Part shown: piece by piece, positions 1 through 64,000 of the stretch
How the letters are laid out: each line of letters starts with the position of its first letter
Position numbering within the stretch: the first letter of the stretch is position 1
Assembly: GCF_021246445.1 (NCBI RefSeq)
Contig: NZ_JAJQXW010000002.1
Span: forward strand, 744,001-808,000
Origin: Rhabdothermincola salaria
Lineage (GTDB): Bacteria; Actinomycetota; Acidimicrobiia; Acidimicrobiales; Acidimicrobilacustridaceae
DNA length: 64,000 nucleotides
Direction of reading: 5' to 3'
Notes under the pieces: model-generated
Database searches by the model: none
The model's input: only the letters and a program-made list of their open reading frames with translations
What the model was told of the DNA's origin: nothing
Position numbers and translations under genes: made by a program

Positions 1-1978
1 GGACCTCCTCGAACAACGCCTGGGCGATGCCCTGGGCCAGCCCGCCGTGCACCTGCCCGTCGACGATGAGGGGGTTGAGGATGCGGCCGGCGTCGTCGCA
101 GGCGACCATGCGGACCAGGTCGACCTGGCCGGTGTCGCGGTCGACCTCGACCACGGCGACGTGGGCGCCGAAGGGGAACGACGGCCCCCCGGACGAGAAG
201 TCCGAGACGGCCAGCAGCTCGTGGGTGTCGGCGGTGTCGGCCACCGCGGCCCAGTCGACGCTGATGGCCGGGGTGCCCACCACGTGGAACGCGCCGGTCT
301 CGGCATCGAGGACCACGTCGTCGACGGCGGCCTCGAGCAGGTCGGCGGCCCGGTCGCGGGCGAGGGCGACCAGCTTGCCGGCGGCGTCGTCGACCGACGA
401 GCCCGCCACCTGCGCCGAGCGGGACCCGCCCGTCACCTCGCCGTGCGGGACCACGTCGGTGTCGCCGTAGACCACCTCGATGCGGTCGAGGGGTAGGCCG
501 GTGCGCTCGGCGACGAGCATGGCCCAGGAGGTCACGTGCCCCTGGCCGTAGGGGTTGGAACCGGTGACCACCAGCGCGGTGCCGTCGGGGCGCAGCTGGA
601 CCGAGGCGAACTCCTCGCCCCCGGTCATGGCGGTGATCTCCACGTAGCAGCCCAGCCCGATGCCCAGGAGGCGGGAGTCGTCGGCCGCTCGGCGCCGGGC
701 CTGCTCGGCCCGCAGGTCGTCGTAGCCGGCGGCGGCCAGCACCCGGTCGAGGGCGCCCTCGTAGTCGCCGCTGTCGTAGGTGGTGCCCATGGGGGTCTGG
801 AAGGGGAAGGCATCGGGGGCCACGAAGTTGCGCCGGCGCACGTCGGCGGGGTCGAGGCCGGCTTCGGCGGCGAAGAGGTCGACGGCCCGTTCGAGGGCGG
901 CGGCCGCCTCGGGCCGACCGGCGCCGCGGTAGGCGCCGGTGGGCGTGGTGGTGGTGGCCACCGAGCGCGAGCGGTACTCGACCTCGGCGATGTCGTAGAC
1001 GCCGCTGGCCATGATGCGGGTGGCGAAGGGCAGGATGGCGCCCATCGTGGGGTAGCCGCCGGCGTCCTGGACGACCTCGAGGCGGTAGGTCGTGAGGTGG
1101 CCGTCGGCGGTGCCGCCCAGGGTGACGGTCTGGACCTGGCCTCGGCCGTGGTTCATGCCCACGAGGTTCTCCGAGCGGGTCTCGCTCCAGCGGACGGGCC
1201 GGTCGATGCGCCGGGCCAGCTCGCCGAGCAGCAGGGCCTCGGCAGGGATCTGGGCCTTGGCGCCGAAGCCACCGCCCACGTCGGGGCAGACCACCCGGAT
1301 CTGCTCGGGGTCGAGCCCATAGGCCTCGGCCAGGGCGGTGCGCACCGGGTGGGGGCCCTGGCAGCCGATCTCGACCACCAGGCGGTCGTCCTCCCACCAG
1401 GCGAGGGCGCTGCGGGCCTCGATGGGGACCGGCGCCACCCGCTGGTTCACGGTGCGGGTGGTGACGACGACGTCGCAGTCGTCGAACGAGACCGGGTCGC
1501 CGTGGTGGTCGATGACCATGGCGGCGTTGGTGCCCGCCGCGGGGAAGAGCAGCGGTGCGTCCGGCTCGAGCGCGGCCTCGGGGTCGACGAGGGCGGGCCG
1601 CGGTTCGATGTCGACGATCACGGCCTCGGCGGCGTCGACCGCCTGGTTGCGGGTCTCGGCGACCACGGCGACGACGGGCTCGCCGACGAAGCGGACGGTG
1701 TCGGTGGCCAGCACCGGCCGGGTCATGGCCTGGTCGACGATGGCCAGGGGGACGAGGTCGGGCAGGTCGATGTCGGCGGCGGTGACGACGGCCAGCACCC
1801 CGGGCGCGGTGCGGGCCTCGTCGGTGTCGATCGACTCGATGTGGCCGTGGGCGACAGTGGAGCGGACGTACACCACGTGGGCGGCGCCATCGCGAACGAT
1901 GTCGTCGACGTAGGTGCCGCCGTCGGTGAGCAGCGCCGGATCTTCGCGACGCAGGACACGGTGACCGAGGATGCTCAT
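1..1978 (-). CDS. Form II CO dehydrogenase-type molybdenum hydroxylase large subunit (3' end beyond window)
   Basis: This is the catalytic large subunit of a xanthine oxidase-family molybdenum hydroxylase that binds molybdopterin cytosine dinucleotide. The reading frame is open from an ATG at 1978 to the left edge, giving 659 codons of an expected 760-800. It starts MSILGHRVLRREDPALLTDG, as is typical of CoxL proteins. The active-site loop reads AYRGAGR at residues 349-355. Form I CO dehydrogenases carry AYRCSFR instead, so this is the form II/CoxL-like type, whose substrate is usually unknown. A GGGFGAK motif lies upstream of the loop. The catalytic C-terminal glutamate is outside the window. 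It is the first gene of a leftward unit; FAD and 2Fe-2S subunits may follow off-window. The long frame on the opposite strand is only its antisense shadow. Confidence 0.9.
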   Translation of the reverse strand, partial: MSILGHRVLRREDPALLTDGGTYVDDIVRDGAAHVVYVRSTVAHGHIESIDTDEARTAPGVLAVVTAADIDLPDLVPLAIVDQAMTRPVLATDTVRFVGEPVVAVVAETRNQAVDAAEAVIVDIEPRPALVDPEAALEPDAPLLFPAAGTNAAMVIDHHGDPVSFDDCDVVVTTRTVNQRVAPVPIEARSALAWWEDDRLVVEIGCQGPHPVRTALAEAYGLDPEQIRVVCPDVGGGFGAKAQIPAEALLLGELARRIDRPVRWSETRSENLVGMNHGRGQVQTVTLGGTADGHLTTYRLEVVQDAGGYPTMGAILPFATRIMASGVYDIAEVEYRSRSVATTTTPTGAYRGAGRPEAAAALERAVDLFAAEAGLDPADVRRRNFVAPDAFPFQTPMGTTYDSGDYEGALDRVLAAAGYDDLRAEQARRRAADDSRLLGIGLGCYVEITAMTGGEEFASVQLRPDGTALVVTGSNPYGQGHVTSWAMLVAERTGLPLDRIEVVYGDTDVVPHGEVTGGSRSAQVAGSSVDDAAGKLVALARDRAADLLEAAVDDVVLDAETGAFHVVGTPAISVDWAAVADTADTHELLAVSDFSSGGPSFPFGAHVAVVEVDRDTGQVDLVRMVACDDAGRILNPLIVDGQVHGGLAQGIAQALFEEV

Positions 1979-1986
1979 GGGCACCG

Positions 1987-1992
1987 ACCGTA
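1987..1992 (-). promoter_or_regulatory. Leaderless-type -10 of the molybdenum hydroxylase gene
   Basis: On the minus strand the hexamer TACGGT, within GGTACGGT, sits 8 bases before the ATG at 1978. No Shine-Dalgarno sequence lies between them. The same GGTACGGT octamer precedes the flavoenzyme gene starting at 34294. Confidence 0.55.
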
Positions 1993-2078
1993 CCGGGTGA
2001 CGGCCATCACACGAGCCGGTTCATCTCGACGTCCGTCGTCCCAGGACGCACCGCGCCGGGGTGTGGCACGCTGGGCCC

Positions 2079-3059
2079 ATGACGCCGCCGCCGACGACAC
2101 CGAGCCCGCCCGTGGTGCTCGACCCTGCCGTGACCGACGTGGACCTCGTGCGCCGCCTCATCGACGAGCAGGCGCCCTACTGGCCCGTGCAGCGCTACTT
2201 CGCCAACAACGCCGAGTACGCCGCCCTCTCGGGGAACGCCCCCGGTGAGATGGTCGTCGCCCCGGTCTTCCGGGGGAACTGGGCCACCGAGGGCCAGGCC
2301 GTGCCGGGGGTCGATGCGATCCTGCACGACGAGCGGCTCGTCGACGCCGCCCGGCGGGTGTTCGGCGCCGCGGTCGTGCGCCCCCACACCGTCTACGTGA
2401 ACCTCACGTGGCAGCTCCCGTTCGCCCAGGGCGCCGGTCACACCGACGTCCCTGCGTTCCGCGGGTTCGATCGGCGTGACTGGCCCATCTCGTTCCTGTC
2501 GATCATGGGCCTGTCGGGGCTCTTCGAGGACGTGAGGGTGAAGATCGCGACCGGGGTGGGCTGGTTCTACGCCGGAGAGGACGGCGGCTTCGAGTACTGG
2601 CCCGATGGTCCCGACCGCCCGTCGGTCATCCACGAGGGGGCGATCGACAACACCATGATCGTCGCCGACAACGACTTCATGTGGCACCGGGTGCGGCCCA
2701 CTGGGCGCCCCGAGGACGGGATGCCCCGGCTCTCGTTGGAGAGCGAGCTCGTGAGGCGCAGCTCGTCGGAGTGGGCCATCGTCGACGGTACGACGACGGT
2801 GGCCGAGGTGCCCCGCGATCGGCTCCGGGTCAGCCTGTCGTGGAAGGCCGACGTCTTCCTCACCGACGACGACGCCCGCCGCCACGACGACCACAGCGAC
2901 GACATCGACCTGGGTGGGGTCCTCGACCGGTTCGTGACCGACCTCCGCACGCGTGGCGTCGATCCCCGGCTGCCCGACGACCCCGTGCGGGACCCGGCCT
3001 TCATCGCGCTCCTCCAGGAGCACTACGTGCGGTACCCGTCGACGAGCTCCGCGGCCTGA
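2079..3059 (+). CDS. Putative 2-oxoglutarate/Fe(II)-dependent oxygenase-like protein
   Basis: This is a 326-residue soluble protein without a signal peptide. An HTD motif in GHTDVPAFRGF and a later histidine in NDFMWHRVRP, followed by arginines, could form the His-X-Asp...His iron triad of a jelly-roll 2OG-Fe(II) oxygenase. I cannot name the substrate. The ATG at 2079 is preferred over an in-frame GTG at 2061 because residues between them (WHAGP) do not look conserved. The gene converges on ectD with only 18 bases between the stops. The proximity to another Fe(II)/2OG enzyme may be coincidence. Confidence 0.55.
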   Translation: MTPPPTTPSPPVVLDPAVTDVDLVRRLIDEQAPYWPVQRYFANNAEYAALSGNAPGEMVVAPVFRGNWATEGQAVPGVDAILHDERLVDAARRVFGAAVVRPHTVYVNLTWQLPFAQGAGHTDVPAFRGFDRRDWPISFLSIMGLSGLFEDVRVKIATGVGWFYAGEDGGFEYWPDGPDRPSVIHEGAIDNTMIVADNDFMWHRVRPTGRPEDGMPRLSLESELVRRSSSEWAIVDGTTTVAEVPRDRLRVSLSWKADVFLTDDDARRHDDHSDDIDLGGVLDRFVTDLRTRGVDPRLPDDPVRDPAFIALLQEHYVRYPSTSSAA

Positions 3060-3077
3060 CCGGCCCAGCAGCGTGGC

Positions 3078-3965
3078 TTAGAGCGGCTCGAAGGTGCGGG
3101 CGCCGATGAACTCCGGGCGAGGGGCGGGCGCCGCGAAGGGCTCGACCACGGCGTTCTCGACGCTGTTGTAGACGAAGAAGACGTTGGTGCGCGGCAGCGG
3201 GGTGATGTTGCCGTTCGACCCGTGCATGACGTTGCAGTCGAAGTACACCGCCGAACCCGGAGGGCCGGTGATGGTCTCGATGCCGCCCTGGTCGACGAGG
3301 CGGGCGAGCACCTCTTCGCTGGGCACCCCGTACTCCTGGGCCCGCAACGAGCTCCGGTAGTGGTCGGCGGGCGTCTCGCCGGCGCAGCCCACGAACTCGC
3401 GGTGCGATCCGGGGATGACCATCAGCGAGCCGTTCCACGGCTCGTTGCGGGTCAGCGACAGCGAGAGGCTCACGGCCCGCATGCGGGGCATGCCGTCCTC
3501 CGCGTGCCACGTCTCGAAGTCGGAGTGCCAGTAGAACTCCTTGCCCCGGAAGCCCGGCTTGAGGTTCAGACGGCTCTGGTGCAGGTAGATGTCGGAGCCG
3601 AGGATCTGGCGGGCGGGACCGGCCAGGCGCGGGTCGGCCGCGAGGTCGGCGAACACCTTGCTCAGCTTGTGGACCTCGAAGATGGACCGGACGGTGTCGC
3701 CTCCGTGCTCGCGGATGATCCGCTCGTCGTCGCCCGGCACCGTGGCCAACAGCTGGGCGATCTCGTGCTCGATGGTCGCCAGATCGGCCGGCTCGACGAG
3801 GGCGTCGAACGCGAGGAACCCGTCCTTTTCGTAGGCGTCGACCTGAGCGGTCGAGAGGGGCCCGGCGTCGCGGTCACCCCAGACCACCGGCTCCTGGCGG
3901 GGCAGGGTGACCGGATCGGCGCTCGTGCGGGTCGGATAGAGCGACGGGGGCGCAGTGGTGCTCAC
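3078..3965 (-). CDS. ectD: Ectoine hydroxylase
   Basis: EctD converts ectoine to 5-hydroxyectoine with O2, Fe(II) and 2-oxoglutarate in the cytoplasm. The protein has 295 residues, normal for the family. The EctD signature [17 protein letters not shown] holds the iron ligands His147 and Asp149, and the distal ligand is His248 in NVMHGS. The start is a GTG at 3965 that overlaps the ectC stop by four bases (GTGA), so translation is coupled to ectC. An upstream in-frame ATG would add a basic stretch lying inside ectC and is rejected. It is the last gene of the ectB-ectC-ectD block, so the cell probably accumulates both ectoine and hydroxyectoine. Confidence 0.96.
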
Positions 3966-4375
3966 GACACGACCTCCTCGGGCTCGTCGTCGACGGTCAA
4001 CAGCGGGTACACACCGTCCTCGTCGTGGACTTCCTGCCCGGTGACGGGCGGGTTGAAGACGCACACGGCGCGGAACGTCTCGTGGATGGTCAGACGGTGC
4101 TTCTCGTGGCCGTTCAGGAGGTACATCGAGCCGGGCTCGATGCGATGCGACTCACCGGTCGCGATGTCGTCGAGGGTGGCCAGACCCTCGATGCAGTACA
4201 CCGCTTCGATGTGGTTGGCGTACCACATCTCCGTGACGGTGCCGGCGTGCAGCACGGTGTCGTGCAGCGAGAACCCGACTCGGTCGCCGGCGAGCACGAA
4301 GCGTCGCGAGCTCCAGGTGGGCGCGTGGACGTCGCGGTCGGTGCCGACGATGTCGTCGAGGCGGCGGACGATCAC
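3962..4375 (-). CDS. ectC: L-ectoine synthase
   Basis: EctC closes the ring of N-gamma-acetyl-diaminobutyrate to ectoine. This cupin-fold protein has 137 residues, starting [19 protein letters not shown], which matches the usual MIVR-type start of the family. The family blocks [14 protein letters not shown] (near residues 51-64) and [20 protein letters not shown] (near 87-106) hold the metal-binding residues. The start is a GTG at 4375 in a four-base GTGA overlap with the ectB stop, and the stop overlaps the ectD start the same way. Upstream in-frame codons lie inside ectB and are ignored. Confidence 0.96.
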
Positions 4376-5658
4376 GACGTCACCGCCTCGTCGGTCGGCA
4401 CATCGACGTCGGCGCCGGTGCCCATGACCTCGGCCACCGAGGCGGCCAGGATGTCGAGGCCCTCGTTGAGCTCGGCCTCGGTGATGGTGAGCGCCGGCAT
4501 GGCCTTGACCACCTCGCTCTCGGGCCCGGACGTCTCGAGCAGCAGGTGCCGCTCGAAGCAGGCCTTCACCACGGCGGAGGCCTTGTCGGGGTCCTCGAAC
4601 ACGAGGCCCTGGGCGAAGCCGCGGCCCCGGGTGTCGGTGCCCGGTGTGGTGCTCACGATGCTGAGCATGGCGCCCTCGATGAGCTTGGTCTTGGCCTCGA
4701 CCTCGGTGGTGAGGACGTCGTCGGACCAGTACTTGCGCAGGCCGGCGGCGCCGGTGATGAAGGCCGGGTTGTGGCCTCGGAACGTGCCGTTGTGCTCGCC
4801 GGGCTCCCAGACGTCGAGCTCGGGGCGCAGGAGGGTGAGCGCCATGGGGAAGCCGTAGCCGCTGATCGACTTCGACAAGGTGACGATGTCGGGGGTGATG
4901 CCGGCCGGCTCGAAGCTGAAGAAGGGGCCGGTGCGCCCGCAGCCCATCTGGATGTCGTCGATGATCAACAAGATGTCGTTGTCGCGGCACAGCTCGCTGA
5001 GGCGACGCAGCCACTCGTAGCTGGCCACGTTGATGCCACCCTCGCCCTGCACCGTCTCGACGATGACCGCGGCGGGGAGGTCGAGGCCCGAGCCGGAGTC
5101 GGCCAGCAGGCTCTCGAAGTAGGTGAGGCCGCTGCCCTCTTCCATGTAGTTGCAGAACGGCATCGGCGTGGTGTGGGCCAGGGGGATGCCGGCGCCGCCG
5201 CGCTTCATCGAGTTGCCGGTGACGGCGAGCGAGCCGAGGGTCATGCCGTGGAAGGCGTTGGTGAAGCTGACGATCTGCTCGCGGCCCTTCACCTTGCGGG
5301 CCAGCTTGAGGGCGGCCTCCACGGCGTTGGTGCCGGTGGGGCCGGGGAACTGCACCTTGTAGTCGAGCCCGCGAGGGGTCAGGACGACCTCGTCGAACGT
5401 GCGCAGGAAGTCGGCCTTGGCCTTGGTGAACATGTCGAGGCTGTGCACGACCCCGTCACCGGCCAGGTAGTCCATCAGGGCCTTCTTGAGGTCCGGGTCG
5501 TTGTGGCCGTAGTTGAGTGCGCCCGCACCGGCGAAGAAGTCGATGTAGCGCTCCCCGTCGGTGTTCCACATGACCGAGCCCACGGCCCGGTCGAAGGTGG
5601 TGGGCCAGGATCGGCAGTAGCTGCGGACCTCGGACTCGTGCTCCTCGATGACGTTCAT
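4372..5658 (-). CDS. ectB: Diaminobutyrate-2-oxoglutarate transaminase
   Basis: EctB transfers an amino group from glutamate to L-aspartate semialdehyde, giving L-2,4-diaminobutyrate, the first committed step of ectoine synthesis. The protein has 428 residues and is a class III PLP aminotransferase. The PLP lysine is Lys263 in [10 protein letters not shown], preceded by the [13 protein letters not shown] block that holds the cofactor aspartate. A strong AAGGAGG ribosome site precedes the ATG by about 12 bases, and a GC-rich hairpin sits directly upstream of it. That, with the 437-bp spacer to ectA, suggests ectB heads its own transcription or translation unit with ectC and ectD. Confidence 0.97.
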
Positions 5659-5679
5659 GAAACTGCTCTGCCTCCTTGT

Positions 5680-5700
5680 CCGGCGGGGTGTTCCCGCCGG
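5680..5700 (-). promoter_or_regulatory. GC hairpin directly upstream of the ectB ribosome site
   Basis: CCGGCGGG and CCCGCCGG form a perfect 8-bp stem with a 5-base loop. In the ectB messenger it ends two bases before the AAGGAGG site. It could be a terminator/attenuator for transcripts from ectA or a translational control element. Confidence 0.45.
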
Positions 5701-5758
5701 TGCAGCACGCTGATGGGTACCTACCCGTCGGAGCGTCCGACAGCCACCATCGACAACG

Positions 5759-5780
5759 GTCGGTGACCTATGTCACCGAC
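5759..5780. promoter_or_regulatory. Perfect 9-bp inverted repeat, candidate operator upstream of ectB
   Basis: The arms GTCGGTGAC and GTCACCGAC are separated by CTAT. The centre lies about 110 bases upstream of the ectB ATG. The size and symmetry suit a dimeric repressor such as the MarR, GntR or TetR families; the protein is unknown. Confidence 0.45.
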
Positions 5781-6095
5781 GCTCCGAACCTCGGTGCGGC
5801 GATGGCGGTGGAAAGACCCTGCGACCCCCGAGAGCCGACGCCCACCTCGACCCGTCGATCCAGCCGACGGAGAGCAGGCATTCCTCCCAAGAACCACACG
5901 TGGAGCCGCCTGGTGGGCGGACCACGGAGCCGCGTACCCCACGGGTACTGGTTGTGAGTGTGCCTCTTGACGGTACCGGGCGACGACCCTATGGGCAACA
6001 ACCACGTGGCGTGACACTTCCCACGTCGCCGTGCACCCAGGGTGCTCGCCGCGAAAGCGTCGACGCCGACGTCCCCGACCTGCGGCGACGCGTGG

Positions 6096-6599
6096 TCAGG
6101 GGAGGGGGATGTGCAGCAGGTCCTCGGGTTCGTGGTCGTCGCCGAGGTGCTCGGGGCCGAAGAGCGGCGACACCGACACCTCCGATCCCCGCTGGCGGGC
6201 GAAGGTGCCGAACATGGCCAGCGACGCCTCGTTGTCATGGGTGACGGTGGCCTCGAGCGCAGTGAGGTCGCCGTGGCGGTCGACGAGGTGGTGCAGGATC
6301 CGCTGGCCCAGGCCGCGGCGGCGGGCGGCGGGGAGCACGGCGATCTGCCACACGAACAAGGTGGTGGGCACGTCGGGGCGGCGGTAGGCGGTGCAATAGC
6401 CCACGACCTCGCCGTCCATGCGGGCCACCGCAGTGGTGGCGGCGAAGTCCCGGCACCACAGCACATAGGCGTAGAGGGGGTTGACGTCGAGCCCGCCGGC
6501 CGCCTGGGCGGCCCGCCAGAGGGGAGGGCCGTCGGCGAGGGTCGGGGCGTCGATCTCGATGCCGTCGGTGGGAGCGTCGTCGGTGGGAGCGGTGGCCAT
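6096..6599 (-). CDS. ectA: L-2,4-diaminobutyrate N-gamma-acetyltransferase
   Basis: EctA acetylates diaminobutyrate with acetyl-CoA, the second step of ectoine synthesis. The 167-residue GNAT protein carries the EctA-specific block NPLYAYVLWCRDF (about residues 40-52). FVWQIAVLPAARRRGLGQRI (about 82-101) includes the acetyl-CoA loop. Its N-terminal 15 residues are a variable Thr/Asp-rich extension. In most genomes ectA overlaps or abuts ectB. Here 437 bases intervene, while mgtE lies only 37 bases upstream on the same strand, so ectA may be transcribed with mgtE. Confidence 0.93.
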   Translation of the reverse strand: MATAPTDDAPTDGIEIDAPTLADGPPLWRAAQAAGGLDVNPLYAYVLWCRDFAATTAVARMDGEVVGYCTAYRRPDVPTTLFVWQIAVLPAARRRGLGQRILHHLVDRHGDLTALEATVTHDNEASLAMFGTFARQRGSEVSVSPLFGPEHLGDDHEPEDLLHIPLP

Positions 6600-6636
6600 G
6601 GCCTCCAGTCCTACCCGCTGGGGATCCGCCTCGCGT

Positions 6637-7965
6637 TCAGATGCCCAGCACGATCCGGGCGACGGTGAAGTAGATGATCAGGCCGGTGGCGTCGACCAGG
6701 GTGGTGATGAGCGGGGCCGAGACGACCGCCGGGTCGACGCCCGCCCGCCGGGCCAGCAGGGGCAAGGTGGACCCTGCGGCGGTGGCCCAGGTGCAGATGG
6801 CGACCAGGGTGATGGACACGACGAGGGCCAGATCGGGCTCGTAGATGAGGCTCACCGGGACGAAGGCGGCCAGGGCGAGCAGCAACCCGAGGAACAACCC
6901 CGTACGGGTCTCGCGCCACAGCACCCGGGGCAGGTCGGCGAGGCGCACCTCCCCGACGGCCAGGGCACGGATCACCGCGGTGGAGGCCTGGGCCCCGGCG
7001 TTGCCGCCGGTACCGATGAGCAGGGGGATGAACACGGCCAGGGTGACGACCTCGGCGAGGGTCGACTCGAAGATCTGCAGGACGTTGACGGTGAGGAAGG
7101 CGGTGAGGATCAGCACCAGCAGCCACACCGCCCGCACCCGGGCCAGACCCATGGCCGACGACGACAGGTAGGGCCGTCCCAACGGCACGCTGGCGCCCTG
7201 GATGGCGAAGTCCTCGGTCTCTTCGTCCTCGAGCACGCGCATGGCGTCGTCGACGGTGACCACGCCGACGAGACGCTGCTCGGAGTCGACCACCGGGAGG
7301 GCGATGAGGCCCTCCTCGCGCACCAGGCGCGCCGCCACCTCGCGGTCGGTGTCGGTGGTGACGGAGTGCACGTCGGTGGTCATCACGTCGCCGATGCGGG
7401 TGTCGTCGGGCGTGATGATCACCTTGCGCAGGCCGGTGATGCCGATGAGGCGACGGGCGTCGTCGAGCACCGGCAGGGCGTAGATGGTCTCGGCGTCGAC
7501 GCTCTCGCGCCGGATGCGGGCCATGGCCTCGGCCACCGTCATCGAGGCCCGCAGCGACACGTACTCCGGGTTCATCATGCGCCCGGCGGAGTCCTCCGGG
7601 TAGCCCAGGAGCAAGGCGGTGGCGTCGCGCTCGTCGGGGCTGAGCTGGCTGATGAGGCGGGCGGCGACCCCGGCCGGCAGCTCGTCGAGGAGCCGGGCCC
7701 GGTCGTCGGCCTCCATGGCCTCGACCAGGCTGATCACCCGGTCGTCGCGCAGACCGTCGAGGACCTGCTGTTGGTCGTGCGGGTCGAGCACCTCGAAGAC
7801 CTCGAGCGCTCGGTCCCGAGGCAGGAGGCGGAAGACCACGGCGGTCTCGGCCGGGCTGAGGCGGGTGAGCTCGTCGGCGATCTCGCGGGTGCCGGTGGCC
7901 TCGATCCAGTCGTGCAAGGCCTGGCTGTCGTCCGCCCGCAGCAGGTCGAGGTCCAGAGGTGGCAT
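6637..7965 (-). CDS. mgtE: MgtE-type magnesium channel/transporter
   Basis: MgtE admits Mg2+ across the inner membrane and closes when cytosolic Mg2+ binds its sensor domains. The protein has 442 residues, close to the usual 450. The order is an N-terminal superhelical domain (about 1-130) with LSPAETAVVFRLLPRDRALE, then two CBS domains (about 130-255). Five membrane segments follow (about 275-440), with the pore signature GGNAGAQASTAVIRALAVGE. The ATG at 7965 gives the standard N-terminus MPPLDLDLLRADD; longer upstream frames are low-complexity. It precedes ectA on the same strand, and a link between Mg2+ and osmotic control is possible but unproven. Confidence 0.94.
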   Translation of the reverse strand: MPPLDLDLLRADDSQALHDWIEATGTREIADELTRLSPAETAVVFRLLPRDRALEVFEVLDPHDQQQVLDGLRDDRVISLVEAMEADDRARLLDELPAGVAARLISQLSPDERDATALLLGYPEDSAGRMMNPEYVSLRASMTVAEAMARIRRESVDAETIYALPVLDDARRLIGITGLRKVIITPDDTRIGDVMTTDVHSVTTDTDREVAARLVREEGLIALPVVDSEQRLVGVVTVDDAMRVLEDEETEDFAIQGASVPLGRPYLSSSAMGLARVRAVWLLVLILTAFLTVNVLQIFESTLAEVVTLAVFIPLLIGTGGNAGAQASTAVIRALAVGEVRLADLPRVLWRETRTGLFLGLLLALAAFVPVSLIYEPDLALVVSITLVAICTWATAAGSTLPLLARRAGVDPAVVSAPLITTLVDATGLIIYFTVARIVLGI

Positions 7966-8234
7966 TGCGGGCTCCTGGAGCGGGCGGGGGCGTCCCGGCC
8001 GGCGCGCCGGCGAGGCCGGATCGGGTCGGCGGGACGCGGTGTGGACGGTGGGGGCGCCTGCTCGGCGCTCGGCGCAGGAGTCGCCAGCGGGCCGCGCAAC
8101 CCTACCGGGCCGGCCCCGACCCTCGCGTCGAGCGGAGCACCCCGGGCGGTCGGCGCCGCGCTGGTCAGAAGGGCCGGTCGTCCGGCCCCTGACGAGGGGG
8201 GGGGAGACCGTTGCGCCGGCATTGCGACGGTGCG
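7966..8234. other. 269-bp non-coding interval upstream of mgtE
   Basis: This very GC-rich stretch separates mgtE from the preceding lipoprotein gene. I looked for the conserved pieces of the M-box (ykoK) magnesium riboswitch on the mgtE strand and did not find them. It contains the hairpin listed at 8171-8188 and the self-complementary run GCCGGCGCGCCGGC. The mgtE promoter should lie here. Confidence 0.4.
8171..8188 (-). terminator. Terminator-like hairpin after the 8235-9143 lipoprotein gene
   Basis: GGGCCGG and CCGGCCC form a perfect 7-bp stem with the loop TCGT, 47 bases past the stop codon. Flanking CAG/CTG could extend it across small bulges. There is no T-tract, as is common in high-GC actinobacteria. 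Confidence 0.45.
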
Positions 8235-9143
8235 CTACTCGGCGAAGTAGGACCGCCCGAGGAGATCGACGGGGAGCCAAGCTTCCAACGATCGCGTCCA
8301 GAGCTGTCCGGACTCGGGGTCGTACTCGACCGGAAGCCGGACGCCCTCGGGTACGACGGCATCCAGCCGGAGCGTGTCGGCCACGAGAAGGCTGCCCACG
8401 GCGAGCCGGTCGAAGGTGATGATGCCGGCGCGCCCGGGGTCGACGCCGGCGGCGGCGGCGAGTCGCTGGCCTTCCTGGATGACGCCGGGGGTGCTGAGAT
8501 AGACGGTCTCGCCCTCGGGGGTCGTGATCGGTTCCACGGAGATGACGTCGGGCACGCCGAGACGGTCGAGCTCGCGGGCGACCTCCCACTGGGCGACGAT
8601 CGGCACCGGGTGCCGCTCCACGAAGTCCGCCGCAGCCTCGGCGATGGCCCGGTTGACCGGTCCGGGTCGGAGGGACTCGATCGGCGGCGGGGTGTCGGTG
8701 AGCCCCACGGGTGCGATGCCCGAGGCGGGGTCGATGCGAAAGCCCCACGAGAACAGCCAGAGCGAATCGATCTGCTCGTCGGCGGCACGGTCCGGGGTGT
8801 AGCCGAGGACAGGGCTGTCCTCGAGGTCGCCGTCGGTCGCCTCGATCAGCCTGTCCACGACGCCCTGGTCGAGCTCCGCCGCCACCGTCCGGGCGGCATC
8901 AGGGTCCTGGGTCTCGAGCGCGAGACGGCGCGCGAGCCTCGAGCGCGCATCCATGGCGGTGGGCTCGACGATGGTGGTGGTCGGTGCCTCGGTGGCTGTC
9001 GACACCGGGGTCGAGCCGCGCGTCCCCACGCCGTTGCCAGCGTCGTCCTCCCGGCCGGAGCTGTCGCAGGCGCCGAGGGCCACCACGACGGCGACGACGG
9101 CGGCACCGCTGCGGATCAGCCGGGCATGTGGTCGGCGGCGCAT
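8235..9143 (-). CDS. Lipoprotein of unknown function
   Basis: The 302-residue product starts with MRRR, a hydrophobic segment and the lipobox ALGAC (Cys about residue 26), so it should be lipid-anchored outside the membrane. A Ser/Thr/Glu-rich linker (about 27-62) follows, then a globular domain of about 240 residues. That domain includes EAAADFVERHPVPIVAQWEV and a proline-rich VGLTDTPPPIESLRPGP stretch. I do not recognise the family. Neighbours (mgtE downstream, tRNA-Thr upstream) give no functional hint. The ATG at 9143 is chosen because it places the lipobox at a normal distance. Confidence 0.7.
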   Translation of the reverse strand: MRRRPHARLIRSGAAVVAVVVALGACDSSGREDDAGNGVGTRGSTPVSTATEAPTTTIVEPTAMDARSRLARRLALETQDPDAARTVAAELDQGVVDRLIEATDGDLEDSPVLGYTPDRAADEQIDSLWLFSWGFRIDPASGIAPVGLTDTPPPIESLRPGPVNRAIAEAAADFVERHPVPIVAQWEVARELDRLGVPDVISVEPITTPEGETVYLSTPGVIQEGQRLAAAAGVDPGRAGIITFDRLAVGSLLVADTLRLDAVVPEGVRLPVEYDPESGQLWTRSLEAWLPVDLLGRSYFAE

Positions 9144-9411
9144 ATCGGGCTACGACCTCGACCGCTCGGGTCGCTCGGTGCTGCTGTCGTCCATCCCGCT
9201 CCTCGATCGACCGGCCCGACCCATCGTCGCACCGATGCGCTCGGCGCCCCGGGGCGGGGAGAGCGGCGCATCCCGGACACCGCCGCGAACCGACATGTCG
9301 GGACACCTCGACTGGCTCGGAGCGCGAGCATCGATGTCGAGGCAGGCGGCTAGCGTTCGACCTCGCCCCGGTCGGGACCACACCGTCGTTGCCGGGGCCT
9401 CCGCAGCTCCC
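9144..9411. other. 268-bp non-coding interval between lipoprotein gene and tRNA-Thr
   Basis: Frames through this stretch are short and arginine/proline-rich on both strands. It should contain the promoters of the leftward lipoprotein gene and of the rightward tRNA. No clear -35/-10 pair stands out. Confidence 0.35.
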
Positions 9412-9485
9412 GCCCGAGTAGCTCAGTTGGTCAGAGCACCTGTCTTGTAAACAGGGGGTCCAGGGTTCGAATCCCTGCTCGGGCT
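9412..9485 (+). tRNA. tRNA-Thr (anticodon TGT)
   Basis: The acceptor arms GCCCGAG and CTCGGGC pair perfectly with a T discriminator. The D-arm is GCTCAGTTGGTCAGAGC. The anticodon stem CCTGT/ACAGG encloses the loop CTTGTAA, giving anticodon TGT. The T-arm is CAGGG-TTCGAAT-CCCTG. The 3' CCA is not encoded (CCG follows) and must be added enzymatically. Confidence 0.97.
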
Positions 9486-9498
9486 CCGTGAGATCTTG

Positions 9499-9690
9499 CT
9501 CCGGTCGGCAAGCAGTGACATCCAGCTCCGGTCGGCGAGCCTCCCTTCGCCGCCGTCGGCGAAACCCCTACGTCTGCTGAGCCTCCGTCGCTGCGCTCCT
9601 TCGGCTGTCACTGCGGTCGGCAAGCCTCCTTCGGTCGCCTTCGGCGAAGCGCGCGCGCTGGCTGAGCCTCCTTGCTGCGCAGCGTCGGCT
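9499..9690. repeat. Degenerate short-repeat patch downstream of tRNA-Thr
   Basis: CTCCGGTCGGCAAGC (9499-9513) recurs as CTCCGGTCGGCGAGC (9526-9540) and, shortened, as CGGTCGGCAAGC (9614-9625). CTGAGCCTCC occurs at 9576-9585 and 9662-9671, each followed by a TGCTGCG/CGCTGCG-like run. Self-complementary CTTCGGCGAAG elements also occur. The patterned CGG/CTTCGG composition makes open frames on several strands that are probably not genes. Together with its flanks (9486-9844) this is a 359-bp stretch without a gene. The origin of the repeats is unknown. Confidence 0.5.
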
Positions 9691-9844
9691 GTTGCCAGTC
9701 GGCTGACTCGGGCTGTCAGGTGGCGGCGGGCAGGCGCAGCGTCGCCGCCACACCGTGTCCCGACGAGCCCGCGAGGAGGGCGCCATGGCCTCCGAGCGGC
9801 TAGGCAAGGGGCATTCTCAGATGACGACACGGGGGGATCTACAT

Positions 9845-10600
9845 ATGCGACGGTTCGAGCAGAAGGTCGTGCTGGTGACGGGGGCGGCATCGGGCATCGG
9901 TCGGGCGACCGTCGAGCGCCTGGCGGAGGAGGGCGCCACGCTGGCCTGCCTCGACGTGCAGGCCGACGCCGTCGAGGAGGTGGCCGCCGCCGCTCGCCAG
10001 GCCGGCGTCGAGGCCCGGGCCTGGGTGTGCGACGTGGCCGACCAGTCGGATGTCGCCCGGGTGGTCGGCGAGGTGGTGGAGGCCTTCGGCCGCTTCGACG
10101 TGCTGTGCAACATCGCCGGCATCATGCGGACCAGCCACAGCCACGAGGTCCCCCGCGAGCAGTGGGACCTCGTCATCGGCGTGAACCTCACCGGCACGTT
10201 CCTGGTGACCGAGGCATGCCTACCCCACCTCCTCGAGAGCAGGGGCAACATCGTCATGGCCGCCTCGACCTCGAGCCTGTCGGGCCACCCCTACATGCTC
10301 GCCTACGCCGCCTCCAAGGGCGGGATCCTCTCGATGACCTACACCCTGGCGGTGGAGTACGCCAAGCGAGGTCTGCGGGTCAACGCGGTCGCCCCGGGCG
10401 GGATCGAGACCCCGCTCAGCGCGGCGACCGGCGCCATGCTCCCGCCGGACTCGGACTGGTCGCTCTTCGGTCGGATCTCGCCCGTCGACCAGAACCGGGG
10501 CCCCGACACGGTGGCGAGCACCATCGCCTTCCTCGCCTCCGACGACGCCGCCCACGTCAACGGCGAGTACGTCCGCGTCGACGGCGCCACCCTGGCTTGA
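9845..10600 (+). CDS. Short-chain dehydrogenase/reductase
   Basis: This classical SDR of 251 residues has the cofactor motif TGAASGIG at residues 12-19 and a CNIAG block near 88-92. A Ser-rich STSS region lies near 141-144, with the catalytic Tyr154 and Lys158 in YAASK. The acidic end of the second beta strand (CLDVQ) suggests NAD(H). The substrate is unknown. I prefer the ATG at 9845, which starts MRRFEQKVVLVTG. An in-frame ATG at 9821 has an AAGGGG sequence upstream and cannot be excluded. A large hairpin follows at 10655-10702. Confidence 0.85.
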   Translation: MRRFEQKVVLVTGAASGIGRATVERLAEEGATLACLDVQADAVEEVAAAARQAGVEARAWVCDVADQSDVARVVGEVVEAFGRFDVLCNIAGIMRTSHSHEVPREQWDLVIGVNLTGTFLVTEACLPHLLESRGNIVMAASTSSLSGHPYMLAYAASKGGILSMTYTLAVEYAKRGLRVNAVAPGGIETPLSAATGAMLPPDSDWSLFGRISPVDQNRGPDTVASTIAFLASDDAAHVNGEYVRVDGATLA

Positions 10601-10654
10601 GCAGGCCGTCCCCGACGTCGGGACGCCCACCCCATCCGCCGCCCACCGGTGTGA

Positions 10655-10702
10655 ACCTGTCGGGGATCTCGCGCCACCTGTGGGCGCACGTCTCCGACAG
10701 GT
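10655..10702. terminator. Two-tier hairpin between the SDR and DUF3263 genes
   Basis: ACCTGTCGG (10655-10663) pairs with CCGACAGGT (10694-10702), and the stem extends inward by about four more pairs including G-U wobbles. Inside it GCGCC (10671-10675) pairs with GGCGC (10683-10687) around a 7-base loop. It lies 54 bases past the SDR stop. A terminator is the simplest reading; a structured RNA upstream of the DUF3263 gene is the alternative. Confidence 0.5.
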
Positions 10703-10830
10703 ACGCGCGGGGGCGGGTCGGAAGGCGGGGAGCGTCGGCTGGTGAGTGGCGGTGGGGCGGGTCGGGAGGCGGTGCGTGCGACACTGGTGGGGTCCTTGTA
10801 TTCGAACCAACGGCGGGGAAAGCTCGACAC

Positions 10831-11094
10831 ATGGAACTGACCGATCGTGATCGGGCGATCCTGGACTTCGAACGCTCCTGGTGGAACGAGACGGGCCCCA
10901 AGGAGACGTTGATCCAGGAGAAGTTCGAGCTCTCGGCCACCCGCTACTACGAGGTCCTCGGTCAGCTCCTCGAGAGCCCCGAGGCCTACGAGTACGACCC
11001 GCTGGGCGTGCGTCGCCTGCGGCGCATGCGCGACCGCCGGCGCCGGGCCCGCCAGGAGTCTCGGAGCGAGACCACGGAGCAGCAAGGGCTGTGA
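10831..11094 (+). CDS. DUF3263 small protein
   Basis: This 87-residue protein begins MELTDRDRAILDFERSWW, the signature of the actinobacterial DUF3263 family, followed by LSATRYYEVLGQLL, which resembles a helix-turn-helix. The C-terminus is very basic (RRLRRMRDRRRRARQ), consistent with nucleic-acid binding, though the function is not established. It overlaps the next gene by four bases (GTGA). A DUF3263 gene followed by a LytR_C gene also occurs in mycobacteria (the Rv0430-Rv0431 pair), so the pairing is conserved. Confidence 0.85.
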   Translation: MELTDRDRAILDFERSWWNETGPKETLIQEKFELSATRYYEVLGQLLESPEAYEYDPLGVRRLRRMRDRRRRARQESRSETTEQQGL

Positions 11095-11606
11095 ACCCGC
11101 CGGCCGGCCCGGGCGGCTCCGAGCCGGCGCGCGACAACCTCGTCGGCGCCGTGCTCATCGTCATCGCCGTCGTCATCGGCGTGGTGCTGCTGGTGAAGGG
11201 CTACGACGAGGAGGGCACGCTGGTGTCCACCGGCGACGACACCGAGCAGGCGACCACGACCACCAGCGTCGACCCGGATGCCACCACCACCACGGTCCCG
11301 CCGGCGGTGCGACCGCCGGCCGAGGTGCCGGTGATGGTGGCCAACGGCGCCGGGGTCAGCGGCGCCGCCGGCACCCTGCAGGCCCAGCTCCAAGGCGACG
11401 GTTACACCCAGGTCGAGACCACCAACGCCTCGCCGGTCACCACCACGCTGGTCTACTTCGTGGAGGGGTCCCAGGCCGAGGCCGAGGCCCTGGCCACCAC
11501 CCTCGGCACCGACCCGGCCGCGGTCAGGGTGATGCCGGCCGAGCCGCCCGCCGATCCCGCCGGCGCCTCGCTGCTGGTCGTGCTGGGTCCCGACCTGGCC
11601 GCCTGA
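11091..11606 (+). CDS. Membrane-anchored LytR_C domain protein
   Basis: The 171-residue protein has one N-terminal membrane segment (VGAVLIVIAVVIGVVLLV, about residues 18-35) and a Thr-rich linker (TTTTSVDPDATTTTVPP). A C-terminal LytR/CpsA/Psr-tail domain (about 75-171) begins VPVMVANGAGVSGAAGTLQ. It should face the cell-wall space. The mycobacterial counterpart in the same gene order (Rv0431/VirR) influences envelope integrity and vesicle release. The GTG start at 11091 overlaps the DUF3263 stop, and otsB follows after four bases, so the three genes probably form one transcript. Confidence 0.82.
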   Translation: MNPPAGPGGSEPARDNLVGAVLIVIAVVIGVVLLVKGYDEEGTLVSTGDDTEQATTTTSVDPDATTTTVPPAVRPPAEVPVMVANGAGVSGAAGTLQAQLQGDGYTQVETTNASPVTTTLVYFVEGSQAEAEALATTLGTDPAAVRVMPAEPPADPAGASLLVVLGPDLAA

Positions 11607-11609
11607 CGC

Positions 11610-12392
11610 GTGGCCACCGACCCGGCCGAGGCGCTCCTCGCCTTCGACGGTGTCCTGGCCGCGCCCCACCGGGCCGGGGTCTTCACCGACTTCGACGGCA
11701 CGCTGGCCGCCATCGTCGCCGACCCCGACACGTCGCGGCCGCTCCACGGGTCGGTCGAGGTCCTCGACCGGTTGGCCGGCGTGGTGGCCCGGGTGGCGGT
11801 GATCTCGGGACGCCCGGTGGCCTTCCTCGAGCGCTTCTTCCCCAGCTCGGTCACCGTCTCGGGTCTGTACGGCCTGCAGCGGGTGGTGGGCGGCACCCGC
11901 GACGACCATCCCGAGGCCGCCGCGTGGGCCCCCGTGGTCGACGAGGTGGTGACCGCCGCACGCGACGGCGGGCCCGACGGCATGCGCGTCGAGCACAAAG
12001 AGCTGTCGGTCACCCTCCACTACCGAGAGCACCCCGAGCTCGCCGGTGAGGTGGAGGCCTGGGCGGCGGCCGAGGCGGTGCGCACCGGGCTCGAGAAGAA
12101 CTCGGCGCGCATGTCGGTGGAGCTGCACCCACCGGTGCCCGCCGACAAGGGCACGGCCCTGCTCGACCTGGCCGACGGCTTGGCGGCGGTGTGCTTCCTG
12201 GGCGACGACGTGGGCGACCTGCCGGCGTTCGCCGCGCTCGACGTGCTGGCCGAGCGGGGCGTGGCCACGGTCAAGGTGGCCGTGTCCTCCGACGAGCAGG
12301 ACCAGCGCCTGGCCGACACCGCCGACGTGCACGTCGACGGGCCCGAGGGCGCCCTCGAGCTCCTCGGGGCCCTCGCCGACCGACTGACCTGA
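11610..12392 (+). CDS. otsB: Trehalose-6-phosphate phosphatase
   Basis: OtsB dephosphorylates trehalose-6-phosphate to trehalose. The 260-residue HAD-superfamily enzyme has the nucleophile motif FTDFDGTLA (Asp27, Asp29), the motif II region VAVISGRP, and the acidic motif GDDVGDLPAF near residues 195-204. The start is a GTG at 11610. It lies downstream of the DUF3263/LytR_C pair rather than next to otsA. The otsA gene is on the opposite strand about 1 kb away, separated by a sterol-desaturase-like gene. Confidence 0.92.
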   Translation: MATDPAEALLAFDGVLAAPHRAGVFTDFDGTLAAIVADPDTSRPLHGSVEVLDRLAGVVARVAVISGRPVAFLERFFPSSVTVSGLYGLQRVVGGTRDDHPEAAAWAPVVDEVVTAARDGGPDGMRVEHKELSVTLHYREHPELAGEVEAWAAAEAVRTGLEKNSARMSVELHPPVPADKGTALLDLADGLAAVCFLGDDVGDLPAFAALDVLAERGVATVKVAVSSDEQDQRLADTADVHVDGPEGALELLGALADRLT

Positions 12393-12436
12393 GCGCCGGG
12401 CGCTGAACGCCGGGCCCTGGATCTGGTCTGACGCCG

Positions 12437-13438
12437 TCAGCGGCGGAGGTCGGCGGCCACTTTGCGGAACGGGTACACCAGCTGGCGGCCGTAGGTGGCC
12501 AGCACCGCGGCGGGGCGGGTCGAGTGCTCCAGGGGGAAGTCCTGGTCGTCGATCCCCACCCCCGGGTACTCGTCGGCGGGGTGGTACTGGGTGCGGAACA
12601 GGCGGTCCCAGATGCTGCAGATGGCCCCGAAGTTCTTGTCCCAGTGCGGCTCCTGGGTGGAGTGGTGGATCCGGTGGGACTGAGGGGTGACGACGACGTA
12701 GCGCAGCGGCCCGAGGTTGGTGCGCAGGTTGGCGTGGGTGAAGCCCGTGAAGTACACGGTGCCCAGCGCCAACAGCAGGGCCGCCTCGTCGCCCAGCCCG
12801 AGCAGGCGGGCGGGCACGTAGGCGAGCGTGGCCGACACGATCGACTCGAAGAAGTGCACCCGGTTGTCGGTCAGCGCGCTCATGGCCCGCTGGGAGTGGT
12901 GCACCTGGTGGAAGCGCCACAGGGGCGGCACCTTGTGGCGCACCCAGTGGCTGAACCACATGAAGAAGTCGGCGAGGAGGAAGGCCAGCACGAAGGCGAC
13001 GGCGGTGCCCAGCGTGCCCTCGACGTCGAGGGCGGTGCCGCCGAGGGGACCGTCGTAGAGGGCGTCGAGCACGTGCACGTACCCGGCCACCAGGGTGAGG
13101 GTGAAGAAGGGGGCCAGCAGCAACCAGGCCAGGTCCTGGGCGCCGCCGGTGCTGAGCAGGCCCTCCCCCCGTCGTGCCGGCCAGCGCCACTCGAGCAGGG
13201 CGAGCACCGCCAGGAACACCCAGTAGGCAGGGTGCAGCACGGTGTGGGACCAGCCCTTGGCGACATCGCTCAGCAGCACGCCCCCGTTGGCCGACTGGAA
13301 GCGGTCGGCCAGGGCCGGGACGACGAGGGCCAGCGCGACGACGGCGGCGGCGAGGGCGGCGAACACGGCGACGCCCCGCCCGGTCAGGCGGATGCCGGTC
13401 TCGGTACCGGACGGCTCGGTGGGCTCGGCGGTGGTCAC
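12437..13438 (-). CDS. Sterol desaturase/fatty acid hydroxylase family membrane protein
   Basis: This 333-residue integral membrane protein of the di-iron hydroxylase superfamily has several hydrophobic segments (about 27-45, 68-85, 105-125, 140-160, 205-225). Histidine clusters include WFSHWVRHK, WRFHQVHHS, HANLRTN and SHRIHHSTQEPHWDKNF, which match the HX3-4H...HXXHH iron ligands. It probably hydroxylates or desaturates a lipid; the substrate is not predictable. The gene begins 8 bases after otsA on the same strand and likely shares its transcript. Confidence 0.85.
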   Translation of the reverse strand: MTTAEPTEPSGTETGIRLTGRGVAVFAALAAAVVALALVVPALADRFQSANGGVLLSDVAKGWSHTVLHPAYWVFLAVLALLEWRWPARRGEGLLSTGGAQDLAWLLLAPFFTLTLVAGYVHVLDALYDGPLGGTALDVEGTLGTAVAFVLAFLLADFFMWFSHWVRHKVPPLWRFHQVHHSQRAMSALTDNRVHFFESIVSATLAYVPARLLGLGDEAALLLALGTVYFTGFTHANLRTNLGPLRYVVVTPQSHRIHHSTQEPHWDKNFGAICSIWDRLFRTQYHPADEYPGVGIDDQDFPLEHSTRPAAVLATYGRQLVYPFRKVAADLRR

Positions 13439-13445
13439 GAGCGGC

Positions 13446-14819
13446 TCACCCGGCGGCGTCGAGCTGCTCGTCGAGCCAGTCGGCGGGGCGCCGGGCGCCG
13501 GCCCTCGCCTTGAGCGCCCGACCCTCGTCGGCCCGCGCGGCCCGTCCGACGGCCAGGGCGTCGGCGAGGGCGTCGGCGGTGCCGCTCACGTCGTAGGGGT
13601 GCACGGCGCGGGCCACGTCGCCGAGGGAGTCCCAGATGCCGGCTTCGGGGCTGAGCAGCAGCAGCGCATCGCGGTCGTTGACCAGCGGCCCCTCGCTGGC
13701 GACGAGGTTCAGCCCGTCGCGGATGGGGTTGACGAGGAAGACGTCGGCCCGGCGCAGGGCGGCGACCGACCGGGGGAAGTCGTCGGTGGGGTCGAGGACG
13801 ATGGGCTCCCACCCGGGTGTCCCCCACCGCTCGTTGATGCGGCGCACGACCGTCTCGACCTCCTGGCGGTAGGCCAGGTACTCCGGCAGCCCCTCTCGTG
13901 AGGGGTAGACGAACGCCCCGAACACGACCCGCTCGCGCCACTGCGGATACCGCTCGAGCAGGTCCTCGTAGGCGGCGAAGCCGCGCAGGATGTTCTTCGA
14001 CAGCTCGATGCGGTCGACCCGGACCACGAAGGCGCGGTCGCCGACGAGGTGGTCGAGCTCGTCGAGGGCGGTGGCGCAGGCCGGTGACGCGGCCACCGCC
14101 CCGATGTCGTCGGGATCCGACGCGAGGGCGGACACGAAGGTGGTGGGGGTGCGGCCCAGCTGCTCGGCGCAGCAGGCGGCGAAGGCGTCGGCCCAACGGC
14201 GGCTGTGGAAGCCGCAGGCGTGGTGCCCGGCCATGCCCTCGAGCAGCTCGGCCCCGAGGTCGGTGGGCAGGACGCGCCACGTGTCGGGGTTGGCGAACGG
14301 GGTGTGGCTGAAGTGCACGGTGCGCAGGTCCGGCCGGCGCTGGGCGAGGATCCCGCCCACCAGGGCCAGGTGGTAGTCCTGCACCAGCACCGCCGCCCCG
14401 TCGGGTGCGTCGTCGGCCACCACCTCGGCGAAGGCGGCGTTGACGTCGCGGTAGGCCTGCCACGCCTCGCGGAAGCGGGTGTCGAAGCGGGGCCGGCGAG
14501 CCAGGTCGTAGAGGCCGTGGTGCAGGAACCACAAGGTGGCGTTGCACACCACGTCGTAGGCCATCCGGTACTGATCGGGGTCGATGGCGAGGCTGCGGAC
14601 GCGGAAGCCCTCGGCCTCCACCACCCCCTGTTCGGAGGCTCGCCGGTCCCCGTCGCTCATCGCGGCTGCCACCCAGGTGGCGTCGGTCCCGGCCACGAGC
14701 GGGCCGATGCCCGACACCAGCCCTCCGGCGCCACGCTTGGCGACCAGGTCCCCGCTGTCGGCGACCTGGAAGGTCACGGGACCTCGGTTGGACACGATCA
14801 CCACGGGTCGCTGGGCCAT
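13446..14819 (-). CDS. otsA: Alpha,alpha-trehalose-phosphate synthase
   Basis: OtsA joins a nucleotide-activated glucose to glucose-6-phosphate. The protein has 457 residues and a GT20 fold. VIVSNRGPVTF at the N-terminus is the characteristic start. RGAGGLVSGIGPLV forms the glucose-6-phosphate/nucleotide loop, VQDYHLALVGGIL is typical of the family, and the GT-B C-terminal half has RDGLNLVASEG. It lies divergent to the glycerate kinase gene and 8 bases upstream of the sterol-desaturase-like gene. Together with otsB it gives the classic two-step trehalose route. Confidence 0.95.
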   Translation of the reverse strand: MAQRPVVIVSNRGPVTFQVADSGDLVAKRGAGGLVSGIGPLVAGTDATWVAAAMSDGDRRASEQGVVEAEGFRVRSLAIDPDQYRMAYDVVCNATLWFLHHGLYDLARRPRFDTRFREAWQAYRDVNAAFAEVVADDAPDGAAVLVQDYHLALVGGILAQRRPDLRTVHFSHTPFANPDTWRVLPTDLGAELLEGMAGHHACGFHSRRWADAFAACCAEQLGRTPTTFVSALASDPDDIGAVAASPACATALDELDHLVGDRAFVVRVDRIELSKNILRGFAAYEDLLERYPQWRERVVFGAFVYPSREGLPEYLAYRQEVETVVRRINERWGTPGWEPIVLDPTDDFPRSVAALRRADVFLVNPIRDGLNLVASEGPLVNDRDALLLLSPEAGIWDSLGDVARAVHPYDVSGTADALADALAVGRAARADEGRALKARAGARRPADWLDEQLDAAG

Positions 14820-14825
14820 GGGTGC

Positions 14826-14831
14826 GTTTTA
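14826..14831 (-). promoter_or_regulatory. Candidate leaderless -10 of otsA
   Basis: TAAAAC on the minus strand lies 6 bases before the ATG at 14819. The final T of the TANNNT pattern is replaced by C. Confidence 0.35.
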
Positions 14832-14897
14832 CCTGCTCTGAGCCCTCGGCTCGTCCCGACCGGCTGTCCGGCCGGGCCCGGTCGCCCCGAGCTGGGC

Positions 14898-14903
14898 CAG
14901 GAT
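14898..14903 (+). promoter_or_regulatory. Candidate leaderless -10 of the glycerate kinase gene
   Basis: CAGGAT lies 6 bases before the GTG at 14910. The first T of the pattern is replaced by C. The same CAGGAT hexamer precedes the small exported protein gene at 50620. Confidence 0.35.
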
Positions 14904-14909
14904 GGGGAC

Positions 14910-15914
14910 GTGCGCGTGCTGGTGGCCCCGGACAAGTTCAAGTCGACGGCCACCGCCGTCGAGGTGACGGAGGCGCTGGTGGCCGCCCTCGCCCGAGACG
15001 GTCACGAGGCGACCGGGGTGCCGATGGCCGACGGCGGGGAGGGCTTCCTCGACGCACTCGGTGGCCCCAACCGGGTGGCCACCGTGCGCGGGCCCCTCGG
15101 CGAGCCGGTGGAGGCGGCCTGGCGCCTGCACCGCCGGGCGGCCGTCATCGAGATGGCCCGGGCGTCGGGCCTGGCCCTGGTGGGGGGCCCGGAGGCCAAC
15201 GACCCGATCGGGGCCTCCACGGCCGGCACCGGTGAGCTGATCGCCCTGGCCGTCGAGTCGGGCGCCACCCGGGTCCTCGTGGGCGTGGGCGGTTCGGCCA
15301 CCACCGACGGCGGGTTGGGGGCGCTGGAGGCCCTGCACCCACCCCAACGGCTCCGGGGCGTCGAGCTCGTCGTGGCCTGCGACGTGACCACCTCGTTCGT
15401 CGACGCCGCCGCCGTCTTCGGTCCCCAGAAGGGGGCGTCGCCGGCCCAGGTGGAGCTGCTCTCCCGTCGCCTGGCTCGCCTCGCTCAGGTCTACGAGCGG
15501 GAGTCGGGCATCGACGTCACCGCCCTGGTCGGGGCCGGGGCCGCCGGAGGGCTGGCCGGGGGCCTGGCCACGGTGGGGGCCGACCTGGTCTCGGGCTTCG
15601 AGGTCGTCGCCGAGGAGGTGGGTCTCGACGAGCTCATGGAGGACGTCGACCTCGTCGTGACCGGTGAGGGCTTCCTCGACCAGGAGTCATTCGCCGGCAA
15701 AGTGGTGGGCGGCGTGACCGAGCTGGCGGCCGAGGTGGGCGTGCCCGTGCTGGCCGTGGTCGGCGAGGTGGTCGACCCCCTGCCCGCCCTGCCCGACCAC
15801 CTCACCGTGGTGTCGCTCAGCGAGCTCGTGGGCGCCGACGCCTCGCGGGCCGACCCCTGCGCCGCGGCGGTGCGAGCCGTGCTCGCCCACTGCGGCCCGA
15901 GCGACCGCCGCTGA
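14910..15914 (+). CDS. Glycerate kinase (GlxK/GarK family)
   Basis: Family members phosphorylate D-glycerate with ATP, feeding it into glycolysis. The 334-residue protein begins VRVLVAPDKFKSTATAVEV, the family N-terminus. It carries PMADGGEGFLDAL (near residues 32-44), a glycine-rich GVGGSATTDGGLGAL loop (near 128-142) and VVTGEGFLDQESFAGK (near 248-263). The GTG start at 14910 is chosen because the alignment-like start begins there; the longer upstream frame is antisense to otsA. It converges with the CitE-type gene, with 7 bases between the stops. Confidence 0.9.
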   Translation: MRVLVAPDKFKSTATAVEVTEALVAALARDGHEATGVPMADGGEGFLDALGGPNRVATVRGPLGEPVEAAWRLHRRAAVIEMARASGLALVGGPEANDPIGASTAGTGELIALAVESGATRVLVGVGGSATTDGGLGALEALHPPQRLRGVELVVACDVTTSFVDAAAVFGPQKGASPAQVELLSRRLARLAQVYERESGIDVTALVGAGAAGGLAGGLATVGADLVSGFEVVAEEVGLDELMEDVDLVVTGEGFLDQESFAGKVVGGVTELAAEVGVPVLAVVGEVVDPLPALPDHLTVVSLSELVGADASRADPCAAAVRAVLAHCGPSDRR

Positions 15915-15921
15915 GGCGGGA

Positions 15922-16743
15922 TCAGTCGTCGCCCGCGGTGGCGAGGACGGCTCGGGCCCGGGCCGCGACGACCTCGTCGACCATGAGGCCCTCGAAGGCG
16001 ATGGTGGCGCCTCCCGCGTCGGCGAAGGCGGCGAGGAGGCGTCGGGCCCAGTCGAGCTCCTCGGCCGAGGGGAGGAACGCCTCGTTGGCCAGGCCGACCT
16101 GGGCCGGGTGGATGCACAGCTTCCCGGAGTAGCCGAGGGCCCGGGCCTGGCGGGCCTCGAGCACGAAGCGCTCGGCGTCGCCGAAGTCGAGGGTCACCAT
16201 GTCGAGGGCGGGCACGCCTCCCAGCCGGGCGGCCATGGCCACCGAGGCGCGGGCGTGGGCCACCTCGGCGTTGTCGGGGGTGCGCACCCCGCCGAGGTCG
16301 GCGACGTAGTCCTCGGCGCCGAAGTAGCAACCGACCACCGGGCCCTGCAGCAGGAGGCGGGCGTCGACCACGCCCCGCACCGTCTCCAGGCCCGCGACCA
16401 CCGGGCGGTCGCCGAGGAGGTGCTCGAGGCGATCCAGCTGCCCCACGGTCTCGACCTTGGGGACCACGACGGCGGCCAGATCGGCGGGCAGGGCGGCCAC
16501 GTCGGCCTCGAACCACTCGGTGCCGGGTGGGTTGACCCGCACGCACACGGAGAGCCCCGACGGCAGCTCGGCCCGCACGGCGGTGAGGCCGGCCCGGGCC
16601 TCGTCCTTGGCATGGGCGGGGACGGCGTCCTCGAGGTCGAGCACCACGGCGTCGGGCTCCGAGCGGGGTGCCTTGGCGGCCAGGTCCGGTCGGCTCGCGG
16701 GCACGAACAGCAGGCTGCGCCAGCGCCGGTCGACCGCGCTCAT
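15922..16743 (-). CDS. CitE-like HpcH/HpaI-family acyl-CoA lyase
   Basis: This 273-residue TIM-barrel protein belongs to the CitE/HpcH family, which cleaves or forms malyl-, citramalyl- or 3-hydroxyacyl-CoA with a divalent metal. It begins [19 protein letters not shown]. Acidic metal-site blocks are [18 protein letters not shown] and [13 protein letters not shown], with [14 protein letters not shown] near residue 225. The ATG at 16743 overlaps the MaoC stop (ATGA). The order ACAD-ACAD-MaoC-CitE resembles the mycobacterial Rv2498c-Rv2500c segment, where the CitE homologue acts on a 3-hydroxyacyl-CoA. That role is inferred here, not shown. Confidence 0.85.
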
Positions 16744-17210
16744 GCCGGGCGGCGCCGCATGAGCGCCGAACGCCGGCAACGGGCCACCAGGTCGTCGTGC
16801 TGGTTGAACGCCTGGTGCTCGAACTCGACGACGCCCTGGGTGGGCCGTGACGACGACGGTCGAGCGGAGAGGACCTCGGTGCGGGCGCGTATCGAGTCCC
16901 CGTGGAACACCGGTGCGGGGAAGGCGATCTCGCCGAACCCCAGGTTGGCCACGGTGGTGCCGTGGGTGGTCTCGTACACGGTGAGGCCGATGAGCAGCGA
17001 GAGCGTGTAGAGGCTGTTGACGACCCGCTGGCCGAACTCGGTCGTCTCCGCGAACGACTGGTCGAGGTGCAGGGGCTGGGGGTTCATGGTCATCACCGAG
17101 AACTGGGTGTTGTCCCACTCGGTCACGGTGCGGGTCACGGCGTGGTCGATCACCATGCCCGGGGTGAGATCCTCGAACCATCGGCCCATCGCCGGTCGCT
17201 CGGTCGCCAT
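16740..17210 (-). CDS. MaoC-type enoyl-CoA hydratase
   Basis: The 156-residue single hot-dog domain protein has [20 protein letters not shown], then [19 protein letters not shown] (near residues 33-51), which contains the hydratase motif with the catalytic His after [21 protein letters not shown] follows. It should hydrate a trans-enoyl-CoA to a 3-hydroxyacyl-CoA, which the overlapping CitE-like gene could then cleave. A GGAGG ribosome site precedes the ATG. It lies 84 bases downstream of the small acyl-CoA dehydrogenase gene. Confidence 0.88.
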
Positions 17211-17294
17211 CGAGGTCCTCCGCGGTCGTCGGTGGGCGCGGCCGCCCGGCGGTCACGGTCAGCGTAGGGAGTGGCCGCCGGCCCTGCCGGATGG

Positions 17295-18257
17295 TCAGAG
17301 GGGGAGCAGGGGCGGGAGGCGGCGGCTGCCGGCCAGCTCCGCGCCCAGAGCCGCGGTCAGGGCCTTGGACGTGCCGAAGAGCGCATCGAGCACCAGCACC
17401 CGCCGCACGTGGCGGTGCAGCTCGTGCTCGGCGGTGAAGCCGATGCCGGCGAGCACCTGCTGGCAGTGCTTGGACGCCACCCTGGCCTCCCGTCCGGCGA
17501 CCGCCTTGGCCATGGCCGCGGTCCGGGCGGTGCCGTCGAGCCAGGCCGCGTCGACGAGGGCGTCGGCGGTCTCGATGGCCACGAGGGTGTCGGCCAGGCG
17601 GTGGCGCACCGCCTGGAAGGTGGCGATGGGCCGACCGAACTGCTCGCGCTCGAGGGCGTGCTCTCGGGCCAGCTCGAGCATGCGACGGCTCGCGCCGACC
17701 AGCTCGTGGGCCAGGGCCAGCTGGGCCCGGGCGACCGCAGCCGGCCACCCCTCGGCGACCGGCTGCGGCACGGCGGTGGCCTCGAGGCCCCGGGCGTCGA
17801 TCTCCTGAAGGCCCATCCAGGGGTCGATCCCCTCCACCGGTCGCCGCGGCAGCGACGCCGTGGGCACGGTCACCGCCACCACGTCGTCGCCGGCCGTGGC
17901 CACGACGAGCGCCTCGCTCCTGGAGGCGAAGGCGGCCAGGGCCGCCCCGTGCACGTGCAGGGTCCGACCCTCGAGGCGACCGGGAGCCGCCCATCGGCCC
18001 GCCGCCGGCAACACGATGCCGGTGTCGAGGTCGCAGTCGATCCCCAGCGCGTCGGCCACCACGCCGGTGAGGGCGTCGGAGGTGGCGTGCGCCCGACCCT
18101 GCAGGGCGAACAGCGACGACACGGCCGCTTGCGGATCGCTGCGCAGCGCGTCGGGCCACCCCAGGTCGTCGAGCGCGTGGTCGAGCTCGGCGCTGGAGCG
18201 CCGCTCGACCGCGGCGCGCAGGCTGCGTTCGAACAGGGCGAGGTCGTCGCCGTCCAT
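17295..18257 (-). CDS. Acyl-CoA dehydrogenase, short subunit
   Basis: This 320-residue protein has recognisable C-terminal ACAD blocks, REQFGRPIATFQAVRHRLAD and QVLAGIGFTAEHELHRHVRR. Its N-terminal and middle domains are divergent, and the usual substrate-loop glutamate could not be placed. Short, divergent ACADs of this kind pair with a second ACAD to form heteromeric enzymes in steroid side-chain and ring degradation. Its ATG overlaps the stop of the neighbouring full-type ACAD by one base (TGATG), which supports a two-subunit enzyme. Confidence 0.82.
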   Translation of the reverse strand: MDGDDLALFERSLRAAVERRSSAELDHALDDLGWPDALRSDPQAAVSSLFALQGRAHATSDALTGVVADALGIDCDLDTGIVLPAAGRWAAPGRLEGRTLHVHGAALAAFASRSEALVVATAGDDVVAVTVPTASLPRRPVEGIDPWMGLQEIDARGLEATAVPQPVAEGWPAAVARAQLALAHELVGASRRMLELAREHALEREQFGRPIATFQAVRHRLADTLVAIETADALVDAAWLDGTARTAAMAKAVAGREARVASKHCQQVLAGIGFTAEHELHRHVRRVLVLDALFGTSKALTAALGAELAGSRRLPPLLPL

Positions 18258-19387
18258 CAGCGGTCGCTCCCGAGGTCGAGGAGGCGGCGAGCGATGATGT
18301 TGCGCTGGATCTCCGAACTCCCGCCGTAGATCGAGGCGGCCCGCGAGTAGAGGAACTCGGCCCGCCATTGGCTGCTGGCCGGGTCGTCGCCGGTGGTGAG
18401 CTCGGCGGCGAGGGCGTCGGCGAAGAGGTCGAACACGGCCTGCTCGGTGGTGGCCAACAGCACCTTGTCGATCGAGGTCTCCGGCCCGAGGGTGCCCCCG
18501 TCGGCCATGCGGTGCTGGGTGGCGCGAGAACGGGCACGGAAGGCGTAGAGGGTCTGGGTGACCTCGCCCAGCCGCACCGGGTCGAGGCTGTCGGCCGGGG
18601 CCAGCTCGAGCAGTTGCTGGAGACGGCGGTGCAGGAAGGCGGCGCGCTGCCACAGGGCGGTGCTGCGCTCGTAGGGGAGCAGGTCCATGGCCACGCTCCA
18701 GCCCTGCCCTTCGGCGCCCAGCATGCGCTCGGCGGGCACGACCACGTCGTCGAAGAAGACCTCGGAGAACTCCTCGGAGCCGTGCACGGCTTCGATGGGG
18801 CGCACGGTGATCCCCGGCGAGTCCATGTCGACGAAGAGCCCGGTGATGCCCCGGTGGGCCGACTCCACGGTTCCGGTGCGGGTGAGCAGGACGCACCGCT
18901 CGGCGTACTGGGCCAAGCTCGTCCAGACCTTCTGGCCGGTCACCCGCCAGGTGTCGCCGTCGCGGACGGCCCGGCACGCCAGCGAGGCGAGGTTGGATCC
19001 GGTGCCCGGTTCCGAGAAGCCCTGGCACCACGTCTCGTCGCCCCGCAGCAGGCGGGGGACCATGATGGCCCCGAGCTCGGGCGAGGCGAAGTCGATCATG
19101 GTGGGGGCGAGCACCTCCTGCATCGAGAAGAGGCCGGGCTCGACCAGGTCGCGGGCCGTCACGGCCTCCTGGAGGTAAGCCCGCAGGAGGGTGGATCCAC
19201 CCAGGCCCCCGACCCGCTCGGGCCACCCGTGGCGCATCCACCCCGCGTCGAAGGCGAGCCGCTTCACCTTCTCGATCTGGGCCAGCTGCTCGTCCAGCGT
19301 GCCCTTGCCCTCGTGGGCGGGGGCCAACGCCTCGGCGTGGTGCTCGAGCCAGGCGTCGAGACCCGCTCGGTACTCGTCGAGGTCCAT
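18257..19387 (-). CDS. Acyl-CoA dehydrogenase, catalytic subunit
   Basis: This 376-residue flavoprotein introduces an alpha,beta double bond into an acyl-CoA. CQGFSEPGTGSNLASLACRA (near 121-140) is the FAD/substrate block. Glu240 in LLPYERST is the probable catalytic base. The C-terminus SIYGGSSEIQRNIIARRLLD is the standard FAD-contact tail. It is the first gene of the leftward catabolic operon ACAD-ACAD-MaoC-CitE and diverges from a luciferase-like oxidoreductase gene. No leaderless-type -10 is visible at its ATG. Confidence 0.92.
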   Translation of the reverse strand: MDLDEYRAGLDAWLEHHAEALAPAHEGKGTLDEQLAQIEKVKRLAFDAGWMRHGWPERVGGLGGSTLLRAYLQEAVTARDLVEPGLFSMQEVLAPTMIDFASPELGAIMVPRLLRGDETWCQGFSEPGTGSNLASLACRAVRDGDTWRVTGQKVWTSLAQYAERCVLLTRTGTVESAHRGITGLFVDMDSPGITVRPIEAVHGSEEFSEVFFDDVVVPAERMLGAEGQGWSVAMDLLPYERSTALWQRAAFLHRRLQQLLELAPADSLDPVRLGEVTQTLYAFRARSRATQHRMADGGTLGPETSIDKVLLATTEQAVFDLFADALAAELTTGDDPASSQWRAEFLYSRAASIYGGSSEIQRNIIARRLLDLGSDR

Positions 19388-19596
19388 GAGGTGAGGTCGT
19401 CTCCGTCAGCTCGGGATCGCTTGGGGAGCGAGGCCGGTCGGGTCGGTCGCGTCGGCGGCCATTGTGGTCGCCGGGCCCGGTGGGCGCCGAGTTCGCAGCA
19501 CCGCCGGCCGGTGCTCGCGACCCTCGGTAGGGTCGATGCCGACGAGGGGGCGGGCGACGGCACGGCCGGACCCGACGACGACCGAGAGGGACCACC

Positions 19597-20466
19597 TTGC
19601 AGTTCAACCTGTTCCTGCCCCAGATGCGCATGTCCTTCGACCAGCTGGTCGAGCGGGCCCGGGCGGCCGAGGCCGCCGGCTTCGTCGGCATCACCGGCAT
19701 GGACCACCTCGCCCCTCCGATGGCCGACGACCAGCCGATGTACGAGGCCATGGTCACCACGACCTGGCTGGCCGCCCACACCGAACGGTTGGCGGTCGGC
19801 TCGCTGGTGCTGTGCGACGCCTTCCGACACCCCGCCGTGCTGGCCCGCCAGGCCGTGTCCATCGACCACGCGTCGGGGGGCCGCTTCGAGCTGGGCATCG
19901 GCTGGGGTTCGGTGCCCACCGAGCTGGAGACCTTCGGGGTCGGGTCCAGCCGGCCGCGTGAGCGGGTCGAGCGCCTGCGCGAGACGCTCGAGGTGGTGCG
20001 GGCCCTGTGGGCCGGTGAGAGCGTCACCTACGACGGTGAGTTCCACCACCTCGACGCGGCCGTGCAACAGCCGACGCCGCAGGGTCGGATCCCGATCGTG
20101 ATCGGCGGGGCCGGGCCCAAGACGCTGGCGCTGGTCCGAGAGCACGCCGACTGGTGGAACCTCCACGTCGGGCTGTTGGACAAGGTCCACGAGCTGCGCG
20201 ACCAGGTGGGCGACGCCCGGGTGTCGATCCAGCAGATGGTGGCCTACGTGCCCGACGAGGCCAGCCGCGAGGAGGTCACCGAGGCGGCCCGACGCCGGTT
20301 CGGGCGCTCCAGCCCCGTCATCGGGACCGGTCCCGAGCTGGTGGAGCACTTCGGCCGCCTGGCCGACGACGGCATCGAGCGGGTCTACCCGTGGTTCTGC
20401 GACTTCGCCCCGGCCCGCACCCTCGCCGCGTTCGGCGACGAGGTCATCGCCCAGCTCGGCGACTGA
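19597..20466 (+). CDS. Luciferase-like (LLM class, probably F420-dependent) oxidoreductase
   Basis: The 289-residue TIM-barrel protein starts QFNLFLPQMRMSFDQLVERA. It carries family blocks GMDHLAPP, GSLVLCDAFRHPAVLARQA (near 67-85), DHASGGRFELGIGWG (near 89-103) and IPIVIGGAGPKTLALVREHA (near 167-186). In actinobacteria such proteins commonly use coenzyme F420. The start is taken as a TTG at 19597 with GAGAGGGA upstream; no ATG or GTG fits the family start. It diverges from the acyl-CoA dehydrogenase operon and may share its regulation across the 209-bp gap. Confidence 0.87.
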   Translation: MQFNLFLPQMRMSFDQLVERARAAEAAGFVGITGMDHLAPPMADDQPMYEAMVTTTWLAAHTERLAVGSLVLCDAFRHPAVLARQAVSIDHASGGRFELGIGWGSVPTELETFGVGSSRPRERVERLRETLEVVRALWAGESVTYDGEFHHLDAAVQQPTPQGRIPIVIGGAGPKTLALVREHADWWNLHVGLLDKVHELRDQVGDARVSIQQMVAYVPDEASREEVTEAARRRFGRSSPVIGTGPELVEHFGRLADDGIERVYPWFCDFAPARTLAAFGDEVIAQLGD

Positions 20467-20497
20467 GGCCGCCTCGGGCGGGTGCTCGGATCGGCGT

Positions 20498-21424
20498 TCA
20501 GCCCGTCGGGCTCGCGCCGGTTCGCCGCCCGTACGCCGGCACCGACGCCAGCGGCGGACGCTCCCGGTAGGAGATCTCCACGGCCTCGAGCTCGGGCGGC
20601 GTGAGCAGGGCCCGGTCGGGGGCCAGGCCGGGGGCGGCGCGCCGGAGCGCCGCCTGCAGCACCTGGGCGGCCATCGGCGACAGCTCGTGCAGTGGTCGGT
20701 TGCGGTGGACGCGCTGGCCGAGGTCGACCTGCGCCAGCCGGTGCACCCCGAAGCGCTCGGCGATGTCGATGAGCAGCGCGATGTCCACGCCGTAGCCCTC
20801 GACGAAGGGCAGCTGCTCGAGGACCTCTCGGCGACCTCCGTACTCCCCCGAGAGGGGCTGCACGACGCCCGCGAGGTCCGGGAACAACAAGGTGAGCACC
20901 GGTCGGGCCACCAGCTCGGTGACGCGGCCTCCGCCGCGCACCTGCCCGTCGACGGGGCGCTCGTAGAAGCCCTTCACGAAGGCCAGTTCGGGATCGGTGA
21001 GCAGCGGGCCGAGCAGGCCGGTCACGAACCGGGGGCTGAAGTCCTGCACGTCGGCGTCGCACCACACCACCACGTCGCCGGTGGAGGCGAACAGCGACTT
21101 CCAGAGCGCCTCGCCCTTGCCGTGGCCCCGACCGTGGTCGGCGAGCACCTCCTCGGCGGCCACCACCCGGGCGCCGGCGCCCGTGGCCTCGGAGGCGGTG
21201 CGATCGCTCGAGTGGTCGTCGACGACGACGATCTCGTCGACCAGGCCGAGGTCGTCGACCAGCTCGCGATGGATGGTGGCCACGATGGCGCCGACGGTGG
21301 TCTCCTCGTTGCGAGCCGGGATGCACACCGAGACGGTCGTGTCGCCCTTGGCGGCCAGGAGGTCCTCGACGCGGAACTCGGCGGCGTCGTGGGTGCGGAG
21401 CCGGGGGGCGGTCACGGGGGACAT
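20498..21424 (-). CDS. gpgS: Glucosyl-3-phosphoglycerate synthase
   Basis: GpgS transfers glucose from a nucleotide sugar to 3-phosphoglycerate, the first step toward glucosylglycerate or the 6-O-methylglucose lipopolysaccharide of actinobacteria. The 308-residue GT-A enzyme has VSVCIPARNEETTVGAIV (near 31-48), the metal motif WCDADVQDFSP (near 120-130), and the GpgS-specific VTELVARPVLTLLFPDL and QPLSGEYGGRRE blocks. The ATG at 21424 gives a normal length. It diverges from cysO. No GpgP phosphatase gene is nearby. Confidence 0.93.
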   Translation of the reverse strand: MSPVTAPRLRTHDAAEFRVEDLLAAKGDTTVSVCIPARNEETTVGAIVATIHRELVDDLGLVDEIVVVDDHSSDRTASEATGAGARVVAAEEVLADHGRGHGKGEALWKSLFASTGDVVVWCDADVQDFSPRFVTGLLGPLLTDPELAFVKGFYERPVDGQVRGGGRVTELVARPVLTLLFPDLAGVVQPLSGEYGGRREVLEQLPFVEGYGVDIALLIDIAERFGVHRLAQVDLGQRVHRNRPLHELSPMAAQVLQAALRRAAPGLAPDRALLTPPELEAVEISYRERPPLASVPAYGRRTGASPTG

Positions 21425-21520
21425 GATCCCACGCCCGGTAGCATCGTCGTCCGGTCCCGCAGGGCACGTCTGCCCCGCCGGGTGACCGAGCGTCGATCAC
21501 CAGTGAGAAGGAAGCCACCC

Positions 21521-21796
21521 ATGAGCGTCACCGTCCGCGTGCCCCCCGTCTTTCGCACCATGACCGGCGGGCAGACCCAGGTCCCGGTCGAGGGATCCAC
21601 GGTCCAGGAGGTCCTCACCAACCTCGACGCCGCCCACCAGGGCTTCTCGGCCAAGTTGCTCGACGACGAGGGCAACCTGGTGCGCTACGTCAACGTCTTC
21701 GTCGACGACGACGACGTCCGTTTCCTCGACGGTCTGTCCACGCCGGTGCCCGACGGCGCCACCGTCTCGATCATGCAGGCGGTCGCCGGAGGCTGA
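21521..21796 (+). CDS. cysO: CysO-type sulfur carrier protein (ThiS/MoaD fold)
   Basis: This 91-residue ubiquitin-like protein ends in AVAGG; the C-terminal Gly-Gly becomes the thiocarboxylate that donates sulfur. Its body (VPPVFRTMTGGQ, YVNVFVDDDDVRFLDGL) resembles mycobacterial CysO, which delivers sulfide to CysM for cysteine synthesis. The usual partners mec and cysM are not adjacent; groEL follows after the CIRCE element. GAAGGAAG upstream of the ATG is a good ribosome site. A general MoaD/ThiS role is the alternative. Confidence 0.85.
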   Translation: MSVTVRVPPVFRTMTGGQTQVPVEGSTVQEVLTNLDAAHQGFSAKLLDDEGNLVRYVNVFVDDDDVRFLDGLSTPVPDGATVSIMQAVAGG

Positions 21797-21835
21797 TCGA
21801 CGAGGTTGCGGTCTCGCCGATGGGGTGGTTTGCTG

Positions 21836-21862
21836 TTAGCAGTCTCCGACCGAGAGTGCTAA
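21836..21862. promoter_or_regulatory. CIRCE element (HrcA operator) upstream of groEL
   Basis: TTAGCAGTC, a 9-base spacer and GAGTGCTAA match the CIRCE consensus TTAGCACTC-N9-GAGTGCTAA with a single mismatch in the left arm. It lies 24 bases upstream of the groEL ATG, where HrcA repression of heat-shock chaperonins acts. Confidence 0.95.
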
Positions 21863-23506
<1,644 letters not shown>

Positions 23507-23544
23507 TCCCCACGGCCCCGGCCTCGCCGGAGCCCATCGCTGGA

Positions 23545-23575
23545 GGAACGGGGCGCCCATCGGGCGCCCCGTTCC
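23545..23575 (+). terminator. Strong hairpin terminator after groEL
   Basis: GGAACGGGGCGCCC and GGGCGCCCCGTTCC form a perfect 14-bp stem with a 3-base loop (ATC), 38 bases past the groEL stop. No T-run follows. Confidence 0.85.
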
Positions 23576-23696
23576 GCGTCCGGCGTCGTTCGGAGACGCC
23601 CGGCATCTGCGGCCGCGCCGCTGCCGGTGGGGCCCACCGGGGTGGTCGGGCACGGTGCGACCGTGGCCCGAGGCAGCGCCGGGCGCCCGGTTCCGG

Positions 23697-23717
23697 ATAG
23701 GAAATACGATATACAGT
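23697..23717 (+). promoter_or_regulatory. AT-rich promoter-like island upstream of the binding-protein gene
   Basis: ATAGGAAATACGATATACAG stands out in an otherwise very GC-rich spacer, about 60 bases before the ATG at 23773. It includes TACGAT and TATACA hexamers that could serve as -10. No well-spaced -35 is evident. Confidence 0.35.
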
Positions 23718-23772
23718 CCCGGTCGAGTGACCTACCGCACACCAGCCGGGTGGGGCGGCGCGAGGGGGACCC

Positions 23773-25155
23773 ATGGGTTGGAAGCGTGTGGCGGCGGTCG
23801 TCGCCGTGCTGGGCCTGGCGGTCGGCGCCTGCGGCGGCGGCCGTGACGACGAGGCCGACGGTGGCGGTGACGACCCGACGACGGAGACCACCGCCGCGTC
23901 CGGCGAGTCCGGCCAGGGGATGTTCGGCGACCTCGCCTCCCCGTGCGGGCCCGGGGACGCCACCGGCGCCACGGACCAGGGCGTGACCGACACGGCGATC
24001 CAGATCGGCTACGGCGACGACGCCGGGTTCCAGAACTCACCCGGCCTCAACCGGGAGCTCTCCGACGCCGTGTCGGCGATGATCGACTGGTGCAACGAGC
24101 AGGGCGGCATCAACGGCCGCTCGATCGAGGGCACCTACTACGACGCCAAGATCACCGAGGTCAACAACGTGATGACCGAGGCCTGCGAGCGGGAGTTCTT
24201 CCTGGTGGGCCAGGGGTGGTCGTTGGACGCATCCCAGGAGAGCGTTCGTCGGGCCTGCGCCATGCCGTCGGTGCCCGGCTTCGCGGTGAGCCCCCAGTTC
24301 GCCAACGGACCGCTGAAGGTCGAGGCGTTCCCGGTGCCCGCCGACTTCACCGTCGGGGCGCCCGCCGCCCAGCTGGCCGAGCTCTACCCGGAGAAGGTCG
24401 ACAAGGCCGCCATCGTCTACGCCAACTACTCGGCCACCATCGACACACGCGACAAGGCCATCTCCGCCTATCCCGAGCTGGGGTGGACCTTCATCGGCTG
24501 CGACCAGGAGTACAACATCCAGGGTGAGGCCGACTGGAAGCCCTTCGCCCAGAAGCTGAAGGACTGCGGGGCGGAGATGGTGTACTTCGTCGGCAGCCCC
24601 AACCCGAACTTCCGCAACATGCTCGAGGCCGCCGACCAGCTCGACTACCGGCCCACGTGGTTGGTGGACACCAACTTCTACGACGAGGCCTTCCGCGACT
24701 GGAACACGTCGGGCTTCGGCGACGACGTCTACATGCGCCTCTCCTACATCCCGTTCGAGGAGGCCGACCTCAACCCGGCCACCGCCCAGTACCTGGAGAT
24801 GATCGAAGCCGCGGGGGGTCGCACCAGCCTCCTCGGCATGCAGTCGACCTCCGCCTTCCTGCTCTGGGCCACCGCGGCCCAGGCCTGCGGATCCGAGCTC
24901 ACCCGCCAATGTGTCTTCGAGGAGCTGTCCGGTGTCACCGAGTGGACCGGCGGCGGGCTCCACGCCTCGGGCAACCCCGCCGAGAACCTCCCGACCGATT
25001 GCGGCATCCTCGTGAAGCTCGAGGGCACCACCTTCGTCCGGGCGGCTCCGTCGGAGGAGGGCGCCTACGAGTGCGACCCGTCGTTCGCCTCGGCGGTGGA
25101 CGGTCCTGTCGTCGAACGGGCCAACCTCGACGCCGACCGGATCTCCCAGCTCTGA
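23773..25155 (+). CDS. Branched-chain-amino-acid-type ABC substrate-binding lipoprotein
   Basis: This 460-residue lipoprotein has MGWKRVAAVVAVLGLAVGAC as signal with the lipobox VGAC (Cys20), then an acidic/Thr linker (about 21-50). A type I periplasmic-binding fold follows, opening with DTAIQIGYGDDAGF and the family block AMIDWCNEQGGINGRSIEG. About nine additional cysteines in the mature part suggest disulfides. No permease or ATPase gene is nearby, so it is an orphan receptor whose ligand is unknown. A GAGGGGG ribosome site lies upstream of the ATG. Confidence 0.88.
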   Translation: MGWKRVAAVVAVLGLAVGACGGGRDDEADGGGDDPTTETTAASGESGQGMFGDLASPCGPGDATGATDQGVTDTAIQIGYGDDAGFQNSPGLNRELSDAVSAMIDWCNEQGGINGRSIEGTYYDAKITEVNNVMTEACEREFFLVGQGWSLDASQESVRRACAMPSVPGFAVSPQFANGPLKVEAFPVPADFTVGAPAAQLAELYPEKVDKAAIVYANYSATIDTRDKAISAYPELGWTFIGCDQEYNIQGEADWKPFAQKLKDCGAEMVYFVGSPNPNFRNMLEAADQLDYRPTWLVDTNFYDEAFRDWNTSGFGDDVYMRLSYIPFEEADLNPATAQYLEMIEAAGGRTSLLGMQSTSAFLLWATAAQACGSELTRQCVFEELSGVTEWTGGGLHASGNPAENLPTDCGILVKLEGTTFVRAAPSEEGAYECDPSFASAVDGPVVERANLDADRISQL

Positions 25156-25258
25156 GCGCCTGACTGGGGCCAGCCCGGCACCGCGAGCGCGGCCGTAGGG
25201 GGTCGTCGAGGCCGTGATCGGGGCCGCGCCCATGTCTTCTCCCCGGCACCGTGACCGG

Positions 25259-25285
25259 CCCCGGCCTGGGTCCCCTAGGCCGGGG
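25259..25285. terminator. Bidirectional terminator between convergent genes
   Basis: CCCCGGCCT and AGGCCGGGG form a perfect 9-bp stem with a 9-base loop. It overlaps the TAG stop of the leftward nitrobindin gene and lies 104 bases past the binding-protein stop. Confidence 0.6.
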
Positions 25286-25769
25286 GCCGGGCGAGTCGTG
25301 AGGCGAGGTGGTGGGTGAGGGGGCGACCCACGGCGGCCATGGCCAGGCGGCCGACCAGTACGCCGTCCTGCAGGCGCAGCTCGCGCTCGACCTCGACGAC
25401 CTCCTTGGCCGTGGGGGTGAGGGCGACCACCGTCGAGTGCAGGCGCAGGGCGTCGTCGACCACCGTGCCCACCAGGACCTCGACGATGCCGGTGGGCTGG
25501 CTCACCACCATCTCCACCCCCGCACCCGGCTGGCCGACGGCCGCCTCGGTGACGCGGAGGTAGCCGGTCTCCACGTGCATCGGTGCGCCGGTGGCCGGGT
25601 CCCAGGAGCGTTGGGCGTAGCTCAGGAAGGGCTTGCCGGCGTGACCGAAGGTGAGGTGCTCGCCGTAGGAGAAGTCGTCGATGGTCGGGTAGCGGCCCTC
25701 ACCGAGGCCTTCCCACTCGCCGAGCAGGAAGGCGATCGGGGCGAGCGACGGGTGCAGGGGCGGGGCCAT
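25275..25769 (-). CDS. Nitrobindin-type heme-binding beta-barrel protein
   Basis: The 164-residue protein starts LHPSLAPIAFLLGEWEGLGEG, containing the GxWxGxG motif (residues 17-23) of the nitrobindin/THAP4 family. These 10-stranded barrels bind heme and can isomerise peroxynitrite to nitrate. LTFGHAGKPFLSYAQRSW and QPTGIVEVLVGTV are also typical. A C-terminal histidine in RPLTHHLASRLARP is the likely axial heme ligand. A TACTGT hexamer 7 bases before the ATG suggests a leaderless transcript. Confidence 0.85.
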   Translation of the reverse strand: MAPPLHPSLAPIAFLLGEWEGLGEGRYPTIDDFSYGEHLTFGHAGKPFLSYAQRSWDPATGAPMHVETGYLRVTEAAVGQPGAGVEMVVSQPTGIVEVLVGTVVDDALRLHSTVVALTPTAKEVVEVERELRLQDGVLVGRLAMAAVGRPLTHHLASRLARPPA

Positions 25770-25776
25770 CGCGGGG

Positions 25777-25782
25777 ACAGTA
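25777..25782 (-). promoter_or_regulatory. Leaderless-type -10 of the nitrobindin gene
   Basis: TACTGT on the minus strand lies 7 bases before the ATG at 25769, with no ribosome site between. Confidence 0.5.
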
Positions 25783-25827
25783 GGCGGAGTCGCTCGGTCG
25801 GGGCGGCGGCAGCGGGAGGTCGCCGCC

Positions 25828-27972
25828 TCAGGTGGCCATCACCTGGAGCTGCTCGTAGAGCTTGGCCGCCACCCAGGAGGCGCCCTCCTCGGAGTAGTGG
25901 GCGCCGTCACGGGGGCGGGGGGCGAGACCCTCGACCTGCTCGGGGCACGGATGCCCGGTGGGGCACACGATGCTGGCCAGGTCGAGCACGCGGGTGTCGA
26001 TGGGGTGGGCGGCTGCGTAGCGCTCGTAGAGCTCGTTGATGTGGGCCATGCGCTCGGCGTTGAGGTCGTCAGGGGGCCCGATCATCTGCGACCAGGCGTT
26101 GGGCGGTTGTTGCACCAGCACCAGCAGCGAGTCGGTGCCCTGCAGGATGCGCTGCTTGGCCTCGTCGATGAGGCGCAGGATCACGTCGTCCGCCTCGGGG
26201 GTCCCGAACTCGTAGAAGGTCCCGTCGACCAGCCGGTCAGATGTCTCCCAGCTCGACATCCACAGGACCGTCGAGGCCTGCTTGGAGGCGGCCAGGCCGC
26301 TCTGCAACCGGATGGTCTCGGTCTCGCAGGGCTGAGCCCACGGGAAGGGCTCCTGGCCGGGACCGGGGGTGGCCAACCCGGTGATCTGGCTGCAACCCGG
26401 CAGGGTGGAGGCGGTGAAGCTCTGGCCGCTGTTGGTGGCGAACTGGGCCATGCCCGGGGCCACCGACGCGGCGATGGAGTCCCCGATCATCAGCACCCGG
26501 CCGATGTCGCGAGGCGGCAGCGTGGTGGTCGACGGCACGGCGTCGGTGGACTCGGTGGACTCCGGGGGCGTGGTCGTCGGTGGGGCGGTGGTGGGGATCG
26601 GCACGTCGGACTCGAAGGTCAGGACCTCTTCGGGGTTGGCCACGAGGAAGTCAGGTGGTGGCTCGGCGTCGCGGGTGCTCACCACGATGACCGAGGCCGC
26701 CAGAGCGAAGCCCACCGGCGCCGCCGCCCAGCCCTTCCATCCGTGCAGCCATCGTCCGTGCCGAATCGGTTGTTCGAGCAAGTAGTAGGACGCGACGGTG
26801 GCCCCGACGGTGACACCGAGGCGAAGGAGGAACAGCGAGAACCCCTCGAGGCGCGTGCTGCCCTCGTTGAGGAAGACCAGCACCGGCCAGTGCCACAGGT
26901 ACAGGCCGTAGGAGACGGCGCCCACCCACCGCAGCGGGCGCCACGACAGCACGGCGGCGAGGGGCGAGGGGCCGGGCGCGTTGATGGCCACGATGACGGC
27001 CACCACGGCCAGCTCGAAGACCACGAAGCCCCACGGGTAGAGCCACGCCGACCGGTCGCCGGCGGTGGCGAACAGCACCCCCATGACGGCCGCGCCCACG
27101 ACGCCGATGCCGAGCGGTCCGTAGCGGGACACCACACCGGGAGGGGCATGGCGGGCACGGAGGCGGCCGAGGGGGTACCGCGCCAGGGCGACGGCCAACA
27201 ACGCGCCGATCAACAGGCCGTGGGCCCGGCTGTCGGTGCCGTAGTAGGCCCGGGAGGGATCGCCCTCGTCGAAGTAGGCGGCCATGGCCCAGATGGAAGC
27301 GACCGTGCCGACCACGCTGAGCCCCACCAACCAGCGGGTGCTGCCCCGCCCGAGGCGCACCAGCCCGATGAAGATGAGGGGCCACACCAGGTAGAACTGC
27401 TCCTCGATGGCCAGCGACCAGGCGTGGCGCAGGGGCGAGGCGGCGCTCACCAGGTCGAAGTAGGACTGCTCGGTGAAGATGAAGTGCCAGTTGGCGCCGT
27501 AGAAGAGCGTCCACAGCGAGTCCGACCGCACCGACCCGAGCCGGTCGGCCGGCCAGGCGATCGCCGCCCAGATGGCCACCACGGCGAGCACGAGGAACAG
27601 GGCGGGCAGGAGGCGCCGGGCCCGCCGGACCCAGAACGCCCCCAGGTCCGTGGTGCCCGACCGCCCCCACTCCACGAGCAGCAGCGAGGTGATGAGGTAG
27701 CCGGAGAGGACGAAGAACGTGTCGACGCCCAGGAAGCCGCCGGGGAGCCAGCCGGCGCCGAAGTGGTAGGCGAGCACGGTGAGCACGGCGACGGCCCGCA
27801 GCCCGTCGAGCGCCGGGATGTGCCCGAAGCGGGTCGGGAGACCGGCCGTCCCCCGCTCGGCCGGCTCGGATCCGTCGACGGGCTGGGTGGTCACCGGGAG
27901 CGGCAAGGGGTCGCCGAGGACCGGGTACTCCCGATCGGGGGGCGAGCTCTCGTGCTCGTTGTCGATGCCCAT
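25828..27972 (-). CDS. OafA-type membrane acyltransferase with C-terminal SGNH domain
   Basis: This 714-residue protein has two parts. The acyltransferase-3 membrane domain (about 50-400) begins RFGHIPALDGLRAVAVLTVL and contains SGYLITSLLLVEW and ACAD-independent family blocks such as AIEEQFYLVWPLIF. After a Thr/Pro linker (about 455-490) comes an extracellular SGNH hydrolase domain. Its Ser is in MIGDSIAASVAPG and its Asp/His pair in RDGAHYSEEGA. Such fusions O-acetylate cell-surface glycans. It is transcribed alone, leftward. Confidence 0.9.
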   Translation of the reverse strand: MGIDNEHESSPPDREYPVLGDPLPLPVTTQPVDGSEPAERGTAGLPTRFGHIPALDGLRAVAVLTVLAYHFGAGWLPGGFLGVDTFFVLSGYLITSLLLVEWGRSGTTDLGAFWVRRARRLLPALFLVLAVVAIWAAIAWPADRLGSVRSDSLWTLFYGANWHFIFTEQSYFDLVSAASPLRHAWSLAIEEQFYLVWPLIFIGLVRLGRGSTRWLVGLSVVGTVASIWAMAAYFDEGDPSRAYYGTDSRAHGLLIGALLAVALARYPLGRLRARHAPPGVVSRYGPLGIGVVGAAVMGVLFATAGDRSAWLYPWGFVVFELAVVAVIVAINAPGPSPLAAVLSWRPLRWVGAVSYGLYLWHWPVLVFLNEGSTRLEGFSLFLLRLGVTVGATVASYYLLEQPIRHGRWLHGWKGWAAAPVGFALAASVIVVSTRDAEPPPDFLVANPEEVLTFESDVPIPTTAPPTTTPPESTESTDAVPSTTTLPPRDIGRVLMIGDSIAASVAPGMAQFATNSGQSFTASTLPGCSQITGLATPGPGQEPFPWAQPCETETIRLQSGLAASKQASTVLWMSSWETSDRLVDGTFYEFGTPEADDVILRLIDEAKQRILQGTDSLLVLVQQPPNAWSQMIGPPDDLNAERMAHINELYERYAAAHPIDTRVLDLASIVCPTGHPCPEQVEGLAPRPRDGAHYSEEGASWVAAKLYEQLQVMAT

Positions 27973-28124
27973 CGTCCGTGCGTCCTTGTCGGCCGGCTCC
28001 GTTGCCGGCGTCGCGCCCCAGAGGGCTCAGTGTACGGCCGTGACGTCCGGCACCCGTAGTCGCCCGACCGCGACGAGCGTTCCCCGGCGACCGGCTGCTC
28101 CGGGGGAGCGATGGCCCTGGTCGG

Positions 28125-28130
28125 TAGCGT
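28125..28130 (+). promoter_or_regulatory. Leaderless-type -10 of fdhD
   Basis: TAGCGT, within GGTAGCGT, lies 7 bases before the ATG at 28138. The same octamer occurs upstream of the genes at 38450 and 49809. Confidence 0.55.
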
Positions 28131-28137
28131 GGGGGCC

Positions 28138-28959
28138 ATGTCCCGAGGCCGCAGCGAGACCGTGCTCACCCGACGGTTCGACGGCCGCTCGCTGCGCCGT
28201 GCACCCGACGAGGTCGTGGTCGAGGAGCCCCTCTCGATCCACCTCGACGGCACCCTGGTGGCCACCACGATGCGCACGCCGGGCCACGACTTCGAGCTGG
28301 CGGTGGGGTTCTGCTTCACCGAAGGGCTGCTCGGCGGCGCGGAGGTGCGCACCTGCCGCTACTGCGCCACCGGCTCGGCCGTCGAGACGGCGTTCAACGT
28401 GGTCTCGGTGGACACCGGCGGTCTGGCCCCGCCCCCCACCCCCCGGTTGGGACCGGCCACGTCGTCGTGCGGCCTGTGCGGTTCCCAGACGCTCGACGAG
28501 CTCACCGACCGGCTGGCCCCGCTGCCCCCGGTCCACGGGCCGGCGTTCGAGGTGCTGCTGGCCGCTCCTGATCTCCTCCGCGACGCGCAGGGCCTGTTCG
28601 ACGCCACCGGGTCGGTGCACGCCGCTGCCGCGTTCACCGCCGAGGCCGACCTGGTGGAGGTGCGCGAGGACATCGGGCGACACAACGCCGTCGACAAGGT
28701 GGTGGGGCGGTTGCTCCTCGACGACCACCTCCCGGCCACCGGCATGGGTCTGGTGGTCAGCGGGCGGGCGTCCTTCGAGCTGGTGGCCAAGGCCTGGGCC
28801 GCCGGGTTCGCGTCGATGGTGGCGGTGAGCGGGCCCTCCGCGCTCGCCGTGGACACCGCTCGGAGGGCCGGATTGGTCCTCGTCGGCTTCGCCCGCGACG
28901 GTGGCGGCAACCTCTACGCCCCCGTCGAGGGCGGTCCCGTGCCCTCGACCGGCGTCTGA
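28138..28959 (+). CDS. fdhD: Formate dehydrogenase sulfurtransferase
   Basis: FdhD carries sulfur from a cysteine desulfurase to the molybdenum cofactor of formate dehydrogenases, which need it for activity. The 273-residue protein contains the catalytic loop SSCGLCGS (Cys111, Cys114), VREDIGRHNAVDKVVGRLL (near 180-198) and VSGRASFELVAKAW. The ATG at 28138 is chosen over a GTG/ATG nine codons upstream because a TAGCGT hexamer sits 7 bases before it. It directly precedes its probable client enzyme, 14 bases away. Confidence 0.94.
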   Translation: MSRGRSETVLTRRFDGRSLRRAPDEVVVEEPLSIHLDGTLVATTMRTPGHDFELAVGFCFTEGLLGGAEVRTCRYCATGSAVETAFNVVSVDTGGLAPPPTPRLGPATSSCGLCGSQTLDELTDRLAPLPPVHGPAFEVLLAAPDLLRDAQGLFDATGSVHAAAAFTAEADLVEVREDIGRHNAVDKVVGRLLLDDHLPATGMGLVVSGRASFELVAKAWAAGFASMVAVSGPSALAVDTARRAGLVLVGFARDGGGNLYAPVEGGPVPSTGV

Positions 28960-28973
28960 TCAGGAGCTCCCCG

Positions 28974-31304
28974 GTGCCCGCCTCGTCCGACCGCCCCCGA
29001 CCCACCGACCGCCCCCGAGCGACGGACCGCCCCCGGCCGGCCGGTCGCGCCCGCCGCGTGGCGGCCCGACTCAGCGACCGCCTCCCGATCACCCCCGAGC
29101 TGTGGGTCGGTCCCCGGCCCAACGGCATCGGGGAGCAGAAGCCCAACCACTTCGGCGACATGGCCCGCATCGCCTGGCTCAACCGCAAGAGCGCCGGGTA
29201 CGCCTGGAAGCTGCTCACCCAGGGGGTGTGCGACGGCTGCGCCCTCGGTGTGGCCGGATTGCACGACTGGACCATCGACGGCGTGCACCTGTGCACCACC
29301 CGACTGCGGCTGCTCGAGGTCAACTGCGCCGATCCGCTCGATCCGTCGGTCCTGGCCGATGCCGAGGCCCTGCGGTCGCGCACCGGAGCCGAGCTGCGCG
29401 ACCTGGGTCGCCTCGGACACCCCATGCGCCGGCGACGGGGTGAGGCCGGGTTCCGGCCGATCACGTGGGACGAGGCCCTCGGCGCGCTGGCCGACGGCCT
29501 GCGCGCCGCCGGCCCCGAACGGTCGGCGCTGTTCCTCACCAGCCGGGGCCTCACCAACGAGAGCTACTACGTGGCCGGCAAGGCGGCGCGGGCGTTGGGC
29601 ATCGCCAACGTCGACTCCGCGGCGCGCGTCTGCCACGCCCCGTCGACCACCGCGCTCAAGGCCACCGTCGGGGTGGCGGCCACCACGTGCTCGTTGCAGG
29701 ACGTGATCGAGAGCGACCTGGTCGTCATCTGGGGGGCCAACCCGGCCAACAACCAGCCCGTGTTCATGAAGTACCTCTTCCTGGCCCGCAAGCGCGGGTG
29801 CCGGGTCGTGGTCGTGAACCCGTACCTCGAACCCGGCCTCGACCGCTACTGGGTGCCGTCCAACGCCGAGTCCGCCCTGTTCGGCACCCAGATGTGCGAC
29901 CTGCACGTGCCGGTGCGCCCCGGTGGCGACGTGGCCTTCGCCAACGCCGCCCTCAAGGTCCTGATCGAGCGCGACGCCGTCGACCGCGACTTCGTCGACG
30001 CCCACACCGAGGGGTGGGACGAGCTCGTCGCCGCCCTCGACGCCCAGCCCATGCACGACCTGTTGCTCGACGCCGGGCTCACCCTCGCCCAGGTCGAGGC
30101 CTTCGTCGACGAGTACCAGGCCGCGTCGTCGGCCATCTTGTTGTGGTCGATGGGCATCACCCAGCACCGCCGCGCCGAGAGCGGGGTGCAGGCCATCGTG
30201 AACCTGGGCCTGGCCCGGGGCAACGTGGGGCGCGACGGGGCCGGCCTCATGCCCCTGCGCGGCCACTCCGGTGTGCAGGGGGGCGCCGAGATGGGGGCCT
30301 ACGCCACCGCGCTGCCGGGTGGGGTGCTCCCCGACGACACCAGCGCGGCGGCGCTCTCCGCCCAGTGGGGCTTCCCCGTGCCCGCCCATGCCGGGCTGAC
30401 CGCCGCCGAGATGCCCGAGGCCGCCGAACGCGGCGAGCTCGACGTGCTGTGGATGTCGGGCGGGAACTTCCTCGACGTGCTCCCCGATCCCGTCCGGATC
30501 GAGGCCGCCCTGGCCACCGTGCCCCTGCGCGTCCACCAGGACATCGTCGTGAGCTCCCAGATGCTGGTGCCCGGCGACGACGTCATCCTCCTTCCCGTCG
30601 CCACCCGCTACGAGCAAGAGGGCGGGGGCACCGAGACCACGACCGAGCGGCGCATCGCCTTCTCGCCCGAGATCCCCCGCCAGGTCGGCCTGGCCCGCAG
30701 CGAGTGGCGCCTCTTCGGCGACGTCGCCCAACGGGTCGACCCCGAGCTCGCACCGTTCTTCGCCTGGCCCGACAACCGGGCCCTGCGCGCCGAGATCGCC
30801 GAGGTCGTGCCCGCCTACGCCGGCATCGAGCACCTCGAGCGGACGGGTGACGCCGTGCAGTGGGGCGGGCGCCACCTCTGCGCCGACGGCGTGTTCCCCA
30901 CGCCGTCGGGCCGCGGCCGCTTCACCCCTCTCTCCCCGCCCACCCACGACCTCGCCCCGGGCACCTTCACCGTGGCCACCCGGCGCGGCAAGCAGTTCAA
31001 CTCCATGGTCTTCGGCGAGATCGACCCCCTCACCGGCGCCGGACGCGACGCGGTGTACATCGACGACGCCGACGCCGCCGCCCTGGGCCTCGACGAGGGC
31101 GACCGGGTGCTGTTGCGCAACGAGGTCGGCGAGTACCTCGGTCGGGTCCACCTGGCCCGGCTGCCGGCGCGCACCCTCCAGGTCCACTGGCCCGAAGGCA
31201 ACGTGGTGATCGGGGCCGGCGCCGACCACCGCGACCCCGTCTCCCGCGTGCCCGACTACAACGCCGTGGTCACCGTCGAGCGGGCGCCCGACGACCCTCG
31301 CTGA
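28974..31304 (+). CDS. FdhF/YdeP-family molybdopterin oxidoreductase (formate dehydrogenase-like)
   Basis: This 776-residue member of the DMSO reductase superfamily binds bis-molybdopterin guanine dinucleotide. It begins with an unusual low-complexity tail of repeated DRPRPT-like units (residues 6-27). GVCDGCALGV (near 85-94) is the reduced cysteine motif typical of the YdeP branch. Molybdopterin blocks include VIWGANPANNQPVF, GHSGVQGGAEMG and LPVATRYEQEGGGTETTTER. A C-terminal molydopterin-binding domain begins near 660. Dependence on the adjacent fdhD supports formate as substrate, but other YdeP-type roles (acid resistance) are possible. The start is a GTG at 28974 with CAGGAG upstream. 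Confidence 0.9.
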   Translation: MPASSDRPRPTDRPRATDRPRPAGRARRVAARLSDRLPITPELWVGPRPNGIGEQKPNHFGDMARIAWLNRKSAGYAWKLLTQGVCDGCALGVAGLHDWTIDGVHLCTTRLRLLEVNCADPLDPSVLADAEALRSRTGAELRDLGRLGHPMRRRRGEAGFRPITWDEALGALADGLRAAGPERSALFLTSRGLTNESYYVAGKAARALGIANVDSAARVCHAPSTTALKATVGVAATTCSLQDVIESDLVVIWGANPANNQPVFMKYLFLARKRGCRVVVVNPYLEPGLDRYWVPSNAESALFGTQMCDLHVPVRPGGDVAFANAALKVLIERDAVDRDFVDAHTEGWDELVAALDAQPMHDLLLDAGLTLAQVEAFVDEYQAASSAILLWSMGITQHRRAESGVQAIVNLGLARGNVGRDGAGLMPLRGHSGVQGGAEMGAYATALPGGVLPDDTSAAALSAQWGFPVPAHAGLTAAEMPEAAERGELDVLWMSGGNFLDVLPDPVRIEAALATVPLRVHQDIVVSSQMLVPGDDVILLPVATRYEQEGGGTETTTERRIAFSPEIPRQVGLARSEWRLFGDVAQRVDPELAPFFAWPDNRALRAEIAEVVPAYAGIEHLERTGDAVQWGGRHLCADGVFPTPSGRGRFTPLSPPTHDLAPGTFTVATRRGKQFNSMVFGEIDPLTGAGRDAVYIDDADAAALGLDEGDRVLLRNEVGEYLGRVHLARLPARTLQVHWPEGNVVIGAGADHRDPVSRVPDYNAVVTVERAPDDPR

Positions 31305-31305
31305 G

Positions 31306-31324
31306 CGCCCCGTAGAGTGGGGCG
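31306..31324. terminator. Short hairpin between the fdhF-like gene and chdC
   Basis: CGCCCC and GGGGCG form a 6-bp stem with a 7-base loop immediately after the stop at 31304. The loop contains the TAGAGT -10 hexamer of chdC, so the hairpin and promoter overlap and only one may be meaningful. Confidence 0.35.
31313..31318 (+). promoter_or_regulatory. Leaderless-type -10 of chdC
   Basis: TAGAGT lies 7 bases before the GTG at 31326. This spacing is the reason for preferring that GTG over the one at 31317. Confidence 0.5.
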
Positions 31325-31325
31325 T

Positions 31326-32009
31326 GTGAGTGATCCCGTGTCCCCCTCGGTCGGCCTGGGGGTGGTGCACCTGTTCTGCAGGGTGACGCCGCTCACCGAG
31401 GCCGACGCCGTGTCCGCCGCCGTCGAGAAGGCGCAGGGCGACGGCGTGCAGGTCGTCACCGTGGCCGTGCTCGGCCACAAGGCCGACCTCGCCGTCATGG
31501 CCCTCGATGCCGACCTGTGGCGCCTGCGCGAGCTGCAGGCCGCCCTCGCCGACGCCGGGCTCGAGATCTGCGACTCCTACGTCTCGCTCACCGAGCTGTC
31601 CGAGTACGCCCAGGGCGTGCCCGACCAGATGAAGCAGGCCCGCCTACACCCCCAGCTGCCGCCCGAGGGCAAGCCTTCGTGGTGCTTCTACCCGATGTCG
31701 AAGCGACGCGAGGCCGACGCCAACTGGTTCACCCTGCCCTACGACGAGCGCAAGGAGCTCATGTACGAGCACGGCGCGTCGGGTCGCACCTTCGCCGGGC
31801 GGGTGCTGCAGGTCGTCACCGGGTCCGCCGGCCTCGACGACTACGAGTGGGGGGTCACGCTCTTCGCCGTGAACCCCGACGACCTCAAGGAGGTCGTCTA
31901 CACCATGCGCTTCGATCGGGCGTCGGCCGTCTACGCCGACTTCGGTCCCTTCTACACCGGCATGGTGGCGCCGGTCGGCGAGGTCCTCGCCCGCCTCGGT
32001 GTCGACTGA
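31326..32009 (+). CDS. chdC: Coproheme decarboxylase (HemQ/ChdC, chlorite dismutase family)
   Basis: ChdC converts coproheme to heme b using H2O2, the last step of the actinobacterial/firmicute heme pathway. The 227-residue protein has the actinobacterial blocks WCFYPMSKRREADANWF (the Tyr in FYPMSK is the catalytic radical site), LMYEHGASGRTFAG with the proximal-His region, and TGSAGLDDYEWGVTLF. The family also contains true chlorite dismutases, but the YPMSK block argues for ChdC. No other heme gene is adjacent. It overlaps larE by 11 bases. Confidence 0.88.
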   Translation: MSDPVSPSVGLGVVHLFCRVTPLTEADAVSAAVEKAQGDGVQVVTVAVLGHKADLAVMALDADLWRLRELQAALADAGLEICDSYVSLTELSEYAQGVPDQMKQARLHPQLPPEGKPSWCFYPMSKRREADANWFTLPYDERKELMYEHGASGRTFAGRVLQVVTGSAGLDDYEWGVTLFAVNPDDLKEVVYTMRFDRASAVYADFGPFYTGMVAPVGEVLARLGVD

Positions 32010-32832
32010 CCTGCGTCGCGGCCCCGTCGCCGCCGTCGACCACGCCCTCGATCGTCTGCGACGTGAGCTGGTCCACCTCGAACGGGTGGTGGTGGCCTTC
32101 AGCGGAGGAGCCGACTCGTCCCTGCTGGCGCAGGTCGCCCACACCACGCTCGGGCCCGATCGCTGCCTGGTGGTCACCGCCGTGTCGCCGTCGCTGGCCG
32201 GCGCCGAGCACGACGATTGCCGGGCCCTCGCGGCCGAGTGGGGGCTGCGGTGGCACGAGGTGGCCACCGACGAGATGGCCGACGCCGCCTACCGGGGCAA
32301 CGACGGCGACCGGTGCTTCCACTGCAAGTCCGCCCTGATGGACGCGGTGGCGCCGCTCGCCGCGGAGGAGGAGGCCACCGTGGTGCTCGGGGTCAACCTC
32401 GACGACCTGGGCGACCACCGGCCGGGTCAGCGGGCGGCGGCCGACGCCGGGGCCGTGTTCCCCTTCGTCGAGGCGGGCCTCACCAAGGCCATGGTCCGTG
32501 AGGTGTCACGTCACCTGGGACTGCGCACCTGGGACAAGCCGGCGGCGGCCTGCCTGGCCTCTCGGGTGCCCTACGGCACCGGCGTCACCGTGGCCGTCCT
32601 GGGTCGGGTCGAGCGGGCCGAGGCCGCCGTGCGCGAGCTCGGGTTCGCCGAGCTCCGGGTGCGCCACTACGACGACACCGCCCGCATCGAGGTGCCGGTG
32701 GCCGACCTGCCCCGCCTGCTGGACCAGCGCGAGGCGGTGGTGGCCGCCGTGCGTCGGGCCGGCTACCGCTACGTGACCGTCGACCTCGAGGGCCTCCGCT
32801 CCGGCAACCTCAACGACGCCCTACGACCCTGA
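31999..32832 (+). CDS. larE: LarE-type ATP-dependent sulfur transferase
   Basis: LarE adenylates a pyridinium dicarboxylate intermediate and inserts sulfur to build the nickel-pincer cofactor of lactate racemase-type enzymes. The 277-residue PP-loop protein has FSGGADSSLLAQ at 34-45. Three cysteines fit the family sites: Cys106 and Cys109 in DRCFHCKSALM and Cys185 in AACLASRVPYGT. A three-cysteine set suggests an iron-sulfur LarE that recycles sulfur instead of sacrificing its own cysteine; this is inference. No larB or larC is in the window. The GTG start lies inside the end of chdC. Confidence 0.85.
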   Translation: MSTDLRRGPVAAVDHALDRLRRELVHLERVVVAFSGGADSSLLAQVAHTTLGPDRCLVVTAVSPSLAGAEHDDCRALAAEWGLRWHEVATDEMADAAYRGNDGDRCFHCKSALMDAVAPLAAEEEATVVLGVNLDDLGDHRPGQRAAADAGAVFPFVEAGLTKAMVREVSRHLGLRTWDKPAAACLASRVPYGTGVTVAVLGRVERAEAAVRELGFAELRVRHYDDTARIEVPVADLPRLLDQREAVVAAVRRAGYRYVTVDLEGLRSGNLNDALRP

Positions 32833-32912
32833 CCGGTCGGTCGTCAGGCACGGCCCACGGTGGGGATGTCCGATTCGGGAGTCGAGTGCGGGCCCCGGTC
32901 GGGCGGCGGATG

Positions 32913-32947
32913 GGAGCGCCAGCGACCCCGCCGCACCGCGGCGCTCC
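32913..32947. terminator. Possible terminator between convergent larE and flavoenzyme genes
   Basis: GGAGCGCC and GGCGCTCC form an 8-bp stem around a 19-base loop in the 133-bp convergent gap. The loop is long, so support is modest. Confidence 0.35.
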
Positions 32948-32965
32948 GCGCCGCCAGAGTCGCGG

Positions 32966-34294
32966 TCACTCGGCTTGGCGGGCGGCGGTGTTGACCGGGT
33001 CCCACACCGGGGAGAACGGCGGGGCATAGGCCAGGTCGAGGTAGACGAGGTCGTCGACGCTCATCTCGGCCCACAGGGCGGTGGCGATGGTGTCGATGCG
33101 CTTGCCGGCACCGGGCGCCCCCACGATCTGGCCGCCGAGGAGGCGCCGGTCGCCCCGATCGTGGACCAGCTTCACGTGCACGGGGCCGTTGCCCGGGAAG
33201 TAGTGGGCTCGGGTGCTGGCCCTGACCGTGGTGGCCACCGGGTCGAACCCGGCGGCGAGGGCCTCGACCTCGGTGAGCCCGGTGCGGGCGATCTCGGTGT
33301 CGAAGAGCCGGGTGATGGCCGTGCCCAGCACCCCTGGGAAGCGGGCGTCGCCGCCGCCGAGGTTGATGCCGGCCACCCGGGCCGCCTTGTTGGCCACCGT
33401 CCCCAGCGCGATCCACGTCGGCTGGCCGGTGACGCGGTGGTGCGACTCGCAGCAGTCGCCGGCGGCGTAGACGCCCTCGGCGGAGGTGCGCTGGTGGTCG
33501 TCGACCGAGATGGCCCCGCGGACACCCGTGGTGAGCCCGGCGGCGCCCGCCAGCTCCCCGTTGGGGGTGACACCGAGGCCGAGGACGATCAGGTCGGCCT
33601 CGTGGCTGTCTTGCTGTCCGATGACGCGTCCGGGCTCCACGTCGACGACCGGCTGACCGAGGCGGAGCTCGATGCCGTGGCCCTCGGCGGCGTCGCCGAC
33701 CAGTGCGGCCATGTCCGGGTCGAGGTTGCGCAGGAGCTGGGGGGCCATGTCGTAGACGGTGACCCGGGCGCCGCGCTGCACGAAGGCCTCGGCCATCTCC
33801 ACGCCGATGTAGCCGCCGCCCACGACCGCCACCCGTCGGCCCTCGACGTCGGTGGCCAGCGCGGCGATGGCCGAGGCATCGGCCAGGGTGTGCACGAGGT
33901 GCACCCCGGGCTGCCCGATCCCGCTCCACGGTGGGGCGATGGGGCGGGCCCCGGTGCCGATCATGAGCTGGTCGAAGCCGAGGGTGACCGTCTCACCGCC
34001 CTCGAGGTCGCGCGCCTCCACGGTGCGGGCGCCGAGGTCGATGGCCATCGCCTCGTGCCGGAGCCGCACGTCGATGTCCTGCTTGGCGCGGAACACCTCC
34101 GGGGCCCGGGCCACCAGCGACTCGACGTCGTCGACCTCGCCGCTCACGTGGTACGGGATGCCACACGCGGCGTAGCTGGTGCGGACCCCCTTCTCGAGGA
34201 CCACGATCTCGAGGTCGGGGCGGGCCCGACGCACTCCGGAGGCCGCGGCCATGCCACCCGCGTCCCCACCGATCACCACCAGGCGTTCTGTCAT
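32966..34294 (-). CDS. CoA-disulfide reductase/NADH oxidase-family flavoenzyme
   Basis: This 442-residue pyridine nucleotide-disulfide oxidoreductase has VVIGGDAGGMAAASGVRR as FAD site. The single redox cysteine is Cys44 in SYAACGIPYHVSGEV. VAVVGGGYIGVEMAEAF (about 155-171) is the NAD(P)H site, and SAEGVYAAGDCCESHH (about 280) is the second FAD contact. One cysteine rather than a CXXXXC pair defines the CoA-disulfide reductase/Nox/Npx group. It is monocistronic, with a TACGGT hexamer 7 bases before its ATG. Confidence 0.9.
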   Translation of the reverse strand: MTERLVVIGGDAGGMAAASGVRRARPDLEIVVLEKGVRTSYAACGIPYHVSGEVDDVESLVARAPEVFRAKQDIDVRLRHEAMAIDLGARTVEARDLEGGETVTLGFDQLMIGTGARPIAPPWSGIGQPGVHLVHTLADASAIAALATDVEGRRVAVVGGGYIGVEMAEAFVQRGARVTVYDMAPQLLRNLDPDMAALVGDAAEGHGIELRLGQPVVDVEPGRVIGQQDSHEADLIVLGLGVTPNGELAGAAGLTTGVRGAISVDDHQRTSAEGVYAAGDCCESHHRVTGQPTWIALGTVANKAARVAGINLGGGDARFPGVLGTAITRLFDTEIARTGLTEVEALAAGFDPVATTVRASTRAHYFPGNGPVHVKLVHDRGDRRLLGGQIVGAPGAGKRIDTIATALWAEMSVDDLVYLDLAYAPPFSPVWDPVNTAARQAE

Positions 34295-34301
34295 ACCCCC
34301 G

Positions 34302-34307
34302 ACCGTA
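34302..34307 (-). promoter_or_regulatory. Leaderless-type -10 of the flavoenzyme gene
   Basis: TACGGT in GGTACGGT on the minus strand lies 7 bases before the ATG at 34294. Confidence 0.55.
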
Positions 34308-34343
34308 CCGGGGTGCCCGCCCGTCCCCCAGGGTCCGAGAGCC

Positions 34344-34691
34344 CTAGTGGATCAGGTCGTCCAGTCGGGCGAAGAAGGCGGAGCGGGCGAAGACCTCGGC
34401 CCCGGCGGCGTGGGCCCGGTCGAGCCGCTCGCGGTCGACGTGGCTCCCGAAGGCCAGCACCCGGTGGGTGCCTGCCGCCCCCGCCGCCGCGGCGATGGCG
34501 TCGAGGGCGTCCGGGGTGGCCAGGTCGACCACGACGGTGTTGCTCGTGGCTCCGGCGGTGCCGAGGACCTCGGCCAGCGCCGTGGCGTCACTGACGAAGC
34601 GCACGTCCACCCCACGCGCCGGCAGACCACCGAACCGTGACCGGTCCATGAGGTCGCGGACCAGGACGACGACGCCGCCGGGATCGCTCAC
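34344..34691 (-). CDS. Small protein of unknown function, receiver-like fold
   Basis: The 115-residue product begins VSDPGGVVVLVRDLMDRSRF, then VDVRFVSDATALAEVL and NTVVVDLATPDALDAIAAAA, ending VLAFGSHVDRERLDRAHAAG and an AFFARLDDLIH tail. The alternating strand/helix pattern and the Asp after VVV resemble a response-regulator receiver domain without an output domain. The family could not be named. The GTG at 34691 overlaps the stop of the upstream gene (GTGA), so the two proteins are co-translated and may work together. Confidence 0.7.
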   Translation of the reverse strand: MSDPGGVVVLVRDLMDRSRFGGLPARGVDVRFVSDATALAEVLGTAGATSNTVVVDLATPDALDAIAAAAGAAGTHRVLAFGSHVDRERLDRAHAAGAEVFARSAFFARLDDLIH

Positions 34692-35194
34692 CGTCGGCCC
34701 TCGGCGCGTCGCCGGGCGAGGTGGACGTGGGCCTTGGCGGCACCCCAGCGCAGGCCCGGCTCGTGCAGGGCCGGGTCGAGCTCGGCGAATGAGGCGGGCG
34801 TCAGGTCGTAGACGTCGTCGGGGAACTGCCGACGGGCCATGTCGTCGCGAGGCGCGGGCGGCACCCCTGCCGCCCGCAGCACCTCGGTGGGATGGCGCAC
34901 GGCCGGGCGCACCAGCGACAGCGGGTTGGTCGTCTGGTCGTCGATGTCGGCGGCCAGCAGGGTCCGGATCCGGGGCACGACGTCGTCCGCCGCCGCGGCC
35001 GCCGCCCGTTCGGCCGCCGTGGCCACCTCGTCGGGGGGCCGGCGGAGCATCCGCTCGACGTACACCGTCTCGACGCAGCGCCGCACCCAGGCGGGCACGG
35101 CCTCGGCCAGCCCGTCGGCCAGCTCGCCGGCGTACCGGGCCATGGCGGCCAGGTCGTCGGCCGATGGTCCGCTCGGCTTGGCATCGTCGCCCAT
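34688..35194 (-). CDS. Hypothetical protein, helix-rich
   Basis: This 168-residue protein is mostly alpha-helical and alanine-rich, for example DDLAAMARYAGELADGLAEA and VATAAERAAAAAADDVVPRI. It ends in a basic HVHLARRRAEGRR tail. There is no signal peptide or membrane segment, and the family is not recognised. I chose the ATG at 35194 (MGDDAKPSGPS) over one ten codons upstream because the divergent DUF427 gene starts only 20 bases away. Codon use matches the neighbours. Confidence 0.7.
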   Translation of the reverse strand: MGDDAKPSGPSADDLAAMARYAGELADGLAEAVPAWVRRCVETVYVERMLRRPPDEVATAAERAAAAAADDVVPRIRTLLAADIDDQTTNPLSLVRPAVRHPTEVLRAAGVPPAPRDDMARRQFPDDVYDLTPASFAELDPALHEPGLRWGAAKAHVHLARRRAEGRR

Positions 35195-35214
35195 CGGCCC
35201 CCATGGTGGTCCAC

Positions 35215-36112
<898 letters not shown>

Positions 36113-36123
36113 TTCCCCCTCCC

Positions 36124-38424
36124 GTGACCCCCCGCCTCGACCGCCAACACCTCCTCGACGACCCCGCTCTGCGGGGCTTCGAGCTCTGCCGCGCCCTGTC
36201 GGAGCGCACCGACGAGTGGCTGGCCGCCCTGTGGGACCACGCCGACGGACCCTCCGAAGGAGCCGCCCTCGTGGCCGTGGGCGGCTACGGCCGGGCCGAG
36301 CTCGCCCCTGGCAGCGACATCGACGTCCTGCTCCTGCACGACCCGAGCCTCGACGTCGCCGACCTGGCCGAGCGCTTCTGGTACCCGATCTGGGACGAGG
36401 GCCTCAAGCTGGGCCACGCCGTGCGCACCGTGAAGGACACCTTGTCGCTGGCCAGCACCGACCTCGACACGGCCACGTCGGTGCTCACCGTGCGTGGCCT
36501 GGCCGGCGACGCCGACCTGGCCGCCGAGCTGGCCGACAAGGGCCTGGCCCTCTGGCAGAAGCGCAGCCGGCGCTGGCTCGAGCAGCTGTCGGCCACGGTG
36601 GTGAGCCGTCACGGGCGGGCGGGCGAGGTGGCCTTCCTCCTGGAACCGGACCTCAAGGACGGGCGGGGCGGCCTCCGCGACGTGCACGCCATCGGGTGGG
36701 CCGAGAAGGCCCAGGCCAACCTGCTGCCCGGCGACGAGGCCGACCTCGACACCGCCTACCGCACCCTCCTCGCCACCCGGGTCGAGCTGCACCGCCGCAC
36801 GGGCCGCCCCGGCGACCGGTTGTCGCTCGAGGAGCAAGACGGGGTGGCCGACGCGTTGGGGTACCTCGATGCCGACGACCTCATGCGCGACGTCTCCACC
36901 GCGGCGCGCGCCATCGCCTGGGTCAGCGACGACCTCTGGGCCCGGGTCGACTCCTCGCTCGAGGGCCCGTTCCGGCGCCGGTTGTTCCGTGACCGCGACG
37001 TGGCCCCCGGGGTCCTGCTGCGGGAGGGCACCGTGCAGCTGGCCCTGGGCGCCGATCCGGAGTCGGAGCCCTTGCTGCCGTTGCGGGTGGCGGTGGCCGC
37101 GGCCCGCCACGAGGCCCGCATCGAGCGCGACACCTTGCGCCGCCTGGCCGCCTGCCCGCCGCTCCCGGTGCCCTGGCCCGAAGCGGCCCGCCGGCTGTTC
37201 GTCGAGCTGTTCCTGGCCGGCCGGCCCGCGGTCGACGTGGTGGAGACCCTCGACCAGCGCGCCCTGTGGGAACCGATCGTTCCCGAGTGGGCTGCCGTGC
37301 GCTGCAAGCCGCAGCGCAACGCCTACCACCGCTTCACCGTCGACCGGCACCTGTGCGAGGCGGCGGCCAACGCCGCCGCGCTGGTGGACCGCGTCGACCG
37401 GGCCGACCTGTTGGTGGTGGGCACGCTGCTGCACGACATCGGCAAGGGCTTCCCCGGCGACCACACCGAGGTGGGCATCGACATCGTCGGGGAGATGGCG
37501 CCCCGCATGGGCTTCACCGCCACCGACACCGCCCTGCTCCAGCAGATGGTGCGCCATCACCTGCTCCTCCCCGACGTGGCCACCCGGCGCGACCTCTCCG
37601 ACGACGGCACCATCGACCACGTGGCCGAGGCGGTGGGCGACCTCGTCACCCTGCGCCTCCTGCACGGGCTGACCGAAGCCGACTCGCTGGCCACGGGCCC
37701 GGCCGCCTGGGGCTCCTGGAAGGAAGAGCTGGTCGGGGTCCTGGTCGCGCGCGTCTCCCACGTGCTCGACGGCGGCCAGCTGGCGGACGTCGCCGACGCC
37801 GCCTTCCCCAACCCTCACCACCTGGCGCTGCTGGCCCAACGTCGGCGCATCATCGAAGGGGTCGACGACCGCCTCACCGTCGTCTCCCCCGATCGGCCGG
37901 GCCTGTTCGCCCGGGTGGCCGGCGTGCTCTCCCTGCACGGGCTCACGGTGCTCGAGGCCGCCGCCACCACCGACGAGGACGACATGGCCCTCGAGGCCTT
38001 CCGGGTGGAGCCGAACTACGGCTCGACCGTGCCGTGGGACCGCGTGGTGCGCGACCTCGAACGAGCCCTCGACGGGCGCCTGGCCCTGGAGGCCCGCCTG
38101 GCCGAACGGGCCCGCGTGTACGCCCGACCCCGGCGGCTGCCCGGCCTGGTCACCCACCCCGAGGTGATCGTCGACAACGATCTGTCCCACGCGGCCACCG
38201 TGCTCGAGGTCCACGCCCCCGACGCCATGGGCGTGCTGTGGCGCATCACCCGGGCCCTGCACGAGCTCGACCTCGACCTCACATCGGCCAAGATCCAGAC
38301 GCTCGGCACCGACGCGGTCGACTCCTTCTACGTGCTCGACAACGAGGGTCGCAAGGTCACCGACGCCACCTACCTCGCCGAGATCGAGCGGGCCCTGCTC
38401 TTCGCCCTCGGCGAGGCCCCCTGA
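36124..38424 (+). CDS. glnD: Protein-PII nucleotidylyltransferase/removing enzyme
   Basis: GlnD attaches and removes the nucleotidyl group on PII according to glutamine level. The 766-residue protein has the standard order. The nucleotidyltransferase domain is marked by VAVGGYGRAELAPGSDIDVL (near 53-72) and LLEPDLKDGRGGLRDVHA. The HD domain has LHDIGKGFPGDHTEVG (near 436-451). Two ACT domains follow, starting LTVVSPDRPGLFARVAGVL and VLEVHAPDAMGVLWRITRAL. In actinobacteria the modification is often adenylylation. The GTG at 36124 is used; it follows glnB closely. Confidence 0.95.
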   Translation: MTPRLDRQHLLDDPALRGFELCRALSERTDEWLAALWDHADGPSEGAALVAVGGYGRAELAPGSDIDVLLLHDPSLDVADLAERFWYPIWDEGLKLGHAVRTVKDTLSLASTDLDTATSVLTVRGLAGDADLAAELADKGLALWQKRSRRWLEQLSATVVSRHGRAGEVAFLLEPDLKDGRGGLRDVHAIGWAEKAQANLLPGDEADLDTAYRTLLATRVELHRRTGRPGDRLSLEEQDGVADALGYLDADDLMRDVSTAARAIAWVSDDLWARVDSSLEGPFRRRLFRDRDVAPGVLLREGTVQLALGADPESEPLLPLRVAVAAARHEARIERDTLRRLAACPPLPVPWPEAARRLFVELFLAGRPAVDVVETLDQRALWEPIVPEWAAVRCKPQRNAYHRFTVDRHLCEAAANAAALVDRVDRADLLVVGTLLHDIGKGFPGDHTEVGIDIVGEMAPRMGFTATDTALLQQMVRHHLLLPDVATRRDLSDDGTIDHVAEAVGDLVTLRLLHGLTEADSLATGPAAWGSWKEELVGVLVARVSHVLDGGQLADVADAAFPNPHHLALLAQRRRIIEGVDDRLTVVSPDRPGLFARVAGVLSLHGLTVLEAAATTDEDDMALEAFRVEPNYGSTVPWDRVVRDLERALDGRLALEARLAERARVYARPRRLPGLVTHPEVIVDNDLSHAATVLEVHAPDAMGVLWRITRALHELDLDLTSAKIQTLGTDAVDSFYVLDNEGRKVTDATYLAEIERALLFALGEAP

Positions 38425-38436
38425 GGGCTGCCCCGG

Positions 38437-38442
38437 TAGCGT
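38437..38442 (+). promoter_or_regulatory. Leaderless-type -10 of the NUDIX gene
   Basis: TAGCGT in GGTAGCGT lies 7 bases before the ATG at 38450. CGGAGG between them could also act as a ribosome site but is too close to the ATG. Confidence 0.5.
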
Positions 38443-38449
38443 TCGGAGG

Positions 38450-39151
38450 ATGAGCGACGCGGCCCCCGGCGAGCAGCCGGTCACCCCGCAGGACCTGGTG
38501 CGGTGGAGCGAGGCCCTCGCCGGCATCGCCCGCACCGGTCTGGGCTTCACCCAGAGCCTCTACGAGCAGGAGCGCTTCGAGGAGGTGCTGTCCGTGGCCG
38601 CCGACATGCGGGTGGCCGCCGGCAGCCCGTACGACGCGGCGTCGTTGGTGCACGAGTGGATGCGGTCCGTGGGCGAGGGGGTGCCCGGCTACCAGACCCC
38701 CAAGGTGGCCGTGGGCGCGGTGGTGGGCAACGACGCCGGCGAGATCCTCCTGGTGCAGCGGTCCGATTCCGGCGTGTGGCTCTACCCGACCGGGTGGGCC
38801 GACATCGGGTACTCGGCGTCGGAGGTGGCGGTCAAGGAGGTGGCCGAGGAGACCGGCATCGACTGCGAGGTGGTGCAGCTCGTCGCCGTGCTCGACGGGC
38901 TGCGGCAGGGCTTCACCCGCATCCCGCTCTACTCGCTCGTGTTCCACTGCCGGGCCACGGGCGGTGAGCTGGCGGCTCACCCGCTGGAGTGCCGCGACGT
39001 GGGGTGGTTCTCCCTCGACGCCCTTCCCGAGCACACGGTCGGCGTGGACCAGTGGGGCGAGATCGCCCGTCAGGCGCTCAGCGGCGAGCCCGTCGACGTG
39101 CACTACGACCGGCCCCGCCGGCCCACCTGGCGCGGCATGCACGACATCTGA
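38450..39151 (+). CDS. NUDIX hydrolase with NUDIX N-terminal domain
   Basis: The 233-residue protein has a helical N-terminal domain (about 15-75, WSEALAGIARTGLGFTQSLY) and a NUDIX domain. The NUDIX box reads G-W-A-D-I-G-Y then KEVAEETGI. The first Glu of the consensus is replaced by Tyr and the Arg by Lys, while the catalytic Glu residues of the EVAEET part remain. Proteins with this layout are often ADP-ribose or related nucleotide-sugar pyrophosphatases. It follows glnD by 25 bases but appears to have its own promoter. Confidence 0.87.
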   Translation: MSDAAPGEQPVTPQDLVRWSEALAGIARTGLGFTQSLYEQERFEEVLSVAADMRVAAGSPYDAASLVHEWMRSVGEGVPGYQTPKVAVGAVVGNDAGEILLVQRSDSGVWLYPTGWADIGYSASEVAVKEVAEETGIDCEVVQLVAVLDGLRQGFTRIPLYSLVFHCRATGGELAAHPLECRDVGWFSLDALPEHTVGVDQWGEIARQALSGEPVDVHYDRPRRPTWRGMHDI

Positions 39152-39174
39152 CCGGCGACCGGCGACCGGGTGCC

Positions 39175-39204
39175 GGCCCCGGCCCTGCGGCCAGGACCGG
39201 GGCC
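39175..39204. terminator. Bidirectional terminator between NUDIX and PAC2 genes
   Basis: GGCCCCGG pairs with CCGGGGCC (8 bp), and inside it CCTG pairs with CAGG around a CGGC loop. It fills the short gap between the convergent stops at 39151 and 39209. Confidence 0.6.
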
Positions 39205-39208
39205 ACCG

Positions 39209-40087
39209 TCAGTCCTGGTCGCGCAGGAAGCGCTCGACCTCGTCGACCAGGCTCACGCCGTCGTTGATGGCGTCGGGCTCGCTGTCGTAGCGCTCCTCGA
39301 GCTGGGCGACGTACTCGATGGTCTCGACGTCCTCGTCGACCAGCTCGGAGACCTGGCGTTCGTAGGCGGCCGTGGCCAGCTGGAGCTCGGTGGTGGTGAC
39401 GCCGACCTGCAACAGCTGGGCGGTGCGCTCGACGAGGGCCATCGCCGCCTTGGGGGAGGGGGCCGACGGCACGTAGGCGGGGACGGCGGCCCAGAGGCCG
39501 GCGGAGCGCAGGCCGGCTTCGTGGCAGGCGGTGTGCAGCACGCCGGTCATCCCGGTGGGGCCCTCGTAGCGGGAGGGGACGAGGTCGAGCTCGGTGACCA
39601 GGTCGTCGTCGTAGGCGGTACCGAACACCGACACGGGCCGGGAGTGGGGCACGTCGGCCAGTAGGGCGCCGAGGGTGACGACCATGCGGGCCCCGTAGGC
39701 CTCGGCGACGGCGATCACGTGGTCGCAGAAGGTCCGCCAGCGCAGCTGGGGCTCGACCCCCGACAGGGTGATCACGTCGAGATCGGCACCCGGGACGGTG
39801 CCCGCCGAGAAGACGTTCTCGGGCCAGTCGATCTGGCGGGCCCCGTGCTCGTCGAAGCGGACCATGGGCCGCGAGCTGGTGAAGTCGTAGAAGACCTCGG
39901 GGTCGATGGAGGCGAAGGAGCGGGTGCTCCACTGGTCGGCGAGGAACTCGACGGCGGTGGACGCCGCGTCCCCGGCATCGCTCCAGCCGCCGAAGGCCAC
40001 CACCAGCACCGGCTCTCGTAGCGCCGGGCGGTCGGTCCAGAGCAGATGTTCGACGTGGCGGGGGTGGCCGCCGGGATCACCAGCCAT
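39209..40087 (-). CDS. PAC2-family (proteasome assembly chaperone-like) protein
   Basis: This 292-residue member of the PAC2 family has the typical start LLWTDRPALREPVLVVAFGGWSDAGDAASTAVEFL (split across residues 15-48), the block GARMVVTLGALLADVPHSRP and PTGMTGVLHTACHEAGL. Such proteins are conserved in actinobacteria, which have proteasomes, but their role there is not established. It is transcribed alone, with TACCCT 7 bases before the ATG. It diverges from the GNAT gene. Confidence 0.88.
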   Translation of the reverse strand: MAGDPGGHPRHVEHLLWTDRPALREPVLVVAFGGWSDAGDAASTAVEFLADQWSTRSFASIDPEVFYDFTSSRPMVRFDEHGARQIDWPENVFSAGTVPGADLDVITLSGVEPQLRWRTFCDHVIAVAEAYGARMVVTLGALLADVPHSRPVSVFGTAYDDDLVTELDLVPSRYEGPTGMTGVLHTACHEAGLRSAGLWAAVPAYVPSAPSPKAAMALVERTAQLLQVGVTTTELQLATAAYERQVSELVDEDVETIEYVAQLEERYDSEPDAINDGVSLVDEVERFLRDQD

Positions 40088-40094
40088 CGCGTCG

Positions 40095-40100
40095 AGGGTA
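40095..40100 (-). promoter_or_regulatory. Leaderless-type -10 of the PAC2 gene
   Basis: TACCCT in GATACCCT on the minus strand lies 7 bases before the ATG at 40087. Confidence 0.5.
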
Positions 40101-40194
40101 TCGGAGGGGTCGGCCCAGCCCGATCCGGCCGCCCCCCGCAACCCTCGGAGCCGGGGGTGGGCACCCACCCGCCGGTCGGGTCGGTCGCGGCGGG

Positions 40195-40200
40195 TACCGT
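40195..40200 (+). promoter_or_regulatory. Leaderless-type -10 of the GNAT gene
   Basis: TACCGT in GGTACCGT lies 7 bases before the GTG at 40208. The selO gene has the same TACCGTCGACG run before its start. Confidence 0.55.
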
Positions 40201-40207
40201 CGACGGC

Positions 40208-40657
40208 GTGGCACAGATCGAGATCATCGAAGCGACCGAGGTCACCGACGATCTGGTGGAGGCGTTCCAGCGGCTCGTCCCCCAGCTGTCCTCGTCGAAC
40301 CCGCCCCCGTCGGGGGCCGAGCTGCAGGCCATCGTGTCGTCCGAGGCCAGCGTGCTGCTCCTGGCCGTGGATCGCGAGGCCGGCGATCGCATCCTCGGCA
40401 GCCTGACGCTGGCGTGGTTCCGCATCCCCACGGGGGTGCGGGCCTGGATCGAGGACGTCGTCGTCGACGGCGAGGCCCGGGGTCAGGGGGTCGGCGAGCA
40501 CCTCAACCGGCACGCGCTCGACGTGGCCCGCGCCCGTGGCGCCCGCACGGTCGACCTCACCTCACGGCCCAGCCGGGAGGCCGCCAACCGCCTGTACCAG
40601 CGCATCGGCTTCGTCCCTCGCGACACCAACGTCTACCGCTACTCCCTCGACACGTAG
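40208..40657 (+). CDS. GNAT-family N-acetyltransferase
   Basis: The 149-residue single-domain acetyltransferase has the acetyl-CoA loop in VVVDGEARGQGVGEHLNRHA (near 83-102), followed by VDLTSRPSREAANRLYQRIG (near 116-135), the C-terminal family motif. The acceptor is unknown. The GTG at 40208 is supported by the -10 hexamer; there is no ribosome site. Confidence 0.87.
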   Translation: MAQIEIIEATEVTDDLVEAFQRLVPQLSSSNPPPSGAELQAIVSSEASVLLLAVDREAGDRILGSLTLAWFRIPTGVRAWIEDVVVDGEARGQGVGEHLNRHALDVARARGARTVDLTSRPSREAANRLYQRIGFVPRDTNVYRYSLDT

Positions 40658-40754
40658 CGCTCCGCTGGTCAGGCGGTGCCGTCCGCGACGGTGACGTCCG
40701 ACCCTTGGCCGCCGGGCCGGGTCGGTGGTCGAGTAGGACCTGGAGGAGGTCGTG

Positions 40755-41393
40755 ATGGCGTTCCGAGACCGAACCGATGCCGGACAGCAGCTGGCCGACG
40801 CCCTCCGCCCGCGCCTGGGTGACGACGTCGTGGTGCTGGGGCTCCCCCGAGGAGGGGTGCCGGTGGCCTCCGAGGTGGCCCGTGCCCTGGGCGCCCCGCT
40901 CGACGTGATCCTCGTGCGCAAGCTGGGGGTGCCCTTCCAGCCGGAGCTGGCGATGGGCGCGATCGGTGAGGACGGGGTGCGGTTCCTCAACGACGAGGTC
41001 CTCGGGGTGGCGAAGGTCTCCGAGGCCGAGCTGGCGCAGGTCGAGTCCGCCCAACGGGCGGAGCTGGAGCGGCGGGCGGCCCGCTACCGCCGGGGTCGGT
41101 CGCGCCTCGACGTCTCTGGTCGAACCGTCCTCGTGGTCGACGACGGGGTGGCGACGGGCGCCACGGCGCGCGTCGGATGTCGGGTGGCTCGGGCCCACGG
41201 TGCGGACCGGGTCGTGCTGGCCGTCCCGGTGGCCCCGGTCGACGTGCACCTGCGCTTCGCCGAGGACGCCGACGAGGTGGTGGTCCTCCAGACCCCCGAG
41301 CCCTTCGGCGCGGTGGGCCAGTTCTACGACCGCTTCGACCAGGTGAGCGACGACGCCGTGGTGGAGCTCCTCGACGAGGCGGGTGGTCGCTGA
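40755..41393 (+). CDS. Phosphoribosyltransferase-family protein
   Basis: This 212-residue protein has the type I PRTase PRPP loop TVLVVDDGVATGATA at residues 124-138 and an N-terminal PRGGVPVASEVARALGAPLD block. It belongs to the group of stand-alone PRTases of unknown substrate that often occur near stress or dienelactone-hydrolase genes. GGAGGAGG ends six bases before the ATG at 40755, making this one of the clear Shine-Dalgarno starts in the window; a GTG one codon upstream is less likely. Confidence 0.87.
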   Translation: MAFRDRTDAGQQLADALRPRLGDDVVVLGLPRGGVPVASEVARALGAPLDVILVRKLGVPFQPELAMGAIGEDGVRFLNDEVLGVAKVSEAELAQVESAQRAELERRAARYRRGRSRLDVSGRTVLVVDDGVATGATARVGCRVARAHGADRVVLAVPVAPVDVHLRFAEDADEVVVLQTPEPFGAVGQFYDRFDQVSDDAVVELLDEAGGR

Positions 41394-41468
41394 CCGGCCG
41401 GTCTGCGGGTCCGACCCGACGCCGTTGCTCCTGCCCGCCTAGCTTCTCCACCGGCCCGGACGAGGGGC

Positions 41469-41508
41469 TTGACCTCGTCCCGGTCGCCTGTTCTAATGCT
41501 CGACATTA
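41469..41508 (+). promoter_or_regulatory. Sigma-70-like promoter with overlapping dyad upstream of the monooxygenase gene
   Basis: TTGACC (41469-41474) and TCTAAT (41492-41497) are separated by 17 bases, the best -35/-10 pair in the window. TAATG (41494-41498) and CATTA (41504-41508) form an inverted repeat over the -10 and expected start, a position suited to a repressor. The surrounding bases are unusually AT-rich. Confidence 0.6.
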
Positions 41509-41538
41509 TATTGCTCGGCCGAGGGGTCACGACCGCAC

Positions 41539-43326
41539 ATGAGCCACGACGACGTCACCACGGGAACCGCCACGCTCGAGCAGGTGCGTGAGAAGTACCG
41601 GATCGAGCGCGACAAGCGCCTCAAGGCCGAAGGGCTCGACCAGTACGCCGACCTGCGAGAGATCGACGAGAAGTACGACCGCGACCCCTACGTCGAGCCG
41701 GGGTTCACCCGTGATCCCGTCGTCGAGGAGACCGAGGCGGTCATCGTCGGCGGTGGCTTCGGCGGCATGCTCGCCGGGATCAACCTCACCAAGGCCGGCA
41801 TCACCGACTTCCGGATCGTCGAGAAGGCCGGCGACTTCGGCGGCACCTGGTACTGGAACCGGTACCCGGGGGCAGCCTGCGACGTCGAGTCCTACGTCTA
41901 CCTCCCGTTGTTGGAGGAGACGGGCTACATGCCCACCGAGAAGTACGCCAAGGCCCCCGAGATCTTCGCCTACTGCCAGCTGCTCGGACGCACCTTCGAC
42001 CTGTACCGCGGGGCGCTCTTCCAGACCGAGATCACCGACGCCGAATGGGACGACGAGGCCCAGCGTTGGCAGGTCCGCACCACCCGGGGCGACCAGCTGT
42101 CGGCCAAGTTCCTGGTCATCGCCGGCGGCGTCCTCCACAAGGCCAAGCTGCCCCGCATCGCGGGCATCGAGACCTACGAGGGCAAGGCCTTCCACACCAG
42201 CCGGTGGGACTACGCCTACACGGGCGGCAGCGCCTTCGAACCGATGGTGAACCTCGCCGACAAGCGGGTCGGCATCATCGGCACCGGCGCCACCTCCGTG
42301 CAGGTCGTGCCCAAGCTCGCCGAGTCGGCCAAGGAGGTGTACGTCTTCCAGCGCACGCCGTCCACCGTCGGCTGGCGGGGCAACAAGCCCACCGACGAGG
42401 AGTGGTTCAAGAGCCTCGAACCAGGTTGGCAGTGGGAGCGCATCGAGAACTTCACCCGTTGCGTCACCGGCGCCCAACCCGACGAGAACATGGTCCAGGA
42501 CGCGTGGACAGAGATGATGTGGGTGGACACCAAGACCTTCCCCCAGACCGAGGAGGAGGCCGCCGAGCTCGAGCGCATCGACTTCGAGAACATGGAGGGC
42601 ATCCGCCGCCGGATCGAGGAGATCGTCGACGACCCGGAGACGGCGGAGAAGCTCAAGCCCTGGTACGGGCAGAACTGCAAGCGCCCGTGCTTCCACGACG
42701 AGTACCTGCCCTCGTTCAACCGTCCCAACGTGCACCTCGTCGACACCGACGGGCGCGGCGTCGAGCGCATCACGCCGCAGGGCCCGGTGGTCGACGGCGT
42801 CGAGTACCCGGTCGACCTGTTGATCTACGCCTCCGGCTTCGAGGTCACCACCGACTACAACCATCGCCTCGGCTTCGACCCCAAGGGCCGCGACGGCCTG
42901 CCCATGAGCGAGGCCTGGGCCGATGGGCCCCACACCCTCCACGGCGTGCTGGCCCACGGGTTCCCCAACCTCATGATGATCAGCACCGTGCAGGGTGGGT
43001 TCGGCACCAACTTCGTGCACTACCTCTGGGAGACGTCGGCCCACGTGGCCGAGCTCATCTCACAGTGCGAGAAGGAGGGCATCGCCACCGTCGAGGCCAC
43101 CAGGGAGGCCGAGGAGGAGTGGCTCCAGGTGCTCTACGGCACGGTGGCCGGCGTGGCTCGGTACAACGCCACCTGCACGCCCGGCTACCTCAACTCCGAA
43201 CAGTCGATGAACGAGAAGTCGGCCCGCAACCTCGCCTACCTGGGCAGCATCATCGACTACGCCGCCCACCTGAAGGCGTGGCGCAACCAGGGTGATCTCG
43301 AAGGGGTCGAGGTCACCCGACCCTGA
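41539..43326 (+). CDS. Baeyer-Villiger-type flavin monooxygenase
   Basis: The 595-residue protein resembles cyclohexanone/steroid-type Baeyer-Villiger monooxygenases that insert oxygen next to a ketone using NADPH and O2. The FAD site is [16 protein letters not shown] (near 68-83), followed by [19 protein letters not shown] (near 101-119). The fingerprint [12 protein letters not shown] (near 213-224) matches [F/Y]xGxxxHxxxW. The NADP site is [19 protein letters not shown] (near 244-262). An N-terminal extension of about 60 residues is usual for this subgroup. It is monocistronic and ends at a bidirectional terminator. Confidence 0.92.
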
Positions 43327-43337
43327 CCCGGCCGGAG

Positions 43338-43373
43338 CCGGCCCGGGCACGACCGACGTCGTGCCCCGGCCGG
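43338..43373. terminator. Bidirectional terminator between monooxygenase and amidohydrolase genes
   Basis: A 16-bp stem (CCGGCCCGGGCACGAC with GTCGTGCCCCGGCCGG, one mismatch) and a 4-base loop lie between the convergent stops at 43326 and 43387. Confidence 0.8.
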
Positions 43374-43386
43374 GTGCCGGTGGCGA

Positions 43387-45120
43387 TCAGTGGCTGGCGC
43401 GCACCAGACGGCCGGGGCGGGCGCCCGTGTCGTGGCCGTCGCGGCGGGTGATCACACCGAGGACGATGGTGGCCACGTAGCCGGTGGCGTCCTGGAGGAT
43501 GCGGCGACCGCCAGCCGGGAGGTCGTCGACCGAACGGGGCGGGTGCAGCGTGAGGTGCTCGAAGTCGATGACGTTGAGGTCGGCGCGCTTGCCCACCTCG
43601 ATGGTGCCCCGGTCGGTGAGGCCCACCACGGCGGCGGTGCCGGCCGCCTGCTTGTTGACCACGGTCTCGAGCGAGAGGGTGCGGCCACGCGAACGGTCTC
43701 GGGCCCAGTGGGTGAGCAGGTAGGTGGGCGCCGAGGCGTCGCAGATCATCTTCACGTGGGCGCCACCGTCGGACAGCCCGATGACCGTGTCGGGGTGCTC
43801 GATCATGGCCTCGAGCGGGTCCTGGGTCTGCTGGGCGTAGTTGGTGAACGCGCCGAGGAGCAGCTCGCCGGCGGCGAGGTGGTCGTAGAGGACGTCCCAC
43901 GGGTCGCGGCCGGTGGCCTCGGCGATGCCCGCGATCGACTGCTCGTGGGTGGGCTCGTACTCGGGCGGATCGCCCAACGGGAACATGAGCCCGAACATGA
44001 ACGGGGCGCTCTCGGTGAGGCTCTCGAACTGGCGGTGGGGATCGGCCGGGAGGTCGGTCTCGGAGAGGATGGTGGCCTTCACCTCGGGCTTGCGCATCTC
44101 GGCGAGGAGCTCGTCCAAGGTGAGCTCCTCCTCGAGGCGGCGGAAGGTGGGCCGGCGCATGAGGGCGTGGTAGCTGGCCACGCCGAGCAGCATGCCGCCG
44201 GGCCGGGCCGCCACCTGGGGGATGAGGCGGGCGCCGTCGGCCACGGCCTTCTCGACGGCCTCCAGCTGCTCGCGCCACAGCTCCGGAGCGCCCATCGACT
44301 GGATCATCAGGAACGACACCGGAAGACCGGTGGCCTTGGAGACCTGGGCCAGCAGCTCGATCTCGCCGAGGGTGACGCCCGCGTCGTCGCCCGTCTCGCC
44401 GGTGGGAACCACCTCGAACAGGCCGCCGCCGGCGTCGACCACGGCCTGGGCCAGCCCGATGAGCTCGTCGGCCACCGCGAACGTGCCGGGCACCAGATCC
44501 CCGTCGAGGGTGGTGTGGTTGAGCGAGCGCGAGGTCGAGAAGCCGACCGCCCCGGCCTCGATGGCGCGGCGCACGTGGCCCGCCATCTCGGCGATGTCGT
44601 CCGCGGTCGCCGGCTCGTTGGCGGCGCCCCGTTCGCCCATCACGTACACCCGCAGCGGGGCGTGGGGGATGAAGGCGGCGATGTCGAGGGCGTACTCGCG
44701 CCGATCGAGGGCGTCGAGGTACTGCTCGAAGGTCTCCCACTCCCACTGGATGCCCTCGTGCAGGGCCGTGCCGGGGATGTCCTCGACACCTTCCATGAGC
44801 TCGACCAGCCAGTTCTCCTGGCCCGGGCGCACGGGGGCGAAGCCCACGCCGCAGTTGCCGGCCACGACGGTGGTGACCCCGTGGCTGGCCGACGGGTCGA
44901 GCACCGGGTCCCAGGTGGCCTGGCCGTCGTAGTGGGTGTGGATGTCGACGAACCCGGGGGTGACGAGCAGCCCGGTGGCGTCCATCGTCTCGGTGGCCTC
45001 GCCCTCGAGATCGGGACCGACCGCGGCGATGAGCCCGTCGGTGATGCCCACATCGCCGACGAAGCGGGGCTGGCCCGTACCGTCGACGATCGTTCCCCCG
45101 CTGATCTTCAGATCGAACAT
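43387..45120 (-). CDS. N-acyl-D-amino-acid deacylase-type amidohydrolase
   Basis: This 577-residue metal-dependent hydrolase belongs to the amidohydrolase-3/D-aminoacylase group. It has the zinc motif DIHTHYDGQATWDP (near 59-72), the family block VVAGNCGVGFAPVRPG (near 86-101), GLSDGGAHVKMICDAS (near 449-464) and a C-terminal beta domain with GTIEVGKRADLNVID. The true substrate could be a D-acylamino acid, a dipeptide or a cyclic amide. TAACGT 6 bases before the ATG suggests leaderless expression. Confidence 0.9.
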   Translation of the reverse strand: MFDLKISGGTIVDGTGQPRFVGDVGITDGLIAAVGPDLEGEATETMDATGLLVTPGFVDIHTHYDGQATWDPVLDPSASHGVTTVVAGNCGVGFAPVRPGQENWLVELMEGVEDIPGTALHEGIQWEWETFEQYLDALDRREYALDIAAFIPHAPLRVYVMGERGAANEPATADDIAEMAGHVRRAIEAGAVGFSTSRSLNHTTLDGDLVPGTFAVADELIGLAQAVVDAGGGLFEVVPTGETGDDAGVTLGEIELLAQVSKATGLPVSFLMIQSMGAPELWREQLEAVEKAVADGARLIPQVAARPGGMLLGVASYHALMRRPTFRRLEEELTLDELLAEMRKPEVKATILSETDLPADPHRQFESLTESAPFMFGLMFPLGDPPEYEPTHEQSIAGIAEATGRDPWDVLYDHLAAGELLLGAFTNYAQQTQDPLEAMIEHPDTVIGLSDGGAHVKMICDASAPTYLLTHWARDRSRGRTLSLETVVNKQAAGTAAVVGLTDRGTIEVGKRADLNVIDFEHLTLHPPRSVDDLPAGGRRILQDATGYVATIVLGVITRRDGHDTGARPGRLVRASH

Positions 45121-45126
45121 GTCACA

Positions 45127-45132
45127 ACGTTA
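45127..45132 (-). promoter_or_regulatory. Leaderless-type -10 of the amidohydrolase gene
   Basis: TAACGT in TGTAACGT on the minus strand lies 6 bases before the ATG at 45120. Confidence 0.5.
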
Positions 45133-45204
45133 CAGGGGTCGGTCTCTCCCCGCCCGGGCGCGGTCGGCGCGCCGATGACGACGGTGGGCCACCATGGTCG
45201 GGTC

Positions 45205-46641
45205 ATGCGTCGAATCCACTGGGTGCCCATTCTCCGACCCTTCCTCCTCGTCGTGCTCGGGTCGGCCGTGCTGGCGGGGTGCACCTCCGGTGGGGACGGT
45301 GTGGCGGCGGACCGGGCCGACGACGCCGGCGCGCCGCTCACCTTCGCCGGTGACGTGGGCCTCCTGCACCACACCGACGACGGCCGGGTCGTGCTGCACC
45401 TGCGCACCGGGCCGGAGGTCGCGATGGCCCCGGCGACCAGCGGCGACGCCGACGAGGCGAGCCCGGTACGCCCCCAGGACCTGGTGGGGCGGTGGGCCGA
45501 GACCGAGAACGACATGGGCGCCCCCGACGCCGTCGTCACCCTGCGCGCCGCCGAGGTGGCCTTCGAGCTGGACGACGCCGAGCTCGAGGCTCACGACGAG
45601 GGCTCGGTGTGGGTGTCGGGCGAGCCCGTCGGCGAGCCTCCGCCCGCCACCTTCGACGACTGGTCGCTCTCGGTGGTGCCCGAGGACGAGGGCGCCGTGG
45701 CCGTGCCGGCCGCTCGCGACCTCGGCGGGCCGGTGCTCGACCGCGAGGACGACGAGGTGGCGTCGGCCTTGCGAGCGGCGCCGCCGACGCCCTCGATCCT
45801 GGGCGTGGGCCTCGCCGGCGAGCCCGAGCCCCCGTCGCGGTTCGTGGCCGACCTCGAGGTCCTCCTTCCGTCCGATGGCCGCTACGAGGTCGACGTCAAC
45901 ACCCCCGGTGTCGCCGACGCCCGCCCGCTCGTCGTGGTGGCCGAGGCGTCCGCCGGCGGGGCTCGGCTGGTCGACGCCGACCCAGCCGAGGCCGTGCGGC
46001 TGGTCGACCAGCAGCCGGAGGGCGAAGGGGTGCGCGTCACCGTCGCCGCCGGCCCGTTCGACATCGGCTCGGTGACCCGGGTCTCCGCCCAGGTCCGCCG
46101 CCTCGAGGGTGAGGGCGTCGAACGTCGGTGGGAGACCGAGCTCGGCTGCGTGCCCCCGGGCGGTGAGGTCAGGTGGCGCGGCTCCGGGACCGACGAGGTG
46201 AAGGCGGCACCCTGTCCGGATCCGTACGGCTGGGTCGTGTCCGTCCCGGTGCTGCCCTCGCTGCGCCCCGACCCGGCGTCCGTCGTCGCCGCCGCCGGGT
46301 TCGACGAGCCCGCGCCGTTGGTCACCCGCATCGAGCGTCTCGCCGCCGTCACGGGCGCGGGTCCCGAGTCCACCGTGCCCCGGCGGATCCGCATCAGCGT
46401 CCAGGCCGAGTTCGACATCGTCCGTGACGCTCCGGGGGTGCCACCGGTGACGGTGCCGGTGGTGCTGATCGACGCCGACGCCGGTGACCTCGACCCCGGG
46501 GCCGTCGCCGCGGCGATCGAGGCCTGGGTCGACCGCAGCGGCGTCGACGTGGCGCGCCTGCGCCTCGACGTGACGGTCAGCTCCACCGATCCGCTGGCCA
46601 CCCTGCTGGTCGTGCGCGGCGTCGAGCTCCCCTGGGGCTGA
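45205..46641 (+). CDS. Large lipoprotein of unknown function
   Basis: The 478-residue protein begins MRRIHWVPILRPFLLVVLGS with the lipobox LAGC (Cys29), so it is lipid-anchored and faces outward. The mature part is acidic and beta-rich, with segments such as PSRFVADLEVLLPSDGRYEV near 212-231 and a pair of cysteines near 320 and 339. I do not recognise a family. The longer frame upstream of 45205 is antisense to the amidohydrolase gene and is excluded. CATGGT lies 6 bases before the ATG. Confidence 0.75.
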   Translation: MRRIHWVPILRPFLLVVLGSAVLAGCTSGGDGVAADRADDAGAPLTFAGDVGLLHHTDDGRVVLHLRTGPEVAMAPATSGDADEASPVRPQDLVGRWAETENDMGAPDAVVTLRAAEVAFELDDAELEAHDEGSVWVSGEPVGEPPPATFDDWSLSVVPEDEGAVAVPAARDLGGPVLDREDDEVASALRAAPPTPSILGVGLAGEPEPPSRFVADLEVLLPSDGRYEVDVNTPGVADARPLVVVAEASAGGARLVDADPAEAVRLVDQQPEGEGVRVTVAAGPFDIGSVTRVSAQVRRLEGEGVERRWETELGCVPPGGEVRWRGSGTDEVKAAPCPDPYGWVVSVPVLPSLRPDPASVVAAAGFDEPAPLVTRIERLAAVTGAGPESTVPRRIRISVQAEFDIVRDAPGVPPVTVPVVLIDADAGDLDPGAVAAAIEAWVDRSGVDVARLRLDVTVSSTDPLATLLVVRGVELPWG

Positions 46642-46802
46642 CCGTCCGGGCCCGGTGGCCGCCGTCGCGTTCCGAGCCGGCCCCGTCGCCGACCCGTGGC
46701 CGCAGCCGTGAGCACAGGCGTGTGGGGCACGGCAGACTACGGCGCGGGCGCCCCCGATCACCGGGGACCGACGACCGCCACGACGAGAGGACGACCGCTG
46801 CG

Positions 46803-47087
46803 ATGATCCGCCTGAGCGTGCTGTACCCCAAGACCGACGGGGCCACCTTCGACCACGACTACTACCGCGACAGCCACGTGCCGCTGGCCCTGGCCAAGTG
46901 GGGGCTCGAGTCCGCCGACATCGACAAGGGCATCGACGGTCCCTACGAAGCCGCCGTCCACTTCACGTTCGAGTCGATGGAGGCCATGGGGGCCGCTCTG
47001 GGTGGTGAAGGCACCGCCGAGGTCCAGGGCGACGTGCCCAACTACACGACGATCGCCCCGGTGATGCAGATCAGCGAGATCGTCTGA
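46803..47087 (+). CDS. EthD-family small protein
   Basis: The 94-residue ferredoxin-like alpha/beta protein starts MIRLSVLYPKTDGATFDHDY and contains YRDSHVPLALAKWGL and a C-terminal VPNYTTIAPVMQISEIV, the EthD pattern. EthD proteins accompany ether-degrading P450s or polyketide cyclases, but single copies like this are widespread and uncharacterised. GAGAGGA about 14 bases upstream may aid translation. The HNH-like gene follows 10 bases later. Confidence 0.87.
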   Translation: MIRLSVLYPKTDGATFDHDYYRDSHVPLALAKWGLESADIDKGIDGPYEAAVHFTFESMEAMGAALGGEGTAEVQGDVPNYTTIAPVMQISEIV

Positions 47088-47097
47088 TCGGGTCCCG

Positions 47098-47559
47098 GTG
47101 AGCCGACTCCAGGAGGTCGCCGAGCGCGACGGTTGGCGGTGCTGGCTCTGCGACGAGCCCGTCGACCCCGACATGTCGGTCAACGACCCACGCGGTCCGA
47201 GCATCGACAGCCTCACCACCCGGGCCAAGAGCAAGGCCAAGGCCAAGAACCGGGCCGAGGGCGGCGAGGAGCGGCTGGCTCACCGGGGCTGCAACACCCG
47301 CAAGGGGGCGGTGGCGGCGGTCGTGCCCTGGTCCGTCGCGCTCTTCCTCGTGGAGCCGGCGCCGATCCTCGCCGCCGTGGAGCGCCTCGAGCGCAAGGGC
47401 GGCCGCGAGGTCGTGGCCCGCTGCCCCAGCCAGGCCGACGGCGCCGCCGCCGCGGCCTGGCTGGTGGACCGGCTCTCCCGGCTGCGTCCGGGCTGGCCGG
47501 TCATCGCCGAGGTGCAGCCCGGAGGCGGTCAGTTCCTCCTCGTGCTGAGGACGCCGTAG
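47098..47559 (+). CDS. HNH-nuclease-like zinc-knuckle protein
   Basis: The 153-residue protein has CWLC at residues 15-18 and RLAHRGCNTRKG at 59-70, with His62, Cys65 and Asn66. This is the CxxC...H-x-x-C-N pattern of HNH domains with a structural zinc. The usual first catalytic His (an expected D/E-H before a beta strand) is not evident, because the segment between is a lysine-rich RAKSKAKAKNRAEGG. Nuclease activity is therefore uncertain and it may only bind nucleic acid. The C-terminal 80 residues are unassigned. The GTG start is 10 bases after the EthD gene. Confidence 0.72.
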   Translation: MSRLQEVAERDGWRCWLCDEPVDPDMSVNDPRGPSIDSLTTRAKSKAKAKNRAEGGEERLAHRGCNTRKGAVAAVVPWSVALFLVEPAPILAAVERLERKGGREVVARCPSQADGAAAAAWLVDRLSRLRPGWPVIAEVQPGGGQFLLVLRTP

Positions 47560-47569
47560 GTCGCGCCGA

Positions 47570-47575
47570 TACCGT
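47570..47575 (+). promoter_or_regulatory. Leaderless-type -10 of selO
   Basis: TACCGT in GATACCGT lies 8 bases before the ATG at 47584, within the 24-bp gap after the HNH-like gene. Confidence 0.5.
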
Positions 47576-47583
47576 CGACGCCC

Positions 47584-49227
47584 ATGACCGTCGCCGCGTC
47601 CAACGACGAGACGGCCGCAGGTGGGACCATCACCGACCTCGACCGCCTCGGCTTCGACAACCGCTTCGTGCGCGAGCTCCCCGCCGACCCGGACCCCGAG
47701 AACCGGCGGCGCCAGGTGTACGGCGCGGCCTACTCCCTGGTCACCCCCACGCCCGTCGCCGCGCCCCACACCCTGGTCTGGTCCCCCGAGGTCGCCGCCC
47801 AGCTCGGGCTGGCGCCCGAGCTGTGCGAGTCCCAGGACTTCGCCGAGGTGTTCTCCGGCAACCGGGTGCCGGCAGGGGCGGAGCCCTTCGCCCAGGCCTA
47901 CGCCGGGCACCAGTTCGGCAGCTGGGCCGGTCAGCTCGGTGACGGTCGGGCCATCGGTCTCGGTGAGGTGGTCGACATCAGCGGTCGTCACCAGACCCTG
48001 CAGCTGAAGGGTGCCGGGCCCACCCCGTACTCGCGCACGGCCGACGGCCGGGCCGTGCTGCGCTCGTCGCTGCGCGAGTACGTGTGCAGCGAGGCCATGG
48101 CCCACCTCGGCATCCCCACCACCCGAGCGCTCTCCCTCGTCGTCACGGGTGAGACGGTGGTGCGCGACATGCTCTACGACGGGAACCCCCGCCCGGAGCC
48201 GGGCGCGGTGGTCTGCCGGGTGGCGCCGTCGTTCGCCCGGTTCGGCACGTTCCAGCTGGCGGCGTCGCGCAACGAGATCGATCTGCTGCGCCAGCTGGTC
48301 GAGTTCACGGTGCGCAACGACTTCCCCGAGCTCGCCGAGGACTGGGGCGCCACCCCGGAGCAGTACGTGCCGGCGTTGCTGGCCGAGGTGTGCGACCGCA
48401 CCGCGTCGTTGGTCGTCGACTGGATGCGGGTCGGCTTCGTCCACGGCGTGCTGAACACCGACAACATGTCGATCCTGGGGTTGACCATCGACTACGGCCC
48501 TTACGGCTGGCTCGAGGACTTCGACCCCGGCTGGACCCCCAACACCACCGATGCCGGCATGCGCCGGTACCGGTTCGGGGCCCAGCCCCAGGTGGTGCAC
48601 TGGAACCTGCTGCAGCTGGCCAACGCCCTGGCCAACCTGGTCGACGACCCCGGGTCGCTCCAGGATGCCATCGACGGCTACGCCCGGTCCTACAACGATC
48701 GCTTCCGCACCATGACCGTGGCTCGCCTCGGGTGGGGTGAGCCGACCGACGGCGACGACGCCCTGCTCGACGGCCTGTGGTCGGTGCTGGTCAGTGCCGA
48801 GATCGATCAGGTCCGCTTCCACCGCGACCTGGCCGATGTGCCCGTCGACCCCGCCGTCACCGACGACGAGCTCCTCGCGCCGCTCGCCGCCGCCTGGTAC
48901 CAACCCGAGCAGCTGACCGGTGACGTCCGCTCGGCGCTGGTCACCTGGCTCCGCGACTGGGCGGGTCGCGCCGCGGCGAGCGGCCTCGGGGAGGGGGAGC
49001 GGCGGGCCGCCATGGACCGGCTCAACCCCCTCTACGTGCCTCGCAACTACCTGGCCCAGCAGGCGATCGATGCCGCCGAGCAGGGCGACCTGGCCGAGCT
49101 GCACGAGCTGCTCGAGGTGCTGCGCCGCCCCTACGACGACCAGCCCGGCAAGGAGCGCTTCGCCGAGCGTCGGCCGGACTGGGCCCGGACCCGGGTCGGG
49201 TGCTCCCAGCTCTCCTGCAGCAGCTGA
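47584..49227 (+). CDS. selO: Protein adenylyltransferase SelO (YdiU)
   Basis: SelO is a pseudokinase-fold enzyme that transfers AMP from ATP to Ser, Thr or Tyr of target proteins and is linked to oxidative stress. The 547-residue protein has FAQAYAGHQFGSWAGQLGDG (near 101-120), LQLKGAGPTPYSR with the ATP lysine, and FVHGVLNTDNMSILGLTID (near 293-311) containing the metal-binding Asn/Asp. The C-terminus GCSQLSCSS has Cys545 where eukaryotic SelO carries selenocysteine. Cys540 could form a disulfide with it. It appears monocistronic. Confidence 0.95.
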   Translation: MTVAASNDETAAGGTITDLDRLGFDNRFVRELPADPDPENRRRQVYGAAYSLVTPTPVAAPHTLVWSPEVAAQLGLAPELCESQDFAEVFSGNRVPAGAEPFAQAYAGHQFGSWAGQLGDGRAIGLGEVVDISGRHQTLQLKGAGPTPYSRTADGRAVLRSSLREYVCSEAMAHLGIPTTRALSLVVTGETVVRDMLYDGNPRPEPGAVVCRVAPSFARFGTFQLAASRNEIDLLRQLVEFTVRNDFPELAEDWGATPEQYVPALLAEVCDRTASLVVDWMRVGFVHGVLNTDNMSILGLTIDYGPYGWLEDFDPGWTPNTTDAGMRRYRFGAQPQVVHWNLLQLANALANLVDDPGSLQDAIDGYARSYNDRFRTMTVARLGWGEPTDGDDALLDGLWSVLVSAEIDQVRFHRDLADVPVDPAVTDDELLAPLAAAWYQPEQLTGDVRSALVTWLRDWAGRAAASGLGEGERRAAMDRLNPLYVPRNYLAQQAIDAAEQGDLAELHELLEVLRRPYDDQPGKERFAERRPDWARTRVGCSQLSCSS

Positions 49228-49265
49228 CCCCGGGTCGCCGTCCGGCGGAGCGCCGTGCCGACCTG

Positions 49266-49673
49266 TCAGGCGAGGGGACGGGCCACGCTGAGCTCGTGCC
49301 CCGCCGGGTCGAGGACGTGGAAGTAGCGCTCCCCCCAGGGGGCATCGGCGGGGGTCGTCGACGGCCGATAGCCGGCGGCCACCGCTCGGTCGTGGATGGC
49401 ATCGACATCGTCGACCCACACGATGGTGCGCCCCCAGACCCGGGCCGGAGGGGCCCACTCGGGGTCGAGCTGGAGGTTGAGATAGGAGGTCGCCCCGACG
49501 TGGTAGCTGGTGAAGTCGGTGTCGGGACCTCCGTAGGCCCTCACGAAGCCCAGAGCGTCGTAGAAGGCCACCGACGAGGCCATGTCGGCCGTGGCCAGCG
49601 TGACCGCCGACAGCGATCGCACCGGGCCCGCGCCGCCGCCGGTGTCGTCCTCGCCGCTGCCCGTGCTCGCCAT
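49266..49673 (-). CDS. VOC-family (glyoxalase/bleomycin-resistance fold) protein
   Basis: The 135-residue protein has a Gly-rich N-terminal tail (1-17), then SLSAVTLATADMASSVAFYD, TIVWVDDVDAIHDRAVAAGY and a C-terminal GERYFHVLDPAGHELSVARP. This is the two beta-alpha-beta-beta-beta modules of the VOC superfamily. A metal triad is not obvious and no substrate is predicted. CAGGGT lies 6 bases before the ATG at 49673. It converges with selO. Confidence 0.86.
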   Translation of the reverse strand: MASTGSGEDDTGGGAGPVRSLSAVTLATADMASSVAFYDALGFVRAYGGPDTDFTSYHVGATSYLNLQLDPEWAPPARVWGRTIVWVDDVDAIHDRAVAAGYRPSTTPADAPWGERYFHVLDPAGHELSVARPLA

Positions 49674-49796
49674 GGCTCCACCCTGGCACACCCGGCGCGG
49701 CCGGGAGGTCCTCCCCGATGCCGTGCGGCCCTGGGTCTCGACGCCGACCGCGCCGCCGACCCGGCCGCCGGCTTTCGGGGGTGGTGGCCCCTTCGG

Positions 49797-49802
49797 TAGC
49801 GT
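49797..49802 (+). promoter_or_regulatory. Leaderless-type -10 of the hexapeptide acyltransferase gene
   Basis: TAGCGT in GGTAGCGT lies 6 bases before the GTG at 49809. Confidence 0.55.
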
Positions 49803-49808
49803 CGCCGG

Positions 49809-50513
49809 GTGCCCCTCGCCGACCCCTTGCGCCATGCCGTGGATCGAGTGGCTTCGGCAGCGGTCCAGGGTGGGTGGCGCGTCGCCCGTCGGTTCGGCAA
49901 GACCAAGGCCGGCTCCCCCGGGGCGCGGCGTTTCGGCGCGTTCGGCGACGGCAGCTCGTTGGCGTTCCCGCCCGGCGAGGTGATCGGCCCGCAGGCCATC
50001 CGCATCGGGGCCCGATGCGCCATCGGGGCCGAGGTCACGTTGGCGGCCGGCTTCCCGGACCAGGTCTTCCCTCCGGTCTGCGACCCGGTCATCACGTTGG
50101 GGGACCGGGTGACGATCGGTCGGGGCGGCTTCGTGGTCGGGTTGGCGTCGATCCACCTCGAGGACGACGTGACCATCGCGCCCAACGTCTACATCACCGA
50201 CCACAACCACACCTACACCGACCTGTGGCTGCCCATCGGCGAGCAGTGGCCCGAGCAGGCCGATGTCCGCATCGGCGCCGGCAGCTGGCTGGGCACCGGT
50301 GTCATCGTGCTGCCCGGGGCGCAGATCGGTCGCCACGTCACCGTGGCCGGGGGAGCCGTCGTGCGCGGGGTGGTCCCCGACCACTGCGTGGTCGCCGGAG
50401 CCCCGGCCCGGGTGGTGCGGCGCTGGACCGAGGCGGACGGGTGGGTGCCCCCGCTCGCCCGAGAGGTCGAGGTGCCGCCGGGCTGGCCGGTGGGCGTGCC
50501 GCCCGAGCGCTGA
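49809..50513 (+). CDS. Hexapeptide-repeat acyltransferase
   Basis: This 234-residue left-handed beta-helix transferase has hexapeptide turns (IGPQAIRIGARCAIGAEVTL, ITLGDRVTIGRGGFV, VRIGAGSWLGTGVIVLPGAQ). The catalytic His is probably in ITDHNHTYTD (near 129-138), as in WbbJ/maltose O-acetyltransferase-type enzymes that acetylate sugars. An N-terminal 40-residue helical extension is unassigned. The start is a GTG supported by the -10 spacing. The two-component cluster follows after a 106-bp gap with a strong dyad. Confidence 0.88.
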   Translation: MPLADPLRHAVDRVASAAVQGGWRVARRFGKTKAGSPGARRFGAFGDGSSLAFPPGEVIGPQAIRIGARCAIGAEVTLAAGFPDQVFPPVCDPVITLGDRVTIGRGGFVVGLASIHLEDDVTIAPNVYITDHNHTYTDLWLPIGEQWPEQADVRIGAGSWLGTGVIVLPGAQIGRHVTVAGGAVVRGVVPDHCVVAGAPARVVRRWTEADGWVPPLAREVEVPPGWPVGVPPER

Positions 50514-50551
50514 GCCCTCCCGGCGACCGGGCCCGACCCGGCACGCGGGCC

Positions 50552-50586
50552 GACCCAGATGAGAGTGTTCTCATCTGGGTCTCATC
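50552..50586. promoter_or_regulatory. 13-bp perfect dyad with overlapping direct repeats upstream of the two-component cluster
   Basis: GACCCAGATGAGA and its exact complement TCTCATCTGGGTC flank GTGT (50552-50581). TCTCATC also recurs as a direct repeat 11 bases apart (50569 and 50580), the spacing favoured by OmpR-type regulators. The element ends 21 bases before the CAGGAT -10 at 50607, where an activator would bind. It may also terminate the acyltransferase transcript. Confidence 0.65.
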
Positions 50587-50606
50587 ACCCCTTCCCACCC
50601 GGCCGC

Positions 50607-50612
50607 CAGGAT
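50607..50612 (+). promoter_or_regulatory. Candidate leaderless -10 of the two-component operon
   Basis: CAGGAT lies 7 bases before the ATG at 50620, downstream of the dyad. Confidence 0.4.
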
Positions 50613-50619
50613 CGCCCAG

Positions 50620-50952
50620 ATGTCCCGTCTCGCTGCCGTCGCCGTCGCGTTGGTCGTGGCCCTCGTGGTCGGCGCGCTCACCATCGTCGCCGGACGGGCC
50701 CTCGTGGGGGATCCGGCCCCGGCCGTGGAGCCCATCCACCTGAGCACCACGACCACGGCCCCGCCTCCCCCCGAGGCTGAGGCCGCGCCGCCGCCCACCG
50801 AGCCACCTGCGCCCGTGGCGCCGCCGGCCCCGGCCCCCGCTCCCGCCCCTGCGCCGCTACCGCTGCCGGCCTTCCCCAGCGGCGACGACGACGACTTCGA
50901 CGACGACTTCGACGACGACTTCGACGACGACGGGGATGACGGCGATGACTGA
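50620..50952 (+). CDS. Small exported/membrane-anchored protein with Pro-Ala linker and Asp-rich tail
   Basis: The 110-residue protein has one N-terminal hydrophobic segment (LAAVAVALVVALVVGALTIV, about 4-23) and a short STTTTAPPPP stretch. An (AP)n linker (about 60-85) follows. The tail consists of FDDD repeated and ends DDGDDGDD, encoded by three exact 12-bp repeats. It should be anchored with its acidic tail outside the membrane, able to bind cations or basic partners. It overlaps the histidine kinase gene by 8 or 17 bases, so it is co-translated with its probable sensor partner. No family was recognised. Confidence 0.75.
   Translation: MSRLAAVAVALVVALVVGALTIVAGRALVGDPAPAVEPIHLSTTTTAPPPPEAEAAPPPTEPPAPVAPPAPAPAPAPAPLPLPAFPSGDDDDFDDDFDDDFDDDGDDGDD
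50896..50931 (+). repeat. Three tandem 12-bp repeats coding FDDD
   Basis: TTCGACGACGAC occurs three times without a mismatch. Identity at the third codon positions suggests recent slippage expansion. Confidence 0.9.
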
Positions 50953-52468
50953 GTGGTGGCGCGCTCAGGTGCGCGCCTTTCGGGGCATCCGCGGACGGGT
51001 GCTCATCTGGTTCGTGGGCCTCTTCGCCGTGCTGCTGGTCGTCGGTCTCGTCACCGTTCGCCAGGTCCTGCTGGTCCGTCTCGACGACGAGGTCGAGACG
51101 GCGCTGACCCAGGAGGTCGAGGAGCTCCGTCTGCTGTCCCCGGGGGTGAACCCGACGACCGGGGAACCGTTCGGCGACGACGTCACCTCGCTGTTCCAGG
51201 TGTTCGTGGAGCGCAACATCCCGGGCCAGGGCGAGATCCTGTTCGGCCTCACCGACGGCCAGGTGGTCGCCGCCAACCCCCTCACCTTGGCCCGCAGCGT
51301 CGCCGATGCCGAGCTCTTGTCCACCTGGGAGACGGTGCCCCGGCCCACGTGGGGGGAGACCGCGACCGACCAGGGGACGATGCGCTGGTTGGCCGTGCCC
51401 GTCGTGACGGGTGAGCAGGACCGCGGCGTGTTCGCCGTGGCCCAACTGATCGGGCCCCAGCGCGACGACATCAACCAGGAGATCCAGGTCCTGGCGGTGG
51501 TGTTGTTCATCGTCTTGGTGCTGGCCTCCGTCCTGGGGTGGTTGGCCGCCGGCCGCGTGCTCGAACCCCTGCGTCGGGTGACGTCCACGGCGAGGGAGAT
51601 CTCCGACGAAGACCTCTCGGCGCGCATCCCCGTCGAGAGCGACGACGAGGTGGGCGAGCTCACCCGCACGTTCAACGACATGCTCGAACGTCTCGACGAG
51701 GCCTTCTCGGGGCAGCGGACCTTCTTCAACGACCTCGGCCACGAGCTGCGCACCCCCATCACCATCGTGCGGGGCCATCTCGAGCTGCTCCCGGACGATC
51801 CTGCCGAACGTGCCGACGTGGTCGCCGTGTGCCTCGACGAGCTCGACCGCATGGCGCGCTACGTGGCCGACCTCGTGCTGTTGGCGAAGTCCCAACGTCC
51901 CGACTTCCTCGAGGTCCGGCCCGTCGACATCGCCGAGCTGACCGACGGCCTCGAAGCCCGGGCCGTGGCCATCGAACCCGACCGGCGGTGGCGCATCGCC
52001 CGGGTGGCTCCGGTCGTCGTCGACGCCGACCCCGACCGCCTCACCCAGGCCATGGTGAACCTCCTGGCCAACGCCGCTCAGCACACGGGCCCGGGCGGGG
52101 AGATCCGCTTCGGCTCCGAGGTGGGCGACGGAGAGGTCCACCTCTTCGTGACCGACGACGGCCCCGGAGTGGCGCCCGAGGACCGTCGGACCATCTTCGA
52201 GCGCTTCGGCCGAGGATCGGACACCGCCACGCACCGACGCGAGGGGTCGGGCCTCGGCCTGGCGATCGTGGCGGCCATCGCCGAGGCCCACCGTGGCGAG
52301 GTGCGCCTCGACAGCCCCCCGGGCCAAGGCGCCACCTTCAGCATCGTCGTGCCCTTCGAGTACGGGGCCGACGACGACGTCGGACCCCAGGTGGTCACGA
52401 CGAACAGCGTCGTCCTCGACACCCCCCACCAGGTCGACGACGAGACCGAGGAGATCCCCCTGCCATGA
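50936..52468 (+). CDS. Sensor histidine kinase
   Basis: The 510-residue kinase has two membrane segments (about 22-41 and 183-205) bracketing a 140-residue extracellular sensor domain, a HAMP linker (about 206-258) and a HisKA domain with NDLGHELRTPITIVRG (His269). The ATPase domain has NLLANAAQHT, DDGPGV and REGSGLGLAIVAAIAE. A 35-residue acidic C-terminal tail is extra. The start is the ATG at 50936 or 50945, both inside the preceding gene. It overlaps the regulator gene by four bases (ATGA). The sensor domain has no recognised family; the neighbouring acidic proteins are candidate inputs or outputs. Confidence 0.93.
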   Translation: MTAMTEWWRAQVRAFRGIRGRVLIWFVGLFAVLLVVGLVTVRQVLLVRLDDEVETALTQEVEELRLLSPGVNPTTGEPFGDDVTSLFQVFVERNIPGQGEILFGLTDGQVVAANPLTLARSVADAELLSTWETVPRPTWGETATDQGTMRWLAVPVVTGEQDRGVFAVAQLIGPQRDDINQEIQVLAVVLFIVLVLASVLGWLAAGRVLEPLRRVTSTAREISDEDLSARIPVESDDEVGELTRTFNDMLERLDEAFSGQRTFFNDLGHELRTPITIVRGHLELLPDDPAERADVVAVCLDELDRMARYVADLVLLAKSQRPDFLEVRPVDIAELTDGLEARAVAIEPDRRWRIARVAPVVVDADPDRLTQAMVNLLANAAQHTGPGGEIRFGSEVGDGEVHLFVTDDGPGVAPEDRRTIFERFGRGSDTATHRREGSGLGLAIVAAIAEAHRGEVRLDSPPGQGATFSIVVPFEYGADDDVGPQVVTTNSVVLDTPHQVDDETEEIPLP

Positions 52469-53136
52469 CCCGCATACTCATCGCCGAGGACGAGGAGCGC
52501 ATCACCACCTTCCTCGAGCGCGGTCTGAAGACCAACGGCTACTCGACCATGGCCGTCCACACCGGGTTCGAAGCGGTCGAGATGGCTCGTGACGGCGAGT
52601 TCGAGCTCCTGATCCTCGACCTCGGCCTGCCCGGGATCGACGGTCAGCAGGTGCTGCGGGCCATGCGGGCCCGGGGCGAGACCATGCCCGTCATCGTCCT
52701 CACCGCGCGCGACGCGGTGGAGGACACCGTCGCCGGCTTCGAGGGCGGAGCCGACGACTACGTGACCAAGCCGTTCCGGTTCGAGGAGCTCCTGGCCCGC
52801 ATCCGGGTCCGCCTCCGTGACGAGACCACGGCCGAGACCACCGTGCTGCGCGTGGGGGACGTGGCGCTCGACATGCTCACCCGGCGGGCCCACGTGGGCG
52901 ACCGTGTGGTCGAGCTCACCGCCCGGGAGTACGCGCTGGCCGAGACGTTCCTGCGCCATCCCGACCAGGTCCTGAGCCGGGAACAGCTCCTCAGCCACGT
53001 GTGGGGGTACGACTTCGCCCCGGAATCGAACGTGGTGGACGTCTACGTGCGCTACCTGCGTCGCAAGCTCGGCGACGGGGTCATCGAGACGGTCAGGGGC
53101 ATGGGCTATCGGCTCTCGCCGGATCATCGCGCCTGA
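52465..53136 (+). CDS. OmpR-family response regulator
   Basis: The 223-residue regulator has a receiver domain with Glu/Asp cluster AEDEER, the phospho-acceptor Asp52 in LILDLGLPGIDG, Thr80 and Lys102 in DYVTKPFRFEELLAR. A winged-helix DNA-binding domain (about 130-220) ends RYLRRKLGDGVIETVRGMGY. OmpR-type regulators bind direct repeats spaced 10-11 bases, such as those found at 50569-50586. It is co-translated with the kinase and probably controls the surrounding units. Confidence 0.95.
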   Translation: MTRILIAEDEERITTFLERGLKTNGYSTMAVHTGFEAVEMARDGEFELLILDLGLPGIDGQQVLRAMRARGETMPVIVLTARDAVEDTVAGFEGGADDYVTKPFRFEELLARIRVRLRDETTAETTVLRVGDVALDMLTRRAHVGDRVVELTAREYALAETFLRHPDQVLSREQLLSHVWGYDFAPESNVVDVYVRYLRRKLGDGVIETVRGMGYRLSPDHRA

Positions 53137-53155
53137 TCCCGAGCGGGGCCCGACC

Positions 53156-53179
53156 CACGATGAGAGCCTTCTCATCGTG
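53156..53179. promoter_or_regulatory. Second ATGAGA-N4-TCTCAT dyad, at the start of the APH-fold kinase gene
   Basis: CACGATGAGA and TCTCATCGTG form a perfect 10-bp inverted repeat around GCCT, ending 5 bases before the ATG at 53185. A CATCGT hexamer 6 bases before the ATG overlaps its right arm, so a bound protein would block this putative leaderless promoter. It could instead act as a terminator for the regulator gene. Confidence 0.6.
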
Positions 53180-53184
53180 TCCCA

Positions 53185-54453
53185 ATGAAGCTCTCAGCGC
53201 TCGCCGCTCGACTGGGGGTCGTGGAGAACAGTGCCCCCCGGCTGCCCGCGGCCGACACCCTGCTCGGTCCCGGCGCCGACGAGATGGTGGCCGTCGCCGT
53301 CGAGGCGGGCGGCGGCCGCCTCCTCTCGTTGGCCCGCAACCAGGTCCTGCACCGTCCCGGGCGCGCCCTGACCGTTCGCTTCTCGGCGGAGGTGGCCTGG
53401 GCCGGTGACGTGCGCACCCGCGAGACCGTCGTGGCCATGGCCGGAGTCGACGGCCCACCCGAGGGGACCCTCGTGCTGGAGGCGGGTGATGAACGAGTCG
53501 GGCTGTTCCGCTACCCCCACGATCCGCTGCTTCCCGGTCTGGTGGCGGCCACCTCGCCCGACGCGGTCGCCGAGCGCATCGGCCACCGGGTGGCCGAGGG
53601 CGGCCTCACCGTGGTGGCCTACCGCCCGGCCCGACGAGCCGTCGTGCGAGTGGACCTGGCCGGCGGCGGGCAGCGCTACCTGAAGGTGGTGCCCCCCTCG
53701 GAGGCACCGGCCCTGGTCGCCCGCCTCGACCGGCTGGCCGGGGTGGTCCCCGCCCCCCGAGTGCTGTCCCGACACGTCGCCGAGGGGTTGGTGGAGCTCG
53801 AGGCCATCCCTGGTCGCACGCTGCGCGATGCCCTCCGGGCCGACCGAGTGGGTCGGGTCACCGCCACCGGCCCGGCCCGTCCTCCCGAGCCGGGCCGTGT
53901 GCTCGAGGTGCTCGAGCGACTCGACACCGTCGACGTCACCGATCTGGCCCCTCACTGGACGGTGCCCGAGATGGCGCGCGGCCTCGGCGCCATGCTGAGC
54001 GCCGTGTTGCCCACCGAGGCAGAACGCCTGGCCGCGCTCGGCCACGAGCTGGGCCGGGAGGTGCCTCAACGCCAGGTCGCCGTCCACGGAGATCTGCACC
54101 CGGCCCAGTTCCTCGTGCAGCGCAGCACCATCACCGGCGTGCTCGACCTCGACGACCTGGGCCCCGGCGCTCGGGTGGACGACCTGGCGACCTTCCTCGG
54201 CCACGTCGTGGCCTTCGGCGTCGAGGGGGATCAGCCTCCGGCTCGACGCTACGCCGCCCGCCTGCTCCCGGTCTTCGGAGAGGCGACCGACCCCGACGAG
54301 CTGCGACGGCGCACCGCGGCGGTCCTCCTGGGCCTGGCCACCGGCCCGTACCGGGTCCAGCAACCCGACTGGCCCGAAGCGTGCCGTCGCCGCATCGCCC
54401 TGGCCGAGCGCTGGGCCCTCGGAGATGTGAGGAGTCTCAGAGAAGCCTCATGA
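53185..54453 (+). CDS. Aminoglycoside phosphotransferase-fold kinase
   Basis: This 422-residue protein has a kinase-like fold of the APH/choline kinase group in its C-terminal half. It includes VAVHGDLHPAQFLVQ (near 303-317; catalytic Asp in HGDLH) and GVLDLDDLGPGARVDDLATF (near 323-342; metal-binding Asp). A QRYLKVV segment near 166 could supply the ATP lysine. The N-terminal 130 residues form a separate beta-rich region of unknown function. The substrate is unknown, and antibiotic modification is not implied. It sits inside the two-component cluster and carries the cluster's dyad at its start. Confidence 0.82.
   Translation: MKLSALAARLGVVENSAPRLPAADTLLGPGADEMVAVAVEAGGGRLLSLARNQVLHRPGRALTVRFSAEVAWAGDVRTRETVVAMAGVDGPPEGTLVLEAGDERVGLFRYPHDPLLPGLVAATSPDAVAERIGHRVAEGGLTVVAYRPARRAVVRVDLAGGGQRYLKVVPPSEAPALVARLDRLAGVVPAPRVLSRHVAEGLVELEAIPGRTLRDALRADRVGRVTATGPARPPEPGRVLEVLERLDTVDVTDLAPHWTVPEMARGLGAMLSAVLPTEAERLAALGHELGREVPQRQVAVHGDLHPAQFLVQRSTITGVLDLDDLGPGARVDDLATFLGHVVAFGVEGDQPPARRYAARLLPVFGEATDPDELRRRTAAVLLGLATGPYRVQQPDWPEACRRRIALAERWALGDVRSLREAS
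54436..54451. promoter_or_regulatory. Degenerate third copy of the cluster operator
   Basis: CTCAGAGAAGCCTCAT reads on the minus strand as ATGAGG, four bases, TCTGAG, matching the ATGAGA-N4-TCTCAT core at 9 of 12 positions. On the plus strand TCTCA and CCTCA are 11 bases apart. It overlaps the end of the kinase gene, about 75 bases before the next start. Confidence 0.4.
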
Positions 54454-54526
54454 CGCCTTCACCCCGGCGAGAGAGAACAGACACCAGAGGCGGACGAGCC
54501 GTCTCCCCCCACCACAGGAGCACCCC

Positions 54527-54952
54527 ATGAACAAGAACTGGAAGATCGCCATCGCCAGCGGTGCCGTCGCCGGACTCGCCATCGGCGGGTTCTCGGTCGC
54601 CTCGGCCGACGACGGGCCGAGCCTGCCCGACCCCGTCGTGGTCGACACCTCGCCCGTGTCGACCACGGCCACCACTCTCATGGGCGACGATGCCAGCAAC
54701 TCGGTGTCGGTCCCACCGGTCGAGGTGCCCGCTCCGGCGCCCGCGCCTGCCCCGCCCGCGCCTGCCCCGGCCCCGGCCCCGGCCCCGGCCCCGGCCCCCC
54801 AGTGGGACTCGTTCGACTCCCCGGCCCCGGGCCCCGCTCCGGCCCCCGCTCCGGCTCCCGCCCCGTCCTTCGACAGCTGGGACTCGCCCGATGTGGAGTC
54901 CTTCGACTCGCCGGCCTCGTTCGACTCGTTCGACTCGTTCGACTCCCCCTGA
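54527..54952 (+). CDS. Secreted protein with Pro-Ala linkers and Phe-Asp-Ser repeats
   Basis: The 141-residue protein has a signal peptide (MNKNWKIAIASGAVAGLAIG to about residue 27, SVASA before DDGP) and a STTATTLMGDDASNS segment. Two long (AP)n runs (about 68-88 and 97-110) alternate with SFDSWDSP-type units and end in FDSFDSFDSP. The build mirrors the Pro-Ala/Asp-rich protein at 50620. CAGGAG ends 6 bases before the ATG. It ends at a strong terminator. It may be a surface-exposed or wall-spanning protein controlled by the adjacent two-component system; function unknown. Confidence 0.78.
   Translation: MNKNWKIAIASGAVAGLAIGGFSVASADDGPSLPDPVVVDTSPVSTTATTLMGDDASNSVSVPPVEVPAPAPAPAPPAPAPAPAPAPAPAPQWDSFDSPAPGPAPAPAPAPAPSFDSWDSPDVESFDSPASFDSFDSFDSP
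54920..54946 (+). repeat. Tandem 9-bp repeats coding FDS
   Basis: TTCGACTCG occurs twice and TTCGACTCC once in tandem, with further copies spaced upstream from 54817. Confidence 0.85.
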
Positions 54953-54971
54953 CCCATCCGCCCAGCCGCAG

Positions 54972-55004
54972 CCGGCCCGTCACCCGCCTCGGGTGGCGGG
55001 CCGG
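54972..55004. terminator. Bidirectional terminator at the end of the two-component cluster
   Basis: A 15-bp stem (CCGGCCCGTCACCCG with CGGGTGGCGGGCCGG, one G-U pair) and a 3-base loop lie between the convergent stops at 54952 and 55032. Confidence 0.85.
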
Positions 55005-55031
55005 GTCGCGTCCGGGCGCCCCCGACGGCGG

Positions 55032-56288
55032 TCAGCGTCGGAGGCGGACCACCATGCGGCGAATGCCGGTGTGGCGGTTGCTGCGGGTCCACTCGACCGG
55101 CTCCACGAGCTCGAGCGCGGAGAAGCGGGGGAGCAGCTCCTCGAACAGCACGCGGATCTCGAGGCGGGCCAGGTTGGCCCCCAGGCAGTAGTGGATGCCG
55201 TGCCCGAAGCCCACGTGGGGGTTCGGTGACCGGGTGATGTCGAACGTGTCGGGACGGTCGAAGGCGAGCTCGTCGCGGTTGGCCGAGCCCTCCCAGACCA
55301 CCACCTTCTCGCCGGGCGCGATCTCGTGGCCCCCCAGCACCGCGGGGCGGGTGGCGGTGCGGCGCTTGGCCGGCGACGGCGTGGTCCAGCGCACGATCTC
55401 CTCGACGGCGGTGGGCAGCAGGGCCGGGTCCTCGCGGAGGGCGGTCATCTGGTCGGGGTGGTCGAGCAGGGCCAGCAGCCCGCCGGCGATGGCGTTGCGG
55501 GTCGTCTCGGCGCCGGCGCTGAACAACAGCGAGAAGAAGGCGTAGAGCTCCATGTCGCTGAGCCGTGGTGCCTCGGGGTCGTCGAGCTCGGCGTGGACGA
55601 CGACGGAGAGCAGGTCGTCGCCGGGCTGCGCGCGCTTGGCGGCGATGAGCTCGTTGCCGTAGCGGAACATCTGGGCGCGGGCCTCGTCGGCTCCGACCGG
55701 CGCGGTGTCGGAGCGGCGGGCCGATCCCATGTCGAAGGTCGGCTCCACCGCCTCGAACAGCCAGTGCCGGTCCTCTTCGGGCATGCCCAGCAACACGCAG
55801 ATCATCTGCATGGGGAGCTCGGCCGCCACGTCGGACAGGACGTCGAAGGCCTCGCCGTCGACCACGTCGTCGAGCAGTCCCCGGGTGCGGGCCCGCAGGT
55901 CGTCCTCGACACGGCGGATCATGCGTGGCGTCAACCCCGACGTGACCAGTCGCCTGATCCGGGCGTGGCGCGGATCGTCCATCATGTTCAGGACCTGTCC
56001 GGCGATGGGCAGATCCTGGATCAGGGTCCCGCCGTAGGGGCGATCGCCGCCGGTCTCCGAGGAGTACGTCACGGGGTCGTGGAGGACCTCCATGGTCTCG
56101 GCGTGGGTGGCCACCGACCAGAACCCCTCGTCGTCGGGTGTGTGCTCGGTCGGCGGGTGCCACCAGACCGGGGCGACGCGCCGGTGCCCGGCGAACAGCT
56201 CGTGGGGGAAGCCGTCGGCGAAGTTGTCGAGGTCGGTGAGGTCGATGCCGACGAGCTCGCCCGGCACGTCCGAAGCGCGAACGGTCAT
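55032..56288 (-). CDS. Cytochrome P450
   Basis: This 418-residue soluble bacterial P450 has the heme loop [18 protein letters not shown] with axial Cys368, the I-helix SAGAETTRN (near 257-265) with an oxygen-activation Glu-Thr pair, and a K-helix ExxR in VEEIVRW (about 295-301). The AGAETTRN and [10 protein letters not shown] blocks resemble CYP125/CYP142-type steroid or fatty-acid hydroxylases; that is a similarity judgement only. No ferredoxin gene is adjacent. CATGAT lies 6 bases before the ATG. Confidence 0.93.
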
Positions 56289-56294
56289 GGCCCC

Positions 56295-56300
56295 ATCATG
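56295..56300 (-). promoter_or_regulatory. Candidate leaderless -10 of the P450 gene
   Basis: CATGAT on the minus strand lies 6 bases before the ATG at 56288; the first T of the pattern is C. Confidence 0.35.
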
Positions 56301-56343
56301 GACCAGGGTCCGGTCCGTCGCCGGAGGAGACGGGACGCGCGGG

Positions 56344-56976
56344 TCAGGCCGTGGGTTGGTGGCGCATCGAACCGACCAGGAGGTCGGCGATGGCCTCGGT
56401 GAGGCCGTCGAGGCGTTCCGCAGTGCGGCGGTACACGTCGAGCGGCTCGCCCACGGGGTCGGCCACCTCGTCGGCCAGGCGTCCGGGGGGCCGACCCGGT
56501 TCGCGTCGGGCCGCCAGCTCGGTGGTCCAGTCGCGCAGCGGCCGTCCCGGCTCGGGAGGGCCGACCCGCTCGGCCAGGCGGACCACTTCGCCGATGATGA
56601 ACGCCCGGTCGACGGCGGTGGGGTCGTGGATGAGCGAGCCGCCGACGTGGTCGCGGGTCATGCCCAGCACCAGATCGGCTCCGACGACCATGCCGGCGTC
56701 GATGCGGCGGCTCATGTGGTGGTCGAGCGCGATGCCCCGTTCGGCCAGGACGGTCACCGAGTTGGCGGTGGCCGGCCCGCCCCAGCCCAAGGTGCCGGCC
56801 GAGTGCACGCGGGCGAGCACGCCGCGCCGGCGCAGGTGGTGGTCGAGCAACGCCATCGCCATGGGCGAGCGGCAGGTGTTGCCCGAGCAGACCATCAAGA
56901 CGTCGAGGTCGGTGACCTCCAGACCGGCCGCAGGGTCGGAGGGGGTCGGTGACGGGTCGTGGCTGCCGGGGGTCAC
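56344..56976 (-). CDS. Low-molecular-weight protein tyrosine phosphatase-type protein
   Basis: The 210-residue protein has the phosphate loop [12 protein letters not shown] with nucleophile Cys30 and Arg36. A candidate general acid lies in [20 protein letters not shown] near the C-terminus. The family includes tyrosine phosphatases and arsenate reductases; the Ser-Gly-Asn-Thr loop suits phosphatase. Length is above the 150-160 residue norm because of an N-terminal 20-residue tail and a proline-rich insert near 140. The GTG start overlaps the stop of the upstream gene (GTGA). Confidence 0.85.
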
Positions 56977-57608
56977 GGGGTGGCCGTGTGCTCCAGCTCG
57001 TAGAGGCCCCAGGCCTCGTCGGGGGTGGCTGCTCCGGGGCGGGGGAGCTCGGTGGGGTCGATCGCCTCGGTGTCGGCGACTTCGGCCACCATCACGTGGT
57101 CGCCGTTGGCGGTGCTGATGCGGCGCACGAGGGTGATGCCGTCGAGGGCGGCCACGGCGGCGGCCACGTCGTCGAGGTCGTCGAGCAGGGCCTGGGACTG
57201 GCCGGCGGGTCGTTCGGCGGAGAGGAACAGGGTGAGCACGGCCGGCCCGCTCTCGACCAGGGTGTCGTCGACGTCGACTCGGCCAACGGGTCCGAAGCGG
57301 CCCACCTCGGTGCCCTCGGAGCGGGCGAAGCGGAGCTCGGGTGCCAGGTCGGCCGGCAGCCCGCTGGAGCTCTGGCGGTAGGCCTCGTAGTCGTCGCTGT
57401 GGAGCACGCCGACGTCGTCGAGGTCGTAGACGGTGAGGAAGCGCGGGGGGTCGGTGGCCTCGCTGGCGACCAGCTTGCCGCGACGCACTCGCCGGAAGCC
57501 GGGGACGGCGAGGTGCTCGGCGTGGTGCGTGTTGCACCATGACGAGAAGCGCTCGTCGACCTCGGGCTCGAGCCAGGTGTGCAGGTAGAGCAGGCCGGGT
57601 TCGGTCAC
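56973..57608 (-). CDS. Hypothetical protein, EthD/dimeric alpha-beta barrel-like
   Basis: The 211-residue protein begins VTEPGLLYLHTWLEPEVDER and has FSSWCNTHHAEHLAVPGFRR near 21-40, reminiscent of EthD and dimeric alpha-beta barrel proteins. A second similar half starts SGPAVLTLFLSAERPAGQS near 123. I cannot assign a function. The GTG start lies 14 bases after the MFS stop, and the stop overlaps the phosphatase start. The three genes (MFS, this, phosphatase) probably form one leftward operon. Confidence 0.7.
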   Translation of the reverse strand: MTEPGLLYLHTWLEPEVDERFSSWCNTHHAEHLAVPGFRRVRRGKLVASEATDPPRFLTVYDLDDVGVLHSDDYEAYRQSSSGLPADLAPELRFARSEGTEVGRFGPVGRVDVDDTLVESGPAVLTLFLSAERPAGQSQALLDDLDDVAAAVAALDGITLVRRISTANGDHVMVAEVADTEAIDPTELPRPGAATPDEAWGLYELEHTATP

Positions 57609-57621
57609 GGGGGGTGCTCCT

Positions 57622-59037
57622 TCAGCCCTCGAAGGCGGGCATGGTGGTGAGGGCGGACTCGGTCTCGACCTTCTCCTCCGCCGTGGCGCGCTCGGCGTCG
57701 GTGGCGGGATGGCGTTGGGAGATGATGAAGGTCGTGGCCACCACGGCGGTCGCGGCGACGCCGATGCCGACGACGTAGAAGGCACCGAAGCCTCCGAGGC
57801 TACGCGCCGTGACCGCGACGCTGATGCCGACGGCGCCGCCCAGCTGCGAGGTCATGCGCATGGTGGCCATTCCCACGCCGAAGAACTCCGGGGCCAGGGC
57901 GTTCCCGGCGGCCGACGCGGTGGCCGGGCGGAGCATGCCGTGCGACAGACCCATGACGACCAGTCCACCGACGAAGACGCCCAGCAGCTCGAAGCTGTAG
58001 CCGACGAGGAACAAGGCCATGGCGGCGGTCATGGCGGCCGCCCCGAGGATGGCCCCGGCCCGTTCGCCGAACCGGACGGCGAAGCGGCCACCGACGGGTG
58101 AGCCGGCGGCCATGCCGAGGGGGAGGGGGAGCATCAACATGGCCGTGCGGGCCACGGTCGTGTCGAACACCTCGGTCAGCAGCAGGGGCGCGATGAAGAA
58201 GGCGCCGTTGCCGGCGACCTGGGCGAACAGCTCGGCGATCAGGGGGGCGGTGTAGCGGCGCGAGCGGAGCAGGTCGAGCGGGAGCAGGGGGTCGGTGGTG
58301 CGCCGTTCGGCCCGGATGAAGAGGACGGTGGCGACGGGGAAGACGAGCCCGGTGATGAGCAGCGAGGGGTGCCCCCACCCCCACTCGGAGGCCCGGTCGA
58401 AGAAGAACAGCACCGACCCGCTGGCGATCATCAACGACACCCCGCCGGCGACGTCGAAGCGGACCCGCTTGGCGAGCGCGGTCTCCTCGAGCCAGCTGCG
58501 GCAGATCGGGAAGAACGCGGCGGCCGCCACGAACTGCAGCACGAACACGCCACGCCACCCCACCGCGGCGATGAGGGGACCGCCGAACAGCAGGCCGAGC
58601 GCCGGTGACCCGGCGGTCACGAACGACCAGAGGCCCAGCGCCCGGGGACGGTCGGTCGGCTGGAAGGCCGCCATGATGAGCGCGATCGCGGTCGGCATGG
58701 TGGCCACACCGGCGGTCTGGCTGAGGGTGCGGAAGAAGATCAGCGACCAGGCGTCCCAGGCGACGGCGGTCAGCCCGGCGGTGATGATGCTGAGCCCGAG
58801 GCCCCACAGGAAGACCTTGCGGTGGCCGTGCAGGTCGCCGAGGCGGCCGAAGGTGGGCAGCAGCACCGACGAGATGAGCAGCGGCAGGGTGATGACCCAG
58901 GCCAGGGTGGATGCGCTGGTGTCGAGGTCGTCGGCGATGGCCGGCAGGGCGGCGATGAGGATGACCGACGGCCAGGCGGTGACGAAGACACCCATGAGCG
59001 TCGAGCGCAGGGTGCGTCGTTGCTGGCGGGCGTCCAC
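57622..59037 (-). CDS. MFS transporter, DHA2 drug-efflux type
   Basis: This 471-residue protein has about 14 membrane segments. It starts RRTLRSTLMGVFVTAWPSVI, then LAWVITLPLLISSVLLPTFG, LGDLHGHRKVFLWGL (the loop 2-3 motif) and LWSFVTAGSPALGLLFGGPL (motif C of exporters). It is probably a proton-coupled exporter. The GTG start at 59037 is chosen because TAGGAT lies 6 bases upstream. A dyad resembling the one at the TetR gene lies just beyond, so TetR control of this exporter is likely. Confidence 0.9.
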   Translation of the reverse strand: MDARQQRRTLRSTLMGVFVTAWPSVILIAALPAIADDLDTSASTLAWVITLPLLISSVLLPTFGRLGDLHGHRKVFLWGLGLSIITAGLTAVAWDAWSLIFFRTLSQTAGVATMPTAIALIMAAFQPTDRPRALGLWSFVTAGSPALGLLFGGPLIAAVGWRGVFVLQFVAAAAFFPICRSWLEETALAKRVRFDVAGGVSLMIASGSVLFFFDRASEWGWGHPSLLITGLVFPVATVLFIRAERRTTDPLLPLDLLRSRRYTAPLIAELFAQVAGNGAFFIAPLLLTEVFDTTVARTAMLMLPLPLGMAAGSPVGGRFAVRFGERAGAILGAAAMTAAMALFLVGYSFELLGVFVGGLVVMGLSHGMLRPATASAAGNALAPEFFGVGMATMRMTSQLGGAVGISVAVTARSLGGFGAFYVVGIGVAATAVVATTFIISQRHPATDAERATAEEKVETESALTTMPAFEG

Positions 59038-59043
59038 CGGGTC

Positions 59044-59049
59044 ATCCTA
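59044..59049 (-). promoter_or_regulatory. Leaderless-type -10 of the MFS gene
   Basis: TAGGAT on the minus strand lies 6 bases before the GTG at 59037. Confidence 0.5.
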
Positions 59050-59060
59050 GGGCAGTTGCC

Positions 59061-59076
59061 CCTAACGCCCATTTGG
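59061..59076. promoter_or_regulatory. Candidate TetR operator, MFS/SDR divergent region
   Basis: CCTAACGCCCATTTGG matches 13 of 16 positions of the dyad CCTGACGCCCGTTAGG at the TetR start (60663-60678). It lies 12 bases beyond the MFS -10, covering its -35 region. Confidence 0.5.
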
Positions 59077-59156
59077 GCTCGGGGCGGCTCGGGCCCGTCG
59101 CCCGCGCCAGACTGCGAGGATGGAATCGATGGGGGCACACACCGGAGGGTCGACTC

Positions 59157-59825
59157 GTGGCGGCTGACGAGAGGGGACCGACCATCGTCGTCGGATCGAC
59201 CGCCGCTGCCGAGGGCCTGGCCGAACGCCTCACCTCGAGAGGCGAGACGGTGGGGCGCATCGATCCCTGCGCGGCGATGAGCCCGGGCGCCGCCTTCGAT
59301 GTGGTCGTCGACGAGCTCGGGGCCCCGGCTTCGGTGGTGCTGGCCCACCTCGATCCGGCCGCGGCCGTGGCCCGCCCGCTCGTCGAGCACTCCGACGAGC
59401 AATGGGACGGCGCCGGTGAGCGATCGGTGCGAGTGGCGTTGCAGGTGCTCCAGCACGCCCACCACCACCTGCCCGACGGGGGGACCGTCGTGGTCGTCCT
59501 GCCCTCCGTGGCCGCCATCGGCGTGCCCGGCCTGGTGCCCATGTGCACCGCGGTCGAGTCCATCCGGCTCATGGCCAAGGTGGCCGCCCGCCGCTGGGGC
59601 GCCCGCGGCATCACGGTGAACGTGGTGCTCGTGCCCCTCGACGCCTTCCTCGGCGATCTCGCCCCCGAAGGAGCCCACGTGCCGTCGCTCGGCCCCGCCT
59701 CGCTGTCGGGCCACGATCCCCTCGACGACGCCGCCGCCCTGGCGGCCATGCTCGGCGGCCCGGACGGGCGAGCCCTCACCGGCGCCACCCTGGGGGCCGA
59801 CGCCGGGACGGTGATGCAGCCATGA
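59157..59825 (+). CDS. Degenerate SDR-fold protein lacking catalytic residues
   Basis: The 222-residue protein follows an SDR pattern (VVVVLPSVAAIGVPG near 111-125, then AVESIRLMAKVAARRWGARG and ITVNVVL). The glycine-rich cofactor loop is missing, since the N-terminus reads TIVVGSTAAAEGL. The YxxxK pair is replaced by Cys130 and Glu134. It cannot be a normal dehydrogenase. The next gene, a complete SDR, overlaps it by four bases (ATGA), so it may be a non-catalytic partner subunit. The GTG at 59157 is the most upstream start in frame that avoids the operator region. Confidence 0.72.
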   Translation: MAADERGPTIVVGSTAAAEGLAERLTSRGETVGRIDPCAAMSPGAAFDVVVDELGAPASVVLAHLDPAAAVARPLVEHSDEQWDGAGERSVRVALQVLQHAHHHLPDGGTVVVVLPSVAAIGVPGLVPMCTAVESIRLMAKVAARRWGARGITVNVVLVPLDAFLGDLAPEGAHVPSLGPASLSGHDPLDDAAALAAMLGGPDGRALTGATLGADAGTVMQP

Positions 59826-60661
59826 GCCCCGACGAGGTCGCCCCCGTCGACCCCGACTCCGGCGCCGCCCCCAGCCCCACCGAGCTCGGCATCGACGGCC
59901 TGCTCGACGGCCGGGTGGTGCTCGTCACCGGCGCGGCGGCCGGCGTGGGCCGAGGGGTGGCCCTGGCCGCCGCCGCGGCCGGGGCCACGGTCGGTCTCGG
60001 CGTGCGCCGGCCCGAGGGCGGCGAGGCGGTCGCGGCCGAGATCGCCACCCTCGGGGGACCCCCGGCGATGGTCCTGCGCGGCGACGTCACCGACCCCGAC
60101 CAGGTGCGAGGCTCGGTCGAGGACCTGGTCGCGGCCCACGGCCGCCTCGACGCCGTGGTCCACAACGCCACCAGCAACCGCTCGAGCGAGCCGGTCGAGC
60201 TCGAGACGGCCTCGCTCGACCTCTGGCAGGAGCACGCCTCGGTGGCGCTCACCGCCGCCTTCCGCCTGGCTCGGGTCGCCCACCCCCATCTGGCCCGCTC
60301 CCGCGGTGCCTACCTGTTGATGGTCTCGCCGGCCGGCATCGACGGCTCGGGTCCGCTCGGCTTCTACAGCATGGTGAAGGCCGGCCAGCGGGGGTTCGTG
60401 AAGGCCCTGGCCCGCGAGTGGGGCCCCGACGGCATCCGGGTCAACGGCGTGGCCCCACTGGCCGTCACCCCGGCGCTCGAGAACCGCTTCACCGTCGACC
60501 CGTCCATGCACGAGCGCCTCCGGGCCCTGATCCCCCTGGGCTGGTTCGGCGATCCCGCCGCCGACATCGGGCCTCCGTCGGTGTTCCTGTGCAGCGACGC
60601 CGCGCGCTACGTCACCGGACAGACCCTCGTGGTCAGCGGCGGCCGCTTCACCGGCCTGTGA
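59822..60661 (+). CDS. Short-chain dehydrogenase/reductase
   Basis: This complete SDR of 279 residues has TGAAAGVG at 36-43, an HNATS block near 114-118, Ser169, and Tyr182/Lys186 in YSMVK. A 28-residue Pro/Asp-rich N-terminal extension is unusual. FLCSDAARYVTGQTLVVSGG is the standard C-terminal oligomerisation block. It is co-translated with the degenerate SDR and followed after 25 bases by the TetR gene, which has its own promoter. Confidence 0.87.
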   Translation: MSPDEVAPVDPDSGAAPSPTELGIDGLLDGRVVLVTGAAAGVGRGVALAAAAAGATVGLGVRRPEGGEAVAAEIATLGGPPAMVLRGDVTDPDQVRGSVEDLVAAHGRLDAVVHNATSNRSSEPVELETASLDLWQEHASVALTAAFRLARVAHPHLARSRGAYLLMVSPAGIDGSGPLGFYSMVKAGQRGFVKALAREWGPDGIRVNGVAPLAVTPALENRFTVDPSMHERLRALIPLGWFGDPAADIGPPSVFLCSDAARYVTGQTLVVSGGRFTGL

Positions 60662-60662
60662 A

Positions 60663-60678
60663 CCTGACGCCCGTTAGG
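60663..60678. promoter_or_regulatory. Candidate TetR operator overlapping the TetR promoter
   Basis: CCTGACG and CGTTAGG form a 7-bp inverted repeat with one mismatch around CC. Its right arm shares bases with the TAGGCT -10, so binding would shut off the regulator's own gene. Confidence 0.55.
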
Positions 60679-60680
60679 CT
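60675..60680 (+). promoter_or_regulatory. Leaderless-type -10 of the TetR gene
   Basis: TAGGCT lies 6 bases before the GTG at 60687. Confidence 0.5.
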
Positions 60681-60686
60681 GCGGTG

Positions 60687-61328
60687 GTGAGCGCCGCTTC
60701 GACCACGTCCGGTGCCCGGGGTCGGGGACGCAGCGGCGCGGCGGGGGCCAACGTCTCGGACCGGCGGGCCGAGATCCTGGCCACCGCGGCCGAGATCTTC
60801 GCTCGCAAGGGCTACGTCAACGCCACGGTCCGAGAGATCGCCGACGCCTCCGGCATCCTCGCCGGCAGCTTGTACCACCACTTCGAGTCCAAGGAGGCCA
60901 TGGTCGACGAGATCCTGTCGACCTTCCTCACCACGCTCGTGGGCCGGTACGAGGCGGTCATCGCCGCCGGCGACGACGTCGAGTCGACGCTTCGCACCCT
61001 CGTGCACGTCCAGTTCGAAGGCCTCATCGAGAACCGGGCGGCCATCACCCTGGCCAACAACGACAGCTACTACCTCCAGCAGATCCCCCGGTTCGCCTAT
61101 CTGCAGGAGACCGGTGCCCACATCGCCCGGTTGTGGGTCGGGGTGCTGCAGCGCGGTGTCGACGAGGGCGTGTTCCGGGCCGACGTCGATCCCGAGATGG
61201 TCTGGGTGTTCATCAAGGGCGCCATCTGGGCCACGGTGCAGTACCTGAGCGACGGTGGCCCCACGGCCAGCCAGACGATCGCGGACTCGTACCTGGCGGT
61301 CCTCTTCGACGGCGTGAAGGCGACCTGA
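60687..61328 (+). CDS. TetR-family regulator, KstR2-like
   Basis: The 213-residue regulator has a basic/Gly-rich N-terminal tail (1-23), an HTH domain (about 28-70) with FARKGYVNATVREIADASGI and GSLYHHFESKEAMVDEIL, and a helical ligand domain. The HTH and the following FL..L..RY and RFAYLQ segments strongly recall KstR2, the mycobacterial repressor of steroid CD-ring (HIP) degradation that responds to a CoA thioester. The local dyads do not fit the KstR2 box, so the DNA site differs. It probably represses itself, the MFS operon and perhaps the SDRs. Confidence 0.85.
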   Translation: MSAASTTSGARGRGRSGAAGANVSDRRAEILATAAEIFARKGYVNATVREIADASGILAGSLYHHFESKEAMVDEILSTFLTTLVGRYEAVIAAGDDVESTLRTLVHVQFEGLIENRAAITLANNDSYYLQQIPRFAYLQETGAHIARLWVGVLQRGVDEGVFRADVDPEMVWVFIKGAIWATVQYLSDGGPTASQTIADSYLAVLFDGVKAT

Positions 61329-61353
61329 GCCCGCCGCTCGGGCGGACCCTGTC

Positions 61354-62202
61354 TCAGCTCCGCCCGGTGAGGCGGTCCCGCAGCTCCTGGTTGTGCACGA
61401 ACACGGGAAGCTCGTCGGCGTCGTTGACCGCCGGGCGCACCGACGTGCCGCCGTCGACGGCGAGGCACTGGCCGGTGACGTAGCCGGCCTGCTCCGAGAG
61501 CAGGAAGAGGGTGGAAGCGGCGATGTCGTCGGCCGTGCCTCGGCGGCGCATGGGGATGACCAGCAGGTCGTCGCCGTCGGTGTCGCCGGGTGCGCGGGTG
61601 GAGGCGCTCTTGGGGGTGGCGATCGATCCGGGGGCGACCGCGTTGACCCGGATGTCGTGGCGGCCCCACTCGACGGCCAGCGTGCGGGTCAGCGACAGCA
61701 CGGCGGCCTTGGCGGCGGCGTAGGCCCCGGCGTAGGGCATGGCGTTGAGGGCGGCGACCGTGGCGATGTGCACGATGGCGCCACCCTCGCCCTGCTCGAC
61801 GAGCCGGGTGCCGATGGCCCGCGTGGCGTTGACGGTGACCCCGAAGTTGAGGGCCATGACGTCGTCGAAGGCGGGGTCGTCGCTGGCGAACGGCGCCCAC
61901 TGCGGTGGCCACATGCCGCCGGCCACCTGGACCCCGCCGTGGAGCGGGCCGAGGGCGCCGGCTCGGGCCACGACGTCGGCCACGGCGTCGCGGTCACGTC
62001 CGTCGGCCACGATGCCCAGGTGCTCGGAGCCGTCGGCGGCCAGCGCGTCGGTGGCCAGCCGCAGCTTGTCGGCGTCGACGTCGACGGCCACGACGGTGGC
62101 CCCGGCTCGACCGACGTGACGGGCGATGGCGGTGCCGATGCCCCCGCCGCCGGCGCCGACCACGACCACGACCTTGCCCGAGATCCCCCAGATGTCGTCC
62201 AT
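61354..62202 (-). CDS. Short-chain dehydrogenase/reductase with atypical active site
   Basis: The 282-residue SDR has the cofactor loop GAGGGGIG at 16-23 (one Gly more than usual), Asp41 as NAD selector (VVAVDVD), and Tyr161/Lys165 in YAAAK. The catalytic Ser position appears to hold Thr148 (HIATVAAL). FLLSEQAGYVTGQCLAVDGG is the C-terminal block, followed by a 30-residue extra tail. It converges with the TetR gene, with 25 bases between the stops. Confidence 0.86.
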   Translation of the reverse strand: MDDIWGISGKVVVVVGAGGGGIGTAIARHVGRAGATVVAVDVDADKLRLATDALAADGSEHLGIVADGRDRDAVADVVARAGALGPLHGGVQVAGGMWPPQWAPFASDDPAFDDVMALNFGVTVNATRAIGTRLVEQGEGGAIVHIATVAALNAMPYAGAYAAAKAAVLSLTRTLAVEWGRHDIRVNAVAPGSIATPKSASTRAPGDTDGDDLLVIPMRRRGTADDIAASTLFLLSEQAGYVTGQCLAVDGGTSVRPAVNDADELPVFVHNQELRDRLTGRS

Positions 62203-62210
62203 GGGCGCCG

Positions 62211-62216
62211 AACCTA
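62211..62216 (-). promoter_or_regulatory. Leaderless-type -10 of the 61354-62202 SDR gene
   Basis: TAGGTT on the minus strand lies 8 bases before the ATG at 62202. Confidence 0.4.
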
Positions 62217-62286
62217 CCGTGGGTCGGGCTCGGGGGCGGCCGGCGGGGGACGATCGGCCCGGCGGTCGAGGCCGGTCAGCTCGTGG

Positions 62287-63117
62287 CTACAGGGAGTCGC
62301 GGACGTCGGCGGTGGTGTCGTCGGGGCGGTGCCATCCGCCCGCGGCCCAGTTGCCCCCGTCGACGTGGATGGTGGTCCCCGTGATCAACCTCGACAGCGG
62401 GCTGGCGAGGAACAGCGCGGCGGCCGCCGAGTCCTCGGGGGTGCCGAAGAACCCCAGCGGTGGCACGTAGGCGGGGAGGAACTCGGGCTCGCTGGCGAGC
62501 ATGGCGTCGCGCGCCCCTTTCTCGCCGCCGCTCGGCTGGGCGTCGGACGCGATGTTGTTGACGCGGATCCGACGACTCCCGAACTCGAGGGCCAGGGACT
62601 TCGAGAGGCTCGACACGGCCGTCTTCATGGCGGCGTACACGGCGAAGCCGGGCCCGGCCTGGTGGGCCTCGATCGAGGTGAGGTTGATGATCGAGCCGCC
62701 GTCGGTCATGTGGGGCACGACGGCGCGGATGAAGTGGGTGACCTGCCCGAAGTTCTCGGCCACGAGGGACGCCTCACCCTTGGCCGACACGTCGAGGAAG
62801 GAGCTCACGAAGGTGCCCCCGGCGTTGTTGACCAGCACGTCGACGTGGCCGAAGCGCTCGACGGTGGCGGCCACGTGGGCGTCGACCGCCTCGCTGTCGC
62901 GCACGTCGAGCACGTCGGCGTGCACGTCGGCCCCCAGCTCCCGGAGCCCGGCGACGGTGTCGGCCAGTCCGTCGGCGTCGCGGTCGCACACCGACAGCGA
63001 TGCCCCGCACCGGGCGAAGAGGCGGGCGGTCGCCTCACCGATGCCCTGGGCCGCGCCGGTGACGACGGCGACCTTGTCGGTGAGCAGGATCGAGTTCGCG
63101 TCGAAGAGGTCCCCCAT
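62287..63117 (-). CDS. Short-chain dehydrogenase/reductase
   Basis: This classical SDR of 276 residues has TGAAQGIG at 20-27, VNNAGG near 97-102, Ser148, and Tyr161/Lys165 in YAAMK. The C-terminal block FLASPLSRLITGTTIHVDGG is followed by a Trp/Gly-rich tail. With the KstR2-like regulator nearby, a role like the SDRs of HIP degradation is possible but not shown. The ATG at 63117 (MGDLFDANSILLTDK) is supported by TAGTCT 7 bases upstream. Only 18 bases separate it from the divergent oxidoreductase start. Confidence 0.88.
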   Translation of the reverse strand: MGDLFDANSILLTDKVAVVTGAAQGIGEATARLFARCGASLSVCDRDADGLADTVAGLRELGADVHADVLDVRDSEAVDAHVAATVERFGHVDVLVNNAGGTFVSSFLDVSAKGEASLVAENFGQVTHFIRAVVPHMTDGGSIINLTSIEAHQAGPGFAVYAAMKTAVSSLSKSLALEFGSRRIRVNNIASDAQPSGGEKGARDAMLASEPEFLPAYVPPLGFFGTPEDSAAAALFLASPLSRLITGTTIHVDGGNWAAGGWHRPDDTTADVRDSL

Positions 63118-63135
63118 GGCGGTCAGACTACGCAC
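63118..63135. promoter_or_regulatory. 18-bp divergent intergenic region with overlapping -10 elements
   Basis: On the minus strand TAGTCT (63125-63130) lies 7 bases before the SDR ATG. On the plus strand CAGACT (63124-63129) lies 6 bases before the oxidoreductase ATG. The two hexamers share five bases. Neither gene has room for a ribosome site, so both transcripts should be leaderless. Confidence 0.6.
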
Positions 63136-64000
63136 ATGCGCCTGTGCATCTGGCCCCTCGCCCAGCAGCCCTGGTCGTCGGTCCTCGAGACCGCCGCCCA
63201 CGCCGACGTCACCGGCTGGGACGGCGTCTACGTCGCCGACCACTTCATGGGCGACGGGGTGCAGTTCGGCGCCGAGGACGGCCCCACCTGGGAGGCCACC
63301 GCCACCGTGGCCGCGCTGGCCGCCGTCACCGAGCGGGTACGGGTCGGCACGCTCGTGCTGTCGGCCACCTACCGCCACCCCGCGGTCGTCGCCAAGTGGG
63401 CCGGCACGGTCGACCACCTCAGCTCGGGCCGCCTCACGCTGGGTCTCGGAGCCGGCTGGCAGCGCAACGAGCACGAGCAGTACGGCATCGAGCTCCCGTC
63501 GCCGGGAGACCGGGTGCGCCTGCTCGACGAGACCTGCGCCGCCATCACGGGTCTGCTCCGCGACGAGCGCACGTCCGTGACCGGCCGCTTCGTGACCCTC
63601 ACCGACGCGGTGGCCGAGCCCAAGCCCGTCCAACCCCGCCTGCCTCTGCTCGTCGGCGCCAAGGGCGACCGCATGCTGGGAGTGGTGGCGCGCCACGCCG
63701 ACGTGTGGAACACGTGGGCCCTGCCCGACGCCCTGCGGGCCCGGTCGACGGTCCTCGACGAGCGGTGCGAGGCCCTCGGCCGTGACCCGGCCGGGGTGCA
63801 ACGCAGCGTTCAGGCGCTGGTGAAGCTCACCGACGACCGGTCCGAGGCTCGGGCCTTCGTGGAGCGGTCCGCCCCCCGGGCCGCGTTCGCCGGTCCGGCG
63901 ACGGCCTTCGCCGACCTGGTGGGGGACTGGGGTGCCGCCGGCGTCGCCGAGGTCGTCGTCCCCGACCTCCACCTCGGAGCGGGTCCGGCCCGCCGCCAGG
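63136..64000 (+). CDS. Luciferase-like (LLM class, probably F420-dependent) oxidoreductase (3' end beyond window)
   Basis: The frame is open from the ATG at 63136 to the right edge (288 codons). It starts MRLCIWPLAQQPWSSVLETA and has the family blocks YVADHFMG, GTLVLSATYRHPAVVAKWAG (near 74-93), DHLSSGRLTLGLGAGWQRNE (near 95-114) and LPLLVGAKGDRMLGVVARHA (near 173-192). The protein seems nearly complete, since most LLM enzymes are 280-340 residues. It diverges from an SDR gene with only 18 bases between starts. The substrate is unknown. Confidence 0.88.
   Translation, partial: MRLCIWPLAQQPWSSVLETAAHADVTGWDGVYVADHFMGDGVQFGAEDGPTWEATATVAALAAVTERVRVGTLVLSATYRHPAVVAKWAGTVDHLSSGRLTLGLGAGWQRNEHEQYGIELPSPGDRVRLLDETCAAITGLLRDERTSVTGRFVTLTDAVAEPKPVQPRLPLLVGAKGDRMLGVVARHADVWNTWALPDALRARSTVLDERCEALGRDPAGVQRSVQALVKLTDDRSEARAFVERSAPRAAFAGPATAFADLVGDWGAAGVAEVVVPDLHLGAGPARRQ

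Follow-up and report, generated by a model that had tools for sequence, protein, structure and literature searches.

Among the described systems closest to the locus reported here, the WalK-WalR two-component system (TCS) controls a global essential regulon and has single-pass membrane partners, YycH and YycI, that are encoded near it. The repeats of CotB and CotG are rich in Ser, Lys, and Arg and are basic, and HbpS-SenS-SenR differs from our module in the accessory protein itself and is not known to include a pair of kinase and repeat protein. In the source cited here, HbpS-SenS-SenR of Streptomyces is described as a secreted accessory protein acting with an actinobacterial histidine kinase/response regulator pair (PMC4991794). 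Similarly, the CotH kinase of the Bacillus spore coat is described as encoded beside the low-complexity Ser-repeat structural proteins CotB and CotG (PMC7821199), and KinD is described as a phosphotransferase that acts on Thr/Ser of a ribosomal peptide in RiPP synthesis (PMC9415263).

The locus that we analyzed resembles the CotH-CotB/CotG arrangement, as described in that source, in that a kinase gene lies beside the gene of a Ser-repeat protein (P2), but its kinase belongs to another family, the module has no spore context, phosphorylation within it is something that we infer, and P2, unlike CotB and CotG, is Asp-rich with almost no Lys. It touches the APH-like kinases of KinD, thioviridamide, and class V lanthipeptide synthesis through TvaE, an inactive kinase homolog found among the fold matches of the module kinase; in contrast to that group, no lyase or decarboxylase partner was seen in the listed loci, and P2 lacks Cys beyond residue 35 (60/60 sequences). 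With Wal the module shares an OmpR-class TCS and a histidine kinase (HK) whose PAS-like outer domain is, among solved structures, nearest to that of WalK, if weakly (E of about 1e-3). A small membrane protein, P1, is encoded near the HK just as YycH and YycI are near WalK-WalR; however, Wal is not known to include counterparts of the kinase or P2, and nearly all copies of the module's predicted operator across the 31 genomes scanned fall within the module. Among the papers listed by our literature searches none described the module, a weak negative judged from the listings.

The window is the whole stretch of DNA analyzed (64,000 nucleotides), in which the locus comprises the following features.

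50558 to 50586, + strand: operator O1 for P1-HK-RR, GATGAGA n4 TCTCATC n4 TCTCATC, 21/21 fixed bases
50607 to 50612, + strand: putative -10 element CAGGAT, 20 nt after O1, predicted from spacing across relatives
50620 to 50952, + strand: P1, single-pass membrane protein with a VEPI-x-L juxtamembrane motif, a Pro/Ala linker, and an Asp-rich tail
50945 to 52468 (alternative start 50936), + strand: sensor HK with TM, PAS-like extracytoplasmic domain, TM, HAMP, HisKA, and HATPase_c
52465 to 53136, + strand: OmpR-family response regulator (RR), from Pfam and NCBIfam profiles
53159 to 53187, + strand: operator O2 ahead of the kinase gene, 17/21 with a perfect inverted pair
53221 to 54453, + strand: APH-fold kinase, revised GTG start (the listed ORF starts at ATG 53185)
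54424 to 54452, + strand: operator O3 for P2, 16/21, overlapping the 3' end of the kinase gene
54527 to 54952, + strand: P2, exported, with an NWKIA-type N terminus, (AP)n linkers, and FDS/DSP repeats
About 54972 to 55004, + strand: strong GC hairpin after P2 with no U tract, a probable terminator

All five ORFs lie on the + strand where the original prediction had placed them, with the HK overlapping P1 by 8 nt (from ATG 50945) or 17 nt (from ATG 50936) and the RR overlapping the HK by ATGA. The Pfam domains are HAMP, HisKA, and HATPase_c in the HK, Response_reg and Trans_reg_C in the RR, and APH in the kinase; the adjacency of an HK, with HisKA and HATPase_c joined to HAMP, and an RR composed of a receiver and a winged helix identifies an HK/OmpR-type TCS. 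Searching the PDB by sequence with the HK sensor profile gave zero matches, and the HK misses the WalK equivalog cut-off (168 of 725 bits). P1 has a hydrophobic N-terminal stretch, a Pro/Ala linker, and the tail DDDDFDDDFDDDFDDD, encoded by a tandem repeat that TRF reports as a 12-bp unit present in 3.8 copies at 100%; P2 has a signal-like N terminus followed by (AP)n and FDS repeats, and neither protein matches a family above cut-off in Pfam and NCBIfam profile searches. Downstream of P2, where a strong terminator had been proposed, the strong hairpin was recovered (minimum free energy of 54953 to 55031, -53.2 kcal/mol; z, -3.3; 1/200 shuffles equal), but the U-run of a canonical terminator is absent, so termination there is plausible rather than canonical. 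An Rfam scan of 49500 to 56300 returned nothing at gathering scores.

To follow the genes across relatives, we used 89 distinct loci that encode a relative of the kinase, of which 22 distant loci were set apart as a contrast group, leaving 67; the separation was made after the results had been seen, by organism and lower identity (32 to 35%). An exported Ser/Thr-Asp-Pro repeat protein, P2, adjoins the kinase in 60/67 loci, the HK/RR pair is present in 50/67, and all five genes are present in 38/67, so that the five belong together as had been predicted; without setting the 22 apart, the counts are 60/89 for P2 and 50/89 for HK/RR. In the fetched stretch, HK/RR and P2 are both absent from the 22 distant loci, and neither the kinase nor the next gene there has an operator. 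P2 was called by a heuristic ORF choice that rewards a W-K motif and D/S/P/T content, and the same heuristic made 0/21 calls in the contrast group. An acidic P1 lies upstream of the HK in 39 of the 50 HK-bearing loci and was not found in the other 11, 2 of which lack the upstream sequence. Absence or random placement of the repeat proteins beside HK/RR was looked for in relatives and the opposite was seen. Gene order is flexible, and several loci have the kinase-P2 pair in the reverse orientation with respect to HK-RR.

HK/RR is missing from the fetched stretch in 17/67 kinase loci, some of them at contig ends; 12 loci keep the kinase and P2 without HK/RR, 5 of these also without an operator at 16/21, and 5/67 have neither P2 nor HK/RR by script, including one (L219) with a P2-like tail, an abnormal N terminus, and an RR fragment at a contig end. 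The module occurs in actinobacteria from culture collections, among them Blastococcus, Geodermatophilus, Saccharomonospora, and Phytohabitans. In Mycolicibacterium elephantis the HK-RR pair (HK, 42%; RR, 66%) is unlinked from kinase-P2, both carry the operator, and no acidic P1 was found beside the unlinked HK. One genome (G006) encodes a 56% HK ortholog and no module kinase (best APH match, E of 6e-7), and the nearest TCS paralog in the window's own genome (L045) lacks both an APH gene and a D-tail, with no site there reaching 11/14. Comparison across genomes shows a single recurring unit made up of HK-RR, P1, the APH-fold kinase, and P2, with a common predicted operator.

This composite operator, GATGAGA-n4-TCTCATC-n4-TCTCATC, was first read from the window and is absent from the original prediction. 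Its three copies begin at 50558, 53159, and 54424, with an inverted pair that is exact, exact, and 3 mismatches away, respectively (the third half-site of O3 was counted by hand); a fourth match at 4139 (3 mismatches) does not exceed the chance expectation of 1.4, and O1 is the only copy with ≤3 mismatches in the window's genome. Among relatives the operator lies upstream of P1-HK-RR in 38/48 loci, the kinase in 44/67, and the next gene in 33/66, compared with averages of 0.08, 0.04, and 0.02 operators per shuffled set, and it is oriented toward the gene in 36/38, 41/44, and 33/33 cases. Together with the co-occurrence, this sharing gives good in silico support to the earlier suggestion of one system that has the acidic proteins as a produced component. 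A whole-genome scan gave 54 matches in 28/31 genomes, some of them overlapping opposite-strand pairs, with 51/54 inside module loci and 0 for the reversed control in the 31 genomes; the remaining 3 (two in Klenkia, one in Modestobacter) precede one Asp-rich exported lipoprotein. Half-sites spaced by 11 bp recur upstream of module genes, and we assign the operator to the module RR by association, as a putative binding site. An in-frame start codon follows 41/43 kinase sites at 32 to 33 nt (14% in control windows), which implies leaderless promoters, and the P1 transcript would likewise have its 5' end at, or close to, the start codon of P1. O3 is a weak match in the window (16/21), and one in two P2-side promoters falls below threshold.

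These observations lead us to propose, with good though incomplete confidence, a self-contained system in which one regulon produces exported acidic proteins and HK-RR is the sensor, probably of the envelope. The PAS-like outer domain would let the HK detect an extracellular change, probably in partnership with the acidic, membrane-anchored P1; the phosphorylated RR would bind tandem half-sites that overlap the -35 region and activate leaderless P1-HK-RR and kinase transcripts together with a leadered P2 transcript. In the least certain step, the cytoplasmic kinase might act on P2 ahead of its export, phosphorylating Ser/Thr residues of the DSP/TPD/SPESADSP repeats, and phosphorylated P2 would then make up an envelope polymer that is disordered, Pro-rich, and strongly anionic. 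Five genes, two without a family above cut-off, become in this way one unit with a predicted regulator site, a predicted promoter, and a possible kinase-substrate pair.

The kinase itself most likely starts at GTG 53221 rather than ATG 53185, because the ATG sits inside O2, modeled residues 1 to 16 have pLDDT below 50, and homologs start at an equivalent distance from their own sites. It exceeds the APH gathering cut-off (PF01636; 50.8 versus 23.2 bits), and K167, H301, D303, Gln308, and D321 (numbered from the 53185 ORF) are invariant in 35 sequences; the position of Gln308 is usually Asn in the APH superfamily. APH is its sole Pfam match at E ≤0.1, with no CotH-family match; it misses the class V lanthipeptide LxmK cut-off (14.8 of 315 bits), and a plasmid search with it gave zero matches. 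It forms a subfamily of its own, linked to P2 and the operator. Its best Foldseek match is mycobacterial maltokinase 4u94 (E of 1e-10); macrolide and aminoglycoside phosphotransferases come next, TvaE is among the others, and the 50 matches listed share its fold at 13 to 24% identity. By sequence profile it matches APH, hygromycin, capreomycin, and viomycin kinases, and its likeness to small-molecule kinases is at least as great as that to protein kinases. It is accordingly quite conceivable, if short of an even chance, that the kinase acts on a small molecule or cell envelope sugar in the manner of maltokinase or the antibiotic kinases, and that P2 belongs to the same regulon as an envelope protein in its own right, but P2 stays beside the kinase in those 60/67 loci, of which 12 lack HK/RR in the stretch, which suggests a direct link between the two. 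The invariant catalytic residues of the kinase and the composition of P2 (DSP in 49/60 sequences; 0.4% Lys) also fit such a link, for which CotH-CotB/CotG and KinD offer precedents. That the kinase phosphorylates P2 is nevertheless a possibility that we would not bet on, and phosphorylation ahead of Sec export would be unusual. More tentative still is the whole proposal that, in actinobacteria and some Chloroflexi, a cytoplasmic and dedicated protein kinase of the APH fold may multiply phosphorylate an exported, disordered Ser/Thr-Pro-Asp repeat protein, with a TCS making all components on demand along with its own acidic membrane partner, as a bacterial counterpart of secretory-pathway phosphoproteins. 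If phosphorylation of P2 is true, it would add a route for phosphorylating exported bacterial proteins; if it is false, the module would still be a sensor with an exported acidic protein as its output.

Like the small-molecule alternative, two further explanations concern roles inside the same regulon. The acidity of the exported proteins (P1 tails are 56% Asp; P2 has a net charge of -2 to -77), the Asp-rich lipoproteins behind the extra operators, and the several solved kinase relatives that act on cationic antibiotics would fit a polycation defense in which P1 and P2 are anionic decoys for cationic antimicrobials, the HK senses these compounds, and the role of the kinase is to inactivate a cationic antibiotic. 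We regard this as unlikely, since P2 carries many Ser/Thr and Pro residues that are superfluous for a simple anionic decoy, and the kinase scores far under curated resistance-kinase cut-offs (30.8 of 205 bits for the APH(3') NCBIfam equivalog).

The Asp-rich tails, and the acidic DSP repeats of P2, which we take to resemble phosphophoryn-type sequences, might instead belong to metal (e.g., Ca2+) buffering or mineral-binding envelope proteins under an ion-sensing kinase. The top NCBIfam matches of the HK and RR are indeed the heavy-metal TCS subfamilies cztRS/copRS (TIGR01386/TIGR01387), but both fall below the curated cut-offs (217.4 of 292.55 and 212 of 279.2 bits) and the sites inspected showed no gene for metal transport, and we find this reading similarly improbable. 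A chance neighborhood of unrelated genes, which the rearranged or incomplete loci might suggest, is contradicted by the common operator, the fixed spacing, and the unlinked co-regulation and can be given almost no weight.

Several candidate connections were dropped. MSMEG_0243/0244/0246 was rejected as a mycobacterial counterpart, being described in the source cited as a heme-binding accessory protein with a PrrAB-like TCS (PMC7516205), as was a PepSY link, for which the P2 of L202 scored 25.5 of 60 bits against NF051432 (PepSY_MTB) and 9 genomes were sub-threshold. A first operator pattern of only two direct half-sites gave 14 matches in 298 genomes, 3 of them in module loci (G000, G102, and G126), and was replaced by the composite site. 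Five of the other 11 matches (G041, G048, G067, G167, and G211) lie ≤5 kb from HK/RR homologs of 31 to 59% identity, among which only G048 and G067 match the composite well (20/21) and the rest look like chance. The 1-mismatch matches in G155, G174, G006 (C116 and C187), G102 (C36), and a second G037 HK region have no module. At G006 C116, a 19/21 operator precedes an unrelated-looking gene.

In this computational analysis, the best-supported part of the proposed system is a putative regulon, defined by a common predicted operator, around the genes for a small membrane-anchored acidic protein (P1), a histidine kinase (HK), a response regulator (RR), an APH-fold kinase, and an exported acidic repeat protein (P2). 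The five window ORFs (50620-54952, + strand) are genuine and lie where the original prediction placed them. Pfam and NCBIfam bore out the identities of the HK, the OmpR-type RR, and the APH-fold kinase and assigned P1 and P2 to no named family; P2 proteins of six relatives gave only sub-threshold family matches. The repeats claimed for P1 and P2 are true arrays, while the supposed strong terminator after P2 held up in part, as its hairpin beats 199 of 200 shuffles but a U tract is absent. A SelO-family protein adenylyltransferase (PF02696) is encoded upstream of the module, at 47584-49227.

Among 298 genomes from the host's order, 36 (own included) contain kinase matches at E 1e-3 or better, and 13 besides the own genome contain strong relatives (E 4e-27 or better). 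HK and RR homologues lie inside the fetched stretch in 11 of these 13, and likewise in G001, a genus relative found via its HK; of the other two, G026 has no HK/RR in the stretch and G152 has its kinase at the contig start. A kinase-alignment scan with one genome per species supplied the best 80 of 142 relatives, which together with the window and the in-order loci, minus 5 duplicates, gave 89 distinct loci. Twenty-two Brachybacterium/Dermabacter-type kinases (32-35% identity) were set apart post hoc as a contrast group, after the co-occurrence results had been seen, leaving 67 loci. The expected co-occurrence of all five genes was found in 38 of these 67; P2 adjoins the kinase in 60 (59 by script and L147 by eye), and 50 have both an RR and an HK, the latter counted at E below 1e-45. 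HK/RR occur without P2 in L201, where the kinase runs off the contig, and in L224, with a divergent HK (33%). Neither P2 nor HK/RR was found by script in L160, L173, L212, L213, and L219; in the last of these, a P2-like tail lacking a normal N terminus and, at the contig end, an RR fragment were seen. Three Chloroflexi loci (L155, L183, and L196) contain HK, RR, kinase, and P2, and an acidic P1 was not found in them. The distribution of the module is patchy. In the contrast group, HK and RR are absent from the fetched stretch, and the gene after the kinase resembles what we take to be a D-aminoacyl-tRNA deacylase.

TCTCATC repeats before P1 and the kinase were first spotted by eye in the window. 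A two-half-site pattern had exact matches in 14 of the 298 genomes, one each, including the window's own, one about 60 bp upstream of the G102 kinase, and one in G126 between the kinase and a divergent exported protein, directed at the latter. Locus alignment then yielded the composite GATGAGA-n4-TCTCATC-n4-TCTCATC, called in loci at 16 or more of its 21 fixed bases and assigned to the RR by association. It lies upstream of P1/HK in 38/48 loci (versus 0.08 per shuffled set), of the kinase in 44/67 (versus 0.04), and of the P2-side gene in 33/66 (versus 0.02), a set that takes in 7 loci without P2 or with a wrong gene pick. In the contrast group it was found at the kinase in 0/22 loci and at the next gene in 0/21; L204 has a 16/21 match elsewhere in the locus. 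Across 31 whole genomes, 28 contain a total of 54 matches with at most 3 mismatches, some being overlapping opposite-strand pairs, and the reversed pattern had none. By coordinates, 51 of the 54 belong to module loci. Klenkia has two of the remaining three and Modestobacter one, and each stands before the gene for a lipoprotein bearing an Asp cluster, which is DUF7282 in the sole one tested (L255). At the extra operator copies outside the module (L255 3887-4414, L256 3860-4447, L257 3865-4464, and L280 4321-4506), the genes behind them encode exported Asp-rich lipoproteins, which suggests that exported acidic proteins are the theme of the regulon.

In Mycolicibacterium elephantis, HK-RR (42% and 66%) and kinase-P2 are on different contigs with a site at both, and P1 was not found at the unlinked HK-RR. 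This species also has a second, more diverged kinase copy (L273 2224-3375; G330:C37), whose fetched stretch showed neither P2 nor an operator. In a second set of 14 genomes, picked for a partial or absent module, 5 gave composite matches. Two are Kribbella genomes, matched at their kinase or P2 gene; in Blastococcus tunisiensis the match precedes the gene for a small lipoprotein with an acidic tail; and two Brachybacterium genomes have a variant site, located at other genes. This [TC]CTGAGA-n4-TCTCATC-n4-type variant was seen in L275, L276, L277, and L278, and one such contig also has a related RR fragment. The remaining 9 had no match, among them Streptomyces flavidovirens, whose kinase-P2 pair is thus without the operator.

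An in-frame start lies 32 nt (30 cases) or 33 nt (11 cases) downstream of 41 of 43 kinase sites, compared with 14% of control 7-nt windows inside the kinase ORF. For P1, with heuristically picked starts and after two P2 rows and two duplicates were dropped, 23 of 36 rows have 31-35 nt from site to start. Saccharomonospora has TAGACT at the expected -10 place. Since a -10 element about 20 nt after the site would make the third half-site overlap the -35 region, we infer site-driven activation of a leaderless mRNA from these predicted promoters. P2 starts lie 57-85 nt downstream of their sites (29 measured), and a GGAG resembling a Shine-Dalgarno sequence is present for the window P2. In the window, the ATG at 53185 that opens the listed kinase ORF falls within the operator, and the fixed spacing shifts the most likely start to GTG 53221.

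The kinase-P2 pair is kept without HK/RR in 12 of the 67 loci, 5 of them also without the operator, and this persistence suggests that the two proteins either act on one another or serve a single step. P2 is a plausible kinase substrate because its Ser/Thr residues sit in a recurring acidic-Pro context, on which the kinase would phosphorylate it. Among 60 P2 sequences (relative to the 60 P2 loci, L088 is in and L147 out), DSP occurs in 49 and SPE[ST][AV]DS, spread over several genera, in 23; Lys makes up 0.4%, net charge ranges from -2 to -77, and in 59 a Trp within the first 22 residues precedes K, R, T, A, or V, a count partly selected for by the P2-picking heuristic. Precedents show that such chemistry exists: the Ser-rich repeats of the spore-coat protein CotB are described as polyphosphorylated by CotH (PMC7821199), and a peptide Thr/Ser as the target of the phosphotransferase KinD (PMC9415263). 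The kinase model (pLDDT 92) has catalytic residues invariant across 35 sequences; its fold, however, fits small-molecule kinases just as well, with maltokinase and macrolide/aminoglycoside kinases as the nearest structures, which speaks against phosphorylation of P2.

The HK extracytoplasmic domain has a recurring motif, NP/DP-x-TGEPF...RN[VI]P...E, and is modelled as PAS-like (pLDDT 90), with the cell-wall kinase WalK as best, though weak, structural match. Over 38 P1 proteins, selected for an acidic tail, the last 30 residues are 56% Asp, and 31 contain a PI-x-[VIL]-type motif.

The nearest paralogous two-component system in the own genome (L045 6810-10661; HK 41%, RR 59%) has a P1-like protein, but without the D-tail; kinase and P2 are absent, and no site was found there at 11/14 or better. 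This P1-like protein is Pro/Thr-rich, and a 361-aa exported protein nearby has no Pfam or NCBIfam match. A related system on a 5.1-kb contig (L043) is similar, and L044 has a single site match at 11/14. G006 retains HK-RR (56% and 72%) and lacks the module kinase; it also has a site-like sequence, and the exported protein encoded behind this resembles the one behind the G126 site. G048 and G067 (L130 2684-4825 and L131 2186-4969) have HK/RR homologues (RR 59% and 50%) with a 20/21 composite site nearby and no kinase match in the fetched stretch, and their two-component systems probably belong to this one as remoter members or are related to it. L081 6319-7217 (same record as L152) has two operators 756 bp apart and a partial HK duplication; P1 was not found there, and its expected place holds what is presumably a PIN-like fragment. 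A repetitive exported protein of the CRG-LG-V-VDN-VP-GA-C type (L040 8536-9114, L080 8167-8721, and L155 4646-5143), perhaps a β-solenoid, was also noted: in two genomes its gene follows a sequence resembling the operator, and in one Chloroflexi locus it is close to the kinase.
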